From an uncultured Bacilli bacterium (GTDB taxonomy: Bacteria > Bacillota_I > Bacilli_A > RF39 > UBA660): a stretch of DNA of 43,399 bases. This document shows, in pieces, positions 1 to 43,399 of the stretch. The position numbers and the translations under genes are program-made. The stretch covers positions 1 to 43,399 of the forward strand of contig CALVRJ010000008.1 of the NCBI GenBank assembly GCA_944358545.1. The letters run 5' to 3'. Numbering within the stretch: the first letter of the stretch is position 1; the number at the start of each line of letters is the position of its first letter. The notes beneath the pieces are model-generated. The model searched no databases and was not told where the DNA came from. It saw only the letters and a list, made by a program, of their open reading frames with translations.

Positions 1-170
1 TTTAATAAATAATGGGTGTTTTTTTGTGACTTTTTCACATTTTAAAATTTGTCCCCCCTCTTAAGTTGACATTATTGACCCCCCCCCAGAAAAATCAAGC
101 TTTGAGGGGGTTATATTTTTTACAAAAAAATACGTCATTTTATGAGGGGGAGGGTTACTAAATAAATATT
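1..170. other. GC-homopolymer block, possible IS end remnant
   Basis: This AT-rich DNA holds a C6 run (53-58), a C9 run (79-87), a G5 run (106-110) and GAGGGGGAGGG (144-154). CCCCCTC at 54-60 can pair with GAGGGGG at 104-110 or 144-150, and short gtgac/gttgac motifs lie between. Repeated short terminal motifs next to poly-C are known from IS21-type element ends, so a relic is possible. No transposase remains, and 171-341 shows nothing recognisable. Confidence 0.3.
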
Positions 171-341
171 CTTAAATAATTTTACTTTTTTATCTATCAA
201 AAATATTACCTAAATGAATAAAATGTGTAAAAGTATATTTAACTAAATAAAGTCAATGCCAATAAGTAATATTATTAAAAGATACACATTCTTGTTTACA
301 CGCAGCTGTCAAGCTTATTGTCAAATAAAAAATCCTTTAAA

Positions 342-369
342 TATAAAGAAAAAGACGTTTTTCCCGTCT
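342..369 (-). terminator. Intrinsic terminator of the LysM gene
   Basis: On the minus strand AGACG (365-369) pairs with CGTCT (353-357) around a GGAAAAA loop, followed by TTTTCTTTA. The stem overlaps the stop codon of the LysM gene. Confidence 0.6.
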
Positions 370-820
370 ATCTTCTAAAAACAATAAGCTGGTCATTTGT
401 TAAATAAATAATCTTATTTTGTCTAGCAAGTTCGGAAGCCTTTGTTCCGAGTTTTTTTGTCACCATATCTAAAGTATCATCATTACCCGTAACATAAAAT
501 GAAACTCCATTTTTAGGTACTAAAATTTCATCACCAGGATAAATAACATCCGTATTATTAAGACCATTAAGCCTTAAAAGTGAAGTTGGATCAGTATTAA
601 ATTTACGTGCTAGTTCATATATAGTATCCCCTTTTTGAATAACATACATATCGAAATATTCATTACCACTATTATTCGGCACAATAATGTACTGCCCAGG
701 AACTAAAATTGCACTTACCATTAAACCATTTAAAGATGCAAGCTCTGAAACTGACATACCAAGTTTACTAGCCACTGATGCCAGTGTATCCCCATTTTGA
801 ACCTGATATACCCTATACAT
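368..820 (-). CDS. Triple LysM-domain protein
   Basis: This 150-residue protein is made almost wholly of three LysM modules (about residues 3-48, 57-101 and 107-148), each with the NGDTL/KGDTI-type start, a helical middle and a closing LVPGQYIIVP/YPGDEILVP-type strand. The third is degenerate (NDDTL). LysM modules bind N-acetylglucosamine chains of peptidoglycan or chitin-like polymers. There is no signal peptide or membrane segment, which is unusual for a wall binder. Mother-cell spore coat/cortex LysM proteins such as SafA or CotL also lack one, so a spore-envelope role is possible but inferred. A clear RBS (agaggtgat) precedes the ATG. It is probably a monocistronic gene, with a terminator at its stop codon. 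Confidence 0.85.
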   Translation of the reverse strand: MYRVYQVQNGDTLASVASKLGMSVSELASLNGLMVSAILVPGQYIIVPNNSGNEYFDMYVIQKGDTIYELARKFNTDPTSLLRLNGLNNTDVIYPGDEILVPKNGVSFYVTGNDDTLDMVTKKLGTKASELARQNKIIYLTNDQLIVFRR

Positions 821-883
821 AAAATCACCTCTAGTACTAATATATGTAACTAGTTAAAAATGGCCATAAAAAAAGGAAAAATT

Positions 884-1966
884 TTAATTTTCCTTATTCG
901 GTTTAAAACCATCGACAATCAGGCCTAAACCAACAAGTAAAGACGCTACATTAACTATTATACTTACTCCAGGTATCATCTTCAAAATTGCAATAATAAG
1001 AAGGCCAAGTAGTCCAATAACTAAAATATTTATATCGCGTTTACCAAACTTTTGCCATATCTTGTAACCAAGCATATATCCAGCAAAAACAGTTGATAAA
1101 TAAATTGCTATTACGTATAATGCAATAAGAATAAATGCTAGTGGAACCCCAAATGCAAAACCTAAAGCAAGTAATATAACCATCGGTACTAAAATTAACA
1201 CAAGAAGTCCTTTAGTTACAACTTCAATCCCCTTATCAAAATCAAACTTACTATATTTATCTTGAATCTTGTTAAATACATTTGGACAAACTAAAGTTAA
1301 AATTGCAAATATCAACACTAAAGAAACCAAACTCATCACACTTGAAACAATAATATCAGTTACTGATACCGTATTGTTGTTAATTGCCTCAGTCTTTGTA
1401 ACCTCGCCTGTCTTAGCCTTTTTACTTATATCCACATTTGCATCACTTGGATAAGAAAGCCTACCAATAACAGCTTTGTCACCAACCTTTACTGAAGAAA
1501 CGACTAATTTAACATTGCCATTAACTGTTCCATTGATTTCTACATTATTACCATAAACCGTTAAATTACGGTCAATATTACCATTAATCACCACGTCATT
1601 ACCGGCAATTACCACATCTCTTTTTAAATCACTTTTCTTTTGTAACTTAACTATATTACCAGCAATAAAAGTATCATTATTAATTGTTCCATTAACATTT
1701 ACTTCCATTCCAGCAAAAACACCATATTCAGCAGTCCCATTAAAATCAGCCACATTAGCCGCTTCAAAAGCAATACCATCTACATCTGATTTAACATTAA
1801 CGCTCTCCCCAGCTAAAGCTGCAGAACCCTCAACATCAGCATTTAAATCCGCCTTATTATCGGCATCACTATAAAAATGATCAATTGTTGTCTCTTTGGC
1901 CATTACTGGTGACAATTGAAAAAACATTGTCATTACTATCAAAAGACCCCAAAATAACTTTTTCAT
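884..1966 (-). CDS. Membrane-anchored polymer-forming (bactofilin/CcmA-like) protein
   Basis: This 360-residue protein begins with a signal peptide (residues 1-23, cleavage after VMA). Residues about 45-165 form a right-handed beta-repeat stretch rich in N-G turns (NGTINND, INGNIDRN, INGTVNGN), as in the polymer-forming cytoskeletal/CcmA family. The C-terminal third (about 200-352) has four or more hydrophobic segments ending in a short charged tail. The repeat region would therefore lie outside the membrane, unlike cytosolic bactofilins. The family builds scaffolds that affect cell shape or envelope organisation; the specific role here is unknown. An AGAAGGGA RBS lies 7 nt upstream of the ATG. 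A 61-codon plus-strand frame inside it is a shadow. Confidence 0.75.
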   Translation of the reverse strand: MKKLFWGLLIVMTMFFQLSPVMAKETTIDHFYSDADNKADLNADVEGSAALAGESVNVKSDVDGIAFEAANVADFNGTAEYGVFAGMEVNVNGTINNDTFIAGNIVKLQKKSDLKRDVVIAGNDVVINGNIDRNLTVYGNNVEINGTVNGNVKLVVSSVKVGDKAVIGRLSYPSDANVDISKKAKTGEVTKTEAINNNTVSVTDIIVSSVMSLVSLVLIFAILTLVCPNVFNKIQDKYSKFDFDKGIEVVTKGLLVLILVPMVILLALGFAFGVPLAFILIALYVIAIYLSTVFAGYMLGYKIWQKFGKRDINILVIGLLGLLIIAILKMIPGVSIIVNVASLLVGLGLIVDGFKPNKEN

Positions 1967-2027
1967 CTAATCAATCCCTTCTTTTTACTTACCATTTTAA
2001 CACAATTTTCTAAACACGTCATCATAA

Positions 2028-2636
2028 TTAATAAGTCATTTCCATATATTTCTTTGGAATTTTAAACAAACTATCTTTAACCTTTGTTTCATAATCGTTA
2101 TATTTCATCACTACCGTTTTCAGCGGTGTAACCTCTTTGACATAAATAAGATCATTTCCCTTAAAATAATAAGTTGAAGTATAAACATCGTAATTATATC
2201 TTTCATACCTAAGCTTCTGATCTAAAATCTCTTCTTTTCCTGTTTCATAACCTCTAGTCTTAAGCTCATTCATATCTCTCGGCAAAATACCTAAACTATA
2301 ATCTTCTACAGTAACCGCACTTTCCTTAAAATAAGTAACCATTCGCGGGTCCAAAGTATACTTAAAACCATTTTTTTGAATAATAATCATATCCGTACTA
2401 CCGCTAATTTGATAATAGTACTTATCGTTATCTCTTGCCATAATAATTTTCGTATTATCGTTTTTTGCTATATTTCTATCTAAAAATTCAAAATAATATT
2501 TATCTTCCTTATATTTATCTTTAAAAAATAAATAAGTAAGTGAATCTCCATTGGCATTTTTAACCTGTACAGGTTCACTATCACAGCCTGTCAGCATAAA
2601 TAAACTTAACAAAATTAAAACTAAAAATTTCTTCAT
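2028..2636 (-). CDS. Lipoprotein of unknown function, possibly LolA-like fold
   Basis: This 202-residue protein has a lipoprotein signal: MKKFLVLILLSLFMLTGC with lipobox LTGC, so Cys18 would be lipidated and the protein anchored outside the cytoplasmic membrane. The mature part is rich in short Tyr/Lys-rich beta strands (YYYQISGSTDMIIIQ, YNYDVYTSTYYFKGN), resembling the LolA/LppX/RseB-type half-barrel, but I do not recognise a defined family. Its ATG overlaps the stop of the upstream polyprenyl synthetase gene (TAATG), so translation is coupled and the two form an operon. This pairing may suggest a role linked to isoprenoid lipids; that is inference. Confidence 0.7.
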   Translation of the reverse strand: MKKFLVLILLSLFMLTGCDSEPVQVKNANGDSLTYLFFKDKYKEDKYYFEFLDRNIAKNDNTKIIMARDNDKYYYQISGSTDMIIIQKNGFKYTLDPRMVTYFKESAVTVEDYSLGILPRDMNELKTRGYETGKEEILDQKLRYERYNYDVYTSTYYFKGNDLIYVKEVTPLKTVVMKYNDYETKVKDSLFKIPKKYMEMTY

Positions 2637-3913
2637 TACTTATTTCTCACCCTCAAATATTCCGCAAAACCAAGTAAAAGTTTCTTCTTATCAGAATCTA
2701 TAAAATTAATATTAAGTATTCTTTCAAAGCTTGTCTTAAACATTTCATCCATCTTCGCATTCGCATAATCTTTAGCCCCGCATCTATCGAAAATATCTTG
2801 AACCTTTAAAACATCCTCTTTCTGTAAATCACTTTTGCCATATATCTTTAAAAGCTCATCCTTATATTCTGTATTAATCGCATAAGCATATAAAATAGTC
2901 TGCTTAAATTCTGAAATATCTGACGAAATAGACTTTCCAATCGCCTTCTCATCACCATATATTCCCAGTAAATCGTCTTTTATTTGAAAAGCAATGCCCA
3001 AATTCATTAAAGCATCCTCTAAAACTGAAATTTTTTCCTCATCAAGGCCACCCAAAATAGCCCCCAAACAAAATGGCCCAACAACTGAATACCACGCTGT
3101 CTTTAACTTATAAATTTCCATAACATGATCTTCTAAATTATCGTCATCACCATAAAATTCTGCAAAAAACGGTAAAATAACATCTATCATTTCCCCATGG
3201 CAAGTTTTAATAACCACATCTGTATAATAATCTAAAACTCTAGATAAATCGTCACCTTTATAATTTTGAACAATTATCTTATTAGATAAATAGAAACCTA
3301 AATCTCCTAGACATAACGCCATTGAATCGGCTGTTTGTTTTTGTTTATCTAAAAAACTATTCTTTTTTTTCTTAGGTTCACTATAAATATTTCTATACCT
3401 AACCGGAATCGTTGGAACACCTCTTCGTCTATCAGCTTTATCGATAATATCATCGTGGATCAAAATAGATGTTTGAAAAATTTCAAAAGCCATTCCTAAT
3501 GGTAAAAACTTATCATCATCCTTAAAACACTGATAACCTAAAGCAATCAAAGTTGCTCTTAAAAATTTTCCACCACTATTTGAAGTTTTGAAAAGTTCTA
3601 ACGCCTCACAAATAAATCTGTTATTACTATCCAAAGTCAAAGACTCATTATACTCATCCATTCTCATACTATATTGCTTCTTAACCTTTAAATAATAATT
3701 TAAAAAATCATTCATTACTTTTACCTTTTCAAAATCTTTTGAAAACTCTTTACTATAAAAGCCTATTCTTTTACCCTTTAAATTATTTTTGTTTTCATTA
3801 AACCATTTTAAAAATTCCGAGCTATTCTTTAATACAATAACCCTTGAATTATCATAATTATCTGGACTTATTACCAAATCATTTTCTTTTAAAAGATTCT
3901 CTACCTCTTCCAT
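2636..3913 (-). CDS. Polyprenyl (isoprenyl) diphosphate synthase family protein
   Basis: This 425-residue protein carries the trans-isoprenyl diphosphate synthase signatures: GKFLR (115-119), a first aspartate motif DDIID (154-158) followed by KADRRRG, and a second motif DDLLGIYGD (313-321) followed by GKSISSDI. Such enzymes condense isopentenyl diphosphate with allylic diphosphates to make C20-C35 chains for quinones or lipids; chain length cannot be told from sequence by eye. An N-terminal extension of about 75 residues is not part of the catalytic fold and is unfamiliar. The start is the ATG at 3913, seven bases after AGGAGG; a longer reading frame lacks an RBS. It shares a TAATG overlap with the lipoprotein gene downstream. 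Confidence 0.85.
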   Translation of the reverse strand: MEEVENLLKENDLVISPDNYDNSRVIVLKNSSEFLKWFNENKNNLKGKRIGFYSKEFSKDFEKVKVMNDFLNYYLKVKKQYSMRMDEYNESLTLDSNNRFICEALELFKTSNSGGKFLRATLIALGYQCFKDDDKFLPLGMAFEIFQTSILIHDDIIDKADRRRGVPTIPVRYRNIYSEPKKKKNSFLDKQKQTADSMALCLGDLGFYLSNKIIVQNYKGDDLSRVLDYYTDVVIKTCHGEMIDVILPFFAEFYGDDDNLEDHVMEIYKLKTAWYSVVGPFCLGAILGGLDEEKISVLEDALMNLGIAFQIKDDLLGIYGDEKAIGKSISSDISEFKQTILYAYAINTEYKDELLKIYGKSDLQKEDVLKVQDIFDRCGAKDYANAKMDEMFKTSFERILNINFIDSDKKKLLLGFAEYLRVRNK

Positions 3914-3957
3914 CAAAAAACCTCCTACTAAGATTATATCATACCTTAAAAATATAT

Positions 3958-3981
3958 CAAAAAAAGGTGATAACCTCACCT
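3958..3981 (-). terminator. Intrinsic terminator overlapping a stop codon
   Basis: On the minus strand AGGTGA (3976-3981) pairs with TCACCT (3965-3970) around GGTTA, followed by TTTTTTT. It lies at the stop codon of the 139-residue orphan and would partly separate that gene from the polyprenyl synthetase gene. Confidence 0.65.
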
Positions 3982-4395
3982 CTTCAAGACTAACTTTTTA
4001 TTTGTCCTAATTTTACTGTTTATAATCTTATCTATTTTATTACCAACTTCTTCAAAAGCATTATCAAAAGCTTGAATTCCTGCTCCGCATTCATCACAGT
4101 ACTCACTAATTATTTCATTAATTAAAGAAGTTCTATCCAAATTAAAATCTTCATAATCGCTCAGTAGTGAATTAATTTTAGCCATTTTTAAAATATATTC
4201 ATTACTATTATCTGGATTTTTAATTAAACTCAAATATTTTTTAAACAAAACACCTTCAGTTGAAAATGCTTCATCTATCCCCTGACTAATATGCATATCT
4301 GCAAACCTATCTTCTAAAATAAGTTTTTTATTAACTAAAGCATTTATCATATCATCATTAAGCACCATAAGACTATCTAATAATTCTGAGTTCAT
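3976..4395 (-). CDS. Hypothetical protein (139 aa)
   Basis: I do not recognise this protein. It is acidic and predicted mostly helical, with one closely spaced cysteine pair (CDECG) near residue 110 that could be half of a metal site. It has no signal peptide or membrane segment. The start is the ATG at 4395, placed 8 nt after CAGGAGG; the longer frame (start 4428) lacks an RBS. It follows the J-domain and 133-aa orphan genes on the same strand at 105 nt spacing and ends in an intrinsic terminator, so it is probably the last gene of a vWA/J-domain transcript. Function unknown. Confidence 0.6.
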   Translation of the reverse strand: MNSELLDSLMVLNDDMINALVNKKLILEDRFADMHISQGIDEAFSTEGVLFKKYLSLIKNPDNSNEYILKMAKINSLLSDYEDFNLDRTSLINEIISEYCDECGAGIQAFDNAFEEVGNKIDKIINSKIRTNKKLVLKR

Positions 4396-4500
4396 TAAAT
4401 TCGCCTCCTGTGAAACATATATTACCACTTTAAAAATTAAATGTAAATATATTTTATTGTCTACGATATGTTTCTTTATTAAAAATCGGCATAAACAATT

Positions 4501-4902
4501 TCATTTCTGAAAAAGATACTTCACTCTTTTTAATCCATTACGTACTTTTCCTATATTATCGGCTTTTCTTTTTAAATCTTGATAATCTTTTTTAATTGGA
4601 TAAATAATAAAATTATAATTGTTCCATGCCTCTTCAATCCACCTTTTACTATTAACGTCATGTCCATCAATTTGAGCATCATAAATTTTTTGATATAACT
4701 CTTTAGCAAATATTAATATAGGTTCATATTTATCATATAAACATTTCAAACTCTCATTAAGATCTATTAAAAAGTCCATATCACTTTCATCAAAAGTGTC
4801 AGGAAACTCTATTAAAAAATAATCTCTAGGAATAGATACTAAAACATTATATTCCTTGTGGACTTTTTCAAAATCATCATTAATTCTACTATTCTTATTC
4901 AT
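4501..4902 (-). CDS. Hypothetical protein (133 aa)
   Basis: I do not recognise this protein. It is charged, helix-rich and soluble, rich in Tyr, Asp and Lys (for example KYEPILIFAKELYQKIYDAQ), with a basic C-terminus (RNGLKRVKYLFQK). It lacks a signal peptide and membrane segments. It sits 50 nt after the J-domain gene on the same strand and was probably co-transcribed with it, so it may be a partner or client of the J-domain protein; that is inference from position only. The RBS (AGCGAGTGA) is weak. Confidence 0.55.
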   Translation of the reverse strand: MNKNSRINDDFEKVHKEYNVLVSIPRDYFLIEFPDTFDESDMDFLIDLNESLKCLYDKYEPILIFAKELYQKIYDAQIDGHDVNSKRWIEEAWNNYNFIIYPIKKDYQDLKRKADNIGKVRNGLKRVKYLFQK

Positions 4903-4952
4903 TTAAATCACTCGCTTCATAAATTGCCTTTGTCATTTGTAAAAAATCAAGT

Positions 4953-6890
4953 TTAAAGCTTTAACTTCTTCTGAACATCTTTTACATAATCCTTTTTTTC
5001 TGTTATCTTACTTACTTTTGTTGAAAGTTCTAAATATTTTTTATTAATAGGACCAATGGCATTATCATACTCATTCTTTGCCTTAGATAAAGCTACTTGC
5101 TTATTCATTTCAATTTCAGAAATAAATGATTTATATGTAAAATCATAATAAGCATTACAAGCTTCATAATACATATTTTTATATTTTTCACATATCAAAT
5201 TATAAAAATACTTAATATATTCACATCTCTTTTCAAATCTCACATACTTAAGGTTTAAGTTATTTCTTTTCGCCTGCACATCATCCAAAATCATATCTCG
5301 ATTATCTTCCCAATATTCATTATATAACCTATTATATTTTAAAGTTAATGATTCTTCTTTATCCTTTATCTGGTCTGTTATCTCAGTAATTTTACCATAA
5401 TAATCATCAAGATAATCCGTTATTTTTTGAAGCTGTTCAGAAACATAATTTTTCATATTAATGTATCTAACATATAATTCTTCTTTTCTTTTTTCATAAT
5501 CAATTTTGGCAGTACTCTTTCTTTTATTATACTCACTTTCAACTAATAAACACTTACGACTGTATTCTTCATTCGCATTTTTCAAAAAGACATTATACTT
5601 TTTATTAAGTATCTGAAATTCTTCATATAAATCATCTAATTCATCATCATACTTCTTAACAAAACTTTGATAAAATAAATTCATAAATTTATATCTTGAT
5701 GAAGAAACTTTCAAAGTAAGACTAATTTTTTCAAGAATTAAAATCTTATCATTTATTTCTTCTCTTTCTTTTAAATTGTCAGCTGTAAATTCATCACGTA
5801 TATTTCTAAGATAATCAATCATTTTTAAAAGTTTTAAATTAATTTCGCTTATTCCATCTAAATATTCTTCATAACTGCGACTATTCTTAATACACCTATT
5901 CACATATTCGTCGCATTCATGAATTAACATATCGGCATCCCTTAAACTACATAACTTCTTATTTCGTAAAGGAACATCTCGTAAAGTATTCAAAACGTTC
6001 TTAAAATTTTCAAATGTATCTTGATAATCATTAGGCCAAAGTTCTTTTAAATCATACTCTATTACATTTTCAAGATATTGCATCTTTTTTACCAAATCAT
6101 CAATATCCTTTTTATACTTTTCATAATCGTTAGATTTAACCGTTTTATTAATCAAAGTGTTAGCTAAATAAATATAATTTAACATGCTTTTCACACAATT
6201 TTCAATCAAACCTTCTTTGACTTTATTTAAAGTAAAATTATTCTCGTCGATTTGTCTAGATAAAGCAGTAAATTCATTTTTTAGATTATTTTTTTTCACC
6301 ACTTTTATTAATTTACTTAAATATTCATTTAATTTATCGAAAGCTATAATATAATTAATACTTTCTGATACAACATCATATTTTTCAGAATCATTAATAA
6401 ACAAAGTATAATCCTTAATTAATCTTTTACATCTATTAATACTAATCACAACTTGCTTTTTTATCTTTAAAATCTTAAGCTTATTTATATCATTTTTTGT
6501 GTAATTCTTAGCCCCATCACTATTTTGACTATCACTTTTTCTATAGCTATCTTTATTTTTTGAATCATTACCTTCAAACTTACTAGCTCCAGAATTATTA
6601 TCTTTATAATTACCAGCTTCGGAATTATAACTATGATAACCGCTCTGGTTGTTTTTCTCTTTTTTACTTTTCAAATATTCATAATTTAAATCATAATCAT
6701 GTCGTTTTTCTACATTATTCAAAACTTCATATGCCTCTGTTATTCTTTTAAATATTTCTTCAGCATTTTCTTCGCTTGAAATATCTGGATGATATTTTCT
6801 CGACAACTTTCTAAAGGCTTTAGTAATTTCATCTGAAGTTGCACTCTTATAAACACCAAGTACCTCATAATAATCAACAAAATCTTTCAT
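4953..6890 (-). CDS. J-domain (DnaJ-type) protein with long coiled-coil tail
   Basis: This 645-residue protein has an N-terminal J domain (about 6-67) with the HPD tripeptide at 34-36, which stimulates Hsp70 (DnaK) ATPase. There is no Gly/Phe region, zinc-finger repeat or DnaJ C-terminal domain, so it is not the housekeeping DnaJ. A low-complexity Ser/Asn/Lys linker (about 75-130) leads into roughly 500 residues of charged, heptad-like helices, predicted coiled coil. It probably recruits DnaK to a specific partner or acts as a scaffold. It lies 40 nt after the vWA gene and before two orphan genes, all on the minus strand. Transmembrane segments are absent. Confidence 0.8.
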
Positions 6891-6930
6891 ATAAAAACAT
6901 CAACCTTACAAAGATTTAACTATTTAAATC

Positions 6931-7854
6931 TCATTTTCTTTTTCCAATCTTTTTAACATTAATATGTTTTCTACCTTCTATTTGTAATCTTGCTTTGACT
7001 ACTGGCTCAGACCAATCATCACTAATTTTTCCAACAACGTGAATATCATCAACAACTTTTTCTATTGCCTTAAAATTACTTTGTACAGCATTAGGATTAT
7101 ATGTCTCTGCATACTCTTCATCAATTCCTAAATTAACAGCATAATCTTTTGCAAAGTCCATAGCTCCTAAGAAAATAAATTGCCATCCTCCATTCCTAAG
7201 TTTTGAGATAATTCTTCTAGTATCATTAATATTATGAAGACGACTACTATTATCCTCACCATCAGTCATAATAAAAACAATAGTCTTAGTATTATTTTTC
7301 TTTTTAGAATATAATCTCTTTAGCTCATGACACAAACAATCATATAAAGCGGTACTTCCAAATGCAAAATATTCGAGTCCTTTAACATCTATAACAGGTG
7401 TCCTATCACATAAAACAGTCTCCGCTTGATTAAACAAAACAGTTGTAATAAAATCATTATTTCCTTTCTGTCTTTCACTCTTTATAAATTCATTATAACC
7501 ATTAATCATATCACGCTCTGTTCCAAAACAAGAACTACTCTTATCAAAAACAAACATTATATCTATTGGACCATTGGAATATTCTTTTATAACTTCATCT
7601 AATTTGGCTGAAACATCACCATTTAAATCAGCTAAATCTGCTTCTGAAAGTGTTTCGATATCATCTATATTCAAATCGCTTGTTAATTTATCTAAATCAA
7701 AACTATCGCTTTTTCTAATAACGCTTCTCTCATTTCCTGATTTTTTACTAATCTCTCTAGTTCTAAATAAATCAGGTAATTTACTTTCCTTACCCTCATC
7801 AAAATTAAATCCACCATTTTTATTCGATTTCTCTTTTTTATTAAATAATCCCAT
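6931..7854 (-). CDS. von Willebrand factor A (vWA) domain protein
   Basis: This 307-residue protein has a basic, disordered N-terminus (1-90) and a vWA domain (about 96-275). The metal-ion-dependent adhesion site is intact: DKSSS (Asp104, Ser106, Ser108), the threonine in GSTALYD and the aspartate in MTDGEDN. vWA domains bind protein partners through a divalent metal. Cytosolic examples (YfbK/TerY-like) act with chaperones or kinases. Nothing suggests secretion. It is first in a minus-strand cluster with the J-domain protein and two orphans. The RBS AAAGGAGGCG is strong and a TATAAT box lies close upstream. Confidence 0.85.
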   Translation of the reverse strand: MGLFNKKEKSNKNGGFNFDEGKESKLPDLFRTREISKKSGNERSVIRKSDSFDLDKLTSDLNIDDIETLSEADLADLNGDVSAKLDEVIKEYSNGPIDIMFVFDKSSSCFGTERDMINGYNEFIKSERQKGNNDFITTVLFNQAETVLCDRTPVIDVKGLEYFAFGSTALYDCLCHELKRLYSKKKNNTKTIVFIMTDGEDNSSRLHNINDTRRIISKLRNGGWQFIFLGAMDFAKDYAVNLGIDEEYAETYNPNAVQSNFKAIEKVVDDIHVVGKISDDWSEPVVKARLQIEGRKHINVKKIGKRK

Positions 7855-7877
7855 TTTACGCCTCCTTTAAAGCAGCA

Positions 7878-7883
7878 ATTATA
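7878..7883 (-). promoter_or_regulatory. Candidate -10 box for the vWA operon
   Basis: The minus strand reads TATAAT about 24 nt upstream of the start codon, just before the AAAGGAGGCG RBS. No good -35 is visible, so the assignment is tentative. The rest of 7884-8092 is AT-rich with nothing recognisable. Confidence 0.4.
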
Positions 7884-8092
7884 TTCTTTTATAAAACAAA
7901 ACTATTTATATATTTTATTTATTTAAGTTCTATGTATTTTCTTATTATTTCATACATTTTTAATTTCAATAAATAATATTTCATGTATCTATAATCTATA
8001 TGTATATTCACCATACTCTAAAATTAACTATAGATAACCGCTTAATTCATTCTCTCTGCACAACATTTTAATCAGTACAGATTAATAAAATA

Positions 8093-8121
8093 GAAAAACA
8101 AAAAGCTATAATTTGTTTTTC
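8093..8121 (-). terminator. Hairpin terminator after the small lipoprotein gene
   Basis: GAAAAACAAA (8093-8102) is perfectly complementary to TTTGTTTTTC (8112-8121) with a 9-nt loop. It lies 15 nt downstream of the lipoprotein stop codon; the trailing T-tract is weak (TATTTTAT). Confidence 0.5.
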
Positions 8122-8135
8122 CTTAATTCATTCAA

Positions 8136-8549
8136 TTACTTTGTCAATGTTTTTTGAACAGGTTTACCAACTTTACAATATGAATCAGAGATTTTATTAT
8201 CATCAGAAACACACAAATTAGCTTCAACATCTTCTGTATTCACATAAACAACTGTAAAACCACAATTAGTAGCTATAATATCATATATTTCATATCCTTC
8301 GTACTGAGGAATGCCTGCTGTTAAATTTGAATTAAAACAATAATAATATGCAACCATATGTTGACCAGACTCAAAGGTCTCAGTTTCTTTAGTTACTATA
8401 TCATTTTTAGATTCCACAACATTAGATGATTCATATATCTTATTTGTTTCTACCTTTTTTTCTGTAGCACAGCCTGTTAACGGTAAAATAGCAAACGTTG
8501 GAACTAAAGCCAAAGCAACAGCTTTACTTTTTATTTTATCTAATACCAT
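8136..8549 (-). CDS. Small lipoprotein of unknown function
   Basis: This 137-residue protein has a positively charged start, a hydrophobic stretch and lipobox LTGC, so Cys27 should be lipid-modified and the mature ~110 residues exposed outside. A Glu/Lys/Thr-rich linker leads to a compact region with four Cys (YYCFNS, ATNCGF, ANLCVS, SYCKVG), which could form two disulphides. I do not recognise the family. The RBS (AAGGAG) is good. The gene stands alone, with a hairpin after its stop and an IS30-like element inserted about 90 nt upstream of its start, which may have cut it off from its original promoter. Confidence 0.6.
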   Translation of the reverse strand: MVLDKIKSKAVALALVPTFAILPLTGCATEKKVETNKIYESSNVVESKNDIVTKETETFESGQHMVAYYYCFNSNLTAGIPQYEGYEIYDIIATNCGFTVVYVNTEDVEANLCVSDDNKISDSYCKVGKPVQKTLTK

Positions 8550-8625
8550 AATACTCTCCTTTCGTGGAAAGCTAATATATCACAAAACTATAAAAAATGC
8601 AATAAAGAAATAACGAAAAAAAACA

Positions 8626-8637
8626 AATCAATTCGCC
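8626..8637 (+). repeat. Left copy of 12-bp direct repeat flanking the IS30-like element
   Basis: AATCAATTCGCC here recurs exactly at 10364-10375, just outside the opposite end of the element. IS30-family elements normally duplicate only 2-3 bp, so the length is unusual. Confidence 0.6.
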
Positions 8638-8708
8638 AAATGGAATGTAAAACTAAATGCAACTCCAAAAATAATCAAAGTTGCATTTAAATAGGAAAAA
8701 TTATGATG

Positions 8709-8736
8709 TTGCAATTACATGGGAAAAGTATATAAT
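8709..8736 (+). promoter_or_regulatory. Transposase promoter
   Basis: TTGCAA (8709-8714), 16 bp, TATAAT (8731-8736). It precedes the transposase start by 40 nt, and the inner inverted repeat lies in the resulting leader. Confidence 0.6.
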
Positions 8737-8776
8737 AACATTCACTGATGGTGCTTACACGAAAGGAATATGAATT

Positions 8777-10025
8777 ATGTCTAAGCATCTATCATTGGAT
8801 GAAAGATTAGATATTGAAAAATATTTAAGTCAAAATAAGTCGTTTAAAGAAATCGGAAAATTAATAGATAAAAACTGTACTACTATATCTAGAGAAATAA
8901 GAAGCCATTATACTGTTAAAAACACAGGTGGCATTGGCAGAAGATTTAATAACTGTGTTTACAGAGCTACATGTCCCAATAGAGGTAGAGCTTGCACTCT
9001 AAATAATTGTACTGAATTTAAAGAAGAAAACTGTCCTCTACTAAACAAGCCGCCTTATGTTTGTAATGGTTGTTCAAAAAAGTCACGCTGTACTTTAACC
9101 AAACACATATATGACGCAATCTATTCCTATAAAGAATATTCTGATACTCTTTCCGAAACACGTGAGGGTTTGTTAATAGACAAAGATGAAATTGACTATT
9201 TAAATAACCTTCTTGTTCCATTAATTAAAAATCAAGGACAATCAATTCATCAAGCAGTAATTAATAATAAAAACAAAATTATGTGTAGTGAAAAAACAAT
9301 ATATAAACTTCTTGACTTAGGTCTATTAAAAATTAAAAACATTGATTTACCAATGAAAGTAAGATATAGAAAAAGAAGAAAGAATGTTAAAGTATACAAG
9401 GTAGACAAGCATTGTTTAGAAAGCAGAACGTATGAAGATTATCTTAATTATATTAAAGAACATCCAGATACACCAGTAGTTCAAATGGACAGTGTAGAAG
9501 GGAGAAAAGGTGGCAAAGTTTTACTTACTATACATTTCGTGAATTGTTCTTTAATGCTTGCCTTTTTAAGAGAACACAACGATGCCCAATCAGTTATAGA
9601 CATATTTAATGAATTAGAAAAAATATTAGGCATAGAGAAATTTAAAGAAATGTTTGTCATTATATTAACTGATAATGATAGTGAATTTTCTAATCCTAAA
9701 GAAATTGAATTTAATATGGAAACAAGAGAGCAAAGAACTCAGATTTTTTATTGTCATTCATCAAGTCCAAATGAAAAAGGATCTTGTGAAGTTAATCATG
9801 AACTAATAAGAAGAATATTACCAAAAGGCACATCTTTTGATAATCTGACACAAGAAGATATCAACATGGTAATGTCACACGTTAATTCATAAAAAAAAAC
9901 TGAATGACAAATCACCATATTTTGTCTTCAGCTCTATCTATGGTAAAGATACCTTAGATAAGTTAGAGATTAAAGAAATTAATCCTAACGACGTTAATTT
10001 ATCTGAAAAACTGTTAAAAAGATAA
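8777..10025 (+). pseudogene. IS30-family transposase, C-terminal frameshift
   Basis: The open part encodes 371 residues. It has an N-terminal helix-turn-helix (SLDERLDIEKYLSQNKS, CTTISREIRSH), a cysteine-rich region (about 55-110) typical of this IS30 branch, and the integrase core with Asp in VVQMDSVEG, Asp in ILTDNDSEF and Glu in GSCEVNHELIRR. The frame stops at TAA (9890-9892), whose last two bases begin an A9 tract. In the +1 frame the family's usual end follows (KLNDKSPYFVFSSIYGKD) and runs to a TAA at 10025. One lost base before the A tract explains this. Slippage within the A tract cannot bypass a stop formed at its start, so the copy is likely inactive. Confidence 0.8.
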
Positions 10026-10203
10026 ATTAACAAACACAAGTATTATAAGCACCATCAGTAAAATTAAATACAAAATTACAGGGTTGCATTTTGAAATTCA
10101 AAAAAAATTTTACAAAAGCAGCCTTCTTTTGTATGCCTAAATTTACTAACAATGTTTATGAGCATATATTATCACAAAAAATGATTAATGTCTAATTTAT
10201 ATA

Positions 10204-10247
10204 GAAAAATCAAGGGCGAACGACAGTAAGTTTATCTTGACCCTTGA
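10204..10247 (-). terminator. Hairpin with T-tract (minus direction)
   Basis: TCAAGGG (10210-10216) pairs with CCCTTGA (10241-10247) around a 24-nt loop; on the minus strand it is followed by TTTTTCTAT. It lies in a 480-bp stretch (10026-10508) with no gene. A second strong hairpin, CCAACAAAG/CTTTGTTGG at 10265-10287, is nearby. Both may belong to the IS end. Confidence 0.4.
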
Positions 10248-10317
10248 AATTTAAAATAAAGTTGCCAACAAAGTTCACCTTTGTTGGTTATAGATTTTGG
10301 TAAATTTTTACCTATTC

Positions 10318-10356
10318 AGTTGCATTTACCTTTTCAAAGTTGCATTTACCTTTTCA
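10318..10356 (+). repeat. Tandem AGTTGCATTTACCTTTTCA repeat
   Basis: Two 19-bp copies (10318-10336 and 10338-10356) with a 20-bp period lie at the right end of the IS30-like element. A related CAAAGTTGCATTTA is at 8676-8689. Repeated terminal motifs could be transposase binding sites. Confidence 0.55.
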
Positions 10357-10363
10357 TTTAAGC

Positions 10364-10375
10364 AATCAATTCGCC
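10364..10375 (+). repeat. Right copy of 12-bp direct repeat
   Basis: AATCAATTCGCC, identical to 8626-8637, lies just outside the right end of the IS30-like element. Confidence 0.6.
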
Positions 10376-10508
10376 CAAAAATTAACACCCATTAAATTTA
10401 ATTACTCTGATAAAAAAGTATACACTACTTATGCATGCTATAATTTAATTATCATTTCAATTTTTCATTTAATAATTATCAATTAATTATATAAAATATT
10501 ATCTCTTC

Positions 10509-11243
10509 TTACACCGGGGGTCTTTCTAATAAAAAAGAAATTCTCCTTTTAGCATCTGACTTATGTAAATTAATGTGACGCTGAGCATTTCTTATCACAG
10601 CTAGAGACACCTCTTTATCATCAACCTCATCAGGGCTGCATCCTCTTCTTTTTGCAAGGGCATATCTAATTTTTTGAGATTCTTGATGTCTATCATTAGA
10701 ATCTCCTAGAATAGTACCACTACTAGTCATACTAACATGCATCCCTCCTTCATAAAAATTTATTCCTTTATAAATGTTTTTGACATGTTTCTTTATATCT
10801 TTGGTCCAAGGTAGCATTTCATTACTACTAAGTCGTAAATCAGCCTCTTCAAAATCCTGACAATTACAGTTTTTTAAATCTTCTAAAACATTATATCTGC
10901 GGCCCTCAAGATATATACTATCAATTGCAGCTATAACGTCTTTTCTTCTCATTCCCCAGTAAACCTGTTCTAAATAATACTTTACCGCATCATCAGCAAG
11001 CCAAGATATATCCTCATCATTTAAAACAAATTTTTTAAACACTTTTTTATGATTTTCTTTACCCTTAAACCATTTTTTATTACCTGCATCTTGTTTCCTA
11101 TTATCCCAAGCATAATCAGATATATATTTATATTTTAACAAACATGACTTTACATACCTATATATATTTTCACATTGTTCTAAATCCTGCTTTTCAAGTC
11201 CAGCATGAAACTCACTTTTATCAGTAAGTCTATCAAAAAACAT
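10509..11243 (-). CDS. Hypothetical protein (244 aa)
   Basis: I do not recognise this protein. It is soluble and highly charged, with aromatic-rich helices (WLADDAVKYYLEQVYWGMRR), a Cys pair (NCNC) near residue 126, and a basic C-terminal segment (RNAQRHINLHKSDAKRR) ending in ERPPV. No signal peptide or membrane segment is seen. The start is the ATG at 11243, preceded by GAGGAG at 8 nt; the upstream alternative lacks an RBS. It stands alone between the IS30-like element and a terminator region. Being a single orphan beside an IS, it may be acquired, but its base composition is like its neighbours. Confidence 0.55.
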   Translation of the reverse strand: MFFDRLTDKSEFHAGLEKQDLEQCENIYRYVKSCLLKYKYISDYAWDNRKQDAGNKKWFKGKENHKKVFKKFVLNDEDISWLADDAVKYYLEQVYWGMRRKDVIAAIDSIYLEGRRYNVLEDLKNCNCQDFEEADLRLSSNEMLPWTKDIKKHVKNIYKGINFYEGGMHVSMTSSGTILGDSNDRHQESQKIRYALAKRRGCSPDEVDDKEVSLAVIRNAQRHINLHKSDAKRRISFLLERPPV

Positions 11244-11430
11244 AATAAAATCTCCTCTCATTTTATTTCAACAATAATTGCTGAATAGACAGATTATACA
11301 ACATATTCTTAATTTTATCAAATTTAAAATAACAGAAAATAGAATCTAAGTCCAAATACAACCTTCTTTATAAAGCAATCATGAAAATTATAAGCAATGA
11401 ACCTAAAGAAAAAGAACCTTCTAAAACTTT

Positions 11431-11465
11431 AAAAGTGACTAACTAATAAAAGTTAGCCACTTTTT
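11431..11465 (+). terminator. Hairpin terminator without an obvious gene
   Basis: AAAAGTGaCTAAC pairs with GTTAGcCACTTTT, followed by a T-run. Upstream only a 21-codon ATG frame (11381-11446) without an RBS is open, continuing an open stretch from about 11333, so this may be the 3' remnant of a lost plus-strand gene. Otherwise 11262-11545 holds nothing recognisable. Confidence 0.5.
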
Positions 11466-11546
11466 ACTTAAAATAAAACATGTTTTATCTAAAATAATCA
11501 TCTTTCCTAAAATATTTACAAATTAACTTTTAAAAAAACAAAAACA

Positions 11547-11555
11547 TGATATAAT
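11547..11555 (+). promoter_or_regulatory. Extended -10 promoter for the DedA gene
   Basis: TGATATAAT (TG 11547-11548, TATAAT 11550-11555) sits about 25 nt upstream of the start codon; the -35 region is poor (TTTTAA-like, 16 bp away). Confidence 0.55.
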
Positions 11556-11580
11556 TAAAAAAGCTATGGAGGTTGTAATT

Positions 11581-12207
11581 ATGGAAATAATTGATTTTAT
11601 TTTGCACATTAATGAATATATTGGAACATTTATAAACGAATATGGAAACTTCATTTATGTAATTTTATTTTTAATTATATTTTGTGAAACAGGATTAGTT
11701 TTCTTACCATTTCTCCCAGGAGACTCTCTAATATTTGCCGCTGGTGCCTTTGCCGCCATTGGTGAGTTAAACATCTTTTTACTGTGGATTTTAATTGTTA
11801 TAGCTGCCATATTAGGTGACACCGTTAACTATGAAATTGGAAAACACTTTGGTAAAAAAATCTTAAACAATAAAAAAATCACTATAATCAAAAAAGAAAA
11901 TCTCCAAAAAGCCGAAGACCTAGTTGCCAAATATGGTGGTGCGGCTGTATTTATTGCCAGATTTATGCCAATCATTAGAACCATTGTTCCGTTTGTTGTA
12001 GGAATAGGTCAGCTTCACTATCCAAAATTTATCAAATTTAATGCCTTAGGAGGAATTATCTGGGTAACTCTATTCATTATAATCGGCTATTTATTTGGAA
12101 ATATCCCAGCTGTTAAAGATCATTTTACCCTTATAATACTAGCTATTATCTTCCTATCCCTTCTTCCAATTATCATTGCCTTTATAAAAAACAAATTAAA
12201 AAAGTAA
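11581..12207 (+). CDS. DedA-family membrane protein
   Basis: This 208-residue protein belongs to the DedA (VTT/SNARE-associated) family. It has the N-terminal re-entrant motif region ETGLVFLPFLPGDSL, the conserved RFMPIIRTIVPFVVG segment, and hydrophobic helices near residues 20-40, 50-80, 130-150, 150-175 and 180-200. DedA proteins are half-dependent transporters or flippases linked to undecaprenyl phosphate or phospholipid recycling. FLPGDSL typifies the phospholipid/UndP-flippase-like branch. The ATG at 11581 is chosen because GGAGG (11568-11572) lies just upstream; the earlier ATG overlaps that RBS. A second DedA gene occurs at 21179. It ends at a bidirectional terminator shared with the converging gene. 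Confidence 0.9.
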   Translation: MEIIDFILHINEYIGTFINEYGNFIYVILFLIIFCETGLVFLPFLPGDSLIFAAGAFAAIGELNIFLLWILIVIAAILGDTVNYEIGKHFGKKILNNKKITIIKKENLQKAEDLVAKYGGAAVFIARFMPIIRTIVPFVVGIGQLHYPKFIKFNALGGIIWVTLFIIIGYLFGNIPAVKDHFTLIILAIIFLSLLPIIIAFIKNKLKK

Positions 12208-12224
12208 TTTTATGTTATAAAAAC

Positions 12225-12249
12225 AAAGCGAATATTAACTATCCGCTTT
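12225..12249. terminator. Bidirectional terminator between convergent genes
   Basis: AAAGCG (12225-12230) pairs with CGCTTT (12244-12249), with T-tracts on the plus side (TTTTTTT) and a shorter one on the minus side. It serves the DedA gene and the coiled-coil gene. Confidence 0.6.
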
Positions 12250-12756
12250 TTTTAATTTTAAAACTCTATTCTTATTAATACTAAACTCTCCTACATACTT
12301 AATTATCTCATCAGTAACTTGAGATGCCACTATATGACCTTCCTGATTTTCAATACCCAAATCACCATATAACTTGCTATACACATCTTTAATTATTTTA
12401 TCACGCTCAGCCTTATACATCGACCTTTTCGCAGTAAGTTCCTTCTTTAAATCAGCAACTCTATTTACATCATCGAGAATCATTTTTATATCATCATCCA
12501 AAGCTGTATCCCCATAAAATCTTACAAAATCATAATATAAATTTATAAATCTCATATATAACATATTAAGTTTATTATCATCTATCTCGGCATTCTCATC
12601 TGCAGGATTAAATAAATTCTCCAGCAAAACACGTTTAACTGAAGCAATAGACTCCTCAAGTTCACTAATCTCACTCTTAAGATACTCAATATCACTCTTT
12701 AATGAAATAAGTTTTATACACTCATCTTGATACCTTTCAAAAATAATCCTTCTCAT
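12235..12756 (-). CDS. Coiled-coil protein of unknown function
   Basis: I do not recognise the family. The 173 residues are soluble and helical, with two heptad-rich segments (about 12-45 and 95-125, for example DIEYLKSEISELEESIASVK) predicted to be coiled coil, and a basic C-terminus (NRVLKLKKADS). The start ATG follows AAGAAGG and lies 3 nt after the stop of the upstream membrane protein, so the two are co-translated. It may be a cytosolic partner of that protein. Its charged helical style resembles the tail of the J-domain protein at 4953-6890, but I see no convincing homology. Confidence 0.6.
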   Translation of the reverse strand: MRRIIFERYQDECIKLISLKSDIEYLKSEISELEESIASVKRVLLENLFNPADENAEIDDNKLNMLYMRFINLYYDFVRFYGDTALDDDIKMILDDVNRVADLKKELTAKRSMYKAERDKIIKDVYSKLYGDLGIENQEGHIVASQVTDEIIKYVGEFSINKNRVLKLKKADS

Positions 12757-12759
12757 AAA

Positions 12760-13629
12760 TTATGCCTTCTTCTTTCTGCAAACATTATAAAATACAAACA
12801 ATAAAATACATAATAAAATCATAACGCCACCACTTATAAGAATAGGTCTAAACATATAATCCGTAATTGAACCAGTAATAAATGAAATATCAGAAGAGCT
12901 TGGAATCATCGTTATTAAATCCGGTAACACAAAAGCTAAACCTAAAGTAATTAATCCACCGACTAACAAAGAAGTTCCCAAATTAGCCAACCATCTCATA
13001 TTCTTCCTACCTAAAATGATAAGTAATATTGTAAGGATAATTGAAATCACCACCAAAATTACTTTTACCTGATTACTAAAAACATTTTGCACAGCGTCTA
13101 CCTCAGACTCATAATCCGCTGCAAGTTCAGATGAAGTCGGTAAATTATCGACGACAATCGGAATAAACTCCTTTGAACCCTCTAAAATCTTATCCTTTTG
13201 ATTATCGGTAACCTCTATCCCACTTTCCTTTATCCAATCATCGATATTATCCTCGGCTACCTTATATAAATCATCTGTCGTTAAAATTGGAGTCTCTACC
13301 CCATTAACCACATAATCCGTAACATTTCCTGCTGCCTTACCCAAAGCCTCTTTCATCGCCTTAGAATCAATTACTGTATCAACAAGCTTATCGGAAATTC
13401 CATATTCCTCTGCCGTCGCATAAACATCATCGATAACTGATGAAAGCGCACTTTGATTACCTACCTTGCCACTATTTCTTATCTTATTAACCTCGGTAAG
13501 TAAATCTGTGTTTTCGATTGTCTTCTCCATATTTTCCGTCTTAGAAAATGAACTTATATTAAAGACAAACACCGCTAAAGTCAAACAAACAACCAAAAGC
13601 GCACCTAATAAAAACCTAATAACCTTCAT
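12760..13629 (-). CDS. Multi-pass membrane protein with large extracytoplasmic domain
   Basis: I do not recognise this 289-residue protein. It starts with a membrane segment or signal anchor (about 5-25), then an acidic, mostly helical outer domain (26-185) rich in Asp, Glu and Val. Three further membrane segments (about 188-207, 213-237 and 257-282) precede a basic tail (CRKKKA). Helix-rich outer domains flanked by membrane spans are seen in envelope-stress and transport proteins, but a role cannot be assigned. It is first of a two-gene minus-strand operon with the coiled-coil protein (3-nt gap). An ATG with GGAGGGAT upstream marks the start. Confidence 0.65.
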   Translation of the reverse strand: MKVIRFLLGALLVVCLTLAVFVFNISSFSKTENMEKTIENTDLLTEVNKIRNSGKVGNQSALSSVIDDVYATAEEYGISDKLVDTVIDSKAMKEALGKAAGNVTDYVVNGVETPILTTDDLYKVAEDNIDDWIKESGIEVTDNQKDKILEGSKEFIPIVVDNLPTSSELAADYESEVDAVQNVFSNQVKVILVVISIILTILLIILGRKNMRWLANLGTSLLVGGLITLGLAFVLPDLITMIPSSSDISFITGSITDYMFRPILISGGVMILLCILLFVFYNVCRKKKA

Positions 13630-13835
13630 ATTATCCCTCCATTTCCCAAATTATAGCACATTCTAAGAAAATATTCCATCTAGCTATTTAATCAAAGAAC
13701 TATTTACCTAAAGCAAATCCTCAATCACCCCTAAAATTATCCTATCTCGCTATTATGCTCAAGATTTATTTATCTAAAAATTTCCCAAAATACCGCCAAA
13801 ATATTTAAACAACAGTCTTTTTACCACATAAGGTG

Positions 13836-13844
13836 TGTTATAAT
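13836..13844 (+). promoter_or_regulatory. Extended -10 promoter of the flavoprotein operon
   Basis: TGTTATAAT (TG 13836-13837, TATAAT 13839-13844). Transcription would begin near 13851, after the ATG at 13849, so the ATG at 13861 must be the real start and the leader is only about 10 nt. Confidence 0.6.
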
Positions 13845-13860
13845 AAAAATGGTGATACAA

Positions 13861-15063
13861 ATGAAAGACATCGTAATAATTGGTGGAGGCGCATCAGGTC
13901 TAACCGCTGCCATCTTTGCCGCTAAAAAAGGCCATAAAGTAACTATAATCGAAAGAAACAATACATGTGGTAAAAAAATATTAATAACCGGAAACGGAAA
14001 ATGTAACTTTTGGAATGAAGATCAAAATCTAACGCATTACCACTCATCAAACAAAGAATGCTTAAATGAAATAATAAACGAAAAAACAAATAAAGAAGTA
14101 TTATCATTCTTTGACTCATTAGGTATTATTCCCGAAATAAAAAACGGTTATTACTATCCATTTTCAAATCAAGCAACCGCAATTAAAAACGCCCTTATAA
14201 CCGAAGTACAAAACTTAAATATTAAAATACTTTACAATATAACCGTTACCGAAATAACCAAAAAAGATAACTTTATCATTAACCCTAATAAAGAAAACAT
14301 TGAAGCAAAAAAAATAATCATTACAACCGGATCCAAAGCTTGTCCTAAAACTGGCTCAAATGGAATCGGTTATACTTTAGCTAAATCATTAGGTCATCAA
14401 ATCGTTCCTGTATACCCAGCCTTAGTTCAGTTAAGAGGCCATGAAACATATTTCAAAAAATGGGCTGGCATCAGAACAGATGCCATCATTACCCTATATG
14501 AAGATGGCCAAAAAATAAAAGAAGAAACTGGCCAAATTCAATTAACTGATTATGGTTTAAGTGGCATATGCATCTTTAACCTAAGTAGTCATGTTTCCAA
14601 AAACATCCAAAACCATGAAGAAAAAATATCTATTAATTTTACTCCATGGATTAAAGAAAATCCCGAAAATTGGCTTATAAATCAAAATAAAAAAGTTAAA
14701 AATCGCAATATCGAAGAACTATTAGAAGGATTTTTAAACTATAAACTAATTCCCATCATTTTAAAAGAATCTGGAATTAATCAAATAAAACACTTAGATA
14801 ACTTAAGCCAAACTGAAATAACCAAACTAGCTAAAAACCTAACTGACTTTCAAGTGAAAATAACTGGAACCAATACATTTAATGAAGCTCAAGTTTGTGC
14901 AGGTGGCATTCCCCTTACCGAAATCAATTTAAAAACCATGGAATCGTTAAAAGTTAAAAACCTCTACTTTGCCGGAGAAATATTAGACGTCAACGGTGAC
15001 TGTGGTGGCTATAACCTAAGCTTTGCTTGGACCACTGGCATGCTTGCCGGTAAAAACGTTTAA
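13861..15063 (+). CDS. NAD(P)/FAD-dependent oxidoreductase, HI0933/BaiN family
   Basis: This 400-residue flavoprotein has an N-terminal Rossmann FAD motif (GGGASG, 8-13; Glu of TIIER), the family hallmark CGKKILITGNGKCN (about 42-55), GSNGIGY and the C-terminal signature GGIPLTEIN...YFAGEILDVNGDCGGYN. The family (HI0933, YhiN, BaiN-type) is full length here. Most members have no known substrate; BaiN has been linked to bile-acid dehydroxylation, but family membership does not show that activity. The start at 13861 is set by the promoter position. It leads a five-gene operon with gaps of 10-15 nt. Confidence 0.9.
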   Translation: MKDIVIIGGGASGLTAAIFAAKKGHKVTIIERNNTCGKKILITGNGKCNFWNEDQNLTHYHSSNKECLNEIINEKTNKEVLSFFDSLGIIPEIKNGYYYPFSNQATAIKNALITEVQNLNIKILYNITVTEITKKDNFIINPNKENIEAKKIIITTGSKACPKTGSNGIGYTLAKSLGHQIVPVYPALVQLRGHETYFKKWAGIRTDAIITLYEDGQKIKEETGQIQLTDYGLSGICIFNLSSHVSKNIQNHEEKISINFTPWIKENPENWLINQNKKVKNRNIEELLEGFLNYKLIPIILKESGINQIKHLDNLSQTEITKLAKNLTDFQVKITGTNTFNEAQVCAGGIPLTEINLKTMESLKVKNLYFAGEILDVNGDCGGYNLSFAWTTGMLAGKNV

Positions 15064-15073
15064 GGAGGGTTTT

Positions 15074-16243
15074 ATGAATTTTTTAAAATATGTTCAAGAT
15101 AAATTAAAAATAACAATTGTTGGTACATATAACGTCAAAAAAGGTCTTAAATATAAAAGACAAATAACAATAAATATCACTGGTGAAAAAACAAAATTTA
15201 AAGATTTATTTATTTTCACTATTGTTGTTAACCTTTTATTTTGCTTTAAACTTTTTTATAATACCGAATACTTTATTTCATCTCTAATCGTCTCTCACCT
15301 TATCTTAGCTATCTTAATTACCGTCTTTTATATAAGAAGAAAAAACTTTTATAAAAATAATCAACCCAAAGTCAAAAACATCAACATCTATAATCGGGAA
15401 CTTCCCGCAAATCTAACACCCGCTCACGTCAGAATATTAATCGAAGACGGTAAAATTGACTCCTATACCATTGCTTCAACCATTTTAGACCTCATTGACA
15501 AAGGCTACCTAGCTATAAATAGTTCCAATAAAAATGACCTATTTACTAAAAACATAACCTTAAGCCTCACCACCAAACCAAGAAACGACCTCTTTACTTA
15601 TGAAAAGTATTTAATTAACTGGTTCTTCGATAAACCCCAAATAACTAGTGAAGAATTAAAAAGAAAATTAAATAAAGAAGACCTTAATCCTGGTGAAAAA
15701 TTTAGTATATTTGCTGGACTCATAATCTTATCATTCCCCCTTACCGTCTATTTCAAAAAAAATAATCTTAAAAACCAAAGTCTAATGTTTCGCATTATTG
15801 CATCTTTATTCTGTGGATTACTACTTTTAATTCTAATGCTATATCCAAACACCATAACCTATAGTGCCTTTTTGCTACTTTTCTGTATTCAAGGATTTCC
15901 TTTTGATACCTACGCCGAATATCTCTTAAACGAAAAAGGCACTGAAATAAAAGATGAATATCTAGACTTAAAAAAATACTTAGAAGACTTTAGTCTAATT
16001 GATAAAAAAACTGCCGAAATGATTTATATCTGGAACTTTTACCTATCATATTCCATCGCTCTAGGCATAAATGGCATTGCCAAGAAAGAAATTGAAAGCT
16101 TTTTTGGCGACAAAATTTACAACTTAAATAGCGTCTATTACGGTGGAGAAACGATAGATACCGAAAACATTCAAAAATATATTGCCCAAACCGATAACAT
16201 TATCGAAAAAGATAAAAAACTATACCAAACCAAACAACTATAA
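15074..16243 (+). CDS. DUF2207-like membrane protein, paralog 1
   Basis: This 389-residue protein has two membrane segments near residues 50-100, then a conserved cytosolic block (RELPANLTPAHVRILIEDGK, DSYTIASTILDLIDKGYLAI) recalling the core of DUF2207 proteins. Two more membrane segments (about 220-275) and an acidic C-terminal domain follow. The usual large N-terminal outer domain of DUF2207 is absent. Function is unknown. The start is the ATG at 15074 after AAGGAGGG; the frame is open further back but lacks an RBS. It is a tandem paralog of the next gene, with stretches of near-identical DNA, and lies between two flavoprotein genes in one operon. Confidence 0.75.
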   Translation: MNFLKYVQDKLKITIVGTYNVKKGLKYKRQITINITGEKTKFKDLFIFTIVVNLLFCFKLFYNTEYFISSLIVSHLILAILITVFYIRRKNFYKNNQPKVKNINIYNRELPANLTPAHVRILIEDGKIDSYTIASTILDLIDKGYLAINSSNKNDLFTKNITLSLTTKPRNDLFTYEKYLINWFFDKPQITSEELKRKLNKEDLNPGEKFSIFAGLIILSFPLTVYFKKNNLKNQSLMFRIIASLFCGLLLLILMLYPNTITYSAFLLLFCIQGFPFDTYAEYLLNEKGTEIKDEYLDLKKYLEDFSLIDKKTAEMIYIWNFYLSYSIALGINGIAKKEIESFFGDKIYNLNSVYYGGETIDTENIQKYIAQTDNIIEKDKKLYQTKQL

Positions 16244-16258
16244 AAAAAGGAGAATTAT

Positions 16259-17425
16259 ATGAATTTTTTAAATTATATCACAGAAAAACTAAAATTATCT
16301 GGAATAACCATTACAACTATAAACATTCCAAATAAAACAACAAGAAAAAATGAAATTAGCTTATCAGGTAAAAATGCTCCCCTATCCTTTATCATCTTAG
16401 AATTTATCCTATGTCCTTGGCTCTCGATTGCTATCTTCGAAAAAGCTCAAGATATGCTTATAAGTTTAGCCCTTGCTATAGTTATCGTTACCATCAATAT
16501 CTTACTTGCCATTCACACTAGAAATAAAATATTTAAAACAACTGAACCCCAAGTTAAAAACTTAAACATCTATCGCCGTGACCTTCCATCAAATCTAACC
16601 CCAGCTCATGTCAAAGTCTTATTAGAAGATGGTAACATCGATTCCTATACCCTAGCCTCTACTATCTTAGACTTAGCCGATAAAAATTACCTTAAAATTG
16701 AATCCCATAACAAAGAAGACCTCTTTACTAAAAATATAACCCTCTCTCTTACTGATAAACCCCATGATAACCTCTTTACTTATGAAAAATATTTAATTAA
16801 CTGGTTCTTCGATAAACCCCAAATTACTAGTGAAGATTTAAAAAAAAGACTAAATAATCCCAAAGAAAATCCCGCTGAAAAATTTAGTATCTTTGAAGGA
16901 CTAATCTTACTATCATTTCCTTTAGATAATTACTATAAACCATATAAAGGAAAAAATAAAAAATCATTATATTCATTATTTATTATCTTATACTTTCTAT
17001 TACTATTTTTCTTTAGCCATTCAAATAGCTATCTAATATACATCATTGCCACATTTATTATGTCATATGGCCTATCGTTTATACTCATAACCAACATAAC
17101 TTATACTCTAAATAATAAAGGAACCGAACTAAAAGATGAATATCTAGACTTAAAAAAATACTTAGAAGATTTTAGTCTAATCGATAAAAAAACATCTGAA
17201 ATGATTTCCCTTTGGGACTTTTACCTTTCATACTCTGTTGCCCTAGGAATTAAAGGCATTGCCAGTAAAGAAATTAAAAATTTCTTTGGAAATGAAATAT
17301 ATAACTTAAATAACGTAGACCAAGACCTAAACGTCATAAATACTGAAGAAAGTCAAAAATACATAACTGAAATAGACAATATTATTAACCATGATAAACA
17401 ACTATACCAAAACAAAAATATTTGA
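16259..17425 (+). CDS. DUF2207-like membrane protein, paralog 2
   Basis: This 388-residue protein is colinear with its upstream neighbour: two N-terminal membrane segments, the block RDLPSNLTPAHVKVLLEDGN plus LASTILDLADKNYLKI, then LINWFFDKPQITSEDLKK, a second membrane pair and a C-terminal domain containing YLDLKKYLEDFSLIDKK. The hydrophobic segments have diverged much more than the cytosolic blocks, which suggests the soluble parts carry the conserved function. It uses a TGA stop, evidence for the standard code. The RBS AAAAAGGAG is clear. Function unknown; probably works together with paralog 1 as a heteromer or arose by recent duplication. Confidence 0.75.
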   Translation: MNFLNYITEKLKLSGITITTINIPNKTTRKNEISLSGKNAPLSFIILEFILCPWLSIAIFEKAQDMLISLALAIVIVTINILLAIHTRNKIFKTTEPQVKNLNIYRRDLPSNLTPAHVKVLLEDGNIDSYTLASTILDLADKNYLKIESHNKEDLFTKNITLSLTDKPHDNLFTYEKYLINWFFDKPQITSEDLKKRLNNPKENPAEKFSIFEGLILLSFPLDNYYKPYKGKNKKSLYSLFIILYFLLLFFFSHSNSYLIYIIATFIMSYGLSFILITNITYTLNNKGTELKDEYLDLKKYLEDFSLIDKKTSEMISLWDFYLSYSVALGIKGIASKEIKNFFGNEIYNLNNVDQDLNVINTEESQKYITEIDNIINHDKQLYQNKNI

Positions 17426-17439
17426 AAGGAAGTACCGCC

Positions 17440-19035
17440 ATGATTAGAATAAGACAAATTAAAATAAACATCGATGAAAACTCTAAAAAATACCTCTTAC
17501 ACAAAGTAGCCGAAAAGCTTCGAATAAATCAAGATAAAATTCAAAAACTAAAAATTAACAAAGTATCCTTAGATGCTAGAAAAGAAATCGAATATGTCTA
17601 TGAAGTCGATGTTGAAGTTCCAAATGAAAATAAATACTTAAAAGATAAAGATATCATTAAAACACCCGATGAAACATATCACTTTCCAGCTAAAGGAAAA
17701 GAAAAACTAAACCACAGACCAGTTATTATTGGCTCTGGCCCAGCTGGCCTCTTTGCCGCCTACATTCTTGCCGAAAATGGTTATAAACCTTTAATTATCG
17801 AACGTGGGGAAAAAATTGAAGACCGTCTTAAAACTGTGGAAAAATTTTGGCGAGAAGGAAAACTAAACCCTAATTCCAACGTTCAATTTGGCGAAGGTGG
17901 TGCCGGAACATTCTCTGACGGAAAATTAAACACCCAAAACAAAGACAAACTATTCAGAAACAAAAAAGTCTTAGAAATATTTGCCAAACATGGCGCTCCA
18001 CAAAGTATCTTATACCTTAAAAATCCTCATATTGGAACAGACCTTTTAACCAAAGTAATTAAAAATATTCGCGAAGAAATTATCAAAATGGGTGGAGAAT
18101 TTAAATATAATACTCTATTTACAAACTTTGAAACAACAGATAATAAAACTAATAAAGAAGAAAAAAATAGTAAACTAACATCTATCGAAATAAATCATAG
18201 CCAAAAAATACCATGTGAAGTTCTCATTCTAGCAACCGGTCATAGTAGCCGTGACACCTTTAAAATGCTTTATGAAAACCAAATAAACATGATTCCCAAA
18301 CCATTCGCCGTCGGTTTAAGACTCCAGCACCCACAAACCTTAATCAACTTAAACCAATATAAAACCTTAAGGCCAGACCTTCCACCAGCAAGCTATAAAT
18401 TAACCTATCAAACTAAATCAAAAAGAGGAGTCTACTCATTCTGCATGTGTCCAGGTGGCTATGTCGTCAACTCCTCATCAGAAGAAGGCTACCTTGCCAT
18501 TAATGGTATGAGCAATCATAAAAGAGATACCACCAATGCTAATTCCGCCATCATCGTTACTATAACGGAAGACGATTTTGGCCATCACCCTTTAGACGGC
18601 ATTAAATTTCAAAGAAAACTTGAAAAACTTGCCTATCAAAAAGGCGAAGGAAACATTCCTACTCAGCTTTATAAAGATTATAAACAAAATAAAATTTCCG
18701 AAAACTTTGGCAGCATCAAACCAGTTTTCAAAGGAAACTATAAATTTGCCAACTTAAACGATATTCTACCAGAGTACATAAATAACTCACTTAAAGAAGC
18801 CATCGACAACTTTGACACCAAAATAAAAGGCTTTGCCGGAGGTGATACAATCCTAGCTGGAGTAGAAACCAGAACATCATCACCAGTTAGAATCTTAAGA
18901 GACGAAAACTTCGTTTCAAACATCGAAGGAATCTATCCTTGTGGCGAAGGAGCTGGATACTCAGGCGGCATTATGACATCAGCCATTGATGGCCTAAAAG
19001 TCGCCGAAGCCATTGGTCAAAAATATAACAATTAG
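17440..19035 (+). CDS. FAD-dependent dehydrogenase, COG2509 family
   Basis: This 531-residue protein has a small N-terminal alpha/beta domain (1-85), then a Rossmann FAD motif GSGPAG (98-103) with downstream IIERG. The characteristic VQFGEGGAGTFSDGKLNT segment follows, then ATGHSSRDTF and FCMCPGGYVV. The C-terminal FAD contact region has FAGGDTILAGVETRTSSP and PCGEGAGYSGGIM. This matches the uncharacterised FAD-dependent dehydrogenases of COG2509, full length. The substrate is unknown. The ATG at 17440 follows GAAAGGAAG; the upstream TTG is not used. It is the fourth gene of the flavoprotein operon. Confidence 0.9.
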   Translation: MIRIRQIKINIDENSKKYLLHKVAEKLRINQDKIQKLKINKVSLDARKEIEYVYEVDVEVPNENKYLKDKDIIKTPDETYHFPAKGKEKLNHRPVIIGSGPAGLFAAYILAENGYKPLIIERGEKIEDRLKTVEKFWREGKLNPNSNVQFGEGGAGTFSDGKLNTQNKDKLFRNKKVLEIFAKHGAPQSILYLKNPHIGTDLLTKVIKNIREEIIKMGGEFKYNTLFTNFETTDNKTNKEEKNSKLTSIEINHSQKIPCEVLILATGHSSRDTFKMLYENQINMIPKPFAVGLRLQHPQTLINLNQYKTLRPDLPPASYKLTYQTKSKRGVYSFCMCPGGYVVNSSSEEGYLAINGMSNHKRDTTNANSAIIVTITEDDFGHHPLDGIKFQRKLEKLAYQKGEGNIPTQLYKDYKQNKISENFGSIKPVFKGNYKFANLNDILPEYINNSLKEAIDNFDTKIKGFAGGDTILAGVETRTSSPVRILRDENFVSNIEGIYPCGEGAGYSGGIMTSAIDGLKVAEAIGQKYNN

Positions 19036-19048
19036 GGGGAAAAGTAGT

Positions 19049-19942
19049 ATGATTAAAATTAAAGAAATATCATTATTAAACGAAAAACAAATAAACGGAG
19101 AAAACAAATTAGAAGTTTTAACAAAATATGGTCTCAGTTGCGAAGTAACCGACCTTGCAATTATCACTGGAAGCTTAAAACGTGATATGAAATATAACGT
19201 TGAAGTTCCATATCAAATAATTAAATTTAATAGTCAAAATACCGTCATTGATAAAGACGGCCAAATAAAAACCATACCTCAAAATGACGTTTCTAACGCC
19301 ACCATCAGACCAGTTTTAACTATCGAAGAAAAAATACCTTACTATTTAAATGAAAATATACCGGAAACAATTTATGGAAGCATGCCTCAAACAGCTTGCT
19401 CATATAATCAAAATTCTAAAATTGAAACTCTCTATAATCAAAACCTTCTTCGCAAAACTGGCCAGAACTATTATCTACCATCACTAACCGATGAAACCTT
19501 TAAACTATATCCAGAATATGAATTTGCAAATCAAAAATACATTAGAATATTATCATATCAAAAAAACAACTTATCAAACGGTAAAATCTATAACATAAAT
19601 AAGCCAATTTGGCTTAAAGTCGAACCGGTAATTTGGCTTTACGACCAAAAAACAAATACACTTATTTCTAAATATGGATTACTAGCCGGATTAAAAAATT
19701 ATAATGAAGATGAAATAGACAAATTATTAAATCACTTTCTAATCGAACTTCCAAGCCAAGCAAAATTAAATCCCTTAAATCTTGAAAAAATAATTAAAGA
19801 TTTAAACAATCAAAATTTGGAAAACCTTACCCTTGAAGAGTTAAAAGAACTAAAAAAGCAATTACAAATTTTAAAAACATTAACTAACCTTGAAGAAAAA
19901 ATAGCTGATGAATGCATTAAACAAAAAAAATTACTTCTCTAA
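19049..19942 (+). CDS. Unnamed protein with DUF6273-like segments
   Basis: This 297-residue protein has no signal peptide or membrane segment. The N-terminal half contains LEVLTKYGLSCEVTDLAI and ends in a RPVLTI strand; the middle has YIRILSY and a WLKVEPVIWLYDQKTNTLIS segment. The C-terminal 60 residues form a Leu/Lys-rich helix pair. The W-x-V-EPV-x-WL and RPV patterns resemble proteins common in uncultured Bacillota and are reminiscent of the C-terminal module of the surface protein at 40918-43399. Function unknown. The ATG at 19049 follows AGGGGGA. It is the last gene of the operon, and a hairpin terminator follows. Confidence 0.6.
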   Translation: MIKIKEISLLNEKQINGENKLEVLTKYGLSCEVTDLAIITGSLKRDMKYNVEVPYQIIKFNSQNTVIDKDGQIKTIPQNDVSNATIRPVLTIEEKIPYYLNENIPETIYGSMPQTACSYNQNSKIETLYNQNLLRKTGQNYYLPSLTDETFKLYPEYEFANQKYIRILSYQKNNLSNGKIYNINKPIWLKVEPVIWLYDQKTNTLISKYGLLAGLKNYNEDEIDKLLNHFLIELPSQAKLNPLNLEKIIKDLNNQNLENLTLEELKELKKQLQILKTLTNLEEKIADECIKQKKLLL

Positions 19943-19959
19943 AGAAAGTAATTTTTTTT
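19928..19959. terminator. Operon terminator, possibly bidirectional
   Basis: AAATTACTT (19928-19936) pairs with AAGTAATTT (19946-19954) and is followed by T's. The A-run on the other side makes it usable for the converging VanZ-RDD gene. Confidence 0.65.
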
Positions 19960-21034
19960 AGCCCTTTATTGTACTCACATATGAAACCTTAAATAAATCG
20001 TCGTAAAAAATCCACCTTCTTCTTATAATTGTTAAAATATTTTTCAAATAAAAACCTAAAATAATTAAAATACCTAAACCATCTATAATTAAAATAAACA
20101 AACTACTTAAATTTAAAAAATCATTTAAGAAAATTATTAATGACATAAATAAAATAGGTATAACATAATAATAAATAACTAAAAATATACTTCTCAAAAC
20201 CAAATTAATAACCTTGTAACTTTCAAATTGTAACTTTACGTTAATAATTGTTCCGCCTATACTCCTTCCATCAAACATCAAAGGAATAATTATATAATAA
20301 ATTATAAAAGGTATAATTACAGACTTATAAAAGAAATTAAACAACATAAACCAAATTAAAAATAAAAATAAATCTAAAAAAAACAAAGTAAGACGGCGAA
20401 AACCAGAAACTTCCATTCCCTCTCTTAAAGCTTTTTCATCTATCTCCTCTCGGCTCGGCAATCTATTCAAAAAAACTCCTGCCAAAAAATACCCAATCAT
20501 CCCGCCTAAAGTATTTGTTATTAAATCATCGACATCAAATAATCTGTAAGAATATGGATATATAAAATATAATCCAGTTAACTGGGTTAATTCAAAAAAC
20601 AAACTTAAAATAAAACTCAAAAATAAAGTTTTTCTAAAACTACATTTAAAATAATACCTTAAATATATTCCAAATGGAATTGTCATTATCACATTAAACA
20701 AAACCGTATAAAATGAAGCGTTAGTCAAAACTTTTAAATAAGAACTAGGATTCATAATATCAAACGAACTATCCTTTAAAAAATCACCAATAAATGCCAA
20801 AGGACAAAGGTTAATTCCTGCCGAATGCGTTACGTCATCTCTCTTTGGAAGTGGTAAAATAACTAAAAAATAAATACAAATCATATATAAAATAAACGAA
20901 TATATAATTAAACCCCTCAGCCTACTAATCGAACCATACTTATGATATTGATTCAAAATAAAAGGAAAAGTAAAAATCAAAGCCAAAATAGGAAACACTA
21001 AAATTCCCATTTTAAGTGCATATAAATAACTCAT
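19958..21034 (-). CDS. VanZ-like and RDD-domain membrane protein
   Basis: This 358-residue multi-pass protein joins a VanZ-like N-terminal half (about 35-195, with the signature FFELTQLTG...LFDVDDLITNTLGG) to an RDD-type C-terminal half (about 208-350, with FRRLTLFFLDLFLF and DGRSIGGTIINVKL). VanZ homologues affect sensitivity to teicoplanin and other cell-wall-targeting compounds; RDD proteins are poorly defined and some are ion transporters. The fusion is known in Bacillota. The RBS (TAGGAGTGA) precedes the ATG. It is transcribed divergently from dedA-glmS. Confidence 0.85.
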   Translation of the reverse strand: MSYLYALKMGILVFPILALIFTFPFILNQYHKYGSISRLRGLIIYSFILYMICIYFLVILPLPKRDDVTHSAGINLCPLAFIGDFLKDSSFDIMNPSSYLKVLTNASFYTVLFNVIMTIPFGIYLRYYFKCSFRKTLFLSFILSLFFELTQLTGLYFIYPYSYRLFDVDDLITNTLGGMIGYFLAGVFLNRLPSREEIDEKALREGMEVSGFRRLTLFFLDLFLFLIWFMLFNFFYKSVIIPFIIYYIIIPLMFDGRSIGGTIINVKLQFESYKVINLVLRSIFLVIYYYVIPILFMSLIIFLNDFLNLSSLFILIIDGLGILIILGFYLKNILTIIRRRWIFYDDLFKVSYVSTIKG

Positions 21035-21126
21035 AAAATCTCACTCCTAAAACCATTGTATAAATTAATTTTAAAAATGTCGTTTTATTTTCCTAACACT
21101 ATCTTACAATTATGTCATCTAAACAT

Positions 21127-21155
21127 TTTACACATATTAAAATCTATGTTATACT
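21127..21155 (+). promoter_or_regulatory. Sigma-A promoter of dedA-glmS
   Basis: TTTACA (21127-21132), 17 bp, TATACT (21150-21155), with TGT before the -10. This is the best-formed promoter in the window; AAGGAG (21166-21171) follows. Confidence 0.75.
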
Positions 21156-21178
21156 GAAAAAAAGCAAGGAGTGAGTAC

Positions 21179-21802
21179 ATGCAAGACTTTATTATTGAAA
21201 TGATGAATAACTTTGGTTATTTTGGAGTATTCTTTTTAATCGCCTTAGAAAACGTCTTTCCACCAATACCATCCGAAGTTATTTTACTATTTGGTGGTTT
21301 TATGACAACCTATACCAAACTAAACATTATAGGTGTTATTATTGCGGCCACTCTCGGTTCTCTTTTAGGTGCCTTAGTCCTATACTATATTGGTAAAATT
21401 CTAAACAAAGAAAGACTAAAAAAAATAGTTTCTGGAAAAATAGGCAAAATATTAAGATTAAAAGAAGAAGACATCGAAAAAGCCGACTCATGGTTTGACA
21501 CCAAAGGACAAAAAACCGTTTTCTTTTGTCGCTTTATTCCAATTGTCAGAAGTCTTATTTCAATCCCAGCTGGTATGAGCGAAATGAAAATGCGCAAATT
21601 TTTAATTTATACCATCTTAGGATCACTTATTTGGAATTCCGTCTTAACCATTGCCGGTAGTATCGCCAGCAAAAATTGGGAATCATTACTAGGAATATTC
21701 GATAAATATTCTCATTTAGTTCTAATCCTGCTTGTAATCATCTTCATTGTATTTATAGTCGTTTTCTACAAGAAAAAAACACATAGACAGGGGGAAAAAT
21801 AA
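21179..21802 (+). CDS. DedA-family membrane protein
   Basis: This 207-residue DedA/VTT protein has the motif ENVFPPIPSEVILLFGGF near residues 24-41 and FCRFIPIVRSLISIPAGMSE near 110-130, with hydrophobic segments throughout. PPIPSE marks the branch near B. subtilis YngC/YbfM rather than the LPGD branch of the other DedA protein at 11581, so the two are unlikely to be simple duplicates. DedA proteins help recycle lipid carriers. It lies 2 nt upstream of glmS, so wall precursor synthesis (UDP-GlcNAc) and lipid carrier handling would be co-expressed. Confidence 0.9.
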   Translation: MQDFIIEMMNNFGYFGVFFLIALENVFPPIPSEVILLFGGFMTTYTKLNIIGVIIAATLGSLLGALVLYYIGKILNKERLKKIVSGKIGKILRLKEEDIEKADSWFDTKGQKTVFFCRFIPIVRSLISIPAGMSEMKMRKFLIYTILGSLIWNSVLTIAGSIASKNWESLLGIFDKYSHLVLILLVIIFIVFIVVFYKKKTHRQGEK

Positions 21803-21804
21803 TT

Positions 21805-23577
21805 ATGTGTGGAATTGTTGGATACATCGGTAAAAAAAACGTCAAAGACGTATTGTTAACGGGACTCAAAGCTTTAGAATACCGCGGTTACGACTCAGCT
21901 GGTATTGCCTTAAGAAACGATGATGAAATTCAAATCATCAAAAATACAGGTCGTATTAAAAAACTCGAACAAAAAATAAATCAAACTAAACTCATTAAAG
22001 CAACTAGTGGAATCGCTCACACTAGATGGGCAACTCACGGCGAAGCTAATATAACAAATGCCCATCCTCATCAAGTAGGCAAAATCACTTTAGTTCACAA
22101 TGGCATAATCGAAAACATGGAAGAACTAAAAACTAAACTTTTAAACAAAGGATATGAATTTAAAACTGAAACCGATACCGAAGTAGTTGCTGCCCTAATC
22201 GATAGTTACTTAGATAATGATATAATCGATGCCCTATATAAAGCAGTAGACGACATAGTCGGTAGTTATGCCCTAGGTATTATTAGTGAAGATGATAAAG
22301 AACACTTATATGCCTTAAGAAAAGACTCACCACTTCTCTTAGGAATTGGCCAAGAAGAAAACTTCTTTGCTTCTGATTTAACAGCCTTAACAGATTATAC
22401 AAACAAATTCATTTTCCTTGAAGAAGGTGAAATAGCTAAATTAAGCCAAAATAAGATTGAATTAATCGGTGCGAATCATACTCAAATCGCTCCAGAAATC
22501 AAAGAAATCAATATTGAAGAAAGCGAAAAAGGCAAACAAGGATATGAACACTTTATGCTTAAAGAAATCATGGAAGAACCAGTAGTTTTAGAAAAAACAA
22601 TCAAACCGTATTTAAATAATCTAGACCTCCTTCCAGATTTAAGTACCTATAAACAAATTCACATTGTTGCATGCGGCTCTGCCATGTATGCTGGTCTAAT
22701 CGGAAAATATCTAATCGAAAAATATGCCGGCATTCCTTGTACTGCTGAAGTAGCTAGTGAATACCGTTATAAAAATAATATATATGACCGTAAAACATTA
22801 GTTATCCTTGTTTCTCAGTCAGGCGAAACAGCTGATACCATTGCCGCTATGCGCGAAGCTAAAAAGCAAGGTATAACAACCATGGCTATCGTCAATGTTA
22901 AAACGTCGACTATTGCCAGAGAAGTAGACATTCCATTATTTATCGAAGCCGGACCAGAAATAGCTGTTGCCACTACCAAAGCCTATCTTCTTCAAGTAGC
23001 ACTATTCTCTTTAATCGCCTTTAAATTAGCTAAAAACAACCTTGAAAACCCGGATAAAATACTTAAAGACTTTGAAAAAATACCAAGAATCGTCAAAGAA
23101 ATATTAGACAAAAGAGAAAACTATAAAGAAATCGCAAACCAAATATATCAAAATGAAAACGCCTTCTTTATTGGAAGACAAATGGACTTTGCTATATGTG
23201 AAGAAGGAAGCTTAAAATTAAAAGAAGTTTCCTACATTCACTGTGAAGCTAAAGAAGCTGGTGAACTAAAACACGGAACAATATCGCTGATTAACAAAGG
23301 TATGCCAGTATTTGGCATCATTACCGATGAAAACCTTAGAGATAAAACACTTGCTAACATCAAAGAAGTTGAATCAAGAGGCGCTAAAACGTTTATAATT
23401 ACAACGGATAAGTTAAAAACAAGTGATAAAGATATCACTGTTCCAAACACATCCGCATTCACTGTTGTCTTAGAAATTGTTCCAATCTTACAGTTAATTG
23501 CTTATGAAACAGCTAAATTAAGAGGCTGTGATATTGATAAACCAAAAAATCTCGCTAAATCTGTAACCGTAGAATAA
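21805..23577 (+). CDS. glmS: Glutamine-fructose-6-phosphate aminotransferase (isomerising)
   Basis: GlmS converts fructose-6-phosphate and glutamine to glucosamine-6-phosphate, the first step to UDP-GlcNAc for peptidoglycan. At 590 residues it is full length. The class II glutaminase domain begins MCGIVGYIG with nucleophile Cys2 and contains ALEYRGYDSAG and HTRWATHGE. Two SIS sugar-isomerase domains follow (about 270-400 and 440-580), and the protein ends in the usual KPKNLAKSVTVE. Its RBS (GGGGGA) lies inside the end of dedA, 2 nt away. I see no glmS ribozyme in the short upstream region; the dedA coding sequence fills it. Confidence 0.97.
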   Translation: MCGIVGYIGKKNVKDVLLTGLKALEYRGYDSAGIALRNDDEIQIIKNTGRIKKLEQKINQTKLIKATSGIAHTRWATHGEANITNAHPHQVGKITLVHNGIIENMEELKTKLLNKGYEFKTETDTEVVAALIDSYLDNDIIDALYKAVDDIVGSYALGIISEDDKEHLYALRKDSPLLLGIGQEENFFASDLTALTDYTNKFIFLEEGEIAKLSQNKIELIGANHTQIAPEIKEINIEESEKGKQGYEHFMLKEIMEEPVVLEKTIKPYLNNLDLLPDLSTYKQIHIVACGSAMYAGLIGKYLIEKYAGIPCTAEVASEYRYKNNIYDRKTLVILVSQSGETADTIAAMREAKKQGITTMAIVNVKTSTIAREVDIPLFIEAGPEIAVATTKAYLLQVALFSLIAFKLAKNNLENPDKILKDFEKIPRIVKEILDKRENYKEIANQIYQNENAFFIGRQMDFAICEEGSLKLKEVSYIHCEAKEAGELKHGTISLINKGMPVFGIITDENLRDKTLANIKEVESRGAKTFIITTDKLKTSDKDITVPNTSAFTVVLEIVPILQLIAYETAKLRGCDIDKPKNLAKSVTVE

Positions 23578-23614
23578 AAAAACAATTAGCTTTTCAAAAA
23601 GTTAATTGTTTTTT
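23577..23614. terminator. Bidirectional terminator after glmS
   Basis: AAAAAACAATTA (23577-23588) is perfectly complementary to TAATTGTTTTTT (23603-23614), with T-runs on both strands. It serves glmS and the converging hydrolase gene. Confidence 0.8.
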
Positions 23615-24326
23615 CTATAACCTCTAAATTACTGTTATCATTAAAACAATGACTACCACCTTTAATAATTTCCACATCTACACTAGGAACCATCTTTTCT
23701 AAAATCAAAGAGGTCTTATAGCTTTCAACCTTATCGTTATCTCCGTGAAAAATCTTAATATCGCATTTCTTTTCTTTTAAAACTTTTACTGGATCATATC
23801 TATTTATATCATTTATTAAATTCATATTAAATTTTGGACCAGTTATTCCAAACATTGCATACCCATCTTTTTTTATTTTAGCAATTGCCTTTTCGCCTAA
23901 AAATTCACTGACAAACCAAGTCTGTGGATTATTAATCTCTTTTTTATAACCAAAAGCTGGAGACCATAAAACTATTTTTTCACAGACACCCGGATATAAA
24001 GTAGCTACCGCACATCCATAACTAGCCCCAAGTAAATAAAGCTTCTTATAATCACAAACTTTTAATATTTCCTCTAAAACTTCAAGCGTTCCTTCCAAAG
24101 TCAAGTCTAAACTACTCCCAGATGATTCCCCATGACCAATTAAATCAAATCTAAGACTATCAAACCCTTCGTCAAATAATCTTGAAGCTAAAATATCAAA
24201 ATTACCATAACCTGTTTTATCCATTCCAAGTCCATGAATCATAACTATAAGCTTATCAGTATTACCATAAGTATAAATATATGCATACTTATTACCCTTA
24301 AAATTAATAAAATCGTGTTTAATCAT
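23586..24326 (-). CDS. Alpha/beta hydrolase
   Basis: This 246-residue protein has the alpha/beta hydrolase fold: oxyanion segment HGLGMD, the GHGES turn, nucleophile elbow GASYG (Ser102), an acid in FHGDNDKVE (Asp196 or Asp198) and His226 in GGSHCF. It probably hydrolyses a small ester or acts as a serine lipase/esterase; the substrate is unknown. It has no signal peptide. It is preceded by a roughly 280-nt structured leader ending in an intrinsic terminator 17-20 nt before the RBS, so expression may be controlled by RNA-mediated termination. The RBS (AAAGGAGT) is good. Confidence 0.88.
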   Translation of the reverse strand: MIKHDFINFKGNKYAYIYTYGNTDKLIVMIHGLGMDKTGYGNFDILASRLFDEGFDSLRFDLIGHGESSGSSLDLTLEGTLEVLEEILKVCDYKKLYLLGASYGCAVATLYPGVCEKIVLWSPAFGYKKEINNPQTWFVSEFLGEKAIAKIKKDGYAMFGITGPKFNMNLINDINRYDPVKVLKEKKCDIKIFHGDNDKVESYKTSLILEKMVPSVDVEIIKGGSHCFNDNSNLEVIEKTINFLKS

Positions 24327-24356
24327 TATAATACTCCTTTCAAAAAATAATCATGC

Positions 24357-24637
24357 AAAAAGACAACGATGACAAGTCGCTGCCCAGTTTCATGAATCAA
24401 CTTATATTTTAGTCAGCATATAAGTTGCTTATTGATGAAGTATCTCTCTTCATATAGCTATATCCTTAATAGAAAATAAGACCGATAAGGCATTCATTTT
24501 TAGCAACAAAAGATATTTAATTATCTTTTAAAAACTAAAAACAATAAATATTATTTTTAAATAATTAAGTATATAAATATCTTAATAAATAAAAGCAATA
24601 AATAAAGTTTTTAATTAGTTACTACTCTCTATTAAGT
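24357..24637 (-). ncRNA. Candidate structured leader RNA or riboswitch
   Basis: Read on the minus strand, this gene-free stretch can form successive hairpins: AAAAGATA/TATCTTTT (24508-24529), CCTTA/TAAGG (24464-24490), ATGAAG/CTTCAT (24435-24453), a perfect 10-bp CAACTTATAT/ATATAAGTTG (24398-24427), and finally an 8-pair stem (24362-24384, two G-U) followed by TTTTT, an intrinsic terminator. A good promoter lies just upstream and an RBS and ORF just downstream. I could not match it to T-box, TPP, FMN, SAM, cobalamin, purine, lysine or cyclic-di-GMP consensus features. It could instead be a stand-alone small RNA. Confidence 0.55.
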
Positions 24638-24643
24638 ACTTTA

Positions 24644-24672
24644 ACTATAGCACATAATATTCTAAAAAACAA
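24644..24672 (-). promoter_or_regulatory. Promoter of the structured leader
   Basis: On the minus strand: TTGTTT (24667-24672), 17 bp, TATAGT (24644-24649) with TGC immediately before it. Transcription would start near 24637, giving a roughly 310-nt leader before the hydrolase start. Confidence 0.55.
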
Positions 24673-24708
24673 GAATAAAATCTAAAAAAGTAAACATTTG
24701 ACAATTTT

Positions 24709-25506
24709 TTACTCAGTAGTAGTCGTATCACTTGTATCATTAGCCGTATTAGTTCCTTCATTCGTCGTATCTAAAGTATCATCACTTGGACTTTCTTCAG
24801 GTCCTTGAACTTCTTCCTTAGCTTTAGCTATAATCAACGTTACAGTCTCTGTATTTTCAATCTTTTTTCCACCTCTAACACTTTGACCTAAAACCGTATT
24901 TTCATCCTCATTTGATTCCTCATATTCAAGTTTATATTTAACACCTTCCTTATTAAATTCAGCTAAAGCATCTTCCAAACTCATTCCTTTAACATTAGGA
25001 ACCGTAACTCTACTATCTAAAACACCAACAGTTAATTTAATAACCTCGTTTTCAGCAGCTTTAGAACCACCACTTTGTTTTAACACAATTCCAACATCTT
25101 CCTTATCCTCTACAATTTTTTGAGTCTGTGAACAATTTAATTTTGCCTCGCGTAAAGTTTGACAAGCATCATCATAACTTTCACCTATAACATTCGGAAT
25201 ATCTATATTTTCAGTCTCATATATATGATAAACAAGTATGCCACATGCCCCTATCAAAACAATACAAAGTAAAATAAAGAAAAACATCATAAATTTTTGA
25301 AAAAAACTCATTTTTCTCTCGGGTTTACCCTCTTTATATTTAACTTTTGTCTTATCTCTTCCACCTTTTCTTTTAACCTTTGTTTTAGTCTTTACCTTAG
25401 TGTTTGTAACATTATCATCATAATCATTCTCAAAACTAAAACCACATCTTTTACAAAATAAAGCATCATCTTCATTTAAAGTATTACATCTCGGACAATA
25501 TTTCAT
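24709..25506 (-). CDS. Zinc-ribbon membrane protein with two PASTA domains
   Basis: This 265-residue protein has an N-terminal zinc ribbon (CPRC at 4-7, CKRC at 18-21), a Lys/Thr-rich linker, one membrane segment (about 70-95) and two extracytoplasmic PASTA domains (about 101-163 and 165-230, each starting IPNVIG/VPNVKG). The tail is acidic and Thr-rich (230-265). PASTA domains bind peptidoglycan stems in Ser/Thr kinases and penicillin-binding proteins, but no kinase domain is present, so this may be a wall-sensing or scaffold protein. The ATG at 25506 follows GAAAGGG. It is divergent from tRNA-Trp. Confidence 0.85.
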   Translation of the reverse strand: MKYCPRCNTLNEDDALFCKRCGFSFENDYDDNVTNTKVKTKTKVKRKGGRDKTKVKYKEGKPERKMSFFQKFMMFFFILLCIVLIGACGILVYHIYETENIDIPNVIGESYDDACQTLREAKLNCSQTQKIVEDKEDVGIVLKQSGGSKAAENEVIKLTVGVLDSRVTVPNVKGMSLEDALAEFNKEGVKYKLEYEESNEDENTVLGQSVRGGKKIENTETVTLIIAKAKEEVQGPEESPSDDTLDTTNEGTNTANDTSDTTTTE

Positions 25507-25571
25507 TATAATCACCCTTTCACTTTTTTATATTATACCTATTTATAAATAAATTATCAAATTGAAACCTA

Positions 25572-25600
25572 TTGAATAGTAAAATAAATTATGGTATAAT
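25572..25600 (+). promoter_or_regulatory. Promoter of tRNA-Trp
   Basis: TTGAAT (25572-25577), 17 bp, TATAAT (25595-25600), with transcription expected to start about 10 nt before the tRNA. Confidence 0.75.
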
Positions 25601-25617
25601 TTATCTGTAGCAATTTT

Positions 25618-25693
25618 AGGGGTGTAGTTCAGTTGGTAGAACGTCGGTCTCCAAAACCGAATGTCGTGAGTTCAAGTCTTGCCACCCCTGCCA
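25618..25693 (+). tRNA. trnW: tRNA-Trp (CCA anticodon)
   Basis: A full cloverleaf: acceptor AGGGGTG (25618-25624) with CACCCCT (25683-25689), discriminator G and encoded CCA (25691-25693). The anticodon stem TCGGT/ACCGA encloses loop CTCCAAA with anticodon CCA at 25651-25653, and the T-loop is TTCAAGT. A CCA anticodon reads UGG, in line with TGA being a stop in this genome. Confidence 0.95.
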
Positions 25694-25704
25694 TTTTTGT
25701 ATTT

Positions 25705-25726
25705 AAAGATTTTAAATCTTTTTTAA
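25705..25726 (+). terminator. Weak terminator after tRNA-Trp
   Basis: AAAGA (25705-25709) pairs with TCTTT (25717-25721), followed by T's. The stretch to 25878 has only a 28-codon ATG frame (25752) without an RBS, probably not a gene. Confidence 0.4.
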
Positions 25727-25878
25727 TAATAATTATTAGAAGCACTAATAATGAATAAAATAGATGCAAAAAGATTATTTACAAGTAATGACATTAATTG
25801 TATTAAGATTGATACAAAAAATAAAACAAACATATAAATTCATTTAATAATATAATCTTGCTAAAACATCAAAAATAA

Positions 25879-25911
25879 AAAGCCTAATCAAATTAGATTA
25901 AGCTTTTTTTT
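25879..25911 (-). terminator. Terminator after the SDR gene
   Basis: AAGCcTAATC pairs with GATTAaGCTT (one mismatch), with A- and T-runs on both sides. It lies just downstream of the SDR stop codon and could also act on plus-strand transcripts. Confidence 0.55.
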
Positions 25912-25912
25912 A

Positions 25913-26797
25913 TTATTCATTAGCCTCGTGAGATATTTCTTCAATTGTCTTATTATCTGATTTAAGCAAAGCCATACTTGTCCAACTTGAAGTCAAACCA
26001 TAATCAATATAAATAAGTTGACCTGACATATAAGAACAAATATCACTACCGACTACCACCATTGGATAACCCATATCCTTAGGTTCAGCCGCATATCCAT
26101 TCCAGCTCTTTAAGAAAATATTTTCAATCATCTTAGCCCCTTCTGCTGCATCACCTGTTGGACTTGTAGACTTATTAAAGTCCTCAGTTAAACCTGTCGT
26201 CGTATCACCTGGATTAATCGCATTTATTCTAATCTTTCTATTAATAAACTCCGGACTCATACATTTATAAGTTACATAAGAAAGTAAACACTGTTTTGCA
26301 AAAACATACGAACTACTAATTTCCTTAGGGTGTTCCTCATACCACTTCATAGCTTCATCCCAAGTTTTTAAGTTAATAAGCTCAACAGCTTTTGGATAAA
26401 CTTGTTGCCAACCAAAACCTCCAACAGAAGCAATAAAAGTTACTGACCCATGATCACTAATTCTATCAAGTAACCTTTCTGTCATATATTTTTGACTATA
26501 AAAATTAACCTTTTGAACAAGAAGTTCTCTGCCTTTAAAGCCAGCTATTCCATGACATAAAAATAACGCATCGATTTTATCAGGTAAATCTGAAATCACC
26601 TTATCAATTTGATCCTTATCACTTAAATCCGCTTGATAAGCCTTTTTAACTGGTAAATCAATTGGATTAACATCTATCGCATATACATTAGCACCTAGCT
26701 CCAATAAAAGCTCAGTTGCTGATTTGCTCATTCCTGAAGCTGCACCTGTAATTACGACATTTTTCCCTTCGTAACCAAATAATTTTTTTAAATCCAT
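25913..26797 (-). CDS. Short-chain dehydrogenase/reductase, 3-alpha-HSD/CR-like
   Basis: This 294-residue SDR has the cofactor motif TGAASGM (17-23), Asp42 at the end of beta-2 (NAD(H) preference expected), NxxG-type CHGIAG, catalytic Ser124 and Tyr164-x3-Lys168 (YVFAK), and INPGDTTTG. An extended insertion (about 135-160) and the overall style resemble the 3-alpha-hydroxysteroid dehydrogenase/carbonyl reductase and coniferyl-alcohol dehydrogenase group. The substrate is unproven. A BaiN-type flavoprotein is also in the window, but no other bile-acid genes are seen. An extended -10 (TGATATAAT) and a GAAAGGATA RBS precede the start. Confidence 0.85.
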   Translation of the reverse strand: MDLKKLFGYEGKNVVITGAASGMSKSATELLLELGANVYAIDVNPIDLPVKKAYQADLSDKDQIDKVISDLPDKIDALFLCHGIAGFKGRELLVQKVNFYSQKYMTERLLDRISDHGSVTFIASVGGFGWQQVYPKAVELINLKTWDEAMKWYEEHPKEISSSYVFAKQCLLSYVTYKCMSPEFINRKIRINAINPGDTTTGLTEDFNKSTSPTGDAAEGAKMIENIFLKSWNGYAAEPKDMGYPMVVVGSDICSYMSGQLIYIDYGLTSSWTSMALLKSDNKTIEEISHEANE

Positions 26798-26820
26798 ATA
26801 CTCATATCCTTTCTATCTTA

Positions 26821-26829
26821 ATTATATCA
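26821..26829 (-). promoter_or_regulatory. Extended -10 promoter of the SDR gene
   Basis: Minus strand TGATATAAT, about 24 nt upstream of the start codon; no clear -35. Confidence 0.5.
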
Positions 26830-26925
26830 TCTTTAAACACATCAAACTTATAAAGCCACATTTAAAACACTAAATTGACATTATACTTTACTATTAAAAA
26901 AGCCTTATGTTAAACCTAAAACTTA

Positions 26926-27924
26926 TTATCTTTTATAAAAACCATTTAATTTCTCTTGCTCACCTACAAGTGATACTGGATTAGTAATTTTTAACCTTTC
27001 CTCTACCTGTTTCTTTATCTCATCTTCTAAGCCAAAAATATCCGTAGTTGTAACTTTTCCACCAGCATTTTGCATATTACCACCACCACTTTTTATTACT
27101 TCTAAAGGCTGAAAAGCTAGTAACTCTACTTGTGGTAAATCTAAATACTGCAGTTTAGCTAAAACCTCACCAACATTAAAATCACCTCGGCTTCGCGCAC
27201 TTATCCCAACCTCATCTGGACACACATAACCTAAAACAAAACTCGCATCCACATTATAATTAAGCATCTGATCTGCCGCTTTCGCTAAAGTAATCTGATT
27301 ATAAATAGTTGAAGGTTTATTTCTGTTTATCGTAAAAGAAACTGTAGGCGAACCCAAAATTTGTGGATAAGCCATAATAACCGTATTATTCACTAGCATA
27401 TCCTCTGGAATATTCTCATCTATAATCTCTTCTTTACCAAAAATAAGCGAATTAATCTCCATTGCTTCCTTAAAATCAGAAACAAACAATCTATTTACCG
27501 CATCATAATTTGCTCCATTATTACATAACTCCTCCGCTGCCTTAAAAGTAGATGCTGATGTGTTCTTTTGAAAACGTTTAGTATCTAAAATAACCCCAGC
27601 TAAAAGGGCATTTGCAAGCTTTGCAGAATAACGAATATCTCTTTCTTTTAAAACTCCAGTTATAATTTCACTCGCACTAGAAGCCTTTATATCGATATAT
27701 TTATAAATAGCCGGAATTGTAAATTCATCATCCTGATGATGATCGACAATCATAACATCACCAAATTTATCTAAATAATCTTTCACAGACACCATATATT
27801 TCTTATTCACATCTGTCGTAATAAGTAAAGAATCATTATCAACAAGTTTCTTGAAATCATTTAAATTAATAATATTATAATCACGTATAATACTAGTTAG
27901 TAAATTGATGAAGTTGCAAATCAT
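26926..27924 (-). pseudogene. 3' part of DHH-DHHA1 phosphoesterase gene cut by IS110
   Basis: This fragment holds the C-terminal 328 residues of a GdpP/NrnA-like phosphoesterase: VDHHQDD (metal-binding DHH motif), the linker helix and a DHHA1 domain ending in GGGNMQNAGG. Codons beyond 27916 belong to the inserted element. The N-terminal 83 residues are at 29460-29708. Joining the pieces at the shared GTTG restores one 411-codon frame with no lost or gained base. DHH-DHHA1 proteins of this type hydrolyse cyclic di-AMP or short RNA oligonucleotides. Without its N-terminal metal ligands this part should be inactive. Confidence 0.85.
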
Positions 27925-27941
27925 TGATTTATTAGTATAAT
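27914..27941 (+). promoter_or_regulatory. Junction-spanning promoter of the IS110 element
   Basis: TTGCAA (27914-27919), 16 bp, TATAAT (27936-27941). The first three bases of the -35 come from the shared GTTG at the target junction, the rest from the element. The same -35 would form in an excised circle, because the right end also finishes in GTTG. Confidence 0.5.
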
Positions 27942-27975
27942 ATTTTTACTTATTTTTATAAAAATAAGTAAAAAT
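27942..27975 (+). repeat. Perfect 34-nt palindrome in the IS110 left end
   Basis: A 17-bp perfect inverted repeat (ATTTTTACTTATTTTTA and its complement). It starts directly after the -10 box, so the RNA would begin at or within it, a position that fits the 5' stem-loop known in IS110 bridge RNAs. Confidence 0.7.
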
Positions 27976-28140
27976 TACGCGATTGAGTTTAGGCAGATTA
28001 TAACACGGGTTTTCATATCCATTAAAATGACGGCCTAGCTCTTTTCTTTTTATTATCCTAGTTTTAGAATGTGAGGATTATTTATTTAATCTTATATAAC
28101 AAGCGTGATGAGGAATATGAGGACAAAGAGTTCAATCGTA
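27948..28140 (+). ncRNA. Candidate IS110 bridge RNA
   Basis: The non-coding left end downstream of the junction promoter can fold into three parts. These are a 5' stem-loop (palindrome), a stem TAGGC/GCCTA near 27994-28038 enclosing an internal loop around a GGGTTTTCATATCC hairpin, and a further ATCCT/AGGAT stem-loop near 28063-28080. This 5' stem plus two looped stems matches the general layout described for IS621/IS110 bridge RNAs. I could not assign target or donor guide bases with confidence, and the 3' end is a guess. Confidence 0.5.
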
Positions 28141-28158
28141 AATGAAAGGATGGTGCTT

Positions 28159-29340
28159 ATGCGTAATTGTTTAGCCATTGATGTAGCTAAAGGGAAAAGT
28201 ATGGTTACTTTAATTAGTTCTTGTGGTGAAGTTCTAATTGAACCATACGAAATTAATCATTCTATTAATGATTTTTCTAATTTACTTAATAGAATTAATA
28301 AATTGAAATTAGGAAGCATTTCTGTAATAATGGAATCTACTGGTATTTATCATAGACCAGTAGAGAGATTTTTCTTAGAAAATAATTTTAAAGTATTTGT
28401 TATTAATCCTATTTATGGAAAGATGCATAAAAGAAATTTAAGAAAAACAAAAACTGATAAAGAAGATTGCTTTAATTTGGTTAATTTATTTCTAACTAAT
28501 ACATTTAAAGAATATATCAAACCTGAACAGTTATGTTTGGATTTAAATGCTTTATCAAGACAATATTTTGCTTTAGATGAATTATGTGTAAATCTGAAAA
28601 ATAGATATAGAAATTTGGTTTATTTATGTTTTCCTGAATATGAATTAATATTTAAAAATAATACTATTTATTCAAGCATTGCCTTAGAATTTATAGAGAA
28701 ATATCCACATGCTGATATTATTGCAAATACTAGAATAGATTGTTTACAAAATTTTTTTAAAAAGCATAATTTTAGTTACTGGAAGTCTAAACCAATCAAA
28801 ATTAAAGAAGCAGCTTGTAATTCTTATCCTTCAGTTGATATGAATGATGAAACTGTTTCTAATTTATCTCAAATATCTAGACTGGTTAATGAATATCAAA
28901 AAGCAATTGATATTATTAAATATAAAATTACTTGTTTAGCTAAGAAATCTAAATATTTTGAAACAATTAACTCTATTTATGGCATTGGTGAGTTTTCTGC
29001 TTCTATCATTATTGCTGAGCTTGGCGATATTAATAGATTTAATAATATTAAAGAACTAACTGCTTATTGTGGTTTAGATCCTTCTATTAAACAATCTGGA
29101 AGAAGTATAGATATTCATGGTCCTATATCTAAATCAGGTAATAAATATTTAAGAAAGATATTATTTGTTAGTTGTCTAAATATTGTTAGATTATCTCCTA
29201 AATGTCATATTGAAAACGATATAGAAATTTATTACAGAAAAAAGCGTAATGAAGGTAAACATCATTACGCAGCCATTATTGCTTGTACTACAAAGCTTCT
29301 ACGCAAAATTCTAGCTTTATGTAAGCAATTAGATAAATAG
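28159..29340 (+). CDS. IS110-family DEDD recombinase
   Basis: This 393-residue protein has the N-terminal RuvC-like domain with Asp8 (LAIDVAKGK), Glu59 (IMESTGIYH) and Asp100/Asp103 (KTDKEDCF). A helical middle follows, then the C-terminal Transposase_20 domain with INSIYGIGEFSASIIIAELGD, a helix-hairpin-helix-like turn, and GPISKSGNKYLRK, which includes the conserved serine region. It is full length and looks intact. The ATG at 28159 follows AAAGGA by 8 nt; longer frames start without an RBS. In this family the protein works with a bridge RNA to recombine target and donor. Confidence 0.92.
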   Translation: MRNCLAIDVAKGKSMVTLISSCGEVLIEPYEINHSINDFSNLLNRINKLKLGSISVIMESTGIYHRPVERFFLENNFKVFVINPIYGKMHKRNLRKTKTDKEDCFNLVNLFLTNTFKEYIKPEQLCLDLNALSRQYFALDELCVNLKNRYRNLVYLCFPEYELIFKNNTIYSSIALEFIEKYPHADIIANTRIDCLQNFFKKHNFSYWKSKPIKIKEAACNSYPSVDMNDETVSNLSQISRLVNEYQKAIDIIKYKITCLAKKSKYFETINSIYGIGEFSASIIIAELGDINRFNNIKELTAYCGLDPSIKQSGRSIDIHGPISKSGNKYLRKILFVSCLNIVRLSPKCHIENDIEIYYRKKRNEGKHHYAAIIACTTKLLRKILALCKQLDK

Positions 29341-29453
29341 TAGTTACACCACTAACTACACTTATATTATATACCAAATAACACATTATTTGATAATTTT
29401 TAAAAAATATCAAATTTCGTGTGTTTTTAGCGTGTATTAATATATCATAAAAA

Positions 29454-29708
29454 TTAATAGTTGACAAATCTTAGAATGTCATTTTTATTACTAGCAAGTA
29501 TTCTTTGTACTCCAAAATCTAACTTTGATGAAATATCATTAACAATAATATAGGCATCCTTTCCCAAAGAATCTACCAATGTCCCGATTCCTAAAGCCGA
29601 CCCAATCGCATCATAATCAGGATTATCATGTCCAGTTATAAAAACCTTTGATGCCTTTTCTATATGCTTAACTAAATTATCAGTAAGCGCTTTAATCTTA
29701 TCATCCAT
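29454..29708 (-). pseudogene. 5' part of DHH-DHHA1 phosphoesterase gene cut by IS110
   Basis: The first 83 codons of the DHH phosphoesterase, with the N-terminal metal-binding motif GHDNPDYDAIGS (26-37). The frame ends two codons inside the IS110 element (TAT TAA). It begins at an ATG after GAAAGGATAGG, so the intact gene coded for a soluble protein without the membrane, PAS and GGDEF parts of full GdpP. The rest of the gene lies at 26926-27912. Confidence 0.85.
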
Positions 29709-29766
29709 TATTTCCTATCCTTTCAAATTAACCTTATTATACTATTTTTTATAAAACATCGTCAAT

Positions 29767-30120
29767 TTACTTATCAAAAATTTTCTCGAACATATCTTCT
29801 ATGAAACTATTATCATTTATTCTCTTTTCCACATACTTATTAAAATTGTTCTTATTGATTTTATCATTATTAAAAACATTAAAATAATTAGGATAATTAT
29901 CCACAATATAATATTCATGATTTATTCTAAAAACCTTATAAAATAAAGTATTATATTCCATTACACCCTCACTGGTATAAGTAACTGATAATCTAAACCT
30001 TGGAACGCCTTTATTTTCTACGACATTTAAATAATTAAAAAATAACAAAAGTCCTAAACATAAAATAGTAATTCCTAAAGTCAAAATCCATTGCCAAACA
30101 ACTCTATATTTTTTTAACAT
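29767..30120 (-). CDS. Small membrane-anchored protein of unknown function
   Basis: A 117-residue protein with one N-terminal membrane segment (about 8-32), a basic start (MLKKYR) and an outer domain rich in Tyr, Asn and Asp (EYYIVDNYPNYFNVFNN). I do not recognise it. It lies 58 nt upstream of the broken DHH gene on the same strand, so it probably shared a transcript with it. Its ATG overlaps the last codons of a degenerate upstream frame, suggesting former translational coupling. The RBS is weak. Confidence 0.5.
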   Translation of the reverse strand: MLKKYRVVWQWILTLGITILCLGLLLFFNYLNVVENKGVPRFRLSVTYTSEGVMEYNTLFYKVFRINHEYYIVDNYPNYFNVFNNDKINKNNFNKYVEKRINDNSFIEDMFEKIFDK

Positions 30121-30338
30121 CTATTAAACCCTATTATAAACATACATAACCCAATAGCTATATAAATACAGCCCCAGCTTCTTTCTGGAGAAATAACTAT
30201 CAAAGCAAAAATAATCAAAAATAAGCCAAAAAAACATTACGAATATATAATTTTAAAAATCCTATTAATAAACAAATTATTCACCGCTTTAATACTCCAC
30301 AAATAGCGAATCCAACTTAATTTTATTACTCCATTTAA
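30114..30338 (-). pseudogene. Degenerate small membrane protein gene
   Basis: A continuous frame reads ...RYLWSIKAVNNLFINRIF..., then an in-frame TAA (30237-30239), then a hydrophobic segment (FFGLFLIIFALIVISPE, GCIYIAIGLCMFIIGFNRC) whose stop overlaps the ATG of the 117-residue gene. One nonsense mutation would explain it. No clear start remains. The rest of 30339-30561 is AT-rich with nothing recognisable. Confidence 0.4.
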
Positions 30339-30561
30339 AAGTAACTCTATTTATTAACGATAAATATCCAAAATTCTTGATATAATACAATTTTATAAAC
30401 TTTTTTCTGTTAAAAACTACCTACTTTCATTTTCAATTATCCTAAATTATAAAAAAAGATAAAAAAATTATTAAAAATATTTATTGCTTATCATAATTCT
30501 AAAAACAATTTTAAATAAGTGACTTTTTATAATAATATATTATAAAAATAGGCGTGATAAT

Positions 30562-31490
30562 ACGATTTTAAATATACTCTTTCTCTTAATCAGTTTTTGC
30601 GCTATTATTAAATCCTCCGATATTGTAATAAATACGGCATCTTTCTTAGCCCTAAAACTTAAAATACCTAAAATACTAATCGCTCTAACAATCATATTCT
30701 TTGGAACGTGTACCCCTGAAGTTGCCATCTCATTTCAAAGTATAAGTCAAGGTAACAGTTACATTGCCTTTGCGAATGTTATCGGAAGCTGCATTGTCAA
30801 AGTCTTTCTAATTATTGTTCTTGCCAATTTTATCCATTCGATTAAAGTTAAACACGCAACCATAAAAAATTACCTTTCCTAACCATCATTACTTCAATCT
30901 TTGCCATTCAAACATTAGACAGTCTTTTTAATCCAAAAACCGATAATACCTTTTTACGTTCAGATGCTCATATTTTAATTTTACTTTTTTGTTTATTTAT
31001 AGTCTACTTAGTACAAATACTTCTTCATAAGAAAAAAGAACAAAACGAAAAAAATATCAACATCAAATATACCCCTTTGCTTGCTTGTTTCTACCTTATT
31101 ATTTCAATAGTTCTCATTATCTATAGTAGTGAACTAATCGTAAACGAAGCTAAAGTAATTACTCAAAATCTAAAAATAAGTGAAAAAAGAATTACCATGT
31201 TTATAATCGTTGTTGGAACAAGTCTCCCCAAAATTATAATGACAATTGCAGGCGCAAAAAAATAAATTTAATATAGCTAGTAATATTATTAGAACTAACA
31301 TCTTTAATATTTGTGTTGTTCTAAGTCTACCAATCTTATTTTATAAAAGTATTATCTTAATCGGTTTTGGAAGCATTGACATCATTATAATTTTCCTATC
31401 TTCTTTCTCTTTATCTTTGCCCGTAGTGAAAAAAAAGGCCTTATAACGATTATAATATTCATACTCTATTATACATACCTTCTAGTTTAA
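30562..31490 (+). pseudogene. Ca2+/cation antiporter (CaCA family) pseudogene
   Basis: Joining three frames gives a protein of about 310 residues, the usual length for bacterial YrbG-type sodium/calcium exchangers. The first alpha repeat is visible as GTCTPEVAISFQSISQGN...NVIGSCIV and the second as VGTSLPKIIMTIAGA...FNIASNIIRTNIFNI. The start appears to be ACG (30562-30564) in place of ATG. Frames change at an A6 run near 30870 (one A short), an A7 run at 31256-31262 (one A extra) and an A8 run at 31429-31436 (one A short). The last piece ends LITIIIFILYYTYLLV. Such a gene would normally export calcium using a cation gradient. Confidence 0.85.
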
Positions 31491-32465
31491 TTTCTTCGCA
31501 TGAACAACAAGCCTTTGCGTATTACCATAACATGTCGACAACGTTAAAATTTTATCGTTCGCACCAACATCTACCTTAAAATCATAAATACTTCTACTTT
31601 TTAAAACATTTACGAAGTCTAAAAATTCTTGTTCTGTAAACATAGTTTTTAAATAATCAGAAGTCGTATCTATTGTATATATCGAAAAAATTTGCCAATT
31701 GCTTGCTTCATTAATTGTATTAAATGTAATCACTTGATTGGTTTTATTAGTATACCAACTTTTATTTAAAGTTCTATATAACCGAGCAAACATTACCTTC
31801 GCACTATCATGTCCATAAATTATCGTATTTTTACCTAATGTTGCTGCATTATTCCTATAATCCATAAATACCCAACCATAACGATTACTATTATTTTCAA
31901 AATCATGACTCAAATAATAATCATTATCACTATGCTGTACAACAGGATAATCTATATTTGTTCCATTTACAGTTAACCACCCTACAGTCTCACTATTTAT
32001 CTGTTTAAGTTCATTAAACATTTTTGAATACTTTTTGTTATAAGGTGTAGTTTCTACCTTTTTCGTAGAATCAACATTATCGAGTTTTATTTCTATTTTA
32101 GGCTTATATTTAATTATTTTTTTACTTAACTTTTCTGTAGACTTTTGTGAAAACCAAAAACTTGCTAAATAAAAAATTACAAATATAATAATTATTATCA
32201 TCAAAATAAATAACAAATTCATTACTATTTGTTTCTTTCTATTTTCCTTTATATAATCACTTGAATATATAATCTTTATTTTAATCTTTTTATATCTTTT
32301 TTTAATCTCTTTTAATCGCTTAAAATCACGAACTACATCACCATTATTTTCATAAATATATACTGCAACATCATAACGATTATAAGCATCGAGTGTTTGA
32401 ACAGCTCTCAAAACAGCATTGTAATTATATTCTTTAATATCATAATGTATATTATCTTTTTTCAC
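31482..32465 (-). CDS. Class B-type sortase with cytosolic N-terminal extension
   Basis: This transpeptidase attaches secreted proteins to the cell wall. The catalytic domain (about 140-327) has the class B start SETVGWLTVNGTNIDYPVVQ, DYYLSHDF, His219 (NTIIYGHD), Cys312 (LTLSTCYG) and Arg318 (QRLVVHAKK). One membrane segment lies at about 81-104. Unusually, some 78 residues precede it; these are basic, partly alpha/beta-like (YDVAVYIYENNGDVVRDFK) and would be cytosolic. The GTG at 32465 is preferred, with AGGATGTGA at proper distance; another GTG is 9 nt upstream. The divergent neighbour carries an NPKTG sorting signal and is the likely substrate. Its end overlaps the antiporter pseudogene by 9 nt. 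Confidence 0.9.
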   Translation of the reverse strand: MKKDNIHYDIKEYNYNAVLRAVQTLDAYNRYDVAVYIYENNGDVVRDFKRLKEIKKRYKKIKIKIIYSSDYIKENRKKQIVMNLLFILMIIIIIFVIFYLASFWFSQKSTEKLSKKIIKYKPKIEIKLDNVDSTKKVETTPYNKKYSKMFNELKQINSETVGWLTVNGTNIDYPVVQHSDNDYYLSHDFENNSNRYGWVFMDYRNNAATLGKNTIIYGHDSAKVMFARLYRTLNKSWYTNKTNQVITFNTINEASNWQIFSIYTIDTTSDYLKTMFTEQEFLDFVNVLKSRSIYDFKVDVGANDKILTLSTCYGNTQRLVVHAKKLN

Positions 32466-32470
32466 TAAAG

Positions 32471-32503
32471 TCACATCCTATTTTAAGAATATCACATCCT
32501 ATT
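32471..32503. repeat. 12-bp direct repeat spaced 21 bp in a divergent promoter region
   Basis: TCACATCCTATT occurs at 32471-32482 and 32492-32503, a 21-bp period (two helical turns) between the divergent sortase and NPKTG-protein genes. On the minus strand it reads AATAGGATGTGA twice. It could be a paired operator, or a duplicated sortase RBS region. Confidence 0.5.
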
Positions 32504-32526
32504 AAAAAAGTAAAATATATTGTAAA

Positions 32527-32554
32527 TGTGAAAATTATATGATATATTTATAAT
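32527..32554 (+). promoter_or_regulatory. Promoter of the NPKTG surface protein
   Basis: TGTGAA (32527-32532), 16 bp, TATAAT (32549-32554); the RBS AGGAAAGGATGG follows. The -35 is a weak match. Confidence 0.45.
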
Positions 32555-32572
32555 AGGAAAGGATGGTAGAAA

Positions 32573-33403
32573 ATGAAAAAACTACAAATGTTTGGATTTG
32601 CATTTCTTTTAATGTTTGCCGGATTATTTAATGTTAATGCATTAAGCTTTAGCTTTAGTTCTTCAAGTGACGGTTCAAGCAAAATAACTTATACAAAAGA
32701 AGATAGTGAAAAATTATCTTATCAAGCTGTAAAAGTTACCTCTGAACAATATGCACAAATTGAAGAACAAATGAATAATTATCTAGATTCAATTCAAGAT
32801 AATATTACAAATGCCTTCACTGAGGGAGAATATAAAGATTTAGCCGAACAAGCAAACAGTGCTCAAGAAGCATATCAAGCAGCAGAAAAAGCATATGAAC
32901 AAGAGCAAAATGAAGATAATAAAGAAGCCTTAGATCAAGCAAAAGCTACATATGAAGAATATTCTAAACAACTTATGCAAGCTATGATGAAAGTAATATT
33001 TAAAAATGCAGAAACTTTAAGTAAAAATATAAGTGCAATTGCTCCATATAATGTTGATGGTACATGGACTGATTACACTGAAAATGAAGGCGAAGTTACA
33101 GTTGATATGACAAATGCTAACCCTGGTGATGTTTATCTATTATATTTAAAAGCCGACGATTTTAACGAATATTCTGCAGACAATGTAATGTTATTTGGTA
33201 TATTTACTAAAGATGGTTCTCAAACTATTGAACCTGAATTACCAGAAACAACAACACCAAGCACTGAACAAACTGATAATAAGCAAACTACAAATCCAAA
33301 AACTGGTGTAACAGTTCCTATTGTATTAGGAATAAGCACAATTGCTATTGCAAGTTTAGCTATTATCGCAATTCGCAAAAAACAATTATTTAAACAATTG
33401 TAA
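32573..33403 (+). CDS. Sortase-anchored surface protein with NPKTG signal
   Basis: A 276-residue secreted protein with a signal peptide (1-23, ending NVNA), a Ser-rich stretch, a long acidic coiled-coil region (about 55-150; Ala/Glu/Gln heptads) and a compact beta region (about 165-215). A Thr/Pro wall-spanning linker (ETTTPSTEQT) precedes a C-terminal sorting signal: NPKTG at 241-245, membrane segment and basic tail (RKKQLFKQL). NPxT motifs are typical class B sortase substrates, and a class B-type sortase gene is divergent at 93 nt. I do not recognise the outer domain. A terminator follows. Confidence 0.85.
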   Translation: MKKLQMFGFAFLLMFAGLFNVNALSFSFSSSSDGSSKITYTKEDSEKLSYQAVKVTSEQYAQIEEQMNNYLDSIQDNITNAFTEGEYKDLAEQANSAQEAYQAAEKAYEQEQNEDNKEALDQAKATYEEYSKQLMQAMMKVIFKNAETLSKNISAIAPYNVDGTWTDYTENEGEVTVDMTNANPGDVYLLYLKADDFNEYSADNVMLFGIFTKDGSQTIEPELPETTTPSTEQTDNKQTTNPKTGVTVPIVLGISTIAIASLAIIAIRKKQLFKQL

Positions 33404-33408
33404 AATAA

Positions 33409-33434
33409 ACAGAATATAAAAAATTCTGTTTTTT
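33409..33434 (+). terminator. Intrinsic terminator after the NPKTG gene
   Basis: ACAGAAT (33409-33415) pairs with ATTCTGT (33423-33429), followed by T's. Confidence 0.7.
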
Positions 33435-33455
33435 ATTAAAAAAGGAATGATAATA

Positions 33456-33914
33456 ATGATTAAAATTTGTTTTGTTTGCTTAGGTAATATTTGCCGTTCG
33501 CCCATGGCCGAATTTATCTTTAAATATCTCGTAAAAAAAGAAAATTTAGCCAATAAATTTTTCATAACATCTAAAGGTACCAGTAATGAAGAGCAAGGTA
33601 ACAATATGCATCCTAAAACCATTAAAGAACTAGAAAAACATCAAATACCATATACTTCTCACTATGCCACCCAAATAACTAGAGACGACTACGAAAAATA
33701 TGACTATTTTATATGTATGGATACATATAACTATCATAACTTAAATCGAATTTTTAAAGACGATAAAAACAAAATTCATAAACTATTAGAATTTTCTGAT
33801 ATCGATAAAGATATTGCCGACCCATGGTACACTGGAAACTTTGACCTAACTTATATTGAAATAGAAGAAGGATTAAAAAATTTCCTAAAATATTTAAAAA
33901 AACACGAATTATAA
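33456..33914 (+). CDS. Low-molecular-weight protein-tyrosine phosphatase
   Basis: This 152-residue enzyme has the phosphate loop C8-x5-R14-S (CLGNICRSP) at the N-terminus and the general-acid loop DPWYTG near residue 125, both intact. It removes phosphate from tyrosine in proteins. In Bacillota such enzymes (YwlE/YfkJ type) may also act on arginine phosphate, which depends on a Thr in place of the loop's second hydrophobic position. Here that position is Ile (NICR), which favours tyrosine. The ATG at 33456 is chosen because AAAGGA sits directly before the earlier ATG. It is followed by a hairpin terminator. Confidence 0.9.
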   Translation: MIKICFVCLGNICRSPMAEFIFKYLVKKENLANKFFITSKGTSNEEQGNNMHPKTIKELEKHQIPYTSHYATQITRDDYEKYDYFICMDTYNYHNLNRIFKDDKNKIHKLLEFSDIDKDIADPWYTGNFDLTYIEIEEGLKNFLKYLKKHEL

Positions 33915-33937
33915 AAAAACTTCAATGAAGTTTTTTT
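33914..33937. terminator. Bidirectional terminator
   Basis: AAAAAAACTTC pairs with GAAGTTTTTTT around AAT. It separates the phosphatase gene from the converging flavin reductase gene. Confidence 0.7.
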
Positions 33938-34509
33938 TAATTTATAAATTTATTTCCACTCTTCCAAGCATCGCCAATCTTTTCTCCAATTTTATAATAT
34001 CCATTTTGAAATTGGTCAAATACAAATGCATTCAATTTAGTTGGATCTACCTTACCATTTTCATCCAAAACAGCTTCATCAGCTTGCACATTAACAATAT
34101 CTCCAACCACTCTAAAACCATTTTCATCTTTTTGAATTTTATTAACCTTGCATTCCAAAGTAATCGGATATTCCTCGATTATTGGAGCATCTACTCGTTC
34201 ACTACGAACTGCATGCATCCCAGTTCTTTCGAATTTATCCTCCACTCTATTACCAGAAACTGTTCCAAAATAGTCAGATTCAGCCAAATGAAGAACATCG
34301 GCAATACTTACTGTAAAACCCCCTCTTTTTTTAATATTCTCTGAAGTCTTATGTGTTTCCGTAATATTTAAAGCAATTTGACTTGAACTACAAATTCCAC
34401 CCCAAGCCATATTCATTACATCAACCTTATCATTATCTCCATATGTTGCAATCATTAAAACCGGCATTGGAAAAACATAAGGTTTAATTTCTAAATCTCT
34501 TTTAGCCAT
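33937..34509 (-). CDS. Flavin reductase (flavoredoxin-like) family protein
   Basis: A 190-residue FMN-binding split-barrel protein. Marks of the family are PMPVLMIATYGD near the start, the NMAWGGICSS segment and ITETHKTSENIKKRGGFTVSI, which form the FMN phosphate and ring pocket. The end GEKIGDAWKSGN is also typical. Members move electrons through bound FMN, some as flavoredoxins; the partner is unknown here. It is monocistronic, with its own RBS (AAAGGATGG) and a terminator shared with the phosphatase gene. Confidence 0.88.
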   Translation of the reverse strand: MAKRDLEIKPYVFPMPVLMIATYGDNDKVDVMNMAWGGICSSSQIALNITETHKTSENIKKRGGFTVSIADVLHLAESDYFGTVSGNRVEDKFERTGMHAVRSERVDAPIIEEYPITLECKVNKIQKDENGFRVVGDIVNVQADEAVLDENGKVDPTKLNAFVFDQFQNGYYKIGEKIGDAWKSGNKFIN

Positions 34510-34578
34510 TTACATCCATCCTTTCTATTATTAATTATAAAGCTTTTTTAACATATGTAAATATCATTTTCTTAGACA

Positions 34579-34607
34579 TTAACACAGCAAGCTTAAAAGC
34601 ATATAAT
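34579..34607 (+). promoter_or_regulatory. Promoter of the SleB-like hydrolase
   Basis: TTAACA (34579-34584), 17 bp, TATAAT (34602-34607). This is a vegetative (sigma-A type) promoter, not a recognisable sporulation promoter. Confidence 0.65.
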
Positions 34608-34622
34608 AAAGCGGTGATAAAT

Positions 34623-35051
34623 ATGGCAATAATCAATTATACAAGTAATGAACGTGACTTACTCGCCAGATTAATGCGAGCTGAAGCTGTCGGCGAAGGT
34701 GATATCGGTATGTTAATGGTTGGTGATGTCGTTTTGAATAGAGCCATAGCCAACTGTCTTACATTTAAAAACGTTCGTACAATATCCGAAGTAATTTATC
34801 AAAACCCTGGTGGATTTTCTGGAATTGATAGCCCTTTATTTTTCAGTAACCCAACAACCATCGAACGAAATCTAGCTGATAGAGTTTTAAGGGGCGAATA
34901 TTATTACCCTGCCACCCATGCTCTATGGTTTTACGCTCCAGGTACTGGTAACGGCTGCGAAGCAACCTGGTGGGGACAATATAACACTGGAAGATATAAA
35001 AACCATTGTTTTTATGCTCCCTCACCCGGTGAATGCAAAGAAATAAGATAA
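34623..35051 (+). CDS. Cell-wall hydrolase, SleB-like (Hydrolase_2)
   Basis: This 142-residue protein consists of a single Hydrolase_2 domain: LLARLMRAEAVGEGDIGMLMVGDVVLNR with catalytic Glu21, GGFSGID, a conserved aromatic stretch (ATHALWFYAP) and Cys-containing C-terminal loops. SleB/CwlJ enzymes are lytic transglycosylases that cut spore cortex. CwlJ-type members lack a signal peptide, as here. The promoter looks vegetative, so a general wall role is also possible. The ATG at 34623 is used; the alternative GTG 9 nt earlier is less likely. It ends at a shared terminator. Confidence 0.8.
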   Translation: MAIINYTSNERDLLARLMRAEAVGEGDIGMLMVGDVVLNRAIANCLTFKNVRTISEVIYQNPGGFSGIDSPLFFSNPTTIERNLADRVLRGEYYYPATHALWFYAPGTGNGCEATWWGQYNTGRYKNHCFYAPSPGECKEIR

Positions 35052-35052
35052 A

Positions 35053-35080
35053 AGGAGACCATCACTAGTCTCCTAATTTT
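35053..35080. terminator. Terminator between hydrolase and htrA
   Basis: AGGAGAC (35053-35059) pairs with GTCTCCT (35068-35074), followed by AATTTTTT on the plus strand. The htrA stop codon lies inside the hairpin, and the A-run on the other side is short. Confidence 0.7.
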
Positions 35081-36141
35081 TTAGTTAATTTAAGTGTTAA
35101 TTCACTTTCTTTTCCGTCTCTATTAATTGTTAACTTAACACTATCACCAATATCGTGCTTATACAAAATATATTTCAAATGAGCGGCATTACGAACCTCA
35201 GTTCCATCAATTTTGGTAATTACATCTCCAGCTTTAAGACCAGCTCTATCTGCATCTGAATCAGCTTCAACAGAATTAACCACAACTCCATTCTTAATAC
35301 TATCATCAAGTCTAATGCCTTGTTGATATAAAGCTGCAATATTATCGACATCATATAGTGAAACACCAATCACTGGTCTCTCAACCTCTTCACCTTTTTC
35401 AAGCTTATCAAGCTGAGCTGTTGCCACTTCAATTGGAATAGCAAATCCCATACCCTCAACTGAAGATTCAACAAGTTTTACAGAATTAACCCCAATAACC
35501 TGACCATTAATATTTACAAGTGGACCACCACTGTTACCTGGGTTAATAGAAGCATCAATTTGAATAGCCTCCATCATATACTCTTGACCATCGTTATCTA
35601 AAGTAACTTCTCTACTCTCACCAGAAATAATACCTTTAGTAACAGTACCTGCATAATCCTGACTAACTGGCGTACCAACTGTAAATATTGTATCACCTAT
35701 TTTAGATTTTGTACTATCTCCAAGTTCTGCAACTTCAGTAACTTTATCTGGATTAATAGCTAAAACCGCAATATCTGTATATTCATCAGTTCCTAAAACA
35801 TCAGCATCTACTTCTTCTCCAGAAGTAAGTCTTACTTTAACCTCGTCAGCTCCTTCGACAACGTGGTTATTAGTTAAGATATATCCATGTCTACCATCTT
35901 TCTTATAGACAAAACCAGAACCATAACCTGTAAGTCGACCTCTGCTATAATTGTCGACTACAACAACTGCATCATAAACTTTTTCAACGGCTTCGTTAAT
36001 CGAATCACTTTCTGAAATTGTAATGTTTTTCTTAGTTCCCGTCACAACTTCGCCATTATCTTTCATAAAAAACCAAGTTCCACAAACAGCGAGAGCAATT
36101 ACTACGATAATCACACTAATATTAACTAATCTTTCGCGCAT
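35065..36141 (-). CDS. htrA: HtrA/DegP-family membrane-anchored serine protease
   Basis: This 358-residue protease degrades misfolded proteins outside the membrane. It has an N-terminal membrane anchor (about 8-26), a trypsin-like domain with the triad His93 (TNNHVV), Asp123 (YTDIAVL) and Ser204 (NPGNSGGPL), and one PDZ domain (about 255-352). This is the usual Gram-positive layout. The RBS (TAGGAGGATG) is strong. It lies 11 nt after an Abi_2 gene on the same strand, an unusual pairing, and there is no promoter of its own in the gap. The stop codon is inside a terminator hairpin. Confidence 0.95.
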   Translation of the reverse strand: MRERLVNISVIIVVIALAVCGTWFFMKDNGEVVTGTKKNITISESDSINEAVEKVYDAVVVVDNYSRGRLTGYGSGFVYKKDGRHGYILTNNHVVEGADEVKVRLTSGEEVDADVLGTDEYTDIAVLAINPDKVTEVAELGDSTKSKIGDTIFTVGTPVSQDYAGTVTKGIISGESREVTLDNDGQEYMMEAIQIDASINPGNSGGPLVNINGQVIGVNSVKLVESSVEGMGFAIPIEVATAQLDKLEKGEEVERPVIGVSLYDVDNIAALYQQGIRLDDSIKNGVVVNSVEADSDADRAGLKAGDVITKIDGTEVRNAAHLKYILYKHDIGDSVKLTINRDGKESELTLKLTKKLGD

Positions 36142-36152
36142 AATTCATCCTC

Positions 36153-37085
36153 CTAATCTAAATCTTCTATTTCCATCCAATTCTTTGGAAAACCAATTCG
36201 TTCCAAAATTCCTGATAAAGGAACTGTTGAAACAACATTATCTAATCTTCTAACTTCTCTTTTTATTTCACTCATCAAATCGCTAAAATCATCTTTACTA
36301 AGCATTTGTTTCAAGATAATTACTAAACTAAATAAATCGTTTTTTCCATATATGTATTCATCATCTTCTTTCGGAATATTTAAAAGTGTATGATACTTAC
36401 AATCTGGAATAGCTCTTTGTGTTTTATGATCATATAAAATATCCTCATGCGCACATACATTTCTAAAATTAGAAAGTAAATTTAAATTAATTTCCATATT
36501 TTCCACTGAAATATTATAATATTTAACTATTTCTCTCTTATCTTCATATTTTAAAATATTGAAAAATTCCGACATAATTCCGAATGATAAAACCTTAACT
36601 AAAATCCATAAAGGAATATATCCATAGTTATCTATATAGTGCATAGTTGCTGTATGCTTTCTTCCGTTAACTCTTATCTGTCTCTTAACTTTATCTAAGA
36701 CATCATGAACTTGTCTAACTTGTAAACTATCTTGCACAAAATTATTAGGATTTAAATAATCTTGTTCTTTAAAACCATACTTCTTCGATAATTGATAACT
36801 CGTTATCGATTTTATATTGTTTTCTACAATCAAAATATTCTTAAAAAAAGTATTTCTTATTTCCCTATCAAATACAAATGTCGCATAAAGCTCCTCAAAA
36901 GTAGTCCCAGGTAAAAAAGTATCTTTAACATTTTTTTTCATAAATAAATGTCTATATCCACTTATAAAGAAATAATTCTCTCTGAACAAAATATTTCGAG
37001 TTTTTTCTTCATCATTTATAATTAACCCTTTAGACCTCAAAATTTCCATTTGTTCATCTAAGGTTTTAAATATCTTACTCTTCAT
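36153..37085 (-). CDS. Abi_2 (AbiD/AbiF-type) HEPN protein
   Basis: This 310-residue protein matches the Abi_2 family of abortive-infection proteins. It has the N-terminal LDEQMEILRSKGL helix, NYFFISGYRHLF, FDREIRN, a middle IPLWILVKVLSFG and the HEPN RNase motif R208-x4-H213 (FRNVCAHED). Family members are linked to phage resistance, probably by RNA cleavage that halts growth. The ATG at 37085 follows AGGTG; the longer GTG frame is less likely. An extended -10 promoter (TGCTATAAT) lies 20 nt upstream and probably drives this gene together with htrA, 11 nt downstream. Confidence 0.88.
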   Translation of the reverse strand: MKSKIFKTLDEQMEILRSKGLIINDEEKTRNILFRENYFFISGYRHLFMKKNVKDTFLPGTTFEELYATFVFDREIRNTFFKNILIVENNIKSITSYQLSKKYGFKEQDYLNPNNFVQDSLQVRQVHDVLDKVKRQIRVNGRKHTATMHYIDNYGYIPLWILVKVLSFGIMSEFFNILKYEDKREIVKYYNISVENMEINLNLLSNFRNVCAHEDILYDHKTQRAIPDCKYHTLLNIPKEDDEYIYGKNDLFSLVIILKQMLSKDDFSDLMSEIKREVRRLDNVVSTVPLSGILERIGFPKNWMEIEDLD

Positions 37086-37103
37086 ACCTTTCACCTACTA
37101 CAC

Positions 37104-37112
37104 ATTATAGCA
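37104..37112 (-). promoter_or_regulatory. Extended -10 promoter of abi-htrA
   Basis: Minus strand TGCTATAAT, about 20 nt before the start of the Abi_2 gene. No matching -35 is visible. Confidence 0.55.
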
Positions 37113-37150
37113 CATTTTTACCTAAGTTTTATGATAAAAAGTTGAAATAT

Positions 37151-37810
37151 TTAACTAGAAAAATATTTGTTTACAGCTGCCGCTACCACCTGAGCAATTT
37201 TATATTGATAAGTTTCCGTCTCAAGTAAATATCTTTCACTACTATTAGATAAAAAACCAACTTCTAATAACACGCCTGGTCTTGTAACTCGTCTTTGTAA
37301 ATACTTCGTACTATTTTCTTTTAATTCTCTAGTAGAACCAAGTTCTTTTTTAAAATAATCTTGAAAAATTTCTGCAATTTTTTTATTCTCCGGATTAATT
37401 GTATCATAATATGCCTCTGCACCTGCTTGCGCAGTACTATCACTGGCATTTAAATGAATTGATAAATATAAATCACAATTAGAATTGTTAATTATATTAG
37501 CTCTTCTTGATAAATCACTTCTTTTTCTATTCCACGCATTATTTACCGCCAAATCATAATCCCCATATCTCGTCAAATAAACAACTGCTCCTTCCTCTTT
37601 TAAAACTCCCATTATTTTTTGACTAATTGCCAAGTTCAAACTAGCCTCTTCCATATCCTTATAATACGCACCGCTATCAGGACCACCATGACCTGGATCT
37701 AAATAAATAACTTTACCGATTAATGGAAAAGCCTTATCTTTCGCATAAACAAAATTAAACAAAAACATAAAAGCAATCAAAGTAATAATTCCAACTAGCT
37801 TATAATTCAT
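37151..37810 (-). CDS. cwlD: N-acetylmuramoyl-L-alanine amidase (CwlD-like, Amidase_3)
   Basis: A 219-residue zinc amidase with an N-terminal signal or anchor segment (5-23). Metal and catalytic residues are intact: His41 (LDPGHGG), Glu55, His119 (YLSIHLNA) and catalytic Glu183 (LLEVGFLSN). Its length and single-domain layout match CwlD, which makes muramic delta-lactam in the spore cortex; related single-domain amidases in non-sporing cells split daughter walls. I favour CwlD-like because SleB-like and LysM proteins are also present. Upstream GGTGAT serves as RBS. Transcription is separate from the repeat-protein gene, which ends in a terminator. Confidence 0.85.
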   Translation of the reverse strand: MNYKLVGIITLIAFMFLFNFVYAKDKAFPLIGKVIYLDPGHGGPDSGAYYKDMEEASLNLAISQKIMGVLKEEGAVVYLTRYGDYDLAVNNAWNRKRSDLSRRANIINNSNCDLYLSIHLNASDSTAQAGAEAYYDTINPENKKIAEIFQDYFKKELGSTRELKENSTKYLQRRVTRPGVLLEVGFLSNSSERYLLETETYQYKIAQVVAAAVNKYFSS

Positions 37811-37854
37811 TTTAAAATCACCATTAAAATATATGTAATAAACAAATTTAAAAT

Positions 37855-37880
37855 GAAAAAACAGTCTATATGACTGTTTT
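37855..37880 (-). terminator. Terminator after the 42-bp repeat gene
   Basis: AAACAGTC pairs with GACTGTTT around ATATA, followed by TTTTTT on the minus strand. Confidence 0.7.
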
Positions 37881-38458
37881 TATCTATGTCTTCCTTTTTC
37901 TGGTTCATCAATTTCAATTACTCTAAAACCATCTAAAGACGACTTCAATTGATTTTTTGCCGTACTACTTGCCTCTGCTTTTTCTAAAGCAGGTTCTTTT
38001 GCCGTACTACTTACCTCTGTTTTTTCTAAAACAGGTTCTTTTGCCATACTACTTGCCTCTGTTTTTTCTAAAACAAGTTCTTTTGCCATACTACTTGCCT
38101 CTGTTTTTCCTAAAGCGGATTCTTTTGCCATACTACTCTTCTCTAATTCTTCAGGTGCTAAAGACTTCCCCATATTGTTAAGTAAAGACTCTTTCCGTTG
38201 TTCATCAAACACTACCTGTTTTACATTCCTATTTACTTTGTCAAAAGAATCATGAACCCTCTTCTTTAAATCTGTCACAAACAAATTAACCATTTGATTA
38301 GCATAACTTTTAATTTCATCATCATCTAATTTTCCATTAATGCTCTTTTTTAAAGCCAAAGTCACATTATCAATTAACTCATTATAATGACTTAAAGCAG
38401 TTTCTTCAGCTTTAAAATTTTTAACTAAACTCTCAAAGTTAGACTCTAAATCTGTCAT
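37880..38458 (-). CDS. Protein with tandem 14-residue repeats
   Basis: This 192-residue soluble protein has a helical N-terminal domain (1-105), four copies plus a partial of a 14-residue repeat of the form SSMAKExxLEKTEA (about 110-167), and a short C-terminal end (FRVIEIDEPEKGRHR). The repeats are coded by an exact 42-bp tandem array, so copy number may vary between strains. I do not recognise the domain. There is no signal peptide. The ATG at 38458 follows GAAAGGTGG; the longer frame lacks an RBS. It lies 56 nt downstream of the DUF3800 gene on the same strand, and a terminator follows. A leucine-rich plus-strand frame in the array is a shadow. Confidence 0.65.
   Translation of the reverse strand: MTDLESNFESLVKNFKAEETALSHYNELIDNVTLALKKSINGKLDDDEIKSYANQMVNLFVTDLKKRVHDSFDKVNRNVKQVVFDEQRKESLLNNMGKSLAPEELEKSSMAKESALGKTEASSMAKELVLEKTEASSMAKEPVLEKTEVSSTAKEPALEKAEASSTAKNQLKSSLDGFRVIEIDEPEKGRHR
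37959..38141 (-). repeat. 42-bp tandem repeat array
   Basis: Four complete units of exactly 42 bp (37959-38000, 38001-38042, 38043-38084, 38085-38126) and a partial fifth. Each starts GCC(G/A)TACTACTT on the plus strand. Units differ at a few positions, and the length keeps frame. Confidence 0.9.
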
Positions 38459-38514
38459 AATTAACCACCTTTCTATCATCTTAATAATATCAAAAAATAA
38501 AAATAAAAGCAATG

Positions 38515-39207
38515 TTATATCCTTATTTTAAATAAATTAAACTTTTTAGAACTTTTAAAAGTAGGTAAAATTTCCCTTCCAAGTTTTTCTTCAAAATAAC
38601 TTACCAATTTTAATTTAACTTTTGAAATTCCTCTATTACCCAAATTAACTTTATAAGCAACTATTCCCATTAAAATATCTTCAAGCTGTAAAAGAACGTT
38701 TTTTTCAGAATCAATTTCAGTTATATCTTTCACACATTTAAAATGATGGCTATTATTCAAACATTCTTTTAATTTTTGAAGTTCTTCAAAATCATCATAT
38801 ATTTTATCAGTATAAATATAGTATTCATTCTCTTTTAAAATCCAGTTATTCAAAAGTTGATAATAAAACTTATAAAAACCAAGTTCTGGATTATCTTCAT
38901 GATACTTATGCAAATTAACCTTAGATGAATCTATACAAATACATCTAAATTCAATATTAAAAGAAATATACACGTCAATAATCTCCATATATAATTTTAA
39001 TAATCTCTTTGTTACTTTACTCCATTTAACCTCATAAGATACACTTAAATTATACTTTTTCTTTAAATCATTAATTTTGGTTTCTATAATGCCTTTATCA
39101 TTAGAATTAATCATCACTCCTCCAATAAAAATATACCTATTAGTATCCGTTATTGATTTTTTATTATATAAAAGATCTTGTCTACTCTCATCACAATATA
39201 TTTCCAT
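38515..39207 (-). CDS. DUF3800 domain protein
   Basis: This 230-residue protein matches DUF3800: an N-terminal EIYCDESRQ, RYIFIGGVMI, a central YIYTDKIYDD and the conserved EKNVLLQLEDILMGIVAYK segment. The acidic residues (Asp6/Glu7, the Asp of YTDK and the Asp of LEDIL) suggest an RNase H-like nuclease site. DUF3800 genes are frequent in mobile elements and defence regions, and their function is not established. Here it is first of a two-gene unit with the repeat protein; the Abi_2 gene is about 1.4 kb downstream. Confidence 0.8.
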   Translation of the reverse strand: MEIYCDESRQDLLYNKKSITDTNRYIFIGGVMINSNDKGIIETKINDLKKKYNLSVSYEVKWSKVTKRLLKLYMEIIDVYISFNIEFRCICIDSSKVNLHKYHEDNPELGFYKFYYQLLNNWILKENEYYIYTDKIYDDFEELQKLKECLNNSHHFKCVKDITEIDSEKNVLLQLEDILMGIVAYKVNLGNRGISKVKLKLVSYFEEKLGREILPTFKSSKKFNLFKIRI

Positions 39208-39223
39208 TTGTCACCAAACCTTT

Positions 39224-39252
39224 CAAATAAAAGACAGTCTATTAAAACTGTC
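39224..39252 (-). terminator. Terminator of the adhesin-sortase operon
   Basis: GACAGT (39247-39252) pairs with ACTGTC (39233-39238), followed by TTTTATTTG on the minus strand, directly after the sortase stop. Confidence 0.65.
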
Positions 39253-39876
39253 TTATATGAGATAACCTATGACAACTAATTGCTTATCGTCGCCTTTACA
39301 TGTAATCATCGTAATAGCATTTTTATTATAATCTCTGTCGATTATAACCCTGCCTGTTTTCGAAACTTCATATATATTAGAAATTTTATACTTATATAAA
39401 GCATTCTTATAATTAACCATTACTATATCGCCATAAGTAAGCTCATGTAATCTATGAAAATAAGCAATAGATGAATTGCCATTATGACTAGCTAAAATAA
39501 AGTTACCTAAATACTTATCTGGCATATCTGAAGATTTTAAAACTTCAATTCCTTTATCTACATTATTTAAGCTTGAATCTGTATCATAAAAATACTGCCT
39601 TAAACCAATTTTCTCAATTGTAATAATTCCTAAATAATTACTTACAGTAGTTTTTTTATCATCTGAAGTTGTTTTAGGAGTATCTTCTTCATCTTCTTTA
39701 AGCTTCACTTCTAAAGTATCCTCACTTTTATCTTCTGACACATTTTCTTTATTACATTCATTTATTACAGGTCTATAATCTAAAGCTTTATGCATTTCAT
39801 CTAAAACATATGAACAAAAACAGTAATGACCTAAAATAATTAGCACTATAGATAAATTTTTAACTACTTTTAACAC
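39253..39876 (-). CDS. Sortase, probable partner of the thioester adhesin
   Basis: This 207-residue sortase has an N-terminal anchor (about 5-25), an acidic linker (35-75) and a sortase domain (80-207) with ITIEKIGLRQYFYD, His131 (LASHNGNSS) and Cys193 (MITCKGDD). The position normally held by the catalytic Arg, just before LVV, is Gln199 (KQLVV); Lys198 is adjacent. This may mark a variant group or an altered active site. Its start lies inside the end of the thioester adhesin gene (17-nt overlap), so the two are translationally coupled and this enzyme probably anchors that adhesin via VPNTG. Its class cannot be set by eye; it is not class B. Confidence 0.85.
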   Translation of the reverse strand: MLKVVKNLSIVLIILGHYCFCSYVLDEMHKALDYRPVINECNKENVSEDKSEDTLEVKLKEDEEDTPKTTSDDKKTTVSNYLGIITIEKIGLRQYFYDTDSSLNNVDKGIEVLKSSDMPDKYLGNFILASHNGNSSIAYFHRLHELTYGDIVMVNYKNALYKYKISNIYEVSKTGRVIIDRDYNKNAITMITCKGDDKQLVVIGYLI

Positions 39877-40759
39877 GTATCAAGATACCTGCAGCAAAAA
39901 TTATAAAACTGAAAATAAACATTGAACTCATTCCAACACCAGTATTAGGAACATCGATTTCTTCATAATTTTCCAAAGTAAAATCACTACTAATATCATC
40001 CATTGTAATTCTTAAAGAAGCAAGCTTTTGTGAATTGCCTTTACAATAAACTAAAAGTGGCTGATTATCATAATATTCTTTTTTCTTCGTTAAAGTTATT
40101 TTTTCATCAGGAACTTTTTCTCCGTTTAAAGTAATCTCTAATTTATTACCGTCAATTTTAATATCATGATAATTACTTTTACTTACTTCAAAATTTTGTA
40201 AAATGTGATTCTCATCTTCTAACACTAATTTAGACCCAGTCACACCTTTATAAGTTTTATAACTAAAACTAGGCACTAAATCATGATTATTAACAAGCCT
40301 CATTATTTCATTTTTTTCTTCAGTTATATCGATAGCCTCACCAGTTTTATTTTCTCCTGTTGTCCATACAACCTCCATATCGGGTCTAACTGCTTTCCAA
40401 ATAAGTTCCTGAGCCGCAATATAATATCTACTAGTTTGATGACCAGGGAATTCATAACCGTAGTATCCAATTTTCTCGAGTTTACTTTTAAGTTCATCGC
40501 TCATATCAACTGCTGACCAATCAGTATAAATATCATAATATTTTTCATTAATCTCCACGCCAGGTTCAATACAATATGCATATCTATCTCCTAATTGAAA
40601 CTGTGTAACTGTGTTAGACATAAATTTTCCATCAACTGTAATATTATAAGCGATACCATGTAACTTATTATAAGTTATCGTTGTGCTTTCTAAAGCACTT
40701 GCCTTAACTCCAGTCATAATTACTAAAGCTAAAACACATAATTTAATTATTCTTTTCAT
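39860..40759 (-). CDS. Thioester-domain surface adhesin with VPNTG sorting signal
   Basis: A 299-residue secreted protein with signal peptide (1-21). The thioester-domain pattern is present: aromatic-Cys (YCIEPG, Cys63) and a hydrophobic-Q-x-x-hydrophobic-W segment (AAQELIW, Gln117). In the TED/TIE family these form an internal Cys-Gln thioester that bonds covalently to host proteins. A beta-rich second domain (about 165-255) recalls Cna-B-like folds. The C-terminus has VPNTG (about 270-274), a membrane segment and a basic tail. The ATG at 40759 follows AAAGGAG; the longer frame has no signal peptide at its start. It overlaps the following sortase gene by 17 nt. Confidence 0.85.
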   Translation of the reverse strand: MKRIIKLCVLALVIMTGVKASALESTTITYNKLHGIAYNITVDGKFMSNTVTQFQLGDRYAYCIEPGVEINEKYYDIYTDWSAVDMSDELKSKLEKIGYYGYEFPGHQTSRYYIAAQELIWKAVRPDMEVVWTTGENKTGEAIDITEEKNEIMRLVNNHDLVPSFSYKTYKGVTGSKLVLEDENHILQNFEVSKSNYHDIKIDGNKLEITLNGEKVPDEKITLTKKKEYYDNQPLLVYCKGNSQKLASLRITMDDISSDFTLENYEEIDVPNTGVGMSSMFIFSFIIFAAGILIRVKSS

Positions 40760-40857
40760 ATTACTCCTTTCTTGCCCCTTCATAGATATATATACGATGT
40801 TTTTTTCTGATTTCCTTTTTTTTCGTAAAATTTTTTTCGTTTTTTTCAAAAAAACAG

Positions 40858-40889
40858 AAAAAAACTACGAAAAGCGTTAATTTTCATAG
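40858..40889 (-). terminator. Terminator of the large surface protein gene
   Basis: CTAtGAAAA (40881-40889) pairs with TTTTCgTAG (40865-40873) around TTAACGC, followed by a T-run on the minus strand. The 40760-40857 stretch upstream of the adhesin is rich in T7/A7 runs with no clear promoter beyond TATATAT. Confidence 0.65.
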
Positions 40890-40917
40890 TTTATTTTATA
40901 AACAAGCAACTAAAAAT

Positions 40918-43399
40918 CTATGATAAAATGTATGGATCTTGCATGGTTCCATTTCCGGAAAATTCTATTTTACTTGGGTCGATATTGATTACTGGTCTTA
41001 CTCCATAAATATCATTTACTCCACGTCTTTGAATATTACCCGTTGATTCTACATCTACATTTGCCGCATAAAACCACACATCAAAACTGTATGAAGTCAT
41101 TGTCCAATAATTATTACCGCTATACAAATAATAAAGCATATTGTTTGAATTAAAAGTTCCACCAGCCATTTTTGCTTCATCCATTGTAATTAGACCAACT
41201 GGATATGTAAGTTTTCCATTACCTTTTGTAGTACTTGCACTAAAACTATCGTTAATTGGACAAAATAAATTTGGAAAACCATTACCCATACCATAATAAA
41301 TTGTAGGGTTTAATCCATATGCTAAATTACTCCAAGAAACATTTGAACTATCTACAATAATTCGGTTATTACAAAATACTTCATTTTTGGAAAGTTTTTC
41401 AGTATAATTTTTTAAATTATTATTATACCAACTATCTAAATATGTTTTTACCGTACTATTCACATCATTACTTTGTGACTGTTCCTTTGTCGTAGTTCCA
41501 TATCCTAAGCCACTTAAGGTCATATTTGTAGATGAATTATATTTTTTAGTATATGATAAAAGCTGACAAACTGCATCCTTACTTGTACTAAAACATGTAT
41601 AATATCCTACTTTATCAGGCGCGATTGTTCCTCGAATTAAATCTCCAGAAAGTTTATAACCTCGGTTATTTTTATCTAATGTATAACTTGTTCCAAAATA
41701 ATAGTTTGCCGTATTTGATAAATTAGATTTATTATATGTCGATAAACCGCTATTTGTGCCAGTAAAATTATTTGGATTAGCATGCATATATCCAATATAT
41801 GTATTATCATTATTAAAATTATTAAATTTACTAGTTCCAATCTGTCTATCACTTGATGATTCACCGTTTATATGAGGATTTTTTCCGTCATATATAAGTC
41901 TTACGGTTCCATCTCCGTTTACTCTTATTACTCGCCAATAGAATCCGGCAAATTTAACATAATTACTTGATGTAGAACCACGGTAATAATACGTCATTCC
42001 ATCATCATCGCTGTTGGCATACATTCCAACACCAGTTATATCATAACTTTTTGGTATTTGTGAATAAGTATAATAAGTAAAATCGTAAACAACTTGACCC
42101 GAATCAGTCATTTCTTTAGACATATTAATGATTTTATATATTTGCGGCTGATTATTTAAAGTATCAATTCTAAAAAAAGTATAATAATTTTCTCCTTCGT
42201 TTAAATCAAAATCATTTAAATCATAAGGGGTTAAATTAGAAATATTATAATTACCCGTTTGCTTATCAAAAGTGTATTCTGTTCCAAAATAAATTCTACT
42301 AGAGCCAATTTTATTTGATGAGATATTTGTTTCATGCTTCTCATCATATAAAATGCTTGGACTTGTCTTTGTAAAATCTGGCGTTCCTTTAGCTTCAATA
42401 ATCGCCTTTGCTTCTTCAATATTTGGATTTTGGGCTTCAGTCGCAATTAAACAATCACCAAAATCATCAATATTGTTTTTCTTACAATATGAAGTATATC
42501 TAATTGCTGTTGACTGAGCTTTTATTTCACTCTCATTTACAGCTTTATCTTTTACATATGCAGTTACTAAATAATCGCCTTCATCTAAACCAGTAAATGT
42601 ATAGTTTGGATTATCACTTTCTATATAGGTCTTCCCGCCATCTTTACTATAGTAATATTTATATAACCCACTTTCATTATCTGTTGCTTCTAAAGTTACT
42701 TCCATTACATCATCTTTAGTTTCGATATTCATATTTGATAAAGTTGGTTCGTTTCCATCTACTTTATATTCACTACTACATTTATTCGTAGTGTTTCCAA
42801 CCATATCAGTTGCTTTTATACATAACTCTTGTGAATTTTTATTACTTTCTAAAGTTATAGTAGCTTTGTTATTTTCTAGATTTAATGCTTTATTAGGCGT
42901 GCAGTCTTTCCCTACACAATATAATACTTCTTTTACTTTATCATTATCTGTTACTTCCGTATTTAATGAAAGACCTTTATACCATCCATTTTCTCCTTTG
43001 ACATTATCACCTATATTTATATTTACTTTAGGAGATGTATTATCTAAAGTTGTAAATGGTTTACTACTATAGACTACTTTCCCATTATCTCCTTCAGCTT
43101 TTACATACATTGTATATGTTGTATTTGGTTTTAAATGATATATGTTATATATGTTTTCACTGCTTTCATACCATGTATTATTATCTATAGAGTAATAATA
43201 TTTTATTGCACCTTCCGCATCTATTTCTGCTTTCACACTTGTTTCGGTTGGAGTTAGTATAATATCGTTTATTCTTAAATTATCTTCTTCTGGACTATCG
43301 GCATCTGGAAATTCTGTAGGATGTCCATCTTGAACATAATCTAAATTTACATCAGCTTCCACACTTCCTACATCTTCTGGATTATTTCCGGTATATTCC
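40918..43399 (-). CDS. Large surface protein with Ig-like repeats, partial
   Basis: The frame is open through the window end, so only the C-terminal part (about 826 codons) is seen and the N-terminus lies beyond. Two or more Ig/fibronectin-like modules come first (for example SVKAEIDAEGAIKYYYSIDN, DNESGLYKYYYSKDGG, with paired Cys). A linker follows, then a C-terminal module of about 380 residues holding FAGFYWRVIRVNGDGTVRLIY, WTMTSYS and YGVRPVINIDP, ending DPYIL. The module is common in uncultured Bacillota and resembles DUF6273/SUMF-like folds; its function is unknown. YFGTEYTFDK and YFGTSYTLDK form an internal repeat. There is no sorting signal at the C-terminus. The GTG at 43362 is not the real start. 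Confidence 0.75.
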   Translation of the reverse strand, partial: EYTGNNPEDVGSVEADVNLDYVQDGHPTEFPDADSPEEDNLRINDIILTPTETSVKAEIDAEGAIKYYYSIDNNTWYESSENIYNIYHLKPNTTYTMYVKAEGDNGKVVYSSKPFTTLDNTSPKVNINIGDNVKGENGWYKGLSLNTEVTDNDKVKEVLYCVGKDCTPNKALNLENNKATITLESNKNSQELCIKATDMVGNTTNKCSSEYKVDGNEPTLSNMNIETKDDVMEVTLEATDNESGLYKYYYSKDGGKTYIESDNPNYTFTGLDEGDYLVTAYVKDKAVNESEIKAQSTAIRYTSYCKKNNIDDFGDCLIATEAQNPNIEEAKAIIEAKGTPDFTKTSPSILYDEKHETNISSNKIGSSRIYFGTEYTFDKQTGNYNISNLTPYDLNDFDLNEGENYYTFFRIDTLNNQPQIYKIINMSKEMTDSGQVVYDFTYYTYSQIPKSYDITGVGMYANSDDDGMTYYYRGSTSSNYVKFAGFYWRVIRVNGDGTVRLIYDGKNPHINGESSSDRQIGTSKFNNFNNDNTYIGYMHANPNNFTGTNSGLSTYNKSNLSNTANYYFGTSYTLDKNNRGYKLSGDLIRGTIAPDKVGYYTCFSTSKDAVCQLLSYTKKYNSSTNMTLSGLGYGTTTKEQSQSNDVNSTVKTYLDSWYNNNLKNYTEKLSKNEVFCNNRIIVDSSNVSWSNLAYGLNPTIYYGMGNGFPNLFCPINDSFSASTTKGNGKLTYPVGLITMDEAKMAGGTFNSNNMLYYLYSGNNYWTMTSYSFDVWFYAANVDVESTGNIQRRGVNDIYGVRPVINIDPSKIEFSGNGTMQDPYILS

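Follow-up and report, generated by a model that had tools for sequence, protein, structure and literature searches.

What would a surface protein that consists of little more than a thioester domain (TED) be used for, and why should its gene overlap that of a sortase? We analysed such a gene pair in a stretch of 43,399 nucleotides (hereafter the window) from contig CALVRJ010000008.1 of an uncultured gut bacterium. Among named records, Candidatus Coprosoma intestinipullorum comes closest (83% identity); Candidatus Coprosoma corresponds to CAG-822 of the order RF39 in GTDB (PMC8035907). A first-pass annotation, made from the letters alone, had proposed a thioester adhesin whose gene overlaps its own sortase by 17 nt, and both its coordinates and the overlap hold to the nucleotide. 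Since the Pfam models TED and Sortase both score above their cut-offs and the overlap is conserved in congeners, the observation is not a product of chance and we regard it as confirmed. The pair has the following layout:

39860..40759, minus strand: TED gene, 299 aa, encoding a stalkless protein assigned to the class II thioester-domain surface proteins (coding 39863-40759, stop codon 39860-39862)
40759, minus strand: ATG start codon of the TED gene, read from the sequence
40764..40769, minus strand: Shine-Dalgarno-like AAGGAG 5' of this ATG, read from the sequence
40691..40759, minus strand: probable Sec signal peptide, TED residues 1-23, MKRIIKLCVLALVIMTGVKASAL, assigned by inspection of the sequence
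39860..39876, minus strand: 17-nt overlap of the TED and sortase genes
39253..39876, minus strand: sortase gene with GTG start, 207 aa, N-terminal membrane anchor (Pfam Sortase 64.4 bits, E 1.1e-17)
39231..39254, minus strand: terminator-like hairpin

The two genes appear to form a closed operon, since the terminator-like hairpin begins at the sortase stop codon (one such hairpin was found in the region, with 0.6 expected by chance).

The TED protein carries three short motifs, Y62-C63-I64-E65-P66 (YCIEPG), A115/A116-Q117-E-L-I-W121 (AAQELIW) and V270-P-N-T-G274. The first two had been read as the signature of a thioester domain, which is borne out by Pfam TED (27.1 bits, cut-off 22, E 6e-6), a model matched by all 23 aligned genus members, and by homology to SaTIE-TED of Staphylococcus aureus (PDB 6fx6). 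YCIE at residues 62-65 fits the [YFL]C-hydrophobic-hydrophilic motif of TEDs, and AQELIW, which is TQELIW in many relatives, fits their TQxxPhiW helix motif. In a phmmer search against the PDB, 6fx6 was the one relevant chain (E 5.7e-12 over residues 36-263), and a profile of 23 relatives improved this match to E 5e-23. An AF2 model, built from the window protein and four relatives, reached moderate confidence (pLDDT 65, weakest around Cys63 and Gln244) and is adequate for fold assignment only. With this model, Foldseek returned 6fx6 as the only significant match (E 3e-10), and VIA-align placed the two together at Z 11.5 over 196 residues with an rmsd of 5.2, the next best structure scoring 7.8; 6fx6 was the only TED in the VIA-align list, which is not evidence that others are absent. 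Class II TEDs are defined by a beta-sandwich between helix 3 and the hairpin bearing the bond-forming Gln, and SaTIE-TED aligns across the whole of residues 36-263. Sequence and model thus support assignment to class II. The residues on which the function would depend are:

40571..40573, minus strand: codon of Cys63, aligned with SaTIE Cys296, predicted thioester residue
40028..40030, minus strand: codon of Gln244, aligned with SaTIE Gln467, predicted thioester partner
40409..40411, minus strand: codon of Gln117, part of the TQxxPhiW helper motif and by alignment not the bond former
39938..39952, minus strand: VPNTG sortase motif, V270-G274, with V270, P271 and T273 invariant in 23 relatives
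39863..39937, minus strand: remainder of the sorting signal, a hydrophobic segment (highest mean hydropathy over 19 residues 2.19) and a short, weakly basic tail

Which glutamine would close the thioester? The first-pass annotation had paired Cys63 with Gln117, a choice that does not withstand comparison with the known structure. In the phmmer alignment to 6fx6, Cys63 and Gln244 fall on chain positions 47 and 218, which correspond to Cys296 and Gln467 because the construct covers residues 254-502 in a chain of 253 residues; the bond between these two is visible in the SaTIE-TED crystal (PMC6194298). Both Cys63 and Gln244 are invariant in the 23 aligned sequences, of which the other 22 are 41-82% identical to the window protein. 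Gln244 lies near the C-terminus of the domain, as is typical of the bond-forming Gln, and is preceded by Ser, which departs from the weak PhiQ motif. Hence, we predict from the alignments that the thioester pair is Cys63-Gln244. Gln117 belongs to the TQxxPhiW motif, whose Gln and Trp the bond does not require (PMC4450167, PMC6194298), and it is replaced by Glu in a further relative beyond the 23 (locus L041) that keeps Cys63 and Gln244, so it can be ruled out as partner. A large distance between Cys63 and Gln117, which had been put forward as a refutation of the thioester domain, would therefore mislead and could lead to rejection of a true one.

At its C-terminus, the protein has the parts of a cell wall sorting signal, namely a pentapeptide, a hydrophobic segment and a tail with two basic residues. 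VPNTG and the hydrophobic stretch are as first described, but the 'basic tail', IRVKSS, is only weakly basic. The homology to SaTIE-TED ends at residue 263, about six residues before VPNTG, and a Pfam scan found no isopeptide, ester or SpaA domain in the 299 residues, so that the TED fills the mature protein. SaTIE shares the class II TED by sequence and fold, the equivalent Cys and Gln and the TQxxPhiW motif, but bears a stalk made up of four isopeptide and two ester domains. Because isopeptide and/or ester domains are what marks TIE proteins, the window protein qualifies as a TED protein but, strictly speaking, not as a TIE protein; the earlier term 'TIE adhesin' went too far. Judged from its sequence, the domain would be placed immediately at the wall and, lacking a stalk, may fail to clear a thick one.

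The two-gene arrangement turned out to be a property of the genus. A TED match is present in 41 of 44 Coprosoma genomes and the form of about 300 aa in 40 of 44, while one genome (G008) has a stalked form only. At every stalkless congener locus examined, the TED gene is followed by an overlapping sortase gene, in agreement with the proposal of a two-gene module with a dedicated sortase in a low-GC gut lineage. Further along most congener loci follow genes for an amidase, an Abi_2-like protein, an HtrA-like protease and a cell-wall hydrolase. In the window, a DUF3800 gene (38515-39207, minus strand) and a repeat-rich ORF (37880-38512, minus strand) lie between the sortase gene and the usually adjacent amidase gene; the ORF contains a 42-bp tandem repeat (37955-38137, 4.4 copies) that encodes SSMAKEPVLEKTEA-like units. 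On the other side, where congeners usually have a membrane protein, stands a surface-like protein of at least 826 aa (40918-43398, minus strand) with weak fn3/Y_Y_Y matches, which is cut by the contig end and has no sorting signal.

In a wider sample of the order, TEDs occur in 155 of 193 genomes and nearly all are stalked. A paralogue in the same genome (contig C2) contains a TED, two SpaA domains and VPNTQ, and its gene too is overlapped by that of a sortase. Among 19 TEDs outside the genus (loci L143-L162, leaving out L146, where the contig ends 130 bases after the TED), 12 have an overlapping sortase, three are fused to one and four have none nearby, which makes 15 of 19 when fusions are counted. 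A second stalkless TED of about 290 aa, with 28% identity, was found in another genus (L059, genome G049), where it may reflect an independent loss of the stalk; its overlapping sortase keeps the canonical Arg.

Strong evidence that TED and neighbouring sortase work as partners comes from the related genus g53, in which both are fused. There, TED, five SpaA domains, VPNTG, two transmembrane helices and the sortase form one ORF of about 975-1010 residues:

L143:914-3868, minus strand: fused TED-sortase ORF
L144:531-3473, plus strand: fused TED-sortase ORF
L145:441-3392, plus strand: fused TED-sortase ORF
L163-L171: fused TED-sortase ORF at further g53 loci

The ORF is full length in nine of 11 g53 genomes, with a C-terminal fragment in a tenth. 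A sequencing error can be dismissed as its origin, as these nine genomes match over the full length, those other than the query's own at 53-61% identity to it. A hairpin of the two helices with a short basic turn between them is possible and would leave both TED and sortase outside. Our literature searches, of partial coverage, found no report of a sortase-substrate fusion.

In our view, the pair is probably an operon of two genes, one for a surface protein with covalent reactivity and one for the dedicated enzyme that anchors it. Sequence and homology show the fold family, the equivalence of the key residues, the sorting signal, the gene overlap, the conservation of the pair and its natural fusion in g53, from which we infer the steps that follow. 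The TED protein would be exported through Sec and its Cys63-Gln244 thioester would form by itself, while translation of the overlapping gene, coupled to that of the TED gene, would supply the membrane-bound sortase. The sortase would then cleave the protein between Thr and Gly of VPNTG and join it to the cell wall, where the exposed thioester could link itself covalently to an amine (lysine) of a partner molecule. But, which molecule would that be? Binding to host proteins, as claimed in the first-pass annotation, overstates the case: in the literature covered, which is partial, none of the class II TEDs has a reported host receptor, and BaTIE failed to bind collagens (PMC6194298). Since the TED has no stalk, its target is likely to be found at or near the bacterial surface, be it another cell, mucus or a wall-associated partner, and a distant host receptor is less likely.

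The same anchoring could serve contact between bacteria, in mating pairs or aggregates, with a different target and no attachment to the host. The only phenotype of a class II TED in the literature covered is mating-pair contact during conjugation of plasmid pLS20 (PMC8092201), and the TED gene of Coprosoma is near-core, chromosomal and set among conserved neighbours. TIEpLS20 of Bacillus subtilis is likewise a class II TED surface protein with an essential Cys; however, it has a CnaB stalk, neither sorting signal nor sortase, and is borne on a plasmid, whereas the window TED is chromosomal and has its own sortase. Against a role in mating stands that the neighbours of the TED gene are envelope genes, with no conjugation genes beside it. 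We consider bacterial contact a serious contender, if somewhat short of an even chance, and the data do not support favouring host binding over it.

Does the protein, without a stalk of its own, instead sit at the tip of a larger structure? Cpa of Streptococcus pyogenes is a TED tip protein attached to Streptococcus pili, which carries a VP-type motif and is encoded beside a sortase. By analogy, the sortase would attach the window TED in trans to a separate stalk or pilin, which would suit a stalkless protein, a dedicated sortase and a VPNTG motif that resembles that of Cpa. However, the S. pyogenes pilus islands differ from this locus, at which no pilin-like gene is conserved beside the TED gene in congeners, and in the stalked and fused relatives the stalk is part of the TED polypeptide itself. 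Nor is the window sortase a class C enzyme by curated cut-off: it reaches 56.8 of the 160 bits needed for the NCBIfam class C model and shows no visible class C lid. Of the curated models, only the generic TIGR01076 passes, while classes C, D, E and F all score far below their cut-offs. A tip subunit is therefore an unlikely reading.

Slightly less probable still is that the sortase, for lack of the catalytic Arg, is inactive or acts as a chaperone, and that the TED protein is anchored by a different sortase encoded elsewhere in the genome. The window sortase shares His, Cys and a TLxTC-like motif with the sortases of classes A-F, but has Gln in place of the catalytic Arg and stays below every class-level NCBIfam cut-off tested:

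39484..39486, minus strand: codon of catalytic His131, invariant in 88 of 88 distinct sequences
39298..39300, minus strand: codon of catalytic Cys193, present in 86 of 86 sequences covering the site
39280..39282, minus strand: codon of Gln199, aligned with the catalytic Arg of 2kw8 (KQLVVIG against KRYVVAG)
39334..39336, minus strand: codon of conserved Arg181, 12 residues before Cys193, candidate substitute

Activity is not assured, since all sortases are stated to have His-Cys-Arg, with R200A abolishing the activity of Filifactor SrtA (PMC13257024), and Gln occupies this position in 42 of 43 members of the window sortase's own family. Six other sortase hits in the genome could in principle take over; yet three of them (at loci L001, L004 and L006) carry Gln as well, His and Cys are invariant, and TED and sortase stay together as a conserved gene pair or as a fusion. 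Arg is kept in two class B-like sortases of the genome. A separate class B sortase in the window (31482-32474, minus strand) has TIGR03064 above cut-off and the canonical Arg. Moreover, Arg181 may substitute for the missing residue. It is present in 56 of 68 Gln-type sortases, with Lys in six more, and absent in five that have Arg aligned at the canonical site; since the tree gives only two to three independent contrasts, we treat this Arg181/Gln199 swap as a hypothesis. The predicted sortase structure (pLDDT 55) is too poor to place either residue. Arg-to-Gln sortases did not appear in our literature searches, again of partial coverage. Finally, a degenerate TED that has lost its thioester and is kept for a structural role is very improbable given the invariance of Cys63 and Gln244 across such divergent relatives.

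The sorting signal shows an unexpected variation within Coprosoma. Ten species (L037-L041, L043 and L047-L050), of which nine form one clade in the tree (support 96/96) and L041 was placed by sequence, keep VPxT without a membrane segment behind it. Their TEDs end in a polar tail of about 22 residues after VPxT, often with KHFNV or KHFGV, and no hydrophobic segment was found in frame behind the motif in any of the ten. Their sortases lack the long linker and have a short hydrophobic N-terminus, in several cases ending in A-x-A like a cleavable signal. As VPxT is retained in this clade, the sequences suggest that it is still cut. A programmed frameshift that joins TED and sortase was considered and rejected, as a single transmembrane segment would leave the sortase in the cytoplasm. 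We tentatively suggest, well aware that this is the more doubtful part of our interpretation, that in the Gln-type sortases of the RF39 family the Arg may have moved from the strand behind the catalytic Cys to 12 residues before it and that each enzyme may have become specialised for one adjacent TED, with the g53 fusion, as a polypeptide that would anchor itself, and the anchorless Coprosoma clade as outcome.

If our reading of the pair is right, a minimal covalent surface module belongs to the near-core chromosomal equipment of an uncultured gut lineage. It would also represent an unusually clean sortase system of one enzyme and one substrate, in which natural fusions report the pairing. Two rules would then be open to question: the need of every sortase for His-Cys-Arg, in view of the Gln-type enzymes, and the need of a sortase substrate for a membrane segment, in view of the anchorless sorting signals.
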